In this document: in pieces, positions 1 through 47,157 of the stretch
Layout of the letters: every line of letters begins with the position of its first letter
Numbering within the stretch: position 1 is the first letter of the stretch
NCBI GenBank assembly: GCA_003170915.1
Contig: PMYB01000165.1
Location: 1-47,157, forward strand
Direction of reading: 5' to 3'
DNA length: 47,157 nt
DNA from: Bryobacterales bacterium
Lineage (GTDB): Bacteria > Acidobacteriota > Terriglobia > Bryobacterales > Bryobacteraceae
Made by a program: the position numbers and the translations under genes
Notes under the pieces: generated by a model
What the model saw: only the letters and a program-made list of their open reading frames with translations
Databases searched by the model: none
What the model was told of the DNA's origin: nothing

Positions 1-357
1 GCGCACCCGGTGATCGCGGGCGCAGTGCAGCAACTGGCGGCCGGGCTGATCCTGGCGCCGTTCGCGCTGGCCATCCACGAGCACCCGGTCCAGTGGAGCG
101 CGCGCGGCGTGGGAGCGCTGCTGTACCTGGTCTTTTTCGGGTCGATTGTGGGGTACAGCGCGTATGTCTACGCCATGGACCGGCTGCCGGTGGCCATCGT
201 TTCCATCTACCCGTATGTGAACGCGGTGGTCGCGGTGGCGCTGGGGTGGCTGTTTTACCGCGAACCGTTTGGAAGGCGCGAGGCCCTGGCGATGGCGATC
301 ATCTTCGCGGGGGTCGCCATCGTCAAACGATATTCCCGCCACCCGGCGGCCGGCTAG
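1..357 (+). CDS. DMT-family (EamA) transporter, C-terminal part
   Basis: The reading frame is open from the first base of the window and ends at TAG 355-357, so the 5' end lies outside. About 118 residues remain, with three or four hydrophobic helices. The stretch with VSIYPYVNAVVAVALGW followed by YREPFGRREALAMAIIFAGV is the typical last third of an EamA domain in drug/metabolite exporters of the inner membrane. The substrate cannot be told from this fragment. The 3' end overlaps the convergent gene by 35 bases. Confidence 0.85.
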   Translation, partial: AHPVIAGAVQQLAAGLILAPFALAIHEHPVQWSARGVGALLYLVFFGSIVGYSAYVYAMDRLPVAIVSIYPYVNAVVAVALGWLFYREPFGRREALAMAIIFAGVAIVKRYSRHPAAG

Positions 358-961
358 CCCGGCCAGCCAGCTTGGCGCCGAGCGCGCCGCCGATCATGCT
401 GAGGCAGGTGATGAAGAGAAACAACTGCATCAGGAATACGGCGACGCCCGAACCGCTGCGGAGCGTCTGGAGGGCTTCCTGGACCTTGGGATCGGAGGCA
501 TTCTTGAACTGGGACTGAAGCACCTCAATGCCGCCCGAAGCGTTGAAGACAACGACGAACGCGGTGAAGAGGACGGCGACGATGGCGAACATCATGACGC
601 CGGTGATCCAGCCCATGCGGAGCCCGGCAGCGAGGTTCAGGAGGTGTCCGGTACGGCGGCGGTAAAAGAAGACCGCGAAGTAGCCGGCCCCCAACCACAT
701 CACTACGTTCAGGATGGGCACCCAACTCAGCAGGGCCGCCATGATGGCCGCGGTGAAGGCGATGCGCATGGCCACCGGGTTACGGAAATTCATGGGCAGG
801 GCTTCCGGGGCCAGGGGGAGCGGAGCGGGCGGAGGAGCGAACTCCGCATGCTCGGGAATATGGATCTCGGGCGCGACGAGTTCCCGCTGAGGCTTTCCGC
901 ACTTATGGCAGAAGAGAGCGTCGGGCGGCAACTGCGCGCCGCAGGTGCAGAATTCAGGCAT
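323..961 (-). CDS. Zinc-ribbon membrane protein of unknown function
   Basis: A 212-residue protein. The ATG at 961 is chosen because the protein then begins directly with a zinc ribbon (CTCG near residue 5, then CHKCG near residue 18). A proline-rich linker follows, then about three hydrophobic segments: roughly residues 72-105, 118-142 and 185-205. A short N-terminal cytoplasmic zinc ribbon tethered to a membrane domain is common in bacterial proteins of unknown role. It lies 77 bases downstream of the glycoside hydrolase gene in the same direction, so the two may be cotranscribed. No function is proposed. Confidence 0.7.
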   Translation of the reverse strand: MPEFCTCGAQLPPDALFCHKCGKPQRELVAPEIHIPEHAEFAPPPAPLPLAPEALPMNFRNPVAMRIAFTAAIMAALLSWVPILNVVMWLGAGYFAVFFYRRRTGHLLNLAAGLRMGWITGVMMFAIVAVLFTAFVVVFNASGGIEVLQSQFKNASDPKVQEALQTLRSGSGVAVFLMQLFLFITCLSMIGGALGAKLAGRASRPPGGGNIV

Positions 962-1038
962 AGCCGGCAACCAAGGGCACTTCCAGTTTGACGCAGGGGC
1001 GGCGGCGGAAGCAACTGCGGCATTACCGCGTGTGCGGT

Positions 1039-2724
1039 TCAGCGGGCTTTGGCGATATACAAAACCCAGTCCTTGATCCTGCGAACCTGCGGATAGCCCT
1101 CCGGCGCCTGGAATTGGCGTATCTGGCCTCCGGCCGCGGTACCGCCGGTATGCTCGGCTTGGTCCACCAGATCGATCCACGTGTAACGGAACTTGTCGTT
1201 CTCGGAAGAGGGTCGCAGATCGAGCTTGAGTGTGCCTCCCCAGCGGACATACAGCAGGTACTCCTGCCCCGGAATCGCGGAACAATACTTCGCCGGGTAT
1301 TCCGAAACCAGCTCGGGGTGCGGTTCCAGGGCCCACCAGTCGATGCTCTTCAGGAACTTCGCCATGTATCCCATCGAGATGGCGCCCGGATAATTGAGCG
1401 TGTCCACGTCCTCCGGATCGATGGGCCAACTGCCCAGGCGCGGGGCAGCGGGGCGTTTCGGATCCGGGATGAAAGCCCACCACTGGTGCCCGCCCCCGTA
1501 GGTGTGGCCGGCCGCGCCCGACAGAAACGCAGACCAGGCGGCGAAGCGGATATCTTCGGCCGGCGCGCTGCCGATAATGAACTCATACCAGGTCTCGGTG
1601 ATCACCGTGGGCTTGGCCGGCACGCGAGCGTAGTCGGCGGCCACGATCTGGGGAACCAACTCGTTGCGCCATTTGTCGTGGCCGGGCTGGCTGTCGTTGA
1701 AATCCAGCCACGGTTCGTTGTGGATGACCTGGCCGGTGGACCACTGTTGGGATTGGCCCATTTCTCCGCCTGCCCAGCCTGGGGGAGTGTTATGCACTCC
1801 CATAGCATGGCGATAGGGATCCTCGCGGCGGATCATCGCGCCAGTGTCCTTCCAGAACTGCAAGCCCATTCCGCCGTAGTCGTACATGTTGTACTCCCCG
1901 GCGAGATTCCAGATCACGTTGTAGGCGGCCAGGCGCGCCACCACGTAGCGCCACCATCGGCGCACCTTCTCGGGGCCGGCATCTTTATCGAGGTTCCGGG
2001 CGCTCCACCAGGCGTGGACCCACAGGGTGACTCCCTGGCTGTTGGCATAGGCGATTTCGCGTTCGGCGGCACGGATGTTGTCCAGATCGGGGGCATCGTA
2101 GGTCTTGCCCAGCATGTAGACGCCGTTGTTGGCGCCGAACAGCATTTGGCCGAGGGTAAAGCCCTTGGCCGCGCGGTCATCCACCACCTGCTTGAACCTC
2201 TCGAAGGGGACGCCTTTCCGGGGCCAAGTCCACCAGGTATCGCCGATCCAGAGAAATGGGGTCCCATCGGCATATTCGAAGTATCTGCCGGCGCGGGGGC
2301 CGCGTTGCGCGACCCCGACGAATCCGTGGCGGGTCGGGTTGGCGGCTTTCTCGGAGTCCGTCCAGGCCGTGCACTGGAAATGGCCCTTGGCTCCAGCCAA
2401 GCCCGGATCGCTGGAGGAAGCGGAGTAGGACCACCCGCCAGGCGCCGGCGGAGCGAACCGGGCTTTCCAGGTCTTGCCTCCGTCCCAGAACCCGGCCACG
2501 GTATAGGTCAGGCCCCTGGCTGCTTCACTAACGCCGGTGAAGGCGACCCGGACAATCGGTTGGCCATTGTCCGGCAGTGTTTCCGCGTAGGGATTGGCGA
2601 AATCGGCCTGGGCGGTCATGGCAACTTCGAACGGTTCCCATTGGCCAACGGGCTTGTCGCCTTGAGCCCGCGCCAAGCCGCAGAAAACGGATGCGAACAA
2701 AACCACGACTGAGACTCTTCTCAT
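1039..2724 (-). CDS. Secreted TIM-barrel glycoside hydrolase (DUF5060/DUF4038, apiosidase-like)
   Basis: A 561-residue protein with a Sec signal peptide (MRRVSVVVLFASVFCGLARA, cleavage after residue 20). Residues about 28-115 resemble the DUF5060 beta-sandwich. Residues about 140-440 resemble the DUF4038 apiosidase-like barrel, with DGTPFLWIGDTWW at the start and likely acid/base Glu277 in WNLAGEYN and nucleophile Glu377 or Glu381 in VITETWYE. The C-terminal 90 residues look like the small collagen-binding-type beta domain that often follows DUF4038. The family removes side sugars from plant pectin, so a role in plant-polymer breakdown is likely, but the exact substrate is unknown. Confidence 0.82.
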   Translation of the reverse strand: MRRVSVVVLFASVFCGLARAQGDKPVGQWEPFEVAMTAQADFANPYAETLPDNGQPIVRVAFTGVSEAARGLTYTVAGFWDGGKTWKARFAPPAPGGWSYSASSSDPGLAGAKGHFQCTAWTDSEKAANPTRHGFVGVAQRGPRAGRYFEYADGTPFLWIGDTWWTWPRKGVPFERFKQVVDDRAAKGFTLGQMLFGANNGVYMLGKTYDAPDLDNIRAAEREIAYANSQGVTLWVHAWWSARNLDKDAGPEKVRRWWRYVVARLAAYNVIWNLAGEYNMYDYGGMGLQFWKDTGAMIRREDPYRHAMGVHNTPPGWAGGEMGQSQQWSTGQVIHNEPWLDFNDSQPGHDKWRNELVPQIVAADYARVPAKPTVITETWYEFIIGSAPAEDIRFAAWSAFLSGAAGHTYGGGHQWWAFIPDPKRPAAPRLGSWPIDPEDVDTLNYPGAISMGYMAKFLKSIDWWALEPHPELVSEYPAKYCSAIPGQEYLLYVRWGGTLKLDLRPSSENDKFRYTWIDLVDQAEHTGGTAAGGQIRQFQAPEGYPQVRRIKDWVLYIAKAR

Positions 2725-2804
2725 ATCGAGATCACCGCGGCGTCACCGGAACAATACGCGAAGCACTTCCAGCGAGGGGTCGAACATGTGGTAGCTTTCT
2801 CCTC

Positions 2805-3776
2805 ATGGACAATATCACAGTTCTGGTGCTGGCGGACCCCACCGAGCCCCGCCTGGCGATGCTGAAGGAACTGCCGCCGGAAACCGGCATCGCCGTGGGG
2901 AATTCGGCGGAAGCCTTCGTGAGAGCGGCGCCGGACGCCACCGTGATCTTCAACTGGTCGCTGATGGGCGACTTGCAGCGCGAGGTGTTTCGGATGTGCC
3001 CGAACGTCGAGTGGGTGCACTCGCGCTCGGCCGGGCTGGACGGCCTGCTCTTTCCGGAGATCGTGGAAAGCCCCGTGCGGCTGACCAACGGGAGCGGCAT
3101 TTACAGCGAGTCGCTGGGCGAATTCGTGGTGGGCGCGATCCTCTATTTCGCGAAGGATCTGCGCCGCATGATCCGCAACCAGGCGGCCGGGAAGTGGGAG
3201 CCGTTCGACATCGTGGAAGTCCGCGGCCAGACGGTGGGGATCGTGGGATACGGGGACATCGGCCGCGCGGTGGCCACCCGCGTGCGCGCCCTGGGAATGC
3301 GGGTGTTGGCGGTCAAACGCCACGGGCCGCCGGCGCACCAGGCCGACCCGTTGGCCGAGCGGATCTATGGGCCGGAGGGGCTCATCGAAATGATCTCGCG
3401 CTCGGATTACGTGGTGGTGGCGGCGCCGCTGACTCCGGAAACGGTCGGCATGATCGGCGAGCCGGAGTTGGCCGCCATGAAACCGGATGCGGTGTTGATC
3501 AATGTGGGCCGCGGGCCGGTAATCCAGGAAGCCGCGCTGGTCAAAGCCCTTTCGGAAAAGCGCATCAAGGGGGCGGCGCTGGATGTTTTCGACACGGAGC
3601 CGTTGCCCGAGGGCCATCCGTTCTACAAGCTGGAAAACGTGCTGCTCTCCCCGCACTGCGCGGACCACACGCCCGACTGGATGGACCAGGCGATGCGGTT
3701 CTTTCTGACGCAATTCGAGCGGTTCCGCAACGGTGAACCGCTCAGGAACGTGGTGGAGAAGAAGTTGGGGTATTGA
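2805..3776 (+). CDS. D-2-hydroxyacid dehydrogenase (NAD-dependent)
   Basis: A 323-residue cytoplasmic enzyme of the D-isomer 2-hydroxyacid dehydrogenase family, interconverting 2-ketoacids and D-2-hydroxyacids. The nucleotide-binding motif GIVGYGDIG is at residues 145-153. Arg236 in NVGRG, the acidic residue near 265 and His284 in SPHCADHT fit the catalytic triad. The ATG at 2805 is chosen because the family fold starts there (ITVLVLAD); a longer upstream extension in frame has no family resemblance. It is divergent from the glycoside hydrolase, with about 80 bases for two promoters. The substrate cannot be assigned from sequence. Confidence 0.88.
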   Translation: MDNITVLVLADPTEPRLAMLKELPPETGIAVGNSAEAFVRAAPDATVIFNWSLMGDLQREVFRMCPNVEWVHSRSAGLDGLLFPEIVESPVRLTNGSGIYSESLGEFVVGAILYFAKDLRRMIRNQAAGKWEPFDIVEVRGQTVGIVGYGDIGRAVATRVRALGMRVLAVKRHGPPAHQADPLAERIYGPEGLIEMISRSDYVVVAAPLTPETVGMIGEPELAAMKPDAVLINVGRGPVIQEAALVKALSEKRIKGAALDVFDTEPLPEGHPFYKLENVLLSPHCADHTPDWMDQAMRFFLTQFERFRNGEPLRNVVEKKLGY

Positions 3777-3778
3777 CA

Positions 3779-3808
3779 TACGAAGAACATCGTAGTAAGT
3801 TTGTCGTA
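3779..3808. promoter_or_regulatory. Probable BlaI-type operator overlapping the blaI start
   Basis: TACGA (3779-3783), six bases, then TCGTA (3790-3794) forms a perfect inverted repeat. A further TCGTA half-site lies at 3804-3808, ending one base before the BlaI start codon at 3810. BlaI/MecI repressors bind such dyads at their own promoters, so autorepression is expected. The half-site resembles the TACNN/NNGTA core of BlaI operators. Assignment rests on position and symmetry. Confidence 0.6.
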
Positions 3809-3809
3809 T

Positions 3810-4196
3810 ATGCCCGATAACCCGCCCAGACCCACCGATGCCGAACTCGAACTCCTGACCGTGCTGTGGAGCCGCGGGCCGTCGACGGTCCGGGAGGTCC
3901 ACGAAACCATCGCCCGCCGCAGGCCCACGCAGTACACCACGGTGCTCAAGCAGATGCAGATCATGGCCGCGAAAGGCTTGGTAAGCCGCGATGAGAAGCA
4001 GCGCGCGCACGTCTATGCAGCCGCGCGGCCGCGCGAATGGACGCAACAGCAGCTCGCGGGCGATTTTCTGCGGCGCGCGTTCAACGGCTCCGCTTCCCGC
4101 CTCATGATGGGCGCGCTTTCCGCCCGCAAGACCTCAAAAAGAGAATTGGCCGAGCTGCGCAGGCTGCTCGATGAATACGAAAGGGGGACGCCGTGA
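3810..4196 (+). CDS. blaI: BlaI/MecI-family transcriptional repressor
   Basis: A winged-helix repressor of 128 residues, a typical family length. PTDAELELLTVLWSRGPSTVREV is the characteristic helix-turn-helix start, and TQYTTVLKQMQIMAAKGLV is the recognition helix and wing. The ATG at 3810 is preferred over the in-frame TTG at 3801 because the TTG lies inside the operator. The stop overlaps the start of the M56 peptidase gene (GTGA at 4193-4196), the usual repressor-sensor pairing in which the peptidase cleaves the repressor. That partner is broken here, so the repressor may be constitutively active unless another M56 peptidase serves it. Confidence 0.88.
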   Translation: MPDNPPRPTDAELELLTVLWSRGPSTVREVHETIARRRPTQYTTVLKQMQIMAAKGLVSRDEKQRAHVYAAARPREWTQQQLAGDFLRRAFNGSASRLMMGALSARKTSKRELAELRRLLDEYERGTP

Positions 4197-4553
4197 CGCT
4201 CATCGAAACGTGGGTGCAAACTCCGCCGGCAGAAGCCATCGGCTGGACGCTGTTTCACTCCCTGTGGGAAGGCGCGCTGGTGGCGCTGGTTCTGGCGGCG
4301 GCATTTTGCGTGATCCGTTCTTCCCGCGCCCGTTACGCCGCGGCCTGCCTGGCGATGCTCGTGATGCTGGCGGGCTTCGGTTCCACTTTCGCCCGCCTGA
4401 TGCCGCGGCAGCGAAGCCATGTCGCTACCATCGCATCGATGGCGTGGGCACCAATATCATTATTGAGTTCGTGGACCCCACCGGTTCGGGCGAATACCGC
4501 ATGACGCGCGACCCGTCCAAGAGACCTACACGGTGAACTTCTCGGTGGATTAG
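4193..4553 (+). pseudogene. M56 (BlaR1-like) peptidase remnant joined to a GWxTD-like C-terminal piece
   Basis: The first 70 codons encode the normal N-terminus of an acidobacterial M56 membrane peptidase (IGWTLFHSLWEGALVALVL, ARYAAACLAMLVMLAGFG, FARLMP). Near 4410 the match ends. From about 4420, in another frame, the translation reads YHRIDGVGTN followed by EFVDPTGSGEYRMTRDP, which resembles the end of GWxTD-domain proteins. A third frame then gives ETYTVNFSVD and stops at 4551-4553. The HEXXH metalloprotease core is absent; intact M56 genes are well over 300 codons. This is an internal-deletion derivative with at least two frame changes and cannot make an active peptidase. Confidence 0.75.
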
Positions 4554-4595
4554 GTTCGACTACTATTTCAACGGGCGGACAGGTTTACCACTCGT

Positions 4596-5552
4596 TTACG
4601 CGCGTGATTGTGCTGGGACGGACTCGTACACCGGCATCAGCCAATCGCGGTAGGCATTCAGCCGCCCGTGCGCCGCCTGGCTGTATAGATGGCGCAACTC
4701 GGCGGTCACCGGGCCAATCTCTCCGGTACCCACCGGGCGGTGATCCACACGAATCACCGGGGCCACCTCCACCATGGTTCCGGTGAAGAACATTTCGTCG
4801 CAGATGTAAAGCTCGGTGCGGTCCACGGGGCGCTCGATCACCTCGAGGCGCAGTTCCTGGCGCGCCAGCTCCATCACCGAGTCGCGCGTGATGCCTTCGA
4901 GAATGTTCTCGCTGGCGGGCGGCGCGATCAGCTTGCCATGGCGCACCAGGAAAACGTTGCAACTGGCGCCTTCGGCCACGTGGCCGGCCTCGGTGAGGAG
5001 GATGGCCTCGTCGAAACCGTTGCGCCGCGCCTCGTCGCTGGCCAGCGCGCCGTTGACGTACGATCCACAGATCTTGCCGCGGCCGGGAATGGCGTTATCC
5101 TCGATGCGCCGCCACGAACTTACGCCCGCGTGCAGGCCCTTGGAGCTGTCCAGATAGGCGCTCACGGGCATAGCCACAATGGCGAAGGCGCTCTGGTCGT
5201 CCATGTGGAGGCCGATCCGCTCGGACGATTTATAGGCCAGCGGCCGAACATAGACGTCACAGCGATAGCGGTTGCGCCGCACCACGCCGGCCGTGATCTC
5301 GCTGAGTTCGACGGCGGACGGCGGCACCTCGATGCGCAGGATGCCGCAGTTCTGCTTCCAGCGCAGAAAATGCTCCCGCGGGCGCAACAGGAACAGTTGA
5401 TTCTCCGGCTCGTTCCAGTACCCGCGGATGCCCTCGAAGACGCCCGTCCCGTAATTGAGCGCGTGCGTCAGGATGCCCACCCGCGCCTCGGATAGGGCCG
5501 TCAGGCGGTTCTCGAAGAATACGATGGTCTGGGGGTTCAATTGACCGGTCAT
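4596..5552 (-). CDS. ilvE: Branched-chain amino acid aminotransferase (class IV)
   Basis: A 318-residue PLP-dependent fold-type IV aminotransferase that exchanges the amino group between branched-chain amino acids and 2-oxoglutarate. It shows the class IV start (ALNYGTGVFEGIRGYW), the catalytic lysine in GRGKICGSYVNG near residue 158, and the cofactor phosphate-binding loop in EGASCNVF. The ATG at 5552 overlaps the stop of the oxidoreductase beta-gamma gene as ATGA, so translation is probably coupled. Its place as last gene of the ketoacid:ferredoxin oxidoreductase operon suggests it supplies branched-chain 2-oxoacids to that enzyme; it may also work in biosynthesis. Confidence 0.9.
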   Translation of the reverse strand: MTGQLNPQTIVFFENRLTALSEARVGILTHALNYGTGVFEGIRGYWNEPENQLFLLRPREHFLRWKQNCGILRIEVPPSAVELSEITAGVVRRNRYRCDVYVRPLAYKSSERIGLHMDDQSAFAIVAMPVSAYLDSSKGLHAGVSSWRRIEDNAIPGRGKICGSYVNGALASDEARRNGFDEAILLTEAGHVAEGASCNVFLVRHGKLIAPPASENILEGITRDSVMELARQELRLEVIERPVDRTELYICDEMFFTGTMVEVAPVIRVDHRPVGTGEIGPVTAELRHLYSQAAHGRLNAYRDWLMPVYESVPAQSRA

Positions 5553-6997
5553 GAAGAGGCTCCCTTGCGGACCTCTTCGCGGCCCTTCGCCAGCGCGGCC
5601 AGGTCCAGCTCGAACCACTTCTGGCTTTTCACCTTTCTGCGCAGCGCGCCGGTCACGCGCTCCTGGTCCAACAGGGCCGTGGTTTCCAGCAGCGCCCCCA
5701 GCATCACGATGTTGGCGGCTTTCGAATTTCCAAGTTGGTCGGCCAGTTCGGTGAACGGCATGGTCACCATGCGGACGTCCGGGCGCGCGCAATCCTCGGG
5801 CAGGTGTTCCGAATTGTAGAGGATGATGCCGTCCGGCTCGACGGCGGCCAGGAACTTGCGCAGCGACGGCTCGTTCAGCGCCAGCAGCACGTTGGGCCGC
5901 GAGACCAGCGGCGAATCGATGGCCACACTCGACAGCCGTACGTGGCAATTGGAGGTGCCCGAGCGCATCTCCGGCCCGTAGGAAGGCAGCCACGAGACTT
6001 CGTAGCCCGCATCCAGCGCGGCTTCCGCGAGCACCTCTCCCAGCATCAGAACGCCCTGGCCGCCGAAGCCCGCAACCTTGATACGCACATCGAGCGCCCG
6101 CGCGGGGCGGGCCGGCGGGCGCCCTTCGGAAGTTGCGGCGCCATCGCCATTCACCAGGCCCAGAATCCGCGGAATGTCGACGAGCGCCGGCGGCGGCGCG
6201 GGTGCGGGCCGGGCGGGCGCCTCCTTGGTGCGGTCGCGGAGGTTGGTCACGCGGAACGTCTTGGTCATTTCCCGTTCCACGAAGCGCTGCGCCTCCACTG
6301 GCTGCATTTTCCAGATGGTGGGGCAGGGAGAAAGCACTTCCACGAACGAGAATCCCAAGCCCTTCACCTGGTTCTCCACAGCCCGGCGCAGCACGCGGGC
6401 CGCTTGCATGATCTGCTTATTGTTGCCGAGCGCCACGCGCTCAATGTAGACCGGCGCTTCCAGCGACGCCAGCAACTCGCAAACGTGCATGGGGAAGCCA
6501 TCGGTCCACTGGTTGCGGCCGAAGGGCGAGGTGGTAGTCTTCCCGCCGAGCGGCGTGGTGGGAGCCATCTGGCCGCCGGTCATGCCGTAGATGCCGTTGT
6601 TGACGAAGACCACCGTGATGGGTTCGCCGCGGTTGGCGGCGTGGATGATCTCGGCGGTGCCAATGGCCGCCAGGTCGCCGTCTCCCTGGTAGGCGATTAC
6701 GATGCTTTCCGGCCGGCTGCGCTTGACCGCCGTGGCCACCGCGGGCGCGCGACCGTGCGCCACCTGGATGTTGCCGACATCCAAATAGTAGTAGGCGAAA
6801 ACGGAGCAGCCCACCGGGCTGATGAGCACGGTGCGGTCCTGCACGCCCAGTGCGTCGATGGCCTGCGCCAGCAGCTTATGGGTGATGCCGTGGCCGCAAC
6901 CGGGGCAATAGTGCGTCTGGTGCTGCAACTCCGCCTTGCGCTCGAACACGTCGTAGAAGCTCGAGGCCTTCTCGTGGATGACGGTGTAGTCAGCCAT
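5549..6997 (-). CDS. 2-oxoacid:ferredoxin oxidoreductase, fused beta (TPP) and gamma subunits
   Basis: A 482-residue fusion. Residues 1-250 are the thiamine-diphosphate beta subunit: cysteines in YCPGCGHG (30-37), the TPP/Mg motif GDGD (105-108) and [11 protein letters not shown] (133-143). A Pro/Ala-rich linker covers about 259-302. Residues 305-480 are the gamma subunit, beginning [11 protein letters not shown], with the family motif [13 protein letters not shown]. In four-subunit enzymes these are usually separate genes. With the alpha and ferredoxin genes upstream it would oxidise a 2-oxoacid to acyl-CoA and reduce ferredoxin. The neighbouring branched-chain aminotransferase favours 2-oxoisovalerate as substrate. 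Starts inside the end of the alpha gene (8-base overlap). Confidence 0.9.
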
Positions 6998-8072
6998 GGA
7001 TCAACACCTCCTCCATTGGGGCGCAGGCTCGAAACTTGCGCTCGACAAACGCCAGCACCTCCTCGGCCGAGGGAACATTGCCGCCCACGCGGCTGTAGAA
7101 CTCCACCGGGCGGCGGCCCTCCAGCGCCAGGCGCACGTCGTCCACCAATTGCCCGGTGCTGAGTTCCACCACCGCAAACGCCTTGGCCCGGCGGCTGAGT
7201 TCCCGAATCTGGGCCACAGGGAACGGAAACAAGGTAATGGGACGAAGCAGTCCCACGGCCAGGCCGCGGGCGCGGGCCATCTCCACCACGGCTTTCAAAA
7301 CGCGGCCCACGATTCCGTAGCCCACCAGGACAATCTCAGCGTCCTCGGTGCGCCAGCATTCGGCGCGGACCGCTTCGCGCTCGGCCCGCTGGTATTTCGC
7401 TTCCAGCTTGCGGACGTGCCGTTCCAGCAAATCCGGCTCCAGGTAGATGGAACAAATCAGGTTGTGCCGCGTCTCCGCCGTGCCCCTCACGGTCCACTCG
7501 GGCGGCGGAGGCACGAAGGCGCGGGAGGCGAATTCCACCGGCTCCATCACCTGCCCGATGTTGCCGTCGGCCAGCACCACCACGGGGTTCCGGTACTCAT
7601 CGGCAAGATCGAAAGCCAGGGTGGTCAGGTCGGCCATTTCCTGCACGGAGGCGGGCGCCAGCACCAGGTTGCGGTAGTTGCCGTGGCCGCCGCCTTTGAC
7701 GATCTGGTTGTAGTCGCCCTGCTCGGGCGCGATGTTTCCCAGGCCCGGGCCGCCGCGCGTGATGTCCGCCACCACGCAGGGCAGCTCCGCCCCGGCGAGG
7801 TAACTGAAGCCTTCTTGCATCAGGCTGATGCCCGGCCCGCTGGACGCGGACATGGCGCGCACGCCCGCCGCCGCCGCACCGTAAAGCATGTTGACGGCCG
7901 CCACTTCACTCTCGGCCTGCAGGAAGATGCCGCCAGCTTGCGGCAGGTAGAGCGCCGCAGCCTCGGCGATTTCGCTCGCCGGCGTGATGGGGTATCCGTA
8001 ATACGCCCGGCAGCCCGCCAGCACCGCGGCCTTTACAATGGCTTCATTTCCCTTGCACAGTTGTTTCCGCAT
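6990..8072 (-). CDS. vorB: 2-oxoacid:ferredoxin oxidoreductase alpha subunit (VorB-like)
   Basis: A 360-residue alpha subunit covering the pyrimidine-binding domain and domain II of ferredoxin-dependent 2-oxoacid oxidoreductases. Residues 1-200 carry [16 protein letters not shown], the acidic residue in [11 protein letters not shown] and TSSGPG-like [11 protein letters not shown]. Residues about 245-345 form the second fold ([11 protein letters not shown]). It matches the subunit called VorB in 3-methyl-2-oxobutanoate oxidoreductases. The gene is 19 bases downstream of the ferredoxin gene and overlaps the beta-gamma fusion, so the four genes form one operon. Substrate preference is inferred from context. 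Confidence 0.88.
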
Positions 8073-8091
8073 CGCTTCTCTCCCTACGGCT

Positions 8092-8343
8092 TCAGGCAGC
8101 CGCCGGTTCGAGGACCAGCCTCAGGACAGTGATTCCGCCCGGCTCGGGGCAGACGAAGAAACAGATGCCGCACCCCGTGCAGCCTGCCCCCAGATATTCG
8201 GCCGGATGGTAGCCGTAGTGGTTCAAATGGTCCGCCAAACGAAGGACCTTCGGCGGGCAAGCCTCGATGCAAAGGCCGCACCCCTTGCACTCTTCCGCAT
8301 TCATCTCGACCATTCCCCGGTCGGGCTTTCCGTCGGTTGCCAT
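8092..8343 (-). CDS. vorD: Ferredoxin-type delta subunit, two 4Fe-4S clusters
   Basis: An 83-residue protein with two CxxCxxCxxxCP motifs: [12 protein letters not shown] (residues about 19-30) and [12 protein letters not shown] (about 55-66). It is the electron-accepting delta subunit that passes electrons from the TPP centre to free ferredoxin. The ATG at 8343 has a strong Shine-Dalgarno (AGGAGG on the minus strand, seven bases upstream). It is the first gene of the oxidoreductase operon. A short frame of 46 codons (8301-8441) overlaps its start, but nothing supports that as a gene. Confidence 0.9.
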
Positions 8344-8550
8344 GCCACTTGCCTCCTAACGGCCTCAATCAGCGCCAGAATTTCATCGGAACACATTTCG
8401 CCGTGGATGCCAAGGTCGTGCCGGTCGCCGCGGCAGACCATAGCCCCACCCCGAGGAGGTGCTCGGTTCCCTCCGTAGCCATTATAGATCCGGACAGATG
8501 GCTCTTCAACCGGAACTCGGCGGCAAAAGCTGCTATATTCTTAGGTATTC

Positions 8551-9313
8551 AGGAGCCGCTATATGAAACCTCCGTCACGACGCGGGCCTGAACTACGTCG
8601 ACACCGCCCCCAACTACGGCAACTCCGAGGATCTCCTCGGCAACGCCCTCCGGGGCAAGCGCGACCAGGTGTTCCTGGCCACCAAGATTGAGGAGCCCAC
8701 GCGCGAGGGGGCGCTGACGGAGGTTCGTAACAGTCTTCGCCGGCTTCAGACCGACCACCTCGACTGTGTCCTGTTCCACAACATTGCCCGCGACGACCGG
8801 TGGCCCGATCTCGACAAGTTGCTGGCCAAGGGCGGCGCGCTCGAGGGTCTGGTGGAAGCCAGGAAGCAGGGCATGATCCGCCACATCGGATGCAGCACCC
8901 ACACCAGCCCCGCCCGCGTGATTCGCGCTTTCGACACCGGCGAATTCGATCTCATGCAGGCGATCTTGAGTTTCGTGGACCACCAGATCTACCACCTGGA
9001 GGAACGGTTGCTGCCCGAAGCGCGCAAGCGGAATATGGCCATTGTTGCCATGAAGGTGTTGGGGGGGCCGACCGGCGAGACCGGAGGCTGCCGCATCAGC
9101 GCGGAAGACCGTGTGGCGAGCATGAGGTATGCCTGGGGAATCCCCGGCGTGGCGGTCTCCATTGTCGGCTTCCGCAAGCCGGCCGAACTTCGGGAAGGCC
9201 TCGACGCCGCTCTTGGGTACAAGCCGCTCAGCGCGGCCGAACTCGCGGCCCTCGAGCAACGCGGCAAGGCGATTGCCGAAAAGTGGGGACCCAGCCGCGG
9301 TCCGGTGACGTAA
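8551..9313 (+). pseudogene. Aldo/keto reductase with 5' internal deletion
   Basis: An AGGAG ribosome site (8551-8555) precedes ATG 8563, but the frame it opens matches no reductase. From about 8579, in another frame, the protein reads DAGLNYVDTAPNYGNSE, the active-site aspartate and tyrosine region of aldo/keto reductases, then runs intact to TAA 9311-9313. Family members have about 35-45 residues before this point (the LGRTG...GFG strand), and these are missing. An internal deletion therefore removed the NADPH-barrel start and shifted the frame. A shorter product could start at GTG 8669, but it would lack the catalytic Asp and Tyr. Confidence 0.75.
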
Positions 9314-9333
9314 CGGCGCGACTGTCCACGCCG

Positions 9334-9339
9334 TACAAT
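9334..9339 (+). promoter_or_regulatory. TACAAT -10 box six bases before the rsmE start
   Basis: TACAAT at 9334-9339 is followed by six bases and then the TTG start at 9346. Transcription would begin at or within a base or two of the start codon, which implies a leaderless message; no Shine-Dalgarno is visible. No convincing -35 hexamer is seen. Confidence 0.45.
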
Positions 9340-9345
9340 GATCTC

Positions 9346-10074
9346 TTGGCCCGGCGAAGATTCTTCGTGGATGCCGTGCGCGGCGGCATGGCGGAACTGC
9401 GCGGCGAGGAGGCTCGCCACCTCACTCGTGTGCTCCGCGCCGAAGCGGGGCAGCGCTACGAAATCTCCGACGGGAAGGTGGCCTATCTGGCGGAAATCGC
9501 GGAGGCGCGCGGTCTGCGCGTGGTCTTTCGCGTCATCGAGCCTCTCGACACGCCAGCCACGCCCCTCCACATTACCCTTTGCGCCGCGCTCATCAAGTTC
9601 GACCGCTTCGAGTGGATCGTCGAAAAGGCCACCGAGCTGGGCGTCGAGCGCATCTTGCCGGTGGAGGCGGAGCGCAGCGGGAAGGGGCTGCTGGAAGCCT
9701 CCCGCAAGCGAGCCGGACGATGGGCCCGCATCGCGCGCGAAAGCAGCCAGCAAGCGCGCCGCGTGCGGGCTCCGGAGATTCCGCCGGCGGTCCGCTTCGA
9801 GCGATCGCTCGCCGAAGAGGCGGACTATCGCTACTTTCTAGAAGAGGCCGCCGCGCCTCCCTTGTTGCGAGTGTTGCGAGCGCTGCCGGCATGCCGGGCC
9901 GCCGCCAGCCGCGCCGCCCTGCTCACCGGCCCCGAGGGCGGCTGGACCGATGCCGAGCGGCAGCTTGCCGCCGCCGCGGGCTGGCAGCCGGTTTCGCTCG
10001 GTCCGCAGGTGCTGCGCGCGGAAACGGCGGCCGCGGCGGCCATCGCGGTGCTCGTCAACGCCTGGATCGCGTAA
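9346..10074 (+). CDS. rsmE: 16S rRNA m3U1498 methyltransferase
   Basis: A 242-residue SPOUT-class enzyme that methylates N3 of U1498 in 16S rRNA using S-adenosylmethionine. It has the N-terminal PUA-like part (ARRRFFVDAV, EEARHLTRVLRAEAG) and the family marker IVEKATELGVERILPV. The knot region is LLTGPEGGWTDAE plus LGPQVLRAETAAAAA. TTG 9346 is chosen as start because the conserved RRFF motif follows at once and no nearer ATG exists; the TACAAT box just upstream agrees. The gene begins 32 bases after the reductase pseudogene. Confidence 0.92.
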   Translation: MARRRFFVDAVRGGMAELRGEEARHLTRVLRAEAGQRYEISDGKVAYLAEIAEARGLRVVFRVIEPLDTPATPLHITLCAALIKFDRFEWIVEKATELGVERILPVEAERSGKGLLEASRKRAGRWARIARESSQQARRVRAPEIPPAVRFERSLAEEADYRYFLEEAAAPPLLRVLRALPACRAAASRAALLTGPEGGWTDAERQLAAAAGWQPVSLGPQVLRAETAAAAAIAVLVNAWIA

Positions 10075-10110
10075 GCCACTACAATAAAAGATGGGGATCG
10101 GGGCTCGGGA

Positions 10111-11277
10111 GTGAACCTGGCGCTGAATTTAGCCGTAACCTTCGTTTTTGTTTCCGTTCAGTGGCGCATCGCGGTCATATTGCTGCGCGGGGCCGGGCGG
10201 CTCTTCTCGGGATGGGCGCGCACCGCCGCGCGCGGCACGGTGTTTCTTTTCGACGCTGTGTTGCTGGCCGGATACTCGTTCAGTTTTTCGGAGCTGGTCC
10301 CCCGCCTGGGAATCCCTGGGCATATCGCCCTGATTATGGGCGCCGGCATCCTGGCCTATCTCATCACCGCCACCGCCGTTCTGGCGGTGTACCTGGCGTT
10401 CAGAGCCCTTGGGAAGCAACTGGATGCCGACGTGAACCCGGGCCGCCGGCGGGCGCTCAACGCCGCCGGTAACGTCTTGATGGCCGCTCCGTTCGTGGTG
10501 ATGGGTTATGGAGCCATGGTCGAGCGCCTGGATTTCCGGGTGCGGGAACTGGACGTGCCGCTGCCCGGCTTGCCGCTGGATCTCGACGGCCTGCGCATCC
10601 TGCAGCTCAGCGACATCCATCTCAGCGCGTTCCTCCACGAATCCGAGCTGGCGAGGGTGATTGACATGGCCCTCGAGCTGCGGCCGCACGTCGCCGTGGT
10701 CACCGGAGACCTCATCTCGTTCCGCGCCGACCCCTTGGATGCCTGCATCCGGCAGCTCGCGCGCGTCAAGAGCGACGCCGGCACTTTCGGGTGCATGGGC
10801 AATCACGAGCGGTACGCCCGCGTGGAGCGCCACGTTGTGGAAGCGGGCGCGCGCGCCGGTATTCGTTTCCTGCGCGGCGAAGCGCAAACGCTTCGCTTCG
10901 GAAGCTCGGTTCTCAACCTGGCCGGCGTGGACTATCAATCCCTGACTGATCGAGGGCACTATCTACGCGGAGCGGAGCGCCTGGTAGTCCCCGGCGCCGT
11001 CAACGTGCTGCTCTCGCACAATCCCGACGTGTTTCCGGTGGCGGCCCGGCAGGGATATAATCTTCTCCTTGCGGGGCACACCCATGGCGGACAGGTCACG
11101 GTCGAAATTTTGGATCAATCCATCAATCCCGCGCGTTTTTTCACACCTTATGTTTACGGGCTCTTCCGCGCGGGACGTTCGGCGGCGTACGTCACGCGCG
11201 GCATCGGAACCATCGGCATCCCGGCCCGTATCGGAGCGCCGCCGGAAATTTCCGTCCTGCGGCTGAGAAAGGCATAG
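10111..11277 (+). CDS. Membrane-anchored metallophosphoesterase
   Basis: A 388-residue protein. The first 150 residues hold about four hydrophobic segments. The rest is a calcineurin-like phosphoesterase domain: LSDIHLS (metal ligands Asp, His), VVTGDLI, MGNHE, LSHNPD and LAGHTHGGQ. This layout is that of the YkuE/YaeI group, membrane proteins with two metal ions that hydrolyse phosphodiesters such as lipid intermediates. The start is GTG 10111; a TACAAT box lies at 10079-10084. A second, unrelated metallophosphoesterase follows 11 bases later, so they share a transcript. Confidence 0.88.
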   Translation: MNLALNLAVTFVFVSVQWRIAVILLRGAGRLFSGWARTAARGTVFLFDAVLLAGYSFSFSELVPRLGIPGHIALIMGAGILAYLITATAVLAVYLAFRALGKQLDADVNPGRRRALNAAGNVLMAAPFVVMGYGAMVERLDFRVRELDVPLPGLPLDLDGLRILQLSDIHLSAFLHESELARVIDMALELRPHVAVVTGDLISFRADPLDACIRQLARVKSDAGTFGCMGNHERYARVERHVVEAGARAGIRFLRGEAQTLRFGSSVLNLAGVDYQSLTDRGHYLRGAERLVVPGAVNVLLSHNPDVFPVAARQGYNLLLAGHTHGGQVTVEILDQSINPARFFTPYVYGLFRAGRSAAYVTRGIGTIGIPARIGAPPEISVLRLRKA

Positions 11278-11288
11278 TTCAACTTCCC

Positions 11289-12029
11289 GTGCGTTATCTC
11301 ATCGTGAGCGATCTTCATGCCAACTGGCAGGCGCTGGAGGCCGTGGTTCACGAAGCCGCCGGCGGCTATGACCGGGCGCTCTGCTGCGGCGACCTGGTGG
11401 GCTACGGCGCCGAACCCAATCCCGTGGTGGATTGGGTGCGCGCCAATTGCGCCGTGGTGGTGCGGGGCAATCACGACAAGGTCTCCACCGGCCAGGAGGA
11501 TCTGGAATGGTTCAACCCCGTGGCGCGCGCCGCGGCGCTCTGGACGCTGCAGAACCTGACGCCTGCGAATATCGAGTATGTCCGCGGCCTTGCCAAAGGG
11601 CCGGTTCTGCTGGATGGCTTCCAGGTGTTGCATGGCTCGCCGTTCGATGAAGACGAATACGTGATGGCCGCCGGCGAAGCCGGGCAGGCTTTCGGCTACC
11701 TCGAGAGCCGGCTAGCCTTTTTCGGGCACACGCACGTGCAGGGCGGCTTCATCTGGAACCATTCGCGCGTGGAGACCATCCCGGCAACATCCGCGCGCAG
11801 CCGCCGGCAGGAGATGGAGGTCGACGCCGAATGCGGCTACCTGGTCAACCCGGGTTCGGTGGGCCAGCCGCGCGATGGCGACCCGCGCGCGGCATACGTG
11901 CTCTACGATTCCGGCACGCGCATGGTCGCCTATTGCCGCGCTCCTTATGACGTGGCGGCCGCGCAGGAAAAGATTCGCGAGGCGGGCCTGCCGCCGATTC
12001 TGGCGGACCGGTTGAGCCTGGGGCGGTAG
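11289..12029 (+). CDS. Soluble metallophosphoesterase (YfcE/MJ0936-like)
   Basis: A 246-residue calcineurin-like phosphoesterase without membrane segments. It starts with VSDLHANWQALEAV, and continues with CCGDLVGYGAEPN, VVRGNHDK, VLHGSPFDEDEY and FFGHTHVQGGF; NPGSVGQPRDGDPRAAYVL near the end is the usual closing motif of this subfamily. Those residues provide a complete two-metal centre. The start is GTG 11289. It sits directly behind the membrane-bound phosphoesterase. Substrate unknown; relatives act on phosphodiesters or diadenosine polyphosphates. Confidence 0.87.
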   Translation: MRYLIVSDLHANWQALEAVVHEAAGGYDRALCCGDLVGYGAEPNPVVDWVRANCAVVVRGNHDKVSTGQEDLEWFNPVARAAALWTLQNLTPANIEYVRGLAKGPVLLDGFQVLHGSPFDEDEYVMAAGEAGQAFGYLESRLAFFGHTHVQGGFIWNHSRVETIPATSARSRRQEMEVDAECGYLVNPGSVGQPRDGDPRAAYVLYDSGTRMVAYCRAPYDVAAAQEKIREAGLPPILADRLSLGR

Positions 12030-12077
12030 GGCCGGCGGCGGAGATTAGCAACCGCTCCCTGACGGTCGCGGCTTTGT

Positions 12078-12083
12078 TACAAT
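12078..12083 (+). promoter_or_regulatory. TACAAT -10 box upstream of lutA
   Basis: TACAAT at 12078-12083 with 11 bases to the ATG at 12095. Predicted transcription start lies about four bases before the start codon, too close for a Shine-Dalgarno. It would drive the lutABC genes. Confidence 0.4.
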
Positions 12084-12094
12084 TCTGGTTCTGC

Positions 12095-12820
12095 ATGGGT
12101 AATCGGGTCTCGTTGTTCGTCACCTGCATCGTCGACCAGCTTTTTCCCAAGGTCGGCATGGATATGGCCGATGTTCTCGAACGCCTCGGCTACCAAGTGG
12201 ATTTCCCGGAGAGCCAAACCTGCTGCGGGCAGCCGGCTTTCAACAGCGGCTATCGCGCCGAGGCGCGCACCGTGGCGCGCCACTTCCTCGACACCTTCGA
12301 ATCCTCCGAGTGCATCGTGGCGCCTTCCGGCTCCTGCACGTCGATGGTGGCGCACCACTACGCCGAGCTGTTCCAGAAAGAGCCGGAGACGCTGGCGCGC
12401 GTCCATTCCCTCGAGAAGCGGATCTGGGAGTTCTCGACGTTTCTCACCGAGGTCGCGGGCGTGGACGACGTGGGGGCGCGCCTGGACGACGTGGTCACGT
12501 TCCACGATAGCTGCCACGGACTGCGCGAGCTGGGAATCAAGGACGCGCCGCGCCGTTTGCTGGCGCGCGTGCGCGGCTTGGAATTGCGGGAAATGCAGCC
12601 GGCCGAAGAGTGTTGCGGGTTCGGCGGCACATTCGCGGTGAAGTTCGCGGAGCTTTCCGGCGCAATGGCCCGCACCAAAATCGACGCCATCCTGGGCACC
12701 GGCGCCAACACCGTGGTGGCGCTCGATCTGAGTTGCCTGATGCAGATCCAGGGTGCGCTCTCGCGGGCCGGCTCGAAGGTGCGCACCATGCACCTGGCGG
12801 AGGTCCTGGCGAGCCGCTGA
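12095..12820 (+). CDS. lutA: Lactate utilisation protein A, cysteine-rich Fe-S protein
   Basis: A 241-residue protein with two CCG-type cysteine-rich domains: TCCGQPAFNSG near residue 43 and ECCGFGGTFAVK near residue 175, each with upstream partner cysteines (TCIVDQLFP; DSCHG). LutA works with LutB and LutC to oxidise L-lactate to pyruvate, and the CCG domains bind iron-sulphur or heterodisulphide-type clusters. The ATG at 12095 opens with VSLFVTCIVD, the conserved family start. It is first of a tight lutA-lutB-lutC run (gaps 6 and -1 bases). Confidence 0.88.
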   Translation: MGNRVSLFVTCIVDQLFPKVGMDMADVLERLGYQVDFPESQTCCGQPAFNSGYRAEARTVARHFLDTFESSECIVAPSGSCTSMVAHHYAELFQKEPETLARVHSLEKRIWEFSTFLTEVAGVDDVGARLDDVVTFHDSCHGLRELGIKDAPRRLLARVRGLELREMQPAEECCGFGGTFAVKFAELSGAMARTKIDAILGTGANTVVALDLSCLMQIQGALSRAGSKVRTMHLAEVLASR

Positions 12821-12826
12821 GGTCCT

Positions 12827-14245
12827 ATGTCGGTCGAATTCGATCGGAAGATCCACAACACGTTGGCCGACGCCAATCTCCAACTGGCCATCTACACGGC
12901 CACCGGGCGGCTGAAGGACAAGCGCATCGAGACCGTTGCGCCCGACGCGCTACCCGATTACCAGGAGCTGCGCACCCAGGCCAACGCCGTCAAGAAGCAC
13001 ACCATCGAGAACCTGGATTACTATCTCGAGGAGTTCCAGCGCAGCCTCGAAGCCCATGGCGGCAAGGTGGTGTACGCCAAGGACGGCACGGAAGTCGCCG
13101 ATTTCGTGCTGGCGCTCGCCAAAGACCGCGGCGCGCGGCTGATCGTCAAATCCAAGTCGATGACCACCGAGGAGGTGGATCTCAACGAGCGCCTCGAAGA
13201 CCAGGGCCTCGAAGCCGTCGAGACCGATCTCGGCGAGTTCATCGTGCAACTGGCGCGCGAGCGGCCCTACCATATCGTCGCGCCGGCGCTGCACCTGACC
13301 CGTTACGACGTGGCCGATCTTTTCACGAAGCGGCTCAACCTTCCCCGCGAGACGGTGATCGAGAAGCAGACCGCCATCGCCCGCTCGGTGCTGCGCCAGA
13401 AGTTTCTCGCCGCCGATATCGGGATCAGCGGGGCGAACTTCCTTGTCGCCGGCTCGGGCGCGGTGGTGCTGGTGGAGAACGAAGGCAACATCCGGCTCAC
13501 CACCTCCGCGCCCAAGATCCACATTGCGATTGCGGGAATCGAGAAGATGATTCCGCGCGCGCAGGACCTGGCGGTGTTCCTGAAACTTTTGGGCCGCAGC
13601 GGCACCGGCCAGTTGCTCACGGTGTACACGTCATTCTTGAGCGGCCCGCGGCGCAGCGGCGAGACGGACGGGCCCGACGAATTCTACGTGGTGCTGCTCG
13701 ACAACGGCCGCACGCGGCTGCTGCCCGACCGCGGTAAGCGCCAGTCGCTCTATTGCATTCGGTGCGGCGCCTGTTTGAACGCCTGCCCGGTGTACCGCAA
13801 GATTGGCGGCCACAGTTTTCCGTGGGTCTATTCGGGGCCCATCGGCGCCATCATCACGCCGCAGTTCATGGGGGTCTCGCACGAGCCCGGTCTGCCGTTC
13901 GCTTCCAGCCTCTGTGGAGCGTGCTCCGAGGTGTGTCCGGTAAAGATCGATATTCCCAAGGTGCTGCTGGAGCTGCGTTCGGACGTGACAAAGGCCGAGG
14001 CCCGCGACCAGCGGAACCGCCTCGAGAGACTGGCGTTCCGCGCCTTCGCCTGGTTGATGACCCATCCGCGGCTGTACGAAATGGCCGGACGGATGGCGGC
14101 TTCCGTGGCGCCGCCGGACGGCTCCGGCTGGATCCGCGGCGTTCCCGCTCCCATGAACATTGGGCCTCTGCGGGCGTGGCTGAGCCAGCGCGATTTGCCG
14201 CCGGCCCCCGCCAGAAGCTTCCGCGAAATGTGGAGGCGCCGCTGA
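12827..14245 (+). CDS. lutB: Lactate utilisation protein B, Fe-S electron-transfer protein
   Basis: A 472-residue protein. Residues about 70-295 are a LUD (DUF162) domain, with SKSMTTEEV and GISGANFLVAGSGAVVLVENEGN. Two 4Fe-4S motifs follow, CIRCGACLNACP (310-321) and CGACSEVCP (363-371), and a helical C-terminal tail. This is the classical LutB (YkgF) order and length. It carries electrons from lactate oxidation toward the respiratory chain. Its stop overlaps the lutC start (TGATG). Confidence 0.92.
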   Translation: MSVEFDRKIHNTLADANLQLAIYTATGRLKDKRIETVAPDALPDYQELRTQANAVKKHTIENLDYYLEEFQRSLEAHGGKVVYAKDGTEVADFVLALAKDRGARLIVKSKSMTTEEVDLNERLEDQGLEAVETDLGEFIVQLARERPYHIVAPALHLTRYDVADLFTKRLNLPRETVIEKQTAIARSVLRQKFLAADIGISGANFLVAGSGAVVLVENEGNIRLTTSAPKIHIAIAGIEKMIPRAQDLAVFLKLLGRSGTGQLLTVYTSFLSGPRRSGETDGPDEFYVVLLDNGRTRLLPDRGKRQSLYCIRCGACLNACPVYRKIGGHSFPWVYSGPIGAIITPQFMGVSHEPGLPFASSLCGACSEVCPVKIDIPKVLLELRSDVTKAEARDQRNRLERLAFRAFAWLMTHPRLYEMAGRMAASVAPPDGSGWIRGVPAPMNIGPLRAWLSQRDLPPAPARSFREMWRRR

Positions 14246-14880
14246 TGTCGCGCGACAACATCCTGCACCGTGTCCGCACCGCCCTCGGCCGCAGCGCCGG
14301 GCAAGCGGTGGCCGATCCCCCGCCGGTGCGCATCCGCATCCCCGATGTCGATATGGAAAAGCGCATCTCGACCATCTTTGCGGCGATCGAGGCGCTGGCC
14401 GGGAAGACCCATCGCGCCGCCACGCCCGCGGACGCGGGCGGGTTCGTGGCCGCCGCCATCGAGGGCAAGAGCGCGGTGGCCTCGAACGCGCCCTTCCTCG
14501 CCGAGTGCGGAATTGCCAGCCTGCCCGGCGTGCGCTCCGGCATCGCCGATCGGGAAGAGCTGCGCGGGTTGTGCGCCGCCGCGGATGTGGGCATCACCAG
14601 CGCGGATTACGCGCTCGCCGACACCGGCTCGCTGGTCATAATTTCGAGCCCGCATGAGGCACGCCTGGTTTCGCTGTTGCCGCCCGCCCATATCGCGGTG
14701 GTGCCGCGCGATCGCATTCTGACCGGCCTCGATGAACTCTTTTCCATCCTCCCGAATCCCGCCGCCGTGGCCAGCTCGATGGTTCTGATCACCGGTCCCA
14801 GCCGCACCGCCGATATCGAGCAGATCCTGGTGCGCGGCGTTCACGGCCCCGGCCAGATTACGGTCGTGGTGGTAGGATGA
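14245..14880 (+). CDS. lutC: Lactate utilisation protein C (LUD domain)
   Basis: A 211-residue LUD-domain protein, third part of the LutABC lactate-oxidation complex. The core reads GITSADYALADTGSLVI, then HIAVVPRDRI and the closing GPSRTADIEQILVRGVHGP, the signature end of LutC. The start overlaps the end of lutB, so translation is coupled. No lactate permease or GntR-type LutR regulator is next to it. Confidence 0.9.
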   Translation: MSRDNILHRVRTALGRSAGQAVADPPPVRIRIPDVDMEKRISTIFAAIEALAGKTHRAATPADAGGFVAAAIEGKSAVASNAPFLAECGIASLPGVRSGIADREELRGLCAAADVGITSADYALADTGSLVIISSPHEARLVSLLPPAHIAVVPRDRILTGLDELFSILPNPAAVASSMVLITGPSRTADIEQILVRGVHGPGQITVVVVG

Positions 14881-14906
14881 ATCACTTGGTAAGATAGACC
14901 ATTCCC

Positions 14907-16253
14907 ATGCACGAACATTCCAAATTCTTACTGGCCGATAGCCAGATCCCGACGATCTGGGTCAACGTGCTGCCGTCGCTTCCGGAGCCGCTGGCCCCGC
15001 CGCTGAATCCCCAAACCCGCGCGCCGCTGGCGCCGGAGGACCTGGCTCCCATCTTTCCGATGGAGCTGATCCAACAGGAATTCTCGCCCCAACCGGAGAT
15101 CGACATTCCGGGCGAGGTGATGGACATCTACCGGCTCTGGCGGGCCACGCCGCTCTACCGCGCGCGGCGTCTCGAAAAGGCGCTCGACACCCCGGCGCAC
15201 ATCTATTACAAGTACGAAGGCACCAGCCCGGCGGGCAGCCATAAGCCCAACACGGCCGTGGCCCAGGCGTACTACAACAAGCGCGCCGGCATCAAGCGGC
15301 TGGCCACCGAAACGGGAGCCGGACAGTGGGGTAGCGCCCTGGCTCTCGCCTGCCGCCTCTTCGGGATGGAATGCACGGTCTACATGGTGCGGGTCAGCTA
15401 CGATCAGAAACCATACCGCCGCATGATGATGCACGCCTGGGGCGCCGAGGTCTTCCCCAGTCCGAGCGATCACACCAACTCCGGCCGCGCAATGCTGGCC
15501 TCGTCGCCGGATTCGCCCGGCAGCCTGGGCATCGCCATCAGCGAAGCCGTGGAGGACGCGGCCACGCATTCCGACACCAACTATTCCCTCGGCAGCGTGT
15601 TGAACCACGTCATGCTGCACCAGACCGTCATCGGCCAGGAAGCCAAGCTCCAGATGCAGCAAGCCGGCGAAGAGCCCGATGTCGTCATCGGCTGCTTTGG
15701 CGGCGGCAGCAACTTCGCCGGCCTGGCGCTTCCCTATGTTCTCGATCGCCTTGCCGGCAAAGGCCCGCGCCTCCTGGCGGTGGAACCTTCGGCCTGTCCC
15801 AGCCTGACCAAGGGCACTTTCACCTACGACTACGGCGACACCGGCAAGCTTACCCCGCTCATCAAGATGTACACCCTGGGGCACGATTTCGTCCCGCCCG
15901 GCATCCACGCCGGCGGCCTGCGCTATCACGGCGCCTCGCCGCTGCTCAGCCACTTGCTGAAACTCGGCTACATCGAAGCCAGGGCTTACTCGCAGATACC
16001 GGTGTTCGATGCGGCCATCCAGTTCACGCGCACCGAAGGGATTCTGCCGGCGCCGGAATCGGCGCACGCCATTCGCGCCGCCATGGACGAAGCCCTCGCT
16101 GCGCGCGAAGAAAGCCGCGCCAGGGTGATTCTGTTCAATCTCAGCGGCCACGGCCATTTCGACCTGGCGGCTTACGAGAACTACCTGTCGGGCAAGCTAC
16201 AGGACTACGAGTATCCGGGGCGGGATGTGGAGAGAGCGCTGGCGGCGCTGTAG
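14907..16253 (+). CDS. trpB: Tryptophan synthase beta-like PLP enzyme, TrpB2 type
   Basis: A 448-residue PLP-dependent synthase; TrpB1 is about 400. The catalytic lysine is in [14 protein letters not shown] near residue 115, and the phosphate-binding loop is [11 protein letters not shown] near residue 265. The long N-terminal extension and [13 protein letters not shown] are typical of TrpB2, a form that works without a tightly bound TrpA and makes tryptophan from serine and indole. No trpA is adjacent, which supports TrpB2. A TAAGAT box at 14890-14895 could be its promoter. It marks the left border of the accessory island. Confidence 0.9.
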
Positions 16254-16442
16254 GGGGGGCGGAACCGCAAGTTACGCTCCGAAGTGCGGATCTCACCTGC
16301 AAAGGCTGCCTAAGAGTTTCAGGGGTCAACGCGGGGCGATTACCCGCGCGTGATCACAACCGGCACATGTCAGCAAGAGTGCCGCGTTGGGGCTATACAA
16401 ATCTAAACAGCCTTTACATGCCGTACAGGCGGAGGGCAATTC
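16254..16442. other. Intergenic stretch between trpB2 and the abi gene
   Basis: No coding signal. It contains a six-base-pair hairpin (CGCGGG 16330-16335 with CCCGCG 16343-16348) that might end transcription of one of the two convergent genes, but no run of T follows. Base composition falls from here into the island. No tRNA, integrase site or repeat that would mark insertion was recognised. Confidence 0.35.
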
Positions 16443-17246
16443 TCAGAAAGGCACATCCTCCTCCAGAACGTCAGCGACGGGAGCCTGTTGCTGTTGTTTC
16501 TGGAGCCTATTTTCCACGCTACGCAGGAACCGGATAGAGCTTGCCACATGGTTAAAAATAAGCAGGGCTTCGTCATACTGGAGGATGGTATTGTCATGGG
16601 CGAGGCTTCGATTGTTGCGCACATCGTTGAACGCTTCCAGCGTGGAAATGCTGGATTTAAGAATGCGTACGGCCATTTCGGACTCGATATGGCCGCCATC
16701 CCGCAGCCGTTTCACATACTCCCCGAACAGACTATGCAACGGCTTGTCGCGCGAGACGGTCAAGCCGTGTTGCGTGCAGAGTGTCCGCACGTATTTGATG
16801 ACGAAGGTGTGGAGGCGGTCCAGGCCAGATTCTGGCTCATTCTTCTCTATCGCTTCCCTCACTGCCTTGGCGATGTAGTTAAAATCGCGTTCGTCTGAAA
16901 TCGCTGCCAGTACATCCAACTCCGCAACTGGGCTGTCCTGCTGAAGACGTGCAACCGTTCGACGACAGATCGCAAGCATGTCATCTTTCCCCGTGAACAG
17001 CCTGTTGTCCACTCCGTAGTCGAGCATTGCCCCCATGAGCTTGCCAACAATGCCGTTTCGTTCTTTCACCCAGAACCCGCGCAGCCGAGTCGCCTTCGAC
17101 CCAGAATTAGCGCCGGAAATTTCGCGGCCAATGCTGTCAATGCAAAACTCATCAAAGGTGCGGTTGGAGAAGTCTAAAACATAACCGCCGCCCATTTCGA
17201 GGAGCTGCTCAAACTTGCGTCTTTTCATATTGGAAATATTTGACAT
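16443..17246 (-). CDS. Abortive-infection family protein (Abi C-terminal domain)
   Basis: A 267-residue protein. Residues about 155-245 match the abortive-infection C-terminus (Abi_C): LHSLFGEYVKRLR, then LKSSISTLEAFNDVRNNRSL and AHDNTILQYDEALLIFN, with the RNNxSxAHD motif. The first 150 residues are a less conserved helical part of unknown role. Such proteins are linked to phage defence through suicide of the infected cell. ATG 17246 begins the frame; a second ATG at 17228 is possible. GC is visibly lower than in neighbouring housekeeping genes, fitting horizontal acquisition. Confidence 0.78.
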   Translation of the reverse strand: MSNISNMKRRKFEQLLEMGGGYVLDFSNRTFDEFCIDSIGREISGANSGSKATRLRGFWVKERNGIVGKLMGAMLDYGVDNRLFTGKDDMLAICRRTVARLQQDSPVAELDVLAAISDERDFNYIAKAVREAIEKNEPESGLDRLHTFVIKYVRTLCTQHGLTVSRDKPLHSLFGEYVKRLRDGGHIESEMAVRILKSSISTLEAFNDVRNNRSLAHDNTILQYDEALLIFNHVASSIRFLRSVENRLQKQQQQAPVADVLEEDVPF

Positions 17247-17355
17247 TCAAATCCCCACCCTTTTCTACTCGTCAAGCGGCGTTTCATCGTTGCGGCGGCA
17301 CTTTCGCGCTGATTGGCCCAGACCGCGCGGGATGATAGGGGGATTATTTCGGTTA

Positions 17356-17592
17356 TCATGCGGGTTCAATCGAAAAGAGGTCACGGAGGGCGATCTGCTT
17401 TGGGGGATACGCGCTCGACCCGCCGATGCCCCCGTGTTGGAGTTTAACGCGCTGCACCCTTATCCAACTTTGATCGCTGACTTCTAACACGGTGAAAGTT
17501 CCTTCGGCTGGAGAGCCTGAACTAGAGTTCTTCGTCCGCAATCTGATCCGGATTGTTTGACCCTGAAATTTCGCGGCGGCCTTGTACGTCAA
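17356..17592 (-). CDS. Small basic protein of unknown function
   Basis: A 78-residue protein starting at TTG 17592 with a well placed Shine-Dalgarno (AAGGAG eight bases upstream), the main reason to believe it. Predicted to be mostly beta strand (FQGQTIRIRLRTKN, GTFTVLEVSDQSWIRVQRVKL). No family recognised. It lies upstream of the abi gene on the same strand with a 109-base gap, so it could belong to the same defence unit. A hairpin at 17613-17638 sits directly upstream of its ribosome site. Confidence 0.5.
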   Translation of the reverse strand: MTYKAAAKFQGQTIRIRLRTKNSSSGSPAEGTFTVLEVSDQSWIRVQRVKLQHGGIGGSSAYPPKQIALRDLFSIEPA

Positions 17593-17612
17593 TCTGGTCT
17601 CCTTAACCGTAT

Positions 17613-17780
17613 GATAGCGCCCTTTATCTCGGGCTATCGAATTGGGGTGGTCGCCTCAGGAGCGGTGCGGAAGCTCGAAGCGAGCGCTCCGGTCTGCCCA
17701 TCTGCTTTCCGCTTGGGGTAATTCGGTGACAGGCAACGAAACCCCCAAACCGCAGGGGTTTCGCAGCCAGCCACCGAATT
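17613..17780. other. Array of three stem-loops; possible structured RNA or leader
   Basis: Within a 406-base gene-free gap three hairpins follow each other. (1) 17613-17638: GATAGC/GCTATC plus CC/GG, with a 2-base bulge. (2) 17659-17690: GGAGCG with CGCTCC, enclosing a GCTCG-AAG-CGAGC hairpin. (3) 17720-17780: outer 9-bp stem AATTCGGTG (17720-17728) with CACCGAATT (17772-17780), 8-by-8 internal loop containing a GGC/GCC pairing, inner 9-bp stem CGAAACCCC (17737-17745) with GGGGTTTCG (17755-17763), 9-base loop. On the minus strand this would be the 5' leader of the 78-residue gene. No known RNA family was recognised. Confidence 0.5.
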
Positions 17781-17998
17781 GCGGCGTCGCGCTCGCCCCG
17801 ATCATCAGTTCACTTGGACGTAACGTCGACTCGTGGAAGTGGCTGCGATCAGGGCCTGGCGGGTGAAGCAGCCGCCGAAAGTCGCCCAGCGTAGAGGAAA
17901 GTGGTGCTTGCCTCGTTTCGACACCCACTGCCGCGCCCGGCAGCGGATTGACAACAGTGCAGCGGAAATCCGCCGCACGACGGTGAGATACTGAAAGC

Positions 17999-18223
17999 GT
18001 GCCAACCATACTGATGGTGGGGCCGTACCGCGTGTATTTTCACAGCCATTAGTCGAACGAGCCTCCCCATGTCCATGTGGATCGCGACGATCAGTCGGCA
18101 AAGTTCTGGCTTGACCCGCTTGCGCTGGCAAGAAACCTTGGCTTCGGTCCGGTGTAGCTTCGGCGAGTCCACCGGCTAGTGGCGGAGAATCGCTATCTTC
18201 TGTTGGAGAAATGGCATGCATGA
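17999..18223 (+). pseudogene. DUF4160 protein gene interrupted by two amber codons
   Basis: From GTG 17999 one frame reads PTILMVGPYRVYFHSH, then TAG (18050-18052), SNEPPHVHVDRDDQSAKFWL and on to LGFGPV, then TAG (18155-18157), LRRVHRLVAENRYLLLEKWH and TGA 18221-18223. This is a complete DUF4160 protein (about 75 codons) apart from the two stops. In relatives both positions are usually glutamate (HSHE; PVEL), so each TAG looks like a GAG to TAG change. The stop overlaps the DUF2442 start as ATGA, the normal arrangement for this pair, which is widely regarded as toxin-antitoxin-like. Confidence 0.82.
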
Positions 18224-18579
18224 ACGCTTCCCATCTTAATTCCGGAGAACGCGTACGAGACGTACACGTCACTGAGGACACACTGGCGGCGGACCTCGCA
18301 GACGGGCGCACAATCATCGTTCCCCTGACGTGGTATCCCCGGTTTTTGAGCGCAACTATGGAACAGCGATCTCGCTGGAAAGTAAGCGGAGCGGGCTATG
18401 GGATTCACTGGCCGGAGATTGATGAAGACTTGAGCACGGAAGGCCTACTCCGCGGCGCGCCTGCCGCCGCGGAACTCGCTCCTCTTAGCCGCAAAACGGG
18501 ACGGGTCGCGTGGATCGCGGATGTCCGCGCCGTTTGCGGCAAGGGGGAAATCACTTCTTCCTGGGGCTGCGGGCAATGA
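18220..18579 (+). CDS. DUF2442 domain protein
   Basis: A protein of 119 residues from ATG 18220. The DUF2442 core is VRDVHVTEDTLAADLADGRT, then VPLTWYPRFLSAT, RWKVSGAGYGIHWPEIDEDLS and EGLLRGAPA. ATG 18220 is preferred over 18211 because it overlaps the DUF4160 stop as ATGA. Residues after about 85 extend beyond the usual family end and run 29 bases into the convergent ORF6N gene, so the tail may be new. Its partner is broken, which would leave it as an orphan antidote or regulator if the pair is a toxin-antitoxin module. Confidence 0.75.
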   Translation: MNASHLNSGERVRDVHVTEDTLAADLADGRTIIVPLTWYPRFLSATMEQRSRWKVSGAGYGIHWPEIDEDLSTEGLLRGAPAAAELAPLSRKTGRVAWIADVRAVCGKGEITSSWGCGQ

Positions 18580-19126
18580 AACCTATGGCACGGGTGACAG
18601 GCGGGTTCTTCAATTTCTGGATGTCTTGAACGACGGAAACCAGGATAGCGGCGTGTTGCTGCTGGGTACGGGCGTGTTGCTTTTGTCCTGCTTCCAATTG
18701 CTCGACTTTTCGGGCCAGCTCTTTGTTGGTGGCCAGCAGTTCGCGAAGTTGAACGAAGGCACGGACGATGAAAATGCTCATCCGCACGGCTCGGTCGCTT
18801 TTCAGCAGGGCTGAGAGCATGGCTACGCCGTGTTCGGTGAAGGCGTAGGGCTGATAGCGGATGTTCCTCTTGGATGCGATCACAGTTTGTGATCGCATGG
18901 CTTCGGCCTCCTCTGTGGTGAGCTGGAACACGAAGTCCATGGGGAATCGCTCGATGTTGCGTTTGACGGATTGAACGAGGGCGCGGGTTTCAACCTGATA
19001 AAGCTCGGCCAGGTCGCTGTCGAGCATCACGCGCTGGCCACGGATGAGGTAGATACGGCGCTCGATGACGTGCACTGGCACGGAAAGCCGATCGGCTGGT
19101 GAGATCGCCTTTTCCATATTCTTCAA
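18551..19126 (-). CDS. ORF6N domain protein
   Basis: A 191-residue protein. The ORF6N domain covers residues about 15-105: VIERRIYLIRGQRVMLDSDL, AELYQVETRALVQSVKRN, ERFPMDFVFQLT, YQPYAFTEHGVAMLSALLKS. A predicted coiled coil rich in Gln, Glu and His follows (about 120-170). ORF6N is a DNA-binding domain of phage and mobile-element origin; in chromosomes it often accompanies defence or toxin genes. It acts probably as a transcription factor, target unknown. Its 3' end overlaps the DUF2442 gene tail to tail. Confidence 0.85.
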   Translation of the reverse strand: MKNMEKAISPADRLSVPVHVIERRIYLIRGQRVMLDSDLAELYQVETRALVQSVKRNIERFPMDFVFQLTTEEAEAMRSQTVIASKRNIRYQPYAFTEHGVAMLSALLKSDRAVRMSIFIVRAFVQLRELLATNKELARKVEQLEAGQKQHARTQQQHAAILVSVVQDIQKLKNPPVTRAIGFIARSPRKK

Positions 19127-19160
19127 ACGTCAATGATAGCGCTTGGCTCAGTCAGTCGCG

Positions 19161-19189
19161 GCGACCCGTCACAGCCGGTCGAACAGCAA
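19161..19189 (+). repeat. Direct repeat A, copy 1 (3' end of mazF)
   Basis: Twenty-nine bases, repeated at 20700-20728 with one mismatch (C/G at the seventh base). In this copy it covers the last codons and stop of the MazF-type toxin gene on the minus strand. See the repeat entry at 20700 for the rearrangement it records. Confidence 0.85.
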
Positions 19190-19519
19190 ATACAATCCGT
19201 CGCGCACCGCCGCGGCTGCCGTGGCGCTCAGGTCGCCGACACATTCCGTAAGTTCGGCCTTGTCCACCGTGAGGATCTGCGATACGTTTACCACACTGGC
19301 TTTCGGAAGGTTGGCCTCGCCCTTTTTCAGAAGCACGTTGCCCGGCGCCTTCGCCCTGCTCAGATTCGAGGTAATCAGGCAAACCACGCTCGTGGCAATC
19401 GCACTCCGGTTGAAAATATTGTTCTGGACAACCACGCACGGATGCCGCTCCGCGGGCGCTGAACCGGTCGCCGTCCCGAAATCCAGCCAGTACACCTGTC
19501 CCTGCCGGATCTCGCTCAC
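19169..19519 (-). CDS. MazF/PemK-type toxin (endoribonuclease)
   Basis: A 116-residue protein with the MazF fold: IRQGQVYWLDFGTATGSAP, then RHPCVVVQNNIFNRS, TSVVCLITSNL, GNVLL and KASVVNVSQILTVDKAEL. MazF toxins cut mRNA at short sequences and stop growth when the antitoxin is degraded. The conserved arginine after the first strand (ERHP) and the Thr/Ser after strand 3 are present. It starts inside the antitoxin stop (ATGA overlap at 19516-19519), antitoxin first, as usual in this family. Confidence 0.87.
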   Translation of the reverse strand: MSEIRQGQVYWLDFGTATGSAPAERHPCVVVQNNIFNRSAIATSVVCLITSNLSRAKAPGNVLLKKGEANLPKASVVNVSQILTVDKAELTECVGDLSATAAAAVRDGLYLLFDRL

Positions 19520-19761
19520 CAGCGTTCCTTCACCGCCGGGCGAAGCTTGTGCTTGATTCTAGCCACCAGGCGTTTTTCCGCTGGATCTACCCCGTTTGCG
19601 TAGACTTCGTTCAGCCGAAGCAACATCTCTTCCCGCCGCCGCCGTTTTAGAAACTCGCCGACTGCCAGCGAGAAGAGCCGGCTGCGGTTCATCTTCATCA
19701 GCCGTGCGGTCTCGTCCGCTTCCCGCAATAGCCCGTCATTGATTGAGATGGCGGTCTTCAT
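19516..19761 (-). CDS. MazE-type antitoxin, ribbon-helix-helix
   Basis: An 81-residue protein. The first 45 residues fit a ribbon-helix-helix DNA-binding domain (TAISINDGLLREADETARLM, NRSRLFSLAVGEFLKR); the basic C-terminal part would wrap the toxin. It should both neutralise the toxin and repress the operon. The promoter is visible: TATAAT on the minus strand (19774-19779), only 12 bases upstream of the ATG, with an 8-base direct repeat on each side. Confidence 0.85.
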   Translation of the reverse strand: MKTAISINDGLLREADETARLMKMNRSRLFSLAVGEFLKRRRREEMLLRLNEVYANGVDPAEKRLVARIKHKLRPAVKERW

Positions 19762-19806
19762 ATACTACCAGGAATTATACCAAGTCTCCGACCGGATGAT
19801 ACTACC
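19762..19806 (-). promoter_or_regulatory. mazEF promoter and probable autoregulatory sites
   Basis: On the minus strand TATAAT (19774-19779) is a consensus -10 box 12 bases upstream of the antitoxin ATG. The plus-strand octamer ATACTACC occurs at 19762-19769 and 19799-19806, flanking the -10 box with a 37-base repeat distance. Ribbon-helix-helix antitoxins bind such repeated sites, so these are candidate operator half-sites. A TACTACC copy is kept in the deleted locus at 20732. Confidence 0.55.
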
Positions 19807-19819
19807 TCCTACGCATCCG
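19800..19819 (+). repeat. Direct repeat B, copy 1 (upstream of mazEF)
   Basis: Twenty bases just upstream of the mazEF promoter, repeated at 20732-20751 with one mismatch. It lies between the divergent mazEF and tacAT promoters. Confidence 0.85.
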
Positions 19820-19831
19820 GGTAAGAAATCG

Positions 19832-19852
19832 TGTACTATTTGAATATGTACA
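19832..19852. promoter_or_regulatory. Inverted repeat upstream of the DUF1778 antitoxin
   Basis: TGTAC (19832-19836) and GTACA (19848-19852) form a dyad with an 11-base AT-rich centre, 18 bases upstream of the antitoxin ATG. A strong Shine-Dalgarno (AAAGGAG) follows. Position and symmetry fit an operator for the DUF1778 ribbon-helix-helix repressor. Confidence 0.45.
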
Positions 19853-19870
19853 GCAGAAAGGAGCCGGGCG

Positions 19871-20670
<800 letters not shown>

Positions 20671-20699
20671 GCGATAACGCGAGCTCCTGCTTTAGCATG

Positions 20700-20728
20700 G
20701 CGACCGGTCACAGCCGGTCGAACAGCAA
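20700..20728 (+). repeat. Direct repeat A, copy 2 (mazF 3' end remnant)
   Basis: This 29-base stretch carries the last codons of the mazF gene (minus strand) and matches 19161-19189 at 28 of 29 positions. Only three bases separate it from repeat B copy 2. In the intact locus about 610 bases, the mazEF genes, lie between A and B. The remnant therefore looks like a second mazEF locus from which nearly the whole operon was deleted. Confidence 0.8.
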
Positions 20729-20731
20729 TGG

Positions 20732-20751
20732 TACTACCCCCTACGCATCCG
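20732..20751 (+). repeat. Direct repeat B, copy 2 (mazEF upstream remnant)
   Basis: Matches 19800-19819 at 19 of 20 positions and follows repeat A copy 2 in the same order and orientation as at the intact locus. It retains a TACTACC core like the octamer flanking the mazEF promoter, so it may still bind the antitoxin. Confidence 0.8.
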
Positions 20752-20815
20752 AGCGATGAGGCCGCGGCCAGAGGTTCGGAATCCGCGAGACACCGATTAT
20801 AGTAGAGACTGGTGA

Positions 20816-23098
20816 ATGCGAGGACCGATGGCGAAACCGACAAGCCAGGAGCGCCGCAAGCAGATACTCAAGCAGCGCCGGGCCGAGGAACAACGGGAAG
20901 CCGACCGGCAAGAGTTGGAGTTCATGGTCCGAGCGGCGCTCCAGGCGCATAACACGGGCGATGCGCCGGCCGCCGACCGCTTGTTGAAGAAGGCGCTGCT
21001 TCTCGATCCGGATCACGTGCAAGCGCTCACCCTGCTGGCCCAAATCCACGACGGCGCCGGCCATTATACCGAAGCGCTGGCGTATCTCCGCCGGCTGCGG
21101 AAGCTCAAAGACGATCCTATCGTGCTCTACAACATCGGCGTAGTGTATCGCGCGATGGGGCAACCGGAGAACGCCGTCGATGTCATGCGCGAGTTTCTGA
21201 GCGCGACCCAGGCGCGGCGCGCGCCGAAGTGGCAGACGCTGCGCGAATCAGCCGAGGCGCTGTGCCAGAATGTCAGGCTCCGGACACTACCCGAGAAACC
21301 GGCGCCGCCCTCGCCCAACCCGCGCGCCGCCGCGCCGGCGCCACGCACGGAGGAGAAGCCTCCCGAGCCGGCGCGCGTCGGCCTGCAGTTCCTTCCGGCC
21401 GCTGCGCCGGGTTTTGCGAATCCGGGAACGGTGGCCGATTATTTTCTGCGCCGGCAATGGATCGAGCTGCGGATGGCGCAGAATTTCGAGGACCTGCTCT
21501 GCCTGCCTTCGCTCCAGGGTGTGGATTCCTACGTGTTCCAGCAGGAGACCGTGCGCCGTGTGCTGCGGCATCTCAAAGGACGGGCGCTGTTGGCCGACGA
21601 GGTCGGCTTGGGCAAGACCATCGAAGCCTGCCTGGTTCTGAAGGAGTACTGGATGCGCGGCCTGGTGCGCAAGGCGCTGGTGCTCGCGCCGCCGTCGCTC
21701 GTCTCCCAATGGAAGGGCGAGCTGATCGAAAAGTTCGGCCTGCTTCCCGCCTCGCCCGACGGTGCGGAGTCGCGCCGCAACCCACAGCAGTTTTGGAAGG
21801 AAGCGCCACTGGTGGTGGCCTCCATCGCCATGGTCCGGCTCGACCCGCACGCCGCCGCCGTCGCGGCCATGCCCTGGGACATGGTGATCGTGGATGAAGC
21901 CCATTGCCTCAAGAACCGCAACAGCCTGAACTGGCGCCTGGTGGACTCGCTGCAGAAGAAGTTCATCCTGATGCTTACGGCCACGCCGGTGGAAAACAAC
22001 CTGGTGGAGCTGTACAACTTGATCACGCTGCTCAAGCCCGGTCTGCTGGCCACTGAAGCCGAATTCCGTAAGACCTACATGACTCCGGGCAAGCCGAAGG
22101 CGCCCAGGCAGCCCGAACAGTTGCGGACCCTGCTCGGCGACGTGATGATCCGCAACACGCGCGCCGCGGCCGACGTGCAACTGCCGCGCCGCATCGCCGC
22201 CAGCGTTCCCGTTGCGCCGTCGAAAACAGAGGCGCAAGTTTACGACATGGTGTCGCATTTCGTCGCCCAGCGATACCGGCCGGCCGAGGGACGGCGGGCG
22301 CCGCCGCTGGCGCTCGACTTGATGCAGCGGCAGGCCGGCAGCAGCCCGCAGGCGATCGGCCGTTCCGTGGCGCGCGCCTTGAGCGAGGGGCGCTGGGTGC
22401 AGGCGGAAGACCGCCAGGAACTGGAGGCCATCCTGGACCTGGCGTCCGGCATCGAGGAGAGCGGCAAGGGAGCGCAGTTGGGACGCATGCTATCCGCCCA
22501 TCCGGGCAAAGCCGTGGTCTTCACTGAATTCGTGCCCACGCTGGATCATCTGGCGCGCGTCTGCGAGGAACACGGCATCTCGTATTCGCTCTTCAGCGGC
22601 GACTTCTCGCGGGCGGAAAAGGATGCCGCCATCGCGCTATTCCGCGACCAGGCGCGTGTGCTGCTCTCGACCGGGGCGGGCGGGGAGGGGCGCAATCTTC
22701 AGTTCGCCGATACCATCGTGAACTTCGACCTGCCGTGGAATCCCATGCGCATCGAGCAGCGCGTGGGCCGCGTGCACCGCATCGGTCAGAGCCGGGATGT
22801 CTTCGTTTTCAATTTCTACCAGGAAGGCACCGTCGAAGAGCAGCTTCTGCGCGTGCTGCACGATAAGATCAACATGTTCGAATTGGTGGTGGGCGAGATG
22901 GATGCCATCCTCGGGACGCTCGATGAGGGCCGGGACTTCGCCGAAATTGTGATGGACCTGTGGGTGTCGGGCCGCCAGTCCGGCGAGGTGGAGCGGGAGT
23001 TCGAGGAATTGGCACAGCGGCTTCTCGATGCCAAGAAGCGGCATGTCGAGGTTCAGAAGCTGGACGATTCGCTCTTCGCCCACGACTTCGAGGTATAA
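20816..23098 (+). CDS. TPR-containing SNF2-family helicase
   Basis: A 760-residue protein. Residues 1-30 are very basic and helical. TPR-like repeats span about 35-130, then a Pro/Ala-rich linker to 200. The SNF2 motor follows: Walker A DEVGLGKT (261-268), DEAH (360-363), LTATP (387-391), STGAGGEGRNLQFA (618-631) and QRVGRVHRIGQ (648-658). SNF2 proteins are ATP-driven translocases on DNA; bacterial RapA removes stalled RNA polymerase. The TPR front end is unlike RapA. The start may be ATG 20816 or 20828; TATAGT at 20798 is a likely -10 box. The partner gene begins 3 bases after its stop. Confidence 0.85.
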   Translation: MRGPMAKPTSQERRKQILKQRRAEEQREADRQELEFMVRAALQAHNTGDAPAADRLLKKALLLDPDHVQALTLLAQIHDGAGHYTEALAYLRRLRKLKDDPIVLYNIGVVYRAMGQPENAVDVMREFLSATQARRAPKWQTLRESAEALCQNVRLRTLPEKPAPPSPNPRAAAPAPRTEEKPPEPARVGLQFLPAAAPGFANPGTVADYFLRRQWIELRMAQNFEDLLCLPSLQGVDSYVFQQETVRRVLRHLKGRALLADEVGLGKTIEACLVLKEYWMRGLVRKALVLAPPSLVSQWKGELIEKFGLLPASPDGAESRRNPQQFWKEAPLVVASIAMVRLDPHAAAVAAMPWDMVIVDEAHCLKNRNSLNWRLVDSLQKKFILMLTATPVENNLVELYNLITLLKPGLLATEAEFRKTYMTPGKPKAPRQPEQLRTLLGDVMIRNTRAAADVQLPRRIAASVPVAPSKTEAQVYDMVSHFVAQRYRPAEGRRAPPLALDLMQRQAGSSPQAIGRSVARALSEGRWVQAEDRQELEAILDLASGIEESGKGAQLGRMLSAHPGKAVVFTEFVPTLDHLARVCEEHGISYSLFSGDFSRAEKDAAIALFRDQARVLLSTGAGGEGRNLQFADTIVNFDLPWNPMRIEQRVGRVHRIGQSRDVFVFNFYQEGTVEEQLLRVLHDKINMFELVVGEMDAILGTLDEGRDFAEIVMDLWVSGRQSGEVEREFEELAQRLLDAKKRHVEVQKLDDSLFAHDFEV

Positions 23099-23101
23099 CC
23101 G

Positions 23102-24190
23102 ATGGCGGAGATCCTGGATTGGGCCAAAGATCTGCTCGTCAGCCGCGGGGCGCTGGTCGAGGCGGAAGAAGCCGGGGCGCTGCGCGCCATGCTCTCGCCG
23201 GAGCTGGCTCGCGCGCTGGGCTCGAGCGATTGGCTCTCGCTGCGGTTCGGCGCCGGCGCGGGCTCGGACGACGACGGCGAATGGCTGGAGCGTCTCGGCC
23301 GGCTGTTGCCGCCGGATGCGCGCGTAATCGGCGCCCGGCTGCGCCATCCGAGGCAGGCGCCGGCGGTCGATGCCGGCGCTGTGCTGGACCGCGAATTAGC
23401 CGTTCAAAACGGCATTTACCGCTTGCTCGACGACCGCCCGGAAACGGCGCGCTATTACTTCTTCAACTTCCAGTACACCATTGAATCCGACGAGACGAGT
23501 CTGGGCGTGTGGACGGTCTGCCTGAACGCATCCGCCCGCTCCCTGGTCCACCAGCCGGAATCGCTGCTGAACGCGGTGCGCGACAATCTGGAAGAAGATC
23601 CCGAGTTTGCCATTCCGCGCGAGGAACTGGCGCGGCTCTTCCCCATGGCGCTGCGCGGGGCGCAGCCGGAAATTCGCCGCCTCGCGGCGGGCATCGAACA
23701 GAGCGCCAACCGCCGCCTGGCGCGCGATACCGAGCGCATCGACGCCTACTATCGGGACCTGCTGCGGCAGATTGAAAAGCGGCTTTCACGCCGCACCGCC
23801 GATCTGCAAGCGGCCGAGAAAGAGCGCAGCCGCGCCGCTGCCACGCAACTGGACCGCGCCGCCAAATTGGAAGACCTGAAGCGCAAGTATTCCCTGCGGA
23901 TTCGCATCGAGCCGGGCGACGTCCTGGTCGTGCCGCTTCCGGTGCTGGAGATCTCCGCGCGGGTCATCCGCAAGAAAGCGGAGCGGGTGGCGAAGCTCGA
24001 TTGGAATCCAGCCCTCGGCGCGCTCGAATCGCCGTGGTGCGAAAGCTGTTTCGGCCGGGCGCACCCGCTGTTCCTGTGCGACGACCGTGTCCACTTCCTC
24101 TGCAAATCCTGCCAGACGGCGTGTCCGAACTGCGGCAAGCAGTTCTGCCGGGCGTGCCACCCGAAGTGCCGGTGCGGCGCCACGGGCTGA
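23102..24190 (+). CDS. Unknown protein with cysteine-rich C-terminus, partner of the SNF2 helicase
   Basis: A 362-residue protein not recognised as any named family. The first 110 residues are acidic; the middle (about 190-270) is charged and helical, probably coiled coil (RLSRRTADLQAAEKERSRAA). A beta segment follows (RIRIEPGDVLVVPLPVLEIS). The last 60 residues hold some fourteen cysteines and histidines in CESC, CKSC, CPNCGKQFC, CHPKCRC pairs, enough for two or more zinc sites. It begins 3 bases after the helicase stop, so the two must be cotranslated and probably interact. Confidence 0.65.
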   Translation: MAEILDWAKDLLVSRGALVEAEEAGALRAMLSPELARALGSSDWLSLRFGAGAGSDDDGEWLERLGRLLPPDARVIGARLRHPRQAPAVDAGAVLDRELAVQNGIYRLLDDRPETARYYFFNFQYTIESDETSLGVWTVCLNASARSLVHQPESLLNAVRDNLEEDPEFAIPREELARLFPMALRGAQPEIRRLAAGIEQSANRRLARDTERIDAYYRDLLRQIEKRLSRRTADLQAAEKERSRAAATQLDRAAKLEDLKRKYSLRIRIEPGDVLVVPLPVLEISARVIRKKAERVAKLDWNPALGALESPWCESCFGRAHPLFLCDDRVHFLCKSCQTACPNCGKQFCRACHPKCRCGATG

Positions 24191-24211
24191 CGCCTCCGCG
24201 ACCGCGCCGCG

Positions 24212-25156
24212 CTAACGGCGGCTCATCTCGTCGAGCGCGGCGATTTCAGCCGCGTCGAGCCGCCAGCCGGTTGCGGCGGCGTTTTCCTGCGCCTGATGGG
24301 CATTCTTTGCCCCGGGTATGGGCACCGCGCCTTTGCAGACGATCCAGTTCAGCGCCACCTGGGCGGGAGACTTGCCTTGGTGAGCCTGTCCCACCTCGCG
24401 CATCAGGCCGAGAAGCGGCTGGATGGATCTGAGCCTTCCGCTGCGAGCGGTGTATTTGCGCAAGCCCGGCGGGCGGTTCTCCGGCGTGTACTTGCCGGTA
24501 AGCAGACCTTTGGCAAGAGGGCTGTATGCGATCGACGCGACCCCCAGTTCCCGGCACGACTGCAGCACGCCATTGCGCTCCACCTTGCGGTTCAGCAAAT
24601 GATATTCCACCTGGTTCGAGGCCAGCGGAATCCCGCGCCGCGAGAGAACTTCGTGGGCCTGCCGCATCTGCGCGGCGCTGTAATTCGATACCCCCACCGA
24701 GCGCGTCAGCCCTGCTTCCACGGCGTCCGCCACCGCATTGGCCCATACCGGAACCGGAACCAATGAGAACGGAAAATGAATCTGGTAAAGATCCACCCGG
24801 GCGAGCCCCAATCGCGCGAGGCTGGAGCGCAACGCCCGCACCAGCGCGCCCTTGCGCAGCCGGAACGGCAAGGGCGCAAACTTGGTTGCCACCACCACCG
24901 GCACGCCGGACCCGGCCGGTGCCATCTCTCTCAAGCACTCGCCCAGCAGCACTTCCGAGCGCCCCTTGCCGTAGAGCTCGGCTGTATCGAAAAAGTCGAT
25001 CCCTCCCTCAATGCTCTTGCGGAACGCTTCGTGAATGTCGCGATCGGTGTGGGTGATGCCATAACTCCACATCGCGCGGTCGCCCCATTGCCACGTCCCC
25101 AAACCGATGGGCGAGATGCGGATATTTGTTTTTCCAAGCGGAATCGGGTCTTCCAT
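24212..25156 (-). CDS. Aldo/keto reductase
   Basis: A 314-residue NADPH-dependent oxidoreductase of the aldo/keto reductase superfamily. Catalytic tetrad: Asp and Tyr in FFDTAELYGKGRSE (near 56 and 61), Lys in VVATKFAPL (near 92), His in LYQIHFP (near 127). GVSNYSAAQMRQAHEVL and the C-terminal VPIPGAKNAHQAQENAAA form the cofactor pocket. It is a complete gene of family length. Substrate unknown. It is convergent with the SNF2 partner gene and divergent from the RND operon. Confidence 0.9.
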   Translation of the reverse strand: MEDPIPLGKTNIRISPIGLGTWQWGDRAMWSYGITHTDRDIHEAFRKSIEGGIDFFDTAELYGKGRSEVLLGECLREMAPAGSGVPVVVATKFAPLPFRLRKGALVRALRSSLARLGLARVDLYQIHFPFSLVPVPVWANAVADAVEAGLTRSVGVSNYSAAQMRQAHEVLSRRGIPLASNQVEYHLLNRKVERNGVLQSCRELGVASIAYSPLAKGLLTGKYTPENRPPGLRKYTARSGRLRSIQPLLGLMREVGQAHQGKSPAQVALNWIVCKGAVPIPGAKNAHQAQENAAATGWRLDAAEIAALDEMSRR

Positions 25157-25228
25157 GGCTCCTATTCAGCATACATTCAGCCGAGCCGGCAGCACGCCAC
25201 AACAGAAAATAAGAGAACATAGAAGCGT

Positions 25229-26518
25229 ATGCCAGGACAGACCCGGCAGGCCGATGGTCTGCCCTACGCTGCAGTCGCCCTCCTTCTCGTAACTGTTTTC
25301 CTCCAAGGCTGCACCGCCTCCGGCGAGCGGCCGGCCAGCGCGCCGCTGCCGCTGGTCACCGTGATGGAAGTCCAAGCACGCGACGTTGCCATCTTTTCCG
25401 ATTTCGCCGCGCAAACTTACGCACGCAACATGGTGGACGTACGCAGTCGCGTGACGGGCTATGTCGACCGCTGGCTCTTCCAGCCGGGCGCGGAGGTGGC
25501 GGCCGGCCAGGTGCTGTACGTGCTCGATCTGCGGCCGTTTCAGGCCAGCGTGGAGCAGGCGCGCGGCAACCTGCGGCAGAGCGAGGCCGACCTCGATTTC
25601 GCGCGCAAGCAGGTTTCGCTGTTGCAGGCGCAGGCGAGCTTGGCCTCCGCGGAGGCCAACCTGGTGAAGGCGCAGCAGGACGACGAACGTCTCAAGCCGC
25701 TGGTCGCCGCCGACGCCGCTTCGCAGCAGGATCTCGACGCCGCCGTCGCCGCGTTGCGCGCCGCCGAAGAGACCGTGAAGGCCAACAAGGCCACCGTCGA
25801 ACAAACCGCGCTCTCCACCAAAACCCAGATCGCTTCCACCGAGGGCCGGGTCGGATCGAACCAGGGCGCGCTGCACACCGCCGAGCTGAATCTCGAGTAC
25901 GGCACCATTCGCGCGCCCATCGGCGGCCGCATCGGCGATTCGCTGGTGCCGGTGGGCGGGCTGGTGACGCCCACGGCGGCGCAACCGCTCACCACCATCG
26001 TTCCGCTCGATCCCATGTGGGTCCGCTTCCAGGTGACCGAATCGGAATACATCGCCTGGACCAAACGCGGGCAACAACTGCCGGCCGGGCAACTGACGCT
26101 GATCCTCGCCGACGGCTCCGAGTTCCCTGCCAAGGGGCGGGTCACCGACATGCTCAACCAGGTGGACCCGAAGACCGGTACGCTGGAACTCCAGGCCAGC
26201 TTCCCCAACGCCCGGCACACCCTGCTGCCCGGACAGTTCGGCCGCATTCGCGTGCAGGTGGACGAACGCAAAGACGCCATCGAGATCCCGCAGAAAGCGG
26301 TCCAGCAGGTCCAGAGTATGCAGGCCGTATACACGGTGGGCCCGGACAATAAGGCGCTCCTGCGCGCCATCGTCACCGGCAATCGCAGCGGCGAGATGTG
26401 GATCGTCGAGCAGGGCCTCAAAACCGGCGAACGCATCATCGTGGAAGGACAGTTGAAGGTGCGGCCCGGCGCCACTGTCCAGCCGCAGCCGTATCGCGAG
26501 CCGCGGCCGGGGAACTGA
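25229..26518 (+). CDS. RND efflux periplasmic adaptor (membrane fusion lipoprotein)
   Basis: A 429-residue AcrA/MexA-type adaptor. A lipoprotein signal ends at LQGC near residue 29. A barrel-sandwich (lipoyl) half GYVDRWLFQPGAEVAAGQVLYVLD is followed by a long helical hairpin rich in Ala/Glu/Gln (about 110-215), the returning lipoyl half (TIRAPIGGRIGDSLVPVGGLV) and the beta-barrel. It links the inner-membrane pump to the outer-membrane channel. First gene of a three-gene operon, 3 bases before the pump gene. No regulator gene is adjacent. Confidence 0.93.
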   Translation: MPGQTRQADGLPYAAVALLLVTVFLQGCTASGERPASAPLPLVTVMEVQARDVAIFSDFAAQTYARNMVDVRSRVTGYVDRWLFQPGAEVAAGQVLYVLDLRPFQASVEQARGNLRQSEADLDFARKQVSLLQAQASLASAEANLVKAQQDDERLKPLVAADAASQQDLDAAVAALRAAEETVKANKATVEQTALSTKTQIASTEGRVGSNQGALHTAELNLEYGTIRAPIGGRIGDSLVPVGGLVTPTAAQPLTTIVPLDPMWVRFQVTESEYIAWTKRGQQLPAGQLTLILADGSEFPAKGRVTDMLNQVDPKTGTLELQASFPNARHTLLPGQFGRIRVQVDERKDAIEIPQKAVQQVQSMQAVYTVGPDNKALLRAIVTGNRSGEMWIVEQGLKTGERIIVEGQLKVRPGATVQPQPYREPRPGN

Positions 26519-26521
26519 CGC

Positions 26522-29500
26522 ATGGCGCGATTCTTTATCGTTCACCCCATCTTCGCGATGGTGATTGCCATCATGATGGTGATACTCGGCGCCGTCGCCA
26601 TCCCCAGTCTCCCCGTGGCGGCGTATCCGGAAGTGGTGCCGCCCGTGGTCCAAATCACCACGAACTTTCTGGGCGGCAACGCGCAGGACCTCGAGAAAAC
26701 CGTGGCGCAGCCCATCGAAGAGCAGCTTGTGGGACTCGACGGCATACTCTACTATCTTTCCAGCAGCGCCAACGACGGTTCGCTCACCATTCAGGTGACG
26801 TTCAAGCTGGGCACCAACCCGGACATCGCCACCGTGCAGACGCAGAACCGCGTCAGCATCGCCATGCCGCGACTGCCTCCGGAAGTGCAGCAGCAGGGCG
26901 TCACCGTGAAGAAGGTATCGAGCGCTTTCCTGATGGCCATCAGCCTCGTCTCCACGGACAAAAGCTACGATTCGCTGTTCCTTACCAACTATGCGCAGAT
27001 CAACCTGGTGAACCAGCTCGGCAATATCGAAGGCGTGGGCGAATCGCGCCTCAGCTCGAACCAGGTCTACTCCATGCGTGTCTGGGTGAATCCGGATAAG
27101 ATGGCCATGCTCGGCATCACCGCGAGCGACGTCAGCGCGGCCATCCAGGCGCAGAACCGGCAGAATCCGGCTGGCGCCTTCGGACAACCGCCGGCCGCGG
27201 CAGGGACCGACTTCCAGTATTCGGTGAACGCGCCCGGCCGCCTGGTGGACCCGCGGCAGTTCGAGGACATCGTGCTGCGGGCCCAGCCCGACGCCGCCCT
27301 GCTGCGCCTGGGCGACATCGGGCACGTGCAACTGGGCGCTCAGACCTACAACGGCTTTAATCGCGTGGACGGCCGCGACTCGGGCAACGTCACCGTGTAC
27401 CTGTCGCCGGGAGCCAACGCCGTCCAGACAGCGGCCCGCGTGCGCCAATACCTGAACCAGATCAAGGCCGGCTTCCCCGCCGGCATGGATTACCTCGTCT
27501 CCTACGACTCCACCATGTTCGTGAACGCGGCCATCAAGGACGTGATGACCACGCTCTTCGAAGCCATTGGGCTGGTGATTCTGGTGGTGTTCATCTTCCT
27601 GCAGAGCTGGCGCGCCACTTTGATTCCGCTGCTCACGGTTCCGGTGGCCGTGGTGGGCACCCTGGCGCTGTTCCCGCTGCTGGGCTTCTCCATCAACATC
27701 ACCAGCATGTTCGGCCTGGTCCTCTCCATCGGCATCGTGGTGGACGATGCCATTGTGGTGGTGGAAGCCGTGCAGCGCCACATTGACGAAGGCATGCCGC
27801 CGCACGAGGCCACCATCCAAGCCATGAAAGAAGTGCAGGCGCCGGTGACAGCCATCGCCTTCATCCTCGCCGCCGTATTCATTCCGGTGGCGTTTCTGGG
27901 CGGCATCAGCGGGCAGATCTACCGCCAGTTCGCGCTCACCATCGCGGCTTCGGTGCTGCTCTCGGCCTTCAACGCGCTCTCGCTGAGCCCCGCGCTGAGC
28001 GCCATGATCCTGCGGCCGAAGCGGCAGGCGCGCGGTCCGCTGGCCGCCCCCTTCGGCATGTTCAACCGCGGCTTCGGCTGGGTTAAGGGCCGTTACCTGG
28101 CCGGTGTCGGCACGCTGATCCGGAAGCCGGTGCTGGCATTGGTTGGTCTGTTTTGTTTCTGGTTGGCGGCAGCCGCCATATTCCACCGGCTGCCCAACGG
28201 CTTCCTCCCGGATGAGGACCAGGGCGCCGTCTTTATTTCCGTCCGCCTTCCGGACGGCTCGTCGGTGCCGCGTGCCAATGCGGCCACGCGCAGGATCGAG
28301 AGCATTGTCGGCAGGATTCCCGGCGTCGCCGGCACGCTGACGCTCGGCGGACTGGACATCACGACGCGCACCAACAATTCCAATGTCGCCACCATCATTG
28401 CGCGGCTGACGCCCTGGGACGAGCGCCGTGCCAAGAACACGCAACTGGCGTCGATTCTCGCGGCCATGCAGAAAGAGTTCGGCAAGGTGCCGGAGGCCTT
28501 CGCCTATGCCTTCGGTCTGCCGCCCATCCTGGGCCTCAGCGCCACCGGCGGTTTCCAGTACATGCTGGAGGACCGCCTGGGCGACGATGTGCACGCGCTC
28601 GCCCAGACCGCCGATCTTGTGGTGGAGGCGGGCCGGCGGCGCCCGGAGCTGGGAACCATCCTGAGCACGTTTCGGCCCGACGTTCCGCAATACAAGGTGG
28701 ACGTGGATCTGGCTAAGGTGCAGACGCTCGGCGTTCCCGTCGCCGATGCCTATAACGCGCTGCAGACATTTCTCGGCGGCCTTTACGCCAACGACTTCAA
28801 TGCGTTCGGGCACACCTGGCAGGTGCTGGTCGAGGCCCAGCCCGAGTTCCGCACCGGACCCTCCGACGTCAACCGCTTCTATGTGCGCAGCCGCGCCGGC
28901 GATATGGTGCCGCTGGGCACCCTGGCCACGGTGCGGCCCACTACCGGACCGGATGTGATCTACCGTTACAACCGGTTTCGCAGCGTCCAGTTGCTTGGAT
29001 CGCCGGCTCCCGGATACAGCAGCGGCCAAGCCTCGGCCGCCATGGAGCAATTGTCCGCCACCACGCTCCCCGTTGGATACGGCTATGAGTGGACCGGCAC
29101 CACCTACCAGGAAAAGGAGGCGCAGGGCCACGAAGGCGTGATCTTCGGCTTCGCGGCGGTGCTGGTGTTTCTCTGTCTCGCGGCCCTGTACGAGAGCTGG
29201 TCCATTCCGCTGGCTGTGTTGCTGGCTCTTCCGCTGGGCCTTTTCGGGGCGCTGCTGGCCGTCTGGATGCGCGACTATCCCTACGACATGTACACCCAGA
29301 TCGGAATCGTGACGCTGATCGGACTGGCCGCCAAGAACGCCATTCTGATCGTGGAGTATGCGCGCATGAGTCACGAGGAAGGCAAGTCCATCGTCGACGC
29401 CGCCATGGAAGCGGCGCGGCTGCGGTTGCGGCCCATTCTGATGACCTCCTTCGCGTTCATCCTGGGCGTGGTGCCGCTGGCGCTGGCCATTGGCGCTGGA

Positions 29501-29629
29501 GCGGCTTCGCGGCGCTCGCTGGGGACGGCGGTTTTCGGCGGGATGAACGCGGCCACGTTGCTGGCGGTGTTCATCGTGCCCGTGCTCTACGTGGTGATCC
29601 AGCGGGCCGGGGAACGGAAAAAGTCATGA
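26522..29629 (+). CDS. RND efflux pump, AcrB/HAE1 type
   Basis: A 1035-residue proton-driven multidrug exporter, the full family length. It begins ARFFIVHPIFAMVIAIMMVI (TM1) and has the usual AAYPEVVPPVVQITTNFLGGNAQDLE loop. TM4 carries GLVLSIGIVVDDAIVVVEAV with the two essential aspartates; the later half has AKNAILIVEYAR. PNGFLPDEDQGA is the second periplasmic start. Probable substrates are hydrophobic drugs or natural products. It overlaps the next gene as ATGA (29626-29629). Confidence 0.95.
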   Translation: MARFFIVHPIFAMVIAIMMVILGAVAIPSLPVAAYPEVVPPVVQITTNFLGGNAQDLEKTVAQPIEEQLVGLDGILYYLSSSANDGSLTIQVTFKLGTNPDIATVQTQNRVSIAMPRLPPEVQQQGVTVKKVSSAFLMAISLVSTDKSYDSLFLTNYAQINLVNQLGNIEGVGESRLSSNQVYSMRVWVNPDKMAMLGITASDVSAAIQAQNRQNPAGAFGQPPAAAGTDFQYSVNAPGRLVDPRQFEDIVLRAQPDAALLRLGDIGHVQLGAQTYNGFNRVDGRDSGNVTVYLSPGANAVQTAARVRQYLNQIKAGFPAGMDYLVSYDSTMFVNAAIKDVMTTLFEAIGLVILVVFIFLQSWRATLIPLLTVPVAVVGTLALFPLLGFSINITSMFGLVLSIGIVVDDAIVVVEAVQRHIDEGMPPHEATIQAMKEVQAPVTAIAFILAAVFIPVAFLGGISGQIYRQFALTIAASVLLSAFNALSLSPALSAMILRPKRQARGPLAAPFGMFNRGFGWVKGRYLAGVGTLIRKPVLALVGLFCFWLAAAAIFHRLPNGFLPDEDQGAVFISVRLPDGSSVPRANAATRRIESIVGRIPGVAGTLTLGGLDITTRTNNSNVATIIARLTPWDERRAKNTQLASILAAMQKEFGKVPEAFAYAFGLPPILGLSATGGFQYMLEDRLGDDVHALAQTADLVVEAGRRRPELGTILSTFRPDVPQYKVDVDLAKVQTLGVPVADAYNALQTFLGGLYANDFNAFGHTWQVLVEAQPEFRTGPSDVNRFYVRSRAGDMVPLGTLATVRPTTGPDVIYRYNRFRSVQLLGSPAPGYSSGQASAAMEQLSATTLPVGYGYEWTGTTYQEKEAQGHEGVIFGFAAVLVFLCLAALYESWSIPLAVLLALPLGLFGALLAVWMRDYPYDMYTQIGIVTLIGLAAKNAILIVEYARMSHEEGKSIVDAAMEAARLRLRPILMTSFAFILGVVPLALAIGAGAASRRSLGTAVFGGMNAATLLAVFIVPVLYVVIQRAGERKKS

Positions 29630-31017
29630 CCAGAGCCTTACTGGCTGTGCTGTTTGCCTTGCTGCTGGCCGGTTGTGCCGTCGGGCCCAACTACAAGCGG
29701 CCGGCTGTGACCCTGCCGGACCAATACCGGGGCGCCGCCGCGGATGCTGCCTCGCTCGCCGATAAGAAATGGTCCGATTTGTTCCAGGACGACGCGCTCC
29801 GGCAACTCGTGGCGGCGGCACTCGAGCATAACTTCGATCTGGGGATCGCCTCGGAGCGCGTTCTGGAGGCCCGCGCCCAGTATCGCATTCAGCGCGCGGA
29901 CCAGTTTCCCGACCTGAGCGCGCAGGCCGGCTTCACCGCGGCGCGCGAGTCGGGAGCCAGCTCATTCTTCCCCTTGCCGCCGGGCACCAGGCTGCAGGGA
30001 AGCTACTGGCAGGCGGGCCTGGCGCTCTCCTGGGAGCTGGACCTGTGGGGCCGCCTGCGACGCCTTTCCGAATCGGCGCGGGCGCAGTACCTGGCAACCG
30101 AAGAAGGCCGGCGGGGCGTGGTGGTGTCGCTCATCGGCGACGTCGTGAACGACTACTTCCTGCTGCGCGAGCGCGATCTGGAACTGGAGATCGCAAGCCA
30201 TACACGCGACATTGCGCAGGACAACCTCCGGCTGGTCGGGTTGCGCCATACCCGCGGCGCGGTCACCGGCCTCGACGTGCACCAGGCGGAGCAATTCCTC
30301 TATACGGCGACCGCGCAGATGGCCAGCGCGCGGCGCGACATCGCGCAGACCGAGAACGCGCTGAGCCTGCTCGCGGGCAAGGCTCCCGGTGACATCGCGC
30401 GCGGGAAAGCTCTGGCCGAGCTGGAACCGGCGGATCGGGTTCCGCCAGGGCTGCCGTCGTCGCTGTTGGAACGGAGGCCGGACATTCGCCAGGCCGAGCA
30501 GGCTCTGATTGCCGCCAACGCGCGCATCGGAGCGGCCAAGGCACTCTACTTCCCGCAGATTACGCTGACCGGCTTTCTCGGCGGCCAGAGCAAGGCGCTG
30601 GCGAGTTTGTTCGACGGGCCGGAGCGGCAGCAGGAGATTGCGCCCGCGGCCCTCTTACCGCTCTTCAACGCGGGCAAGATTCGCGCCGGCGTGCGTTTTT
30701 CGGAAGCGCAGAAGCGCGAGATGGCGATGGCGTATCGGAAGACTATCTACACCGGTCTGCGCGAAGTCTCCGACGCGCTGGTGGGTTACACGGGAACGCG
30801 CGAGCAGCGCACCCAGCAGGAGCTGCTGGTGGGTGCGCTCCAGGAGACCACGCGCCTGTCGAACCTGCGTTACAAGGGCGGACTCGATAGCTATCTGCAA
30901 GTGCTCGATTCTGAGCGCAATCTGTTCCAGGGACAGCTCGTTCTCGCGCAACTCCGGCTGGCGGAGATGCAGTCGTTCGTGCAGTTGTACCGGGCGCTGG
31001 GCGGCGGCTGGCAGTAG
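29626..31017 (+). CDS. Outer-membrane efflux lipoprotein (OprM/NodT family)
   Basis: A 463-residue TolC-like channel. Signal peptide with lipobox LLAGC (Cys17), then AVGPNYKRPAV, the classical NodT start. Two homologous halves of helices and strands follow, with SWELDLWGRLRR (about 143-154) and PSSLLERRPDIRQAEQAL (about 282-299) as family markers. It forms the outer-membrane exit duct for the RND pump. The ATGA overlap with the pump gene makes coupled translation likely. Confidence 0.93.
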   Translation: MTRALLAVLFALLLAGCAVGPNYKRPAVTLPDQYRGAAADAASLADKKWSDLFQDDALRQLVAAALEHNFDLGIASERVLEARAQYRIQRADQFPDLSAQAGFTAARESGASSFFPLPPGTRLQGSYWQAGLALSWELDLWGRLRRLSESARAQYLATEEGRRGVVVSLIGDVVNDYFLLRERDLELEIASHTRDIAQDNLRLVGLRHTRGAVTGLDVHQAEQFLYTATAQMASARRDIAQTENALSLLAGKAPGDIARGKALAELEPADRVPPGLPSSLLERRPDIRQAEQALIAANARIGAAKALYFPQITLTGFLGGQSKALASLFDGPERQQEIAPAALLPLFNAGKIRAGVRFSEAQKREMAMAYRKTIYTGLREVSDALVGYTGTREQRTQQELLVGALQETTRLSNLRYKGGLDSYLQVLDSERNLFQGQLVLAQLRLAEMQSFVQLYRALGGGWQ

Positions 31018-31067
31018 AAGACCGTGAGCGCGTGCGTGGCCATGGCGCCCACCGTCGACCGAAGCCG

Positions 31068-31997
31068 TCAGTCGGCGGCGATGCGAAGATGCTCGGTGGA
31101 TTCAGCCGGCCTGGCGATCTCAATGCCGGCCATCTTTTCAATCGCGGTGACGATGCCGGCGTGGTCGTAGTCGCCTTTGCCCTCGTTCATCAGCGACATG
31201 ATCAGCCCCTGAACGATGCTGGTGAGAGGCAGCGGCACCTTATATTCTTCGGCGGCCTGCAGGGCATTCCGCAAATCTTTTTGGTGGAGGCGAATCCGGA
31301 AACCCGGTTTGAAATTGCGCGCGATCGCCATGGGCGCTTTGGCGTTCAGGACCGCGCTGCCGGCCAGACCGCCTTTGATGGCGTTGACAACCACTTCCGG
31401 GTCGAGGCCGGCTCGGGTGGCCAGCACCAGGGCTTCGCCCATCGCGGCAATGTTGCAGGCCACGATAATCTGGTTGGCGAGCTTGGTCATGTTGCCGGCG
31501 CCCACCGGACCGGTAAGGGTCACCGAAGAACCCATCAAGTGAAGGATGGGCGACAGCTTGTCGAAAACCGCCTGGTCCCCACCCACCATGATCGCCAGGG
31601 TGGCGTCGATGGCTTTGGGCTCGCCGCCGCTCACGGGCGCATCCAGGAATTCCACGCCCTTCTCCGCGCAAGCCTTGCCGACCTTCTGCGCCACGATCGG
31701 GTTGATGGAACTCATGTCCATTAGGGTGGAACCGGGCCGTGCGCCTTCGAGCACGCCATTCGGGCCAAGGACGGCCTTCTCCACGTCCGGCCCGTCGGGC
31801 AGCATGGTGATGATGATATCGGACCGTTCCGCGACGCCTTTGGCCGAAGAGCACGATGTGGCGCCGTCGGCGACCAACTCCTTGATGCCGGCGGGAAAAA
31901 TATCGTAAACCACTACCTTGTTCCCCGCCTTCAAGAGGTTTCGCGCCATGGGCCTGCCCATTACGCCGAGACCGATGAATCCTATTTTGCTGGACAT
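31068..31997 (-). CDS. 3-hydroxyisobutyrate/tartronate-semialdehyde-type dehydrogenase
   Basis: A 309-residue beta-hydroxyacid dehydrogenase. The NAD(P) motif is KIGFIGLGVMGRPMARNLL at the start; the substrate site is DAPVSGGEPKAIDATLAIMVGG; the catalytic lysine lies in AGNMTKLANQIIVA near residue 170; KDLRNALQAAEE closes the family signature. ATG 31997 is chosen for its purine-rich GGAGGG upstream and the fit to the Rossmann start. Members reduce 2-hydroxy-3-oxopropionate or oxidise 3-hydroxyisobutyrate (valine breakdown); sequence alone does not separate these. Confidence 0.88.
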   Translation of the reverse strand: MSSKIGFIGLGVMGRPMARNLLKAGNKVVVYDIFPAGIKELVADGATSCSSAKGVAERSDIIITMLPDGPDVEKAVLGPNGVLEGARPGSTLMDMSSINPIVAQKVGKACAEKGVEFLDAPVSGGEPKAIDATLAIMVGGDQAVFDKLSPILHLMGSSVTLTGPVGAGNMTKLANQIIVACNIAAMGEALVLATRAGLDPEVVVNAIKGGLAGSAVLNAKAPMAIARNFKPGFRIRLHQKDLRNALQAAEEYKVPLPLTSIVQGLIMSLMNEGKGDYDHAGIVTAIEKMAGIEIARPAESTEHLRIAAD

Positions 31998-32137
31998 TGT
32001 GGGTTTTCCCTCCTTGGGCCTTCGTGTATTTGGATGAGTCAACCGACAGCGGAGATTCACGCAGCTTCGGAGATGCCTGCGAATTACTGAAAAGATTGAC
32101 CTACATCATTTTGGCTCCCCGAGTGGGGGCTGCGGTT

Positions 32138-33082
32138 TTAGCGGGTCTTCCAGTACTCGAGCGCCGGGCCCTTGATGACATCGAACGTATCGGCGCCGGC
32201 ACGAGTTTCGAGGGCCTTCTTCTCCTCAGCCGTGAGCGGCTTGAAGTTCTGGGCCACCCGTACATCATCCTCCAGTTGGCCGATGGTGTTGAAGCCGAGC
32301 GGGCACGCCGTCACCGGCAGGCTCAGGGAATACCTCAGGCAGTCGGGCGCGCTGAACGTCCGCAACAGGAAGGCGTTGCCGAAGACCTTGATGCCGAAGA
32401 TTCCGACCCCGCGCTCGATCGCCGCCGGGAGCGCCGTCTGGATGAAGCTCATAGCGGGCGAGTCCGAATAGGACGTATCGGCGACGTGCAGCGGCATCAG
32501 CGCCGTGTCAAACCTTTCCGCGTGCTTGAGCATGGCGACATGGACCTGAGGATCGCGGCAGTTCGAGTAGCCGATGAAGCGGCACTTGCCGGCCTTCTTG
32601 GCCGCCTCGAACGCCTCGATCGCGCCGCCGGGCGCGAAAATCTGCTCCACTTCCTGCATATGGTTCACGCCGTGCATCTGCCAGAGGTCCACGTGATCCG
32701 TCCTCATCGCTTTGAGCGAGAGGTTTAATTCCTCTTCGGCTTCCCCCTTTGTCCGTTTCCCACTTTTCGTGGTGAGGAAAATGTCTTTTCGGAACGGAGG
32801 GATGGCATTGCCGTAAACCTCTTCGGCGTGGCCATCCGCATAGCTGTGAGCCATATCGAAGTAATTGATCCCCAGATCATACGCGCGGCGAACCACCGCA
32901 ACACCCTCCTCCATCGAGATTAAATGGAAGCGGGCGCCTCCCATACCGATGCAGGTGAGCTTGACCCCGGTTCTGCCCAGGGTACGCATGGGGATGTCGC
33001 CAACCTTGGGCTTTGCGGGCCTGGCGACGGCTGCGCTGCCGATGCCGGCAAATGCAGTCCCAAAAAACGTTCGTCTTCGCAT
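32138..33082 (-). CDS. Aldo/keto reductase with twin-arginine signal
   Basis: A 314-residue protein. It begins MRRRTFFGTAFAGIGSAAVA, a twin-arginine (Tat) signal, so the enzyme is probably exported folded with its cofactor. Reductase motifs: LGRTGVKLTCIGMGG, NYFDMAHSYADGHAEEVYG (Asp and Tyr), LTTKSGKRTK (Lys), LWQMHGV (His). ATG 33082 has GGAG nine bases upstream; an upstream GTG at 33097 lies on that site. A TAGAAT box stands further upstream. Divergent from the cupin gene. Confidence 0.88.
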   Translation of the reverse strand: MRRRTFFGTAFAGIGSAAVARPAKPKVGDIPMRTLGRTGVKLTCIGMGGARFHLISMEEGVAVVRRAYDLGINYFDMAHSYADGHAEEVYGNAIPPFRKDIFLTTKSGKRTKGEAEEELNLSLKAMRTDHVDLWQMHGVNHMQEVEQIFAPGGAIEAFEAAKKAGKCRFIGYSNCRDPQVHVAMLKHAERFDTALMPLHVADTSYSDSPAMSFIQTALPAAIERGVGIFGIKVFGNAFLLRTFSAPDCLRYSLSLPVTACPLGFNTIGQLEDDVRVAQNFKPLTAEEKKALETRAGADTFDVIKGPALEYWKTR

Positions 33083-33136
33083 ATGGGAGATCTCCACCTT
33101 ATTCTATCCCCGAGCGGATCATGCTACCCGGCATGT

Positions 33137-33142
33137 TAAAAT
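33137..33142 (+). promoter_or_regulatory. TAAAAT -10 box six bases before the cupin start
   Basis: TAAAAT at 33137-33142, then six bases, then ATG 33149. The predicted transcription start falls on the start codon itself; there is no room for a ribosome site. Confidence 0.45.
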
Positions 33143-33148
33143 AGGGCC

Positions 33149-33499
33149 ATGAAAATCCAAACGTGGAACGATATTGCCGAAGAGCAGTTGAATCCACTTG
33201 CCGGGCGCAAAGCCCTTCACGGCACAGCCATCACCGTGGCGCATTTCCGTTTTGACAAAGGCAACAAGGTGGCGTCGCACCACCATATCAACGATCAGGT
33301 CACCATTGTCGAAAAAGGCGCGGTGCGCATGGTCGTAGGCGACGAAGAATTTGTGCTCAAAGCGGGCCAGATGGTCCACGTGGCGCCGGATATCCCGCAC
33401 GGCAACGAAGCTCTGGAAGACACCGTCATCATGGAGCTTTTCTCGCCGATTCGGGAAGACTGGATTAAAGGCGACGATTCGTACTTGCGCCAGAAGTGA
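33149..33499 (+). CDS. Single-domain cupin protein
   Basis: A 116-residue cupin. Motif 1: SHHHINDQVTIVEKGAVRMVVG, with three histidines and a Gln/Glu as metal ligands. Motif 2: GQMVHVAPDIPHGNEALED, with the last histidine. A small beta-barrel of this sort usually binds Fe, Mn or Zn and acts as an isomerase, dioxygenase or sugar-binding regulator. The neighbours do not pin the role down; the transketolase gene next to it hints at sugar metabolism. Confidence 0.82.
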   Translation: MKIQTWNDIAEEQLNPLAGRKALHGTAITVAHFRFDKGNKVASHHHINDQVTIVEKGAVRMVVGDEEFVLKAGQMVHVAPDIPHGNEALEDTVIMELFSPIREDWIKGDDSYLRQK

Positions 33500-33505
33500 A
33501 AAAGT

Positions 33506-33529
33506 GGGGCAGGCGGTGCCGCCTGCCCC
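33506..33529. terminator. Strong GC hairpin between convergent genes
   Basis: GGGGCAGGCGG and CCGCCTGCCCC pair over 11 bases with a two-base TG centre. It lies 6 bases after the cupin stop and 11 bases beyond the convergent transketolase stop, so it probably ends both transcripts. An A-run (AAAAAG) precedes it, which is a T-run for the minus-strand transcript. It could also be one copy of a dispersed palindromic repeat. Confidence 0.6.
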
Positions 33530-33540
33530 CAACCTGCCGG

Positions 33541-35799
33541 CTATTTCGAACCGTCGAGGATCTTCTTCCGAAGCCCCTCGGAGTCGAAGCCCGCATTCCG
33601 GTAGATTTCGTCCGGCTTTCCGGACCTGGAGAAGCGGTCCACACCGAAGATCCGGCTCTGGTAGTCGCCCGGCACAATGAAGGGGTACAGGAATCCCGGC
33701 CATCCGTTGTGCAAGGCAACTACGTACTGCCGTTCCTCGTCGGACAAAATCGCAGCGGCCTTGGACGGGTCGGTTCGTCTCAATTCCTCGTAGAGCTGCG
33801 GCGACGTGACCGCCAGGATCTTGACGTCGAATCGCTCCTCAATCTCCGGCAGGATCGCTAGCGCGTTGTGCATCACCTGCCCGCCGCAGATCGCCAGCAC
33901 CTTTTTGGGCTTTCCGTTTTGGCGGAACGGCTTGAAAACGTAAGCGCCGTTGATGGCTTCTCGCGCCGGGGGCACGCCGTCGCCCCGCTTCAAGACCGGG
34001 GTGCCGGGCCGCGTGCACGAGAACGCTACGGGTTCGCCGCGCTGCGCCGCGTGAAACAGCATTTCCACCGCTTCGTTGGCGTCCAGCGGCTTATAGACCT
34101 TGATCCCCGGATACGCCGTGTACAGCGACATCCAGAACAGGCCGTGGTGCGTAGGCCCATCCTCGCCGGTCTCCAGACCGTCGTGCGCCGCCAGCATAAT
34201 GAAGAATGCCGAGGCGCTGGGATTGACCTCGTTGTTGATGAGGGTCATGCGCACCGGATTCGACATCATGCAGGTGAATACGCCGTAGGTGGCGAAGACC
34301 GTCATGGGCCGGAACCCTCCCGGGAGCGTATCCTGCGACATGGCGCAAGACATCATCGCCATGTTCTGTTCCGCGATTCCGAAACGAAGGCCGCGCCCCA
34401 GCACGTTGTCCGGTTTGATCACTCCATAGACGTTCTCCGCCTTGCCGGTGAGGACGGACTTCATCAGATCGCCGGCGCCGATATAGAAGAACGCCGTCTG
34501 TTTCATGGCCCAGCCAAACCACGCTTCCGTAGCCTTGCGGATCGCGACCGAGTCGCCACCCTTGAACACCAACTCCGGCGGCAACTCGGCCGGGCGCTCG
34601 ATCTTCCGGTAATCCAGCAAGGGACGGCCCGCGAGCGCCGTCTTCATGCGCTCCACCAGCTCTTCCTCCGGCCGGATAAGCCGCGCGTCCGCCTCGAGGC
34701 GCTCCAGCAGATAGGCGCTTTCGGCCTCACCTAAGGCGTCCACTACCACTCGGATATCGGCTCCCACGTCGCCCTTGACGCCCGGGATCGGGAAGCCGAG
34801 CTTGTGCATCGCCTCGATGTATTCCGGGTGCGGAAGTATCGCGCCATGGGAGTCGGGCGAGTTCTCGAGCTTGCCGTACGCGAGGCCTTTCGTGGTATGA
34901 CAGATCACGACCGTCGGTTTCTCGCCTCCGAAGCCACCGGCCGCCAGGCGATAAGCGTACGCCAGCTCGCGGACGTTTTGGCCATCCACCTCGATAATGT
35001 TCCAGCCCTGCGAAAACCAATGGTTCAGGTAGGCGGAGGGCAGGACATCGGTAATCGGTCCGTCGATGCCGAAGTTGTTGTAGTCCAGGGTGACGATCAG
35101 GTTCCGCACCCCCAGAGTCGAGGCCAAGTTGCGAAACTCATAACTCATCCCTTCTTCGCTCTCGGCATCGCCGGCGATGACGAACGCCTTGGTGGCCAGA
35201 CCGCAGGAGCGGTGCAGGACGGCGAACCCCAGCCCCGCCGAGAACCCATGACCGGACGAACCGGTCGAGGTGTCGGCCAGCGCATACTCCGATTCCACGT
35301 GACCGCTCGGCCCTCCCCAACGCCGGAAGCGGGCCAGTTGCTCGGGGTAAACCGTGTAGCTCCGCGCCGCCGGCGAGAGCGCCACGCCCTTTCTGCGCAG
35401 ACATTCATAGATCAGCGACACGATCCCGTGGAACAAGGGCGTAGTGTGACCCGCCGACCAAGCCAGCCGGTCTCTGCCCGGGTGCTTCGGATTCCGTGGG
35501 TCGAACCCCAAAACGCCGCTCGTCAGCAGCGCCAAAATCTGCTCGGTCTTTGAGGATGAGCCGCCCACATGGCCCGAGTCGGCTCCATCCGCCATCGCAA
35601 ACTGAAACCCGCGCACGATGCGGCATAGTTTGGCGATGGCGTCCTCGTCGATTTCCCGCAGTGATTCCAGCGGCAGGCCCCTGAGGTTAAGGTATGCTCC
35701 TCCCTCGGCCCGATATTGAAAGCGTTCGGGATCGTCCGACCTGAGCGCTTCCAGTCCTTCCTTCTTCAAAACATTGTATTCAACGGTCACTCCAAGCAT
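33541..35799 (-). CDS. tkt: Transketolase-like thiamine enzyme
   Basis: A 752-residue TPP-dependent enzyme with the three-domain transketolase layout, somewhat longer than the usual 620-680. Motifs: DSGHVGGSS, WSAGHTTPLFHG, the TPP/Mg motif GDAESEEGMSYE to LDYNNFGIDG, and in the pyrimidine domain RFGIAEQNMAMMSCAM (catalytic Glu) and AHDGLETGEDGPTHHGL. It would move two-carbon units between sugar phosphates. It starts at ATG 35799, 31 bases after the end of the upstream glycosyltransferase gene, but has its own TATAAT six bases before the ATG. Confidence 0.85.
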   Translation of the reverse strand: MLGVTVEYNVLKKEGLEALRSDDPERFQYRAEGGAYLNLRGLPLESLREIDEDAIAKLCRIVRGFQFAMADGADSGHVGGSSSKTEQILALLTSGVLGFDPRNPKHPGRDRLAWSAGHTTPLFHGIVSLIYECLRRKGVALSPAARSYTVYPEQLARFRRWGGPSGHVESEYALADTSTGSSGHGFSAGLGFAVLHRSCGLATKAFVIAGDAESEEGMSYEFRNLASTLGVRNLIVTLDYNNFGIDGPITDVLPSAYLNHWFSQGWNIIEVDGQNVRELAYAYRLAAGGFGGEKPTVVICHTTKGLAYGKLENSPDSHGAILPHPEYIEAMHKLGFPIPGVKGDVGADIRVVVDALGEAESAYLLERLEADARLIRPEEELVERMKTALAGRPLLDYRKIERPAELPPELVFKGGDSVAIRKATEAWFGWAMKQTAFFYIGAGDLMKSVLTGKAENVYGVIKPDNVLGRGLRFGIAEQNMAMMSCAMSQDTLPGGFRPMTVFATYGVFTCMMSNPVRMTLINNEVNPSASAFFIMLAAHDGLETGEDGPTHHGLFWMSLYTAYPGIKVYKPLDANEAVEMLFHAAQRGEPVAFSCTRPGTPVLKRGDGVPPAREAINGAYVFKPFRQNGKPKKVLAICGGQVMHNALAILPEIEERFDVKILAVTSPQLYEELRRTDPSKAAAILSDEERQYVVALHNGWPGFLYPFIVPGDYQSRIFGVDRFSRSGKPDEIYRNAGFDSEGLRKKILDGSK

Positions 35800-35805
35800 G
35801 TATTC

Positions 35806-35811
35806 ATTATA
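35806..35811 (-). promoter_or_regulatory. TATAAT -10 box six bases before the transketolase start
   Basis: Reading on the minus strand, TATAAT is followed by GAATAC and then the ATG at 35799. A consensus -10 this close places the transcription start at the start codon, so a leaderless message is expected. Confidence 0.5.
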
Positions 35812-35830
35812 AGCGGCTCAGTACAGTGTG

Positions 35831-37615
35831 TCAGGGGTAAGCCTCCGCCTGAACCGTCGTTTCCGGAAGCGTCATGTCGGCGAGGCCCCAGTTTCTCAGA
35901 GTGAAGATCATCGGCGCATTGAACCGGCGCATCCGATCGATCCACTCCATCCAGGTGGCCCATGGGATTTCCGTCACGCCCTTGGCTTCGATGCGGGCGG
36001 CGCGCTCTGCCTCGCCTTCCGGAGTCCAGCCGGCAGCCGAGAGGTGTTCCGTGTGGTAGATGCGCATCGGTTCGGGCAAAACCGCTTCGCCGATTCCAGC
36101 ATGGTGGGCTGCGTAGCAGAACAGCGCGTCGATGTGCATGGGCCAGATCGGAAATTCGGGGTACGCACGAAGGGCAAACCAATCCTCACGCGAAAGCAGC
36201 GTGAAGTCGCCGCAGGCGCTCGTATTCAGGTATGCGGCGTTAGGAATGCGATCGGCTCCCGAGGTGGGCGCTTGCGGATAAGTAGTCCAGTCGACAGGCG
36301 CTTCGGTGTCCAATACTTCCAATAGCCAGTTGATATCGGATGACTCAGGCTTGCTTCCGTCTGCAGAGCTGTTTGACAGTTTGAAACCCAGGTCGAGCGA
36401 AAGATGGTATTCAGCCTGGTCCCGATTCCCGGACACCGCGGGGAGGCGGTCCCCTGCCTGGAACACAACATTCCCGGCCGGATCGGTCAGGTTGATTTCG
36501 AGAGTTTCCAGACTTGAGTCCGGTCCCGGCCGGATCGCGAGTTGAACCGTGCGCGGCTCGGCGGAACGCACAAGGACAGTGGATTCCCGCACGGACTGAG
36601 TGCCCCGTACAAGAGAAACTCCCGCCAGCCACTTTGGCAAGACTTCCCATTTCAGTCCGAATACACGGAGCATCAGAAAACGTGGAGTTCGAGCGAGCGG
36701 AAGTTTGCGGCCCTGAAGCCGGAGCCGAAGTGTGCCGGAAGACAAGTGATCCGGAATATGCAGCCGCAATTTGCACGCTCCGTCCACTTTCGCGGACGCC
36801 AGTACATGCCCAGTCGTGGAAGCCACCTCAACCACAAGCGGCCACCCCCCGGCACTGGGGCCTACCTCCGCGTCAATCAGCAGTCGGGGTGCGGCTTCCG
36901 GTGGCCGCTGAAAAACAATCTCCGCCTCGGGCTCCACCCAGCGGTGCGGCCGCCGGTCCGATTTCTCGATTCCGTGCCAGCCAGTTCCGAGCCACACACC
37001 CTCCCCCGGCTCGACTATATCTTCGTCCTCGAGAACACGCCGGCCGTTGCTCGATAACTTCATTGCTCCCTCGCGGGCAAAAATTCGAAGCATGTGATTT
37101 TCGCAGAAAGCGAGCAGTTCATTCACTGTCGCGCCGGCGGGAATATGACTGGCGACGTCGGTCCGATCCATCCGGTACATCTTCCGGCGCTCCAGACAGC
37201 GCGCTCCCAGGAACTGCATCAGTTCGGCCGAGAATATGATGTCGAGATTTGTGGCGAGCACAAATCGGCCTCGCGCGCGGCGAATGCCCACGTTTTTGGC
37301 GATCATCTGATGCAACGGTATGGTAGCTGAATTCGGCAGGCGATCGTGAACTTCATGGGTTACCTCGATAAAGCGAACTTCGCACGGGCCCATGTCGGGC
37401 GGCCACCGGAGTTCGTCCATCAGCCTGGCGCGATCCGCCGGCGGGTTCCACTCCACGACGATGATTTCGGATGAAAGATTGTATTGTTTCGCCTGGCCGA
37501 TCCAGGAATCGATAAAGGCCTGCATCCGCCCGACCATATTCCCGCCATGATTATCATTCCTGGCGGCAATCACTACCGAGATGTAAGGCGCGGAGCTTTC
37601 CGGGTATGTTGACAT
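35831..37615 (-). CDS. Multidomain glycosyltransferase with an insert between catalytic halves
   Basis: A 594-residue protein. Residues 1-180 form a GT-A-like nucleotide-sugar half: YISVVIAARNDNHGGN, EIIVVEWNPPADR, MIAKNVGIRRARG, LATNLDIIFS. Residues about 205-325 hold a beta-rich module with the marker GWHGIEKSDRRPHRWVEPEAE; about 340-450 is a second, more divergent beta segment. Residues 465-590 carry the other half typical of such enzymes: ACGDFTLLSREDWFALRAYPE, MHIDALFCYAAHHAG, EPMRIYHTEH, GWTPEGE. The ATG at 37615 has AAGGA upstream. Paralogue of the next gene. Role: probably transfer of a sugar in surface polysaccharide synthesis; donor unknown. Confidence 0.72.
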   Translation of the reverse strand: MSTYPESSAPYISVVIAARNDNHGGNMVGRMQAFIDSWIGQAKQYNLSSEIIVVEWNPPADRARLMDELRWPPDMGPCEVRFIEVTHEVHDRLPNSATIPLHQMIAKNVGIRRARGRFVLATNLDIIFSAELMQFLGARCLERRKMYRMDRTDVASHIPAGATVNELLAFCENHMLRIFAREGAMKLSSNGRRVLEDEDIVEPGEGVWLGTGWHGIEKSDRRPHRWVEPEAEIVFQRPPEAAPRLLIDAEVGPSAGGWPLVVEVASTTGHVLASAKVDGACKLRLHIPDHLSSGTLRLRLQGRKLPLARTPRFLMLRVFGLKWEVLPKWLAGVSLVRGTQSVRESTVLVRSAEPRTVQLAIRPGPDSSLETLEINLTDPAGNVVFQAGDRLPAVSGNRDQAEYHLSLDLGFKLSNSSADGSKPESSDINWLLEVLDTEAPVDWTTYPQAPTSGADRIPNAAYLNTSACGDFTLLSREDWFALRAYPEFPIWPMHIDALFCYAAHHAGIGEAVLPEPMRIYHTEHLSAAGWTPEGEAERAARIEAKGVTEIPWATWMEWIDRMRRFNAPMIFTLRNWGLADMTLPETTVQAEAYP

Positions 37616-37628
37616 GATTCGGATTCCT

Positions 37629-39698
37629 TCAACGGCCAGTCTCCGAGCCGCATGCGGTTCTCGCCAGCGCGGTTTCCGGAAAAGTAAGCGTGGCCAGACC
37701 CCAGTCATCCATATTGAAAATCATCGGAGCATGCAGGCTACGCATCTGCGTAATCAACGCCACCAGGTCTTGATAAGACACGGACTGAATGCCTTGTTGC
37801 GAGATGCGGGCATAGAGCTTACCTTCTCCTTCAGGGGTCCACCCAGACCCGGCGCCATGCTCGATGTGATAGATGCGCATCGGTTCCGGCAGGAGTTGCT
37901 CCCGCGCTCCAGCGTGGTGCGCGGCGTAACACAAGATGGAATCGAGATGCATCGAGTAAAACTGGTTCAGCTCCGCGTAGCCTCGAACGTCGCACCAGTG
38001 TTCGCGAGCCATCATGGTGAAGTCGCCGCAAGCGTATATGTGCAGACATACGGGCTTGCCCATTTCGGCAATCACCCGCCGGTATTCCTTCAGATCGGCC
38101 GCCCAATCGATCTCCGTCGGTCGTGATTCCACGGTTACCGCGGTCCACGGTATGACGTGCTCCGGCTCTGCGGACCTACCCGGAGCGTTTCCACCGGCGC
38201 ATCCGCATCCGAAAACTCTAAAGTTGAGGATGCGCGGCTCTCCCGCCACAGGCAGTCCCCCTTCCTTCGTGGTCAGGAAGAGAGCGGTGACTCTTCCGCG
38301 CCACGCTGGAACGGGGACTTTCACGTAGGTCAGTCCATTCACAACCGCCCGCGCCACCACCTCGCCGTTGGAAAGCGCGATCACAAGGTTGAAGGACCGG
38401 TAGCCTACGCCGGGTCCCGGCTCCACCAGCAAGGCCAGGTTGCGCCTCCTGCCGGTAGTCCGCACGACAAGTTCCGCATCCTGGGATACCCAACGAAATC
38501 TTTCGGTGCTCGCATGCTCCAGGCGTTGCCATCCTTTGCCCCAGAATTCAACGCCTGGTCCGAAGATATCGTCCCCCCGCTCGCTCAGCAGGCGCACCGC
38601 CGCCCGCAAAACGGCGGGCCCTTTGAAGAGCATTGACGGAACTCCCAGGCTCGCGACCAGACGCGCCAGCGTCGGGCGAGCCTCCCGGACCACCGAGGCG
38701 AACGGCGCGGGTGCAACCCTTGGCATCTGCTCGGCCCAGTCGCAGCGGAAGACTCGGAAATTGAGAATGCGCGGATCGTGGACCACGGGCCGGCCGCCGT
38801 CCGGCACGCGCAGGCGAAATGATTGAACGCTGTCGTCGGCAGCCGGCGGCAGCCAAAGTTGCAGCTTGGTTCGCCCCGAAACACTCCAGTCCGCCACCAT
38901 CGAACCGTTCGCGTCGAACACCTGCAAGGTCTGCGGGGGCGGACCCACACCCGGTCCGGGTTCGACGTCCAGCAAGATCGCGGGACCCGCTGCCGGGACG
39001 CGGAGCCAGACCTCGGCGTCGTTCTCTATCCAGCGAAATGGCTCTGGCGAATCATACCGCTCCACCACAAACCAACCCCTGCCGAAATGGATACCCGATT
39101 CCGCCCGGGTGATGTCCTGTTCCTCATTCCGCCGGAGGCCGTCCTGAGTCAAGCGGCAAATGCCCTCACGCGCCGACACCCGGATCAAGTGGCTGCCGCA
39201 GTACGCGAGTTGTTCGTCGAGCGTACCATCCACCGGAACGTCGCTCATGACATCGTGCCGATCGATCCTGTACATGCGGCCTCTTTCCAGCCGCCGCGAC
39301 GCCAGAAACCGGACCAGCTCGTCGGAAAACACGATGTCGATGTTGGTTGCCAGGATGAACTCGCCCCGCGCCCGGCGGATTCCGACATTCTTGGCAATCA
39401 TTTGGTACAACGGCAGAGCCGCCGCCTGCCGGTAGCGAGCATGTACTTCGGGTGGCACTTCGATGATGCGCACCTCGCAGGGGCCCGTGTCGCCTGGCCA
39501 GCGAAGCGCCTTCGCCAGCCGGTCGCGCCCGGCCGGAGGATTCCATTCGACGATGATCAGTTCCGAGGAGAGGTTGTGGCGCTTCGCCTGGTTGATCCAG
39601 GCATCCACGAAAACCTGCATTCGCCCTAACAGATTGCCGCCATGGTCGTCGTTCCGAGCCGTCACAACGACCGACAAATAAGGCGCTTCCCGCGCCAT
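37629..39698 (-). CDS. Multidomain glycosyltransferase with two repeated inserts
   Basis: A 689-residue paralogue of the gene that follows it 13 bases downstream. The N-terminal GT-A half (1-180) has YLSVVVTARNDDHGGN, IIVEWNPPAGRDR, NVGIRRARGEFILATNIDIVFS. Two copies of one beta module follow, about 201-320 and 380-497; each has GxGW...ERFRW-type, DAE, VEPGPGVG, and ends DPRILNFRVF or EPRILNFRVF. The C-terminal catalytic half is at 547-672 (ACGDFTMMAREHW, MHLDSILCYAAHHAG, EPMRIYHIEH). ATG 39698 opens the fold; an upstream ATG at 39740 would add 14 residues. Probably surface-glycan synthesis. Confidence 0.72.
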   Translation of the reverse strand: MAREAPYLSVVVTARNDDHGGNLLGRMQVFVDAWINQAKRHNLSSELIIVEWNPPAGRDRLAKALRWPGDTGPCEVRIIEVPPEVHARYRQAAALPLYQMIAKNVGIRRARGEFILATNIDIVFSDELVRFLASRRLERGRMYRIDRHDVMSDVPVDGTLDEQLAYCGSHLIRVSAREGICRLTQDGLRRNEEQDITRAESGIHFGRGWFVVERYDSPEPFRWIENDAEVWLRVPAAGPAILLDVEPGPGVGPPPQTLQVFDANGSMVADWSVSGRTKLQLWLPPAADDSVQSFRLRVPDGGRPVVHDPRILNFRVFRCDWAEQMPRVAPAPFASVVREARPTLARLVASLGVPSMLFKGPAVLRAAVRLLSERGDDIFGPGVEFWGKGWQRLEHASTERFRWVSQDAELVVRTTGRRRNLALLVEPGPGVGYRSFNLVIALSNGEVVARAVVNGLTYVKVPVPAWRGRVTALFLTTKEGGLPVAGEPRILNFRVFGCGCAGGNAPGRSAEPEHVIPWTAVTVESRPTEIDWAADLKEYRRVIAEMGKPVCLHIYACGDFTMMAREHWCDVRGYAELNQFYSMHLDSILCYAAHHAGAREQLLPEPMRIYHIEHGAGSGWTPEGEGKLYARISQQGIQSVSYQDLVALITQMRSLHAPMIFNMDDWGLATLTFPETALARTACGSETGR

Positions 39699-39750
39699 TG
39701 ATGACCCGCCAGCGCCCAAACTCTCGTGTGGAGAACACATAAACTACAGA

Positions 39751-39760
39751 GTAACGTTAC
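39751..39760. promoter_or_regulatory. Ten-base perfect palindrome upstream of the glycosyltransferase pair
   Basis: GTAACGTTAC, 53 bases upstream of the ATG at 39698, within a 202-base gene-free gap (39699-39900). It could be a regulator site or chance; no promoter elements could be assigned with confidence in this gap. Confidence 0.3.
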
Positions 39761-39900
39761 CACTTTTCCATATGCCAGTATTGTGCGGCAGAATGGGTCG
39801 GGCTGGGGTTAGCGGCGAGACTCTTCCAGAGCGGATTCTGGCGCGGGCGAGGTGGGAAAACGGGGAAGGGGATGTTGAATCGAGAATCGGATTCTGGAAA

Positions 39901-40650
39901 TCAAAACCGCGCCTTGAGCGCTTTTCGCTGAAGCCAGATGTCCTTGAGGTTTGCTCGGACAATCCCAGAATCGGGCAGAATGATCCCCAGGCCCGCGGGC
40001 TTCACTTCCCATAACGGCTTGCCAGCCCGGCGGGGTTGATGTTCGGTCTCATCGGTGACGATTTTCGCTCCCATTTGGGCCATTCGAATCATGAATTCCG
40101 GAACGGTAAACCCACTAGTTGAGCTTATGGCCATATTCTTGAGAAAACTGGTACGAAACAGGTTGAAAGCCGAATCGAAATCCCAGACCGGGCACCTGTA
40201 GACGAGATGAACCAATACTCGATGGGTGAGTCCGATAATCTTCCGCTCCCAGGGATCTTTCCTCCGGCGGCGGTTGAAATGGACAAGGTCTGCATCGGTC
40301 TTCCGTTGGATCTCGACGGCGCGAAACAGGTCTTCGTATAAGAACTGGCCATCGATGTCCGTGTGAAACGCAAACTCCTTTTGCGCTTGCGTGAGGCCAA
40401 GAGCGAATGCCGGGCCGTACCCTCTGGTCCCGGGAGGCTGATTGACTGGTCGAATGCGCGGGTTCGCACTGCTAAACTCCGCTAACAACTCGTTGGTCCT
40501 GTCGCTCGGGTGGGGATGGGTCACAACGACCAATTCGTAGTCGTTTGCGATCCTCTCGGCGATATTGACCAGTTGCGGAACGAACCAACGTACATTTTCC
40601 TCTTCGTTATAGGCCAGGCATAGGATACTTAGACTAGGAAGCAGCATCAT
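39901..40650 (-). CDS. Family 2 glycosyltransferase
   Basis: A 249-residue GT2 enzyme of the dolichyl-phosphate-mannose-synthase/ArnC type without membrane anchors. Motifs: SLSILCLAYNEEENV, ELVVVTHPHPSDRT, RGYGPAFALGLTQA, FHTDIDGQFLYED (DxD), DSAFNLFRTSFL. It would transfer a sugar from a nucleotide donor to a lipid or growing glycan. The start could be either of two adjacent ATGs at 40650 and 40647; GAGG seven bases before the second favours 40647. Its start overlaps the end of an epimerase fragment. Confidence 0.83.
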   Translation of the reverse strand: MMLLPSLSILCLAYNEEENVRWFVPQLVNIAERIANDYELVVVTHPHPSDRTNELLAEFSSANPRIRPVNQPPGTRGYGPAFALGLTQAQKEFAFHTDIDGQFLYEDLFRAVEIQRKTDADLVHFNRRRRKDPWERKIIGLTHRVLVHLVYRCPVWDFDSAFNLFRTSFLKNMAISSTSGFTVPEFMIRMAQMGAKIVTDETEHQPRRAGKPLWEVKPAGLGIILPDSGIVRANLKDIWLQRKALKARF

Positions 40651-40954
40651 AAGACCTCACCGAAGGCGGCAGTGTAAGTCCGTCCTCCGCGGTTGGGCGG
40701 GTGCGAAGCCAGTCGAGAATGGCCGCAATAGCCGTGTCCACAGCTTCGTCGGATGTCCGAGGAAGGCGGAAACCGGCGTTCTCAACGCGGGTCGCATCCA
40801 TACGGGACTGTGCGACGTCGCCTGGCCAGCCATGCGGGGTATCGCCGTAACAAATCCCGGTTTTCCCCGAGAGGCCGAGACGGGCCAGCAATGTCTCGGC
40901 GATATGCCTGACCGTGGTTGCGTCATGCGGCGCAACATTAAAGGGTTCACAGCG
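40634..40954 (-). pseudogene. NDP-sugar epimerase/dehydratase, C-terminal fragment
   Basis: The frame reads CEPFNVAPHDATTVRHIAET, LLARLGLSGKTGICYGD, then GWPGDVAQSRMDATRVENAG and DEAVDTAIAAILDWL. This is the last third of an extended-SDR sugar epimerase (post-Rossmann substrate domain). The resemblance starts near 40954, and a stop codon lies upstream in frame near 40994. The NAD-binding domain and YxxxK are missing. The break coincides with the start of a truncated glycosyltransferase on the other strand, so one deletion or join seems to have cut both genes. Confidence 0.75.
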
Positions 40955-40995
40955 GGCGGGCGGACGAGTCGGACGACCGCCGGTTTATCGCTCAG

Positions 40996-41361
40996 TTGAG
41001 CCTCCCCAGCCGGATTCCGTACATGATGGCCGTCTCCCACATCCCCATCCTGGTTCTGGGGAGCCGCGACACGGGGGCCGCGCGCTTTGTGGAACACTTC
41101 GGTATCGGCGCGGTCGCCGGTCACGAAAAGAAAGCGTTCGTCGAGGCAGTGGACTACATTACCCGCCCCGAAGTGAACCTGGAAATGCGCCGGAAGGCGC
41201 TGACCATGGCTGGCCGGTTTACGGATGTCGGCGCAGCGGAATGGATCTGGCAATCGCTGGCTCGCGGCGAACCTATCGACGGCAGATACGAAGACCTGAT
41301 GTCGCGGGAGAGGCCGGACCTCTCGAGCCTGCTCTCCGTCCGTCGCGTTCCGGGTTCTTAA
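40996..41361 (+). pseudogene. GT-B-like glycosyltransferase, C-terminal fragment
   Basis: About 121 residues beginning LSLPSRIPYMMAVSHIPILV and continuing ARFVEHFGIGAV, LEMRRKALTMAGRF, LARGEPIDGRYEDL. It aligns throughout with the last quarter of the intact gene that follows (LSLPGRILFAAATAHTPILL, ARFVERFGIGVTV, SEMRRKAAAIAGAV, IERGEPADSRFENL). The first 300 or so residues are lacking, including the donor-site start. Similarity begins exactly at TTG 40996. It ends 4 bases before the intact paralogue, so the two were tandem duplicates before the truncation. Confidence 0.8.
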
Positions 41362-41365
41362 CGTT

Positions 41366-42691
41366 ATGCCGGCTCCTGTGTATCAGCGGAATGCGCTTGT
41401 GCGCGAACGGCTGATCGAGCGGATTGGCGCCCTCGGCCCGCGCGAAGTTCATCCATGTGACCCAGACATTGGTCTGGTTACTTCCCCCGACGCTTCGCAA
41501 GATCCCCGGGCGCCCATTCACGCCGTAGTGACGATAAACGAGATCAACGACATGCATGGAACCGGCCCCCTGGTGAAGCGCATCTTCGAGGGCCGGTGCG
41601 GTATTTTCTCAATCCGGTCCAGGGATCATTGGGGTACGCAAGATTTTGGCGACTGGCACGTGAAGATCTCGCAGGAGGGCCGCACCCGTCCCGAATGCTT
41701 CCGGGGAGTCCTGCGGTTTCTGTCCGGCAGGAATGTAAAAAGCGTGACCTGCGTGCCCTTTCTTGCCGAGGAGCTTCTGACATCCATCGCCATAAAGGAG
41801 AGTTTTGGCGTCAAGATGTGCGCTTATATCATGGACGATCAGAACGCGGCGGTGAACGTCACCCCCGACGACTTGATGCGCGAGTTTCTCGAAAAATGCT
41901 CGCTCCGCCTGGCTACGCACCCCGAGCTCCGCGACGCCTACGCGCGGAAGTACGGATTGCCGTTCTATATTCTGCCGGCGGTCGTGCCCGCCGCGCTTGT
42001 TGCAGTGGAGCCGCTGCCGCCGGCGTACGATCCCGAGGCGAAAAGGGGGGCGCTGCTGGGCAGCTTCTGGGACCAGTCGTGGTTCGACCAGCTCTGCGCC
42101 GCGCTGGAGCCATGCCATTATCGGATCGACTGGTACGGCCAGAATCGGTCTCCCTGGCTTAAATTCCCTCCGGAAGACCTGACGCGCGCCGGTATTACAC
42201 CATTCGGGATCCTTCCGGAGGACCGCCTTGCGGTGGAGCTTCGCAAGTATCCCTTTGTGATCGTCCCCTGCGGGGCGCTCGGCGGGAAAGAGACCAACGT
42301 AGGGGTGGCTTCCTTAAGCCTGCCCGGCCGGATTCTATTCGCGGCGGCGACCGCGCACACCCCCATTCTCTTGGTCGGAAGCGACCGCTCGTGTGGGGCC
42401 CGTTTTGTTGAGCGCTTCGGAATCGGAGTGACGGTCCCTTACGATGCGGCCAGGCTCGCCGAGGCTATGCAGCGCTTGTGCGAACCGCAATTGCAGTCCG
42501 AGATGCGGCGGAAGGCCGCTGCGATCGCCGGAGCTGTCTCGGATCGGGGCGTGGTAGACTGGCTGGCGGAATCCATCGAGCGGGGTGAGCCGGCCGATTC
42601 GAGGTTCGAGAACCTGTTTGCCGGAGGATGCCCGGCGCGGGAACCCTCTCGAGACGATGCGGCGTGCGCTGCGACGCCCGGTAGGCAATGA
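41366..42691 (+). CDS. GT-B-like glycosyltransferase
   Basis: A 441-residue protein that looks like a GT-B fold enzyme without close resemblance to a numbered family. Residues 50-230 are the acceptor-side half (VVTINEINDMHGTGPLVKRI, VTCVPFLAEELLTSI, MCAYIMDDQN). Residues 235-420 are the donor-side half: GALLGSFWDQSWFDQL, PEDRLAVELRKYPFVIVPCG, and ARFVERFGIGVTVPYDAA, the usual place for nucleotide-sugar contact. Likely part of the polysaccharide pathway formed with the neighbouring fucose and methyltransferase genes. The extra C-terminal 25 residues are probably disordered. Confidence 0.68.
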   Translation: MPAPVYQRNALVRERLIERIGALGPREVHPCDPDIGLVTSPDASQDPRAPIHAVVTINEINDMHGTGPLVKRIFEGRCGIFSIRSRDHWGTQDFGDWHVKISQEGRTRPECFRGVLRFLSGRNVKSVTCVPFLAEELLTSIAIKESFGVKMCAYIMDDQNAAVNVTPDDLMREFLEKCSLRLATHPELRDAYARKYGLPFYILPAVVPAALVAVEPLPPAYDPEAKRGALLGSFWDQSWFDQLCAALEPCHYRIDWYGQNRSPWLKFPPEDLTRAGITPFGILPEDRLAVELRKYPFVIVPCGALGGKETNVGVASLSLPGRILFAAATAHTPILLVGSDRSCGARFVERFGIGVTVPYDAARLAEAMQRLCEPQLQSEMRRKAAAIAGAVSDRGVVDWLAESIERGEPADSRFENLFAGGCPAREPSRDDAACAATPGRQ

Positions 42692-42705
42692 CGCAATGCG
42701 CCGTT

Positions 42706-42711
42706 TACAAT
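42706..42711 (+). promoter_or_regulatory. TACAAT -10 box before the FkbM methyltransferase
   Basis: TACAAT at 42706-42711 lies 8 bases before GTG 42720 and 11 before ATG 42723. Transcription would start at or just before the start codon. It probably drives the fkbM-gmd-fcl run. Confidence 0.45.
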
Positions 42712-42722
42712 AGAGAACTGTG

Positions 42723-43970
42723 ATGAATTTGCGAAGCGGGGTCAAGCAACTCCTGAGGATGTGCGGCCATGCGTTCGTCAGCACGGTGCATGATCGCCTG
42801 AACGAGGCGGACCGGCAGTTAAGCCAGATCGCCTCGCAACTAGGCGACTTGAAGGCGGCGGCCGACAACCTGGCCGAAGCCGACGGGGCATTGCTTCAAG
42901 GCGGCATTCGCACTATAGAAGAGCTGAAGGACGTCCAGACCGAGTTCCAGCGTCAGGATGCGGAAGCGAAGCAGCGGCTCGATGAAGTGGAGGCGCGGTG
43001 GCGCAAACTGCTCGGTGCCTTGCAGCAGTCCATTCGCGAGCAAAACGGCCATCTGATCGAAACGGTTGGAGATCGTCTCGCACGCTCCCATCAAACCCTG
43101 TTCGACGCCATGGCGCAGCTTCAGGACAATCTCAGATGGGTGTTGGATAACGAGGTGCCTCGTCAGGTCTGCGTGGAAACCGGTGAGTACGGGCTCACAA
43201 ACCCGGAAATCGGGCTCTTCTCCTTTCTGTATTCCTACCTGCCTGACCGCGGGGCCCTCGACATCGGCGCGAACCTCGGAAGTATGTCGGAGCCATTGCT
43301 CAAGGCCGGCTATGAGGTGTACGCCTTCGAGCCGCTGCCGGAGGTCTACGATAAGCTGGTGGGCCGGCTGGGAAACCGCAAGGGATTCCACGCTTTCCCG
43401 CTCGCGCTGGGAAGCCAGGAAGCTGAGATGCCGCTGCACCTGGCAACCGATCTTTCCGCGGACAAGACGTACGAGGATGCCAGCGTCTATAGCAGCCTGA
43501 CGCGACACTCGATGCCGGCGGACCTGCCTTTTGCCTCCGCCAGGCCAGTCATGGTAAGAACCTTGGCGGGGCTGCACGGCGCGGGAACCCTTCCTCAAGA
43601 CATCGGACTGGTCAAGATCGATACCGAAGGCTACGATTTGGAAGTCGTTCGTGGCATGGGCGAGCGCCGGTATCCGGTGGTCGCAGCCGAGTTCTGGGAC
43701 TCCGAAATCCCGTTTGGAGGATCGGAGCAGTTGTATACCTTGAACAGCTTGGTTGACGAAATGCGGCGCCGCGACTGTTTTTGGCACATCGTCCTGTATC
43801 GTATCTGGGGACAGAACCAATCCGGATTCTATTGCAATCACGACAAGTCGATGCCGAAATCCTGGGGCAATGACGTGTTCTTCAGGGACTACGCGATCTT
43901 CGCCCAGGCTCAGTCCTGGTGTTCCGCCGTGCTCCCCAGAACGTACTTCAAAGCGGTGGCGCAAACATGA
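42723..43970 (+). CDS. FkbM-family methyltransferase with coiled-coil front
   Basis: A 415-residue protein. Residues about 20-120 are a predicted coiled coil (heptads in [39 protein letters not shown]). Residues about 165-400 are an FkbM methyltransferase: [20 protein letters not shown] (SAM motif I), [14 protein letters not shown], and [20 protein letters not shown]. FkbM enzymes O-methylate sugars in glycans or antibiotics. The coiled coil may tether it to a membrane-associated synthesis complex or set chain length. ATG 42723 or GTG 42720 could start it. The stop overlaps gmd as ATGA. Confidence 0.83.
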
Positions 43971-44995
43971 AGAAGGCGCTCATCAGCGGCATCACGGGAC
44001 AAGATGGATCGTATCTGGCCGAGTACCTGCTCTCACTCGGCTACGAAGTGCATGGCCTCAAAAGGCGATCTTCTTCTTTCAATACCGGCCGGGTGGACCA
44101 TCTCTACGTCGATCTGCACACCTCCGGCGCCAGATTCATCCTGCACTACGCGGATCTGCACGACGCCAGTTCGCTGGCCTTCCTTCTGGGAGAGATTCGT
44201 CCCGACGAAATCTATAATCTCGGCGCACAGAGCCATGTGAAGGTCAGCTTCGAGGTCCCCGAATATACTTCCGACGTGGTAGCCCTGGGGACCTTGCGCG
44301 TGCTGGAGGCTGTCCGGCGCACGGGCATGCGCTGCCGGTTTTACCAGGCCTCCTCCAGTGAGATGTTCGGCAACACGCCCGCGCCCCAGAGTGAAGCTTC
44401 TCCTTTTCATCCTCGCAGTCCGTATGCGTGCGCCAAGGTCTTTGCCCATCAGATCACGGTAAACTACCGCGAGAGCTATGGGCTTCACGCCTCTTGCGGC
44501 ATTCTCTTCAACCATGAGTCCCCGCGGCGGGGGGAAACGTTCGTCACGCGAAAGATCACGAGGGCCGTGGCGCGCATCAAGTTGGGGCTGCATGATAAGC
44601 TCTATCTCGGAAATCTCGATGCTCGGAGAGATTGGGGGTTTGCGGGCGATTACGTGAGGGCGATGTGGGCCATGCTGCAGCAGGACACTCCCGATGATTA
44701 CGTCATTGGCACCGGGGAAGCCCATTCCGTGCGGGAATTCGCCGAAGCTGCGTTCGCGCATGCCGGGTTGGACTGGCAAGATTACGTCCTGATCGACCCT
44801 CAGTATTTTCGTCCCACCGAGGTGTTTGACCTGCAAGCCGACTCTCTTAAAGCCCGCCGCGCACTTGGTTGGGAGCCCACCGTCGGTTTCGCGGAACTCG
44901 TCCGGATGACGGTCGATGCGGATCTCGCCGAGCTGCAGCGCCAGCTCAAGGGCGGCGCCGCGGCTCTCCGAGTTGGCGCCAAGTTGAATCCATGA
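43967..44995 (+). CDS. gmd: GDP-mannose 4,6-dehydratase
   Basis: A 342-residue extended SDR enzyme that turns GDP-mannose into GDP-4-keto-6-deoxymannose, first step to GDP-fucose. NADP motif [15 protein letters not shown] at the N-terminus, followed by the family markers [38 protein letters not shown], the catalytic Ser/Tyr/Lys in QASSSEMFG and [10 protein letters not shown], and [19 protein letters not shown] 43967 overlaps the fkbM stop as ATGA. Complete length. Confidence 0.95.
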
Positions 44996-45017
44996 AGCGG
45001 CATAACCGGTCGAGGAC

Positions 45018-45962
45018 ATGAAACAGGATCTGAAATCCAAGCGCATCCTGGTCACCGGGGGCGCCGGCTTCCTTGGCTCTCACATTGTGGAACGGCTGCG
45101 GCAAATCGGATGCAGCCGGATGGCTGCGCCCCGCCATAAAGATTGCGATCTCACGCGTGAGGATGATATCGAAAAGCTGTTTCGCGAGTTTCATCCCGAA
45201 CTGGTGGTTCACGCCGCCGCCTTGGTTGGCGGCATCGGCGCGAATCGGGACAACCCCGGACGATTCTTTTACGAGAACGCCCTGATGGGAATTCAGTTGA
45301 TTGAGGGCTGCCGCCGTCATGGAGTAGAAAAGGCGGTTGTGCTGGGCACCATCTGTGCTTATCCCAAGTTCACGCCCGTGCCATTCCGCGAGGAAGCCCT
45401 CTGGGACGGCTACCCCGAAGAAACCAACGCTCCCTACGGCATCGCCAAGAAGGCGCTCTTGGTACAGTGTCAAGCATACCGGCGGCAATACGGAATGAAT
45501 GCAGTTTACCTGTTGCCCGTAAACCTGTACGGGCCGCGCGATAATTTCGATCCGGATTCGTCTCACGTGATCCCCGCATTGATCCGCAAATGTGTGGAGG
45601 CCCGCCGGCGCGGAGCCGGCGAAATCACCTTGTGGGGCGATGGCTCGCCGACACGCGAGTTTCTATACGTTGCCGACGCCGCTGAGGCCATAGTGGCTGC
45701 CGCGGAGTCCTACGATGGCGCCGATCCGGTCAATATCGGGAGTGGCGAAGAAATATCGATCCGCGATTTGGCGGACAGGATTGCGCTGCTGACCGCATTT
45801 ACGGGCCGGATTGCGTGGGACATAACCAAGCCCAACGGGCAACCGCGCCGGTGCCTGGATGTAACCCGCGCGGAGCGTGAATTTGGATTCCGGGCGCACA
45901 CCAACCTGGACGCCGGATTAAGAGCCACGGTCGATTGGTATCTGGCGACGACCGGCGCTTAA
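45018..45962 (+). CDS. fcl: GDP-L-fucose synthase
   Basis: A 314-residue epimerase-reductase that converts the GMD product into GDP-L-fucose with NADPH. Motifs: [55 protein letters not shown], catalytic Tyr and Lys in [35 protein letters not shown]. It lies 22 bases after gmd, giving a complete GDP-fucose route. The last bases overlap the convergent ABC ATPase gene by four bases (shared TTAA). Confidence 0.93.
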
Positions 45963-46645
45963 CCTACCGGCCCGGCATAAGCCTCAAGGACCTCGGCCGG
46001 AGGCCCTTGCAGCGGCATCTTGCCATGGTCCAGCCAAATGGCGCGGTCGCAGAGTTGCCGGACTGTGTCTCCACCATGGGATACAAACAGCAGAGTCTTG
46101 CCTGCCTGTTTGAACTGCCGGATTCTGTCGAAGCACTTCACTTGAAAGCGCTGATCGCCCACCCCCAGGACTTCATCGATGATCAGTATGTCCGGGTCCA
46201 CGTGAACCGCCACCGAAAATGCCAGGCGCATGATCATTCCACTGGAGTAGGTTCGAACCGGATCGTCGATGAAGTCGCGGATTTCGGAGAAATCGACGAT
46301 GCTCTCCAACACCTGGCCTGTCCTGCTTCGGCTCAGCCCCAGCAACGATGTATTTAGCCGGACGTTCTCCAGCCCCGTGAGGTCGGTGTGGAATCCCGAG
46401 CCGAGTTCCAACAGCGCCGCGACGCGTCCTCGTACCGCAACCAAGCCTTCCGAAGGCTTGCACAGGCCCGCTGCCATGCCGAGCAGCGTACTCTTGCCGG
46501 CTCCGTTTCGTCCGATCACGGCCATGCTTTCGCCCTGATTCAAGCGGAAGGAGACGTCCTTCAAAGCATAGAAAACATCTCTTTTCCGCTGCTTGAATCG
46601 ATCCAGCAGGTGGCTCCGCAGAAGTTTGGCCCCGTCTCTCTTGGA
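45959..46645 (-). pseudogene. Polysaccharide ABC exporter ATPase (Wzt/TagH type), start missing
   Basis: From about 46645 the frame reads [40 protein letters not shown] and continues to the end. Walker A GRNGAGKST, signature YSSGMIMRLAFS (the variant usual in Wzt/TagH), Walker B ILIIDEVLGVGD and switch His in LFVSHGG are intact. It ends without a Wzt C-terminal sugar-binding domain. The normal first 15-30 residues and start codon are absent, because upstream sequence turns into the permease gene in another frame. The ATPase core is undamaged; without a native start it is probably not made normally. Confidence 0.75.
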
Positions 46646-46956
46646 ATGGGGACACGCTTCATGAGCGCCGCATTGTCGATGAGCGAACTGGTTCCCGTGC
46701 TCCAGGCTAGAGTGAAAAAATTGAAGGGGACCAGTCCACACAATACAAAGACGGGGAACTGCGGCCTGTGGCTCGGAAAGATCTTGGTGAAAACGAAGGT
46801 CAGCGCAGCCATTGTCACCAAAGGATTCAGCAACGACCACAGAACTCCAAGGGACATGTTGCGGACCGGACCTTGAAATCCTTCTGAATCAGGTTGCTCA
46901 ACAGAAAACCGTAGTCGCCATTCCACACAGGGCGTTCTTCCCGGCCTGATTATCAT
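46640..46956 (-). pseudogene. Polysaccharide ABC exporter permease (Wzm type), truncated and frameshifted
   Basis: ATG 46956 begins MIIRPGR, a typical start. The frame then changes: [24 protein letters not shown] is read in a second frame, and near 46868 the first frame resumes with [50 protein letters not shown] and [13 protein letters not shown]. At 46640-46645 it breaks off in the PRE motif and passes into the ATPase. Only about 100 of some 270 residues remain. Two small indels plus one large deletion make this non-functional as read. Confidence 0.75.
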
Positions 46957-47157
46957 GACCGCAGTGCGAAATCCGACGAGACCTGGAAATCCGTATTGTA
47001 CCGCGCGGCGTTTTATGTGCCAGCGCACCGGACCCGGATGCGCGAGGGGTCCGCCCCTAGCGCCGCCGCGGAAGCCGGTCAGAGCGGAAATCTTGGAAGA
47101 TACATCCGCAGGTATGGCAGATGCGTGGAAATCCCGTATGATCCGGAAACTGGATCT
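46957..47157. other. Window edge, no gene recognised
   Basis: Two hundred bases upstream of the permease remnant. A short minus-strand frame open to the window edge reads [20 protein letters not shown] and stops near 47077; it could be the end of an upstream gene but matches nothing recognised. Confidence 0.3.

Follow-up and report, generated by a model that had tools for sequence, protein, structure and literature searches.

A tandem pair of predicted GT-A glycosyltransferases interrupted by all-beta modules in a Bryobacterales genome

The tandem genes and their inserted modules

The window, a stretch of 47,157 nucleotides from a Bryobacterales contig (PMYB01000165.1, assembly GCA_003170915.1), contains two tandem genes, both of them intact open reading frames on the minus strand. 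The first, P0002 (37629-39698), encodes 689 amino acids and is predicted to be a GT-A glycosyltransferase with two inserted beta modules; orthologues with two modules were found at the loci L025, L026, L027, L028 and L031. The second, P0001 (open reading frame 35831-37618, 595 amino acids), has its start at an ATG at 37615 with a sequence resembling a ribosome site (AAGGA) upstream, and the gene (35831-37615) would specify a GT-A enzyme whose insert comprises one beta module and a decayed second one. A third paralogue is present on another contig of the same genome (G000:C96:884-3238), with an insert that is longer still.

Read along the minus strand, P0002 starts with an N-terminal GT-A half (residues 5-185; 39144-39686) containing the motifs ARNDDHGGN, VEWNPP, RRARG and TNIDI, the last being of the DxD type, followed by beta module 1 (residues 195-321; 38736-39116; module profile E 2.3e-46, 153.6 bits), beta module 2 (residues 380-498; 38205-38561; E 1.9e-37, 124.9 bits) and a C-terminal GT-A half (residues 550-682; 37653-38051) with ACGDF as the G-loop, HLD at the xED position and YHIEH for the C-terminal His. 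In P0001, also on the minus strand, the N-terminal half (residues 10-189; 37052-37591) is followed by beta module 1 (residues 200-324; 36647-37021; E 5.2e-40, 133.4 bits), a decayed remnant of a second module (residues about 346-440; 36299-36583), which matches the module profile weakly (7.3 bits, residues 346-387), and the C-terminal half (residues 462-593; 35840-36235). The motifs that a sequence-only reading had quoted for the two halves are present in both proteins. HMMs of the N- and C-terminal halves, built with P0001 and P0002 among the training sequences, matched P0002 with E 2e-104 and 1e-66 and P0001 with E 9e-98 and 7e-65, and independent relatives score up to 1e-106; as a sequence match, the recognition of both halves in P0001 and P0002 is far above chance. 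The HMM boundaries leave an insert of 272 amino acids in P0001 and 364 in P0002, and the gap of 280-370 residues estimated by the earlier reading was essentially right in size, as were the motifs and coordinates that it gave.

The unit of the insert is an all-beta module of about 125 residues with the consensus GxGWxxxE...FRW...DPRxLNFRVF, in which G15, W16, E20, R29, W30, P56, R117, L119 and R122 are nearly invariant; the conserved W, R and E residues may have a structural role. While P0002 has two copies and P0001 one plus the remnant, the longest relatives carry a third, weak copy. In the module tree, which is based on a short alignment and has weak backbone support, most of the second modules cluster in a single clade (95/94) apart from the first modules, suggesting that the second copy is old and was probably lost or decayed in the line of P0001. 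The module is also found elsewhere in the Acidobacteriota, with matches at E<=1e-5 in 51 of the 101 genomes of the family (many weaker matches are distant), and is often C-terminal in other host proteins. Among 46 host proteins it is fused to methyltransferases in nine, to radical-SAM proteins in seven and to PMT_2 transferases in four, and further fusions involve an O-antigen ligase (Wzy_C), a sulfatase and a hydroxylase.

Neither P0001 nor P0002 matched any Pfam family at E<=1, and both hence fall below the curated cut-off for GT2 and GT49 (PF00535, PF13896); weak matches to Glyco_transf_49 were obtained in seven relatives (best 5.5e-5) and to Glycos_transf_2 in six (best 0.023). Searches of NCBIfam and PHROGs with the two proteins returned nothing useful, the sole NCBIfam match, to an aminotransferase (E 0.049), being regarded as noise. 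The PDB sequence search with P0001 was equally uninformative, and profiles of the module and of the core likewise found nothing among the PDB sequences beyond designed repeat proteins at E>0.1, which were attributed to chance. No Pfam domain, DUF1975 included, was found in the inserted modules.

Uninterrupted relatives and the history of the insert

The sequence-only reading had called for a search for uninterrupted relatives, and such relatives exist. A scan of the genomes of 84,980 species yielded 73 loci. Both halves are carried by 85 genes. More than half of these genes (52 of 85) have no module, the same two halves being separated by 17-121 amino acids; 19 carry one module (gap 175-266 amino acids) and 14 two or more (gap 368-477 amino acids). 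The uninterrupted relatives hold both halves in a single domain of 330-380 amino acids, and their hosts include Thermodesulfobacteriota, Bacteroidota, Bacillota (Clostridium, Heliobacterium), Alphaproteobacteria, Planctomycetota, Chloroflexota and other Acidobacteriota, among others. Two remote "hypothetical proteins" encoded on Azospirillum plasmids are distant homologues. Phage records contained no homologue.

In an alignment of 68 homologues drawn from many phyla the insertion point is identical in all inserted members. The split falls after an extended hairpin (..IRxxxREGxxxL..) and before the strand of the G-loop (..LHTNACGDFTL..), and the order at the junction is always hairpin, then insert or short loop, then the G-loop strand. 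In the core tree the inserted members form one clade, nearly all of them Bryobacterales (UFB 94/aLRT 74, rising to 99/96 when the Planctomycetia member is left out), and independent, repeated acquisition of the insert need not be assumed because of this single clade. Of the 36 sequences in this clade, 35 have kept a module. L014, which is the same open reading frame as L050, is nested inside the clade but lacks the insert and, judging from its position in the tree, is a case of secondary loss. For the Planctomycetota members L047 and L058 the insert may have had a second origin; L058 was too incomplete in sequence to be placed in the core tree.

The GT-A core and its point of interruption

The AF2 model of P0001 (m50aaca37c3b3; pLDDT 87.3, pTM 0.83) is well resolved in the N-terminal half (pLDDT about 95), in module 1 (about 96) and in the C-terminal half (mostly >90), whereas the beta strands of the decayed remnant (356-438) mostly have pLDDT values of 45-70. 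The stretch between the halves, described as beta-rich in the sequence-only reading, is modelled as beta strands from residue 208 to 438 with almost no helix. The uninterrupted relative L050 was modelled with similar scores (pLDDT 89.4, pTM 0.86), and the predicted secondary structure flanking the junction matches between the two models: a hairpin at 173-185 and then a strand at 253-257 in L050, a hairpin at 176-188 and then a strand at 472-476 in P0001. In L050 a largely disordered linker (186-245) takes the place of the modules.

With the L050 model, Foldseek aligned 317-400 columns with the K4 chondroitin polymerase (K4CP; E 1.8e-8), GalNAc-T2, GlfT2, WrtF and SpsA, while the P0001 model gave about 160 columns with similar GT-A enzymes, about the length of one half, as would be expected when an insert breaks collinearity. 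Membership of the GT-A core is thus documented by the whole-length alignment of L050 and by the matching elements around the insert in P0001; placement of the C-terminal half of P0001 within this core is supported by homology and by the model of L050. K4CP of E. coli (2z86/2z87), GalNAc-T2 and SpsA, enzymes of the GT2/GT27 type, likewise have a GT-A fold extending over both halves, with a DxD-type motif, a G-loop, the Asp of the xED motif and a C-terminal His, but are only about 11-15% identical to the present family. A beta-sandwich inserted at hypervariable region 2 (HV2) is not known from any of these three enzymes.

The residues expected of an active site are conserved among the 68 homologues: N124 in 66, D126, G470, D471 and D497 in all 68, and H522/H525 in 67, with E488 nearly invariant. 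The complete GT-A signature (DxD-type motif, G-loop glycine, xED Asp and C-terminal His) is therefore present, in the motif order described for GT-A enzymes (PMC7185993). In the published GT-A core, HV2 is located between beta6 and beta7, ahead of the G-loop, and in known families contains residues that determine which acceptor is used (PMC7185993). The insert enters immediately before the G-loop (ACGDF), a position equated with HV2 by motif order rather than by superposed coordinates.

Structure prediction had been named as the test that might expose two separate unrelated domains, and no such domains appeared. Uninterrupted relatives, structure predictions and the whole-length matches of L050 to GT-A enzymes together support the earlier suggestion that the two halves are one GT-A glycosyltransferase interrupted in mid-sequence. 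We regard it as almost certain that P0001 and P0002 belong to a family of predicted metal-dependent GT-A enzymes without a Pfam, NCBIfam or PHROG model, split at HV2 by one to three CBM-like modules of about 125 residues and with halves that fold into one active site. The insertion had also been called unusual; it is so, but not unprecedented, given that the site is the known HV2 (PMC7185993) and that a split GT-A is known in PGAP4 (PMC5785973).

Possible roles of the inserted modules

The neighbours of the pair in the window are a GT2 enzyme (39901-40650), a transferase-like gene without Pfam match (41366-42691), an FkbM methyltransferase, a GDP-mannose 4,6-dehydratase, a second epimerase/reductase and the ATPase of an ABC exporter. 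Inserted and uninterrupted relatives alike are accompanied by methyltransferases, UDP-glucose/GDP-mannose dehydrogenases, GDP-mannose dehydratases and GT2 enzymes, and ABC-2 transporters occur near inserted relatives. By gene content, this genomic setting is one of surface-polysaccharide synthesis. The same tandem arrangement, P0002 followed by P0001, is seen again in L025, L026, L027, L028, L031 and probably L034, while in L046 the orthologue of P0001 is paired with a different paralogue.

Within the single active site formed by the two halves, the N-terminal Rossmann half, with its NxD motif, is predicted to bind nucleotide-sugar and metal, and the C-terminal half supplies the G-loop, the C-terminal His residues and, at the xED position, an Asp that is the likely catalytic base. 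The modules would extend outward from the loop on the acceptor side, where their most likely task is to hold a growing surface polysaccharide, either positioning the chain end or raising the affinity for long acceptors; the conserved tandem pair probably adds successive or alternating sugars, its gene cluster being one for a polysaccharide and including an ABC exporter. That the modules hold the acceptor, as the earlier reading had proposed, is suggested indirectly by their position in the acceptor loop, by their fusions to other glycan-acting enzymes and by their CBM-like fold. For the last of these, the best high-probability PDB match outside the glycosyltransferases for the P0001 model in Foldseek was to the CBM BT0996-C (7zvo; E 2e-4), a structurally weak match (TMt 0.41) to which no sequence similarity of the module was detected. 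BT0996-C is the appended, pectin-binding CBM of a pectin-degrading enzyme (PMC9843283). We consider both the holding of a growing polysaccharide and the successive or alternating addition of sugars by the pair somewhat favoured, and rate the overall picture of a surface-polysaccharide transferase with putative glycan-binding modules in its acceptor loop as reasonably probable. A bolder version, in which a lineage-specific family carries a duplicable, mobile glycan-binding module in the acceptor loop of a widespread GT-A and acceptor length or processivity is tuned by how many copies (0-3) are present, appears rather unlikely to us; if true, nature would here have titrated a binding domain inserted into a glycosyltransferase.

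Several known systems combine parts of this arrangement. In PGAP4, the Golgi GPI-GalNAc transferase, the GT-A catalytic domain is likewise interrupted in mid-sequence, its parts pack together, and the insert has been proposed to bring the acceptor close (PMC5785973). That insert, however, consists of two transmembrane helices, and the enzyme is eukaryotic and resides in the Golgi, whereas the insert of P0001 is modelled as beta strands, and the present modules are soluble, bacterial and variable in copy number, with insert-free relatives in existence. GalNAc-Ts have a lectin domain, but appended at the C-terminus (PMC9296478). DUF1975 of SdgA/SdgB, TarM and GtfA/GtfB is an insert that binds the acceptor and mediates dimers (PMC8561734), and these enzymes resemble the present ones in being bacterial glycosyltransferases with an all-beta insert in the region that binds the acceptor and in forming tandem enzyme pairs; they have a GT-B fold, whereas the structural matches of the present family are to GT-A. 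Split GT-A folds, beta inserts in GT-B enzymes and lectins appended to GT-A enzymes are thus known already, and a limited full-text search brought up no earlier description of a GT-A with beta-sandwich modules in its HV2 loop, an arrangement that within that scope would be the new element. GT-A enzymes owe their acceptor specificity to loops attached to an unchanging core, and in the present family the attached element is an entire module, predicted to be a beta-sandwich, at the main acceptor loop. Close relatives with 0 to about 3 modules at one conserved site, including one loss, offer a natural comparison with and without the insert, making the share of the module in acceptor choice and product length directly testable with natural homologues. 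Two widespread groups without Pfam models come to light as well, a GT-A family and a beta module associated with polysaccharides.

The main rival to glycan binding is that the modules are chiefly oligomerisation or assembly domains which pair P0002 with P0001, by analogy with DUF1975 in SdgA/SdgB and GtfA/GtfB. This would fit the conserved neighbourhood of the two genes with distinct module counts (L025, L026, L027, L028, L031), the decay of the second module in P0001 but not in P0002, and the role of DUF1975 in the acceptor-binding domain, where it drives hetero- and homodimers and, in the case of SdgB, contributes acceptor binding too (PMC8561734). However, tandem pairs without any module occur in Bacteroidota, so that pairing does not need the module, many single-gene members have modules, and the module is joined to unrelated glycan-acting enzymes; as the main role, assembly could be entertained but is not likely. 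Because the SdgB insert does both, glycan binding and dimerisation are not mutually exclusive. The modules might instead be neutral decoration, tolerated in a loop that was variable already, as HV2 accepts large variation (gaps of 17-121 amino acids in module-free genes), one member reverted to the insert-free form and module 2 decayed in P0001; retention in all but one member of the inserted clade and the strongly conserved residues make this improbable.

Still less probable is a ruler, the second suggestion of the earlier reading, in which the number of modules would determine how long the polymer being made or capped becomes. In known export systems of the ABC-transporter type, chain length is controlled in the cytoplasm. 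The cluster in the window encodes such a system, and the module number steps through 0, 1, 2 and 3 at one fixed site, yet the inserts contain disordered linkers and decayed modules, unlike a rigid spacer, the close relative L014/L050 lost the whole insert, and a polymerase or terminator function is only hypothetical for these enzymes. That the halves are separate, unrelated domains with a fortuitous likeness to GT-A is ruled out for practical purposes by the uninterrupted relatives and the whole-length structural matches to GT-A enzymes.

Fused and paired glycosyltransferases

Two uninterrupted domains of the GT-A glycosyltransferase family are joined in a single polypeptide at three of the loci carrying relatives (L060, 7239-13460; L064, 7983-11171; and L071, 5013-6845; all on the forward strand), and tandem gene pairs of the family are numerous in Bacteroidota and Bryobacterales. 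Taken together, the fusions and the many tandem pairs suggest that enzymes of this family function as pairs.

Large proteins and the beta module

A distant family member, apparently uninterrupted (E 1e-8 to 1e-14), lies at or near the N-terminus of proteins of 1050-1490 aa. One of these is encoded in the same genome as the window (L009, contig C67, 1766-5041, forward strand), and its C-terminal part reads like additional beta modules. At the other loci (L030, 10319-13471; L035, 11862-15254; L040, 1677-4823; L048, 9002-13480; and L075, 759-3911) the large protein repeatedly adjoins, or lies near, an interrupted GT-A enzyme. The beta module, for which Pfam holds no model, is an accessory domain widespread in acidobacteria; its fusion partners at the host loci (L099-L156) include methyltransferases, radical-SAM proteins, PMT_2 enzymes, one O-antigen ligase and one sulfatase.

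Apparent gene remnants and a record label

At the end of the window (45959-47157, reverse strand), the ORF of a Wzt-like ABC exporter ATPase is without its normal start, and comes immediately after a shortened N-terminal part of an ABC-2 membrane protein in a different frame. By comparison with L022, where the neighbour genes are intact, the exporter looks broken in the window, or the assembly is chimeric. The adjoining 441-aa transferase-like gene (41366-42691) has a C-terminus to which a 121-aa ORF (40996-41361, forward strand) is closely similar; this ORF is apparently the leftover of a tandem duplicate. L033, titled as an Acidimicrobiia MAG, is probably a mislabelled record, because its gene is identical in ORF length, HMM coordinates and scores to that of L013, which comes from a genome of the same family.
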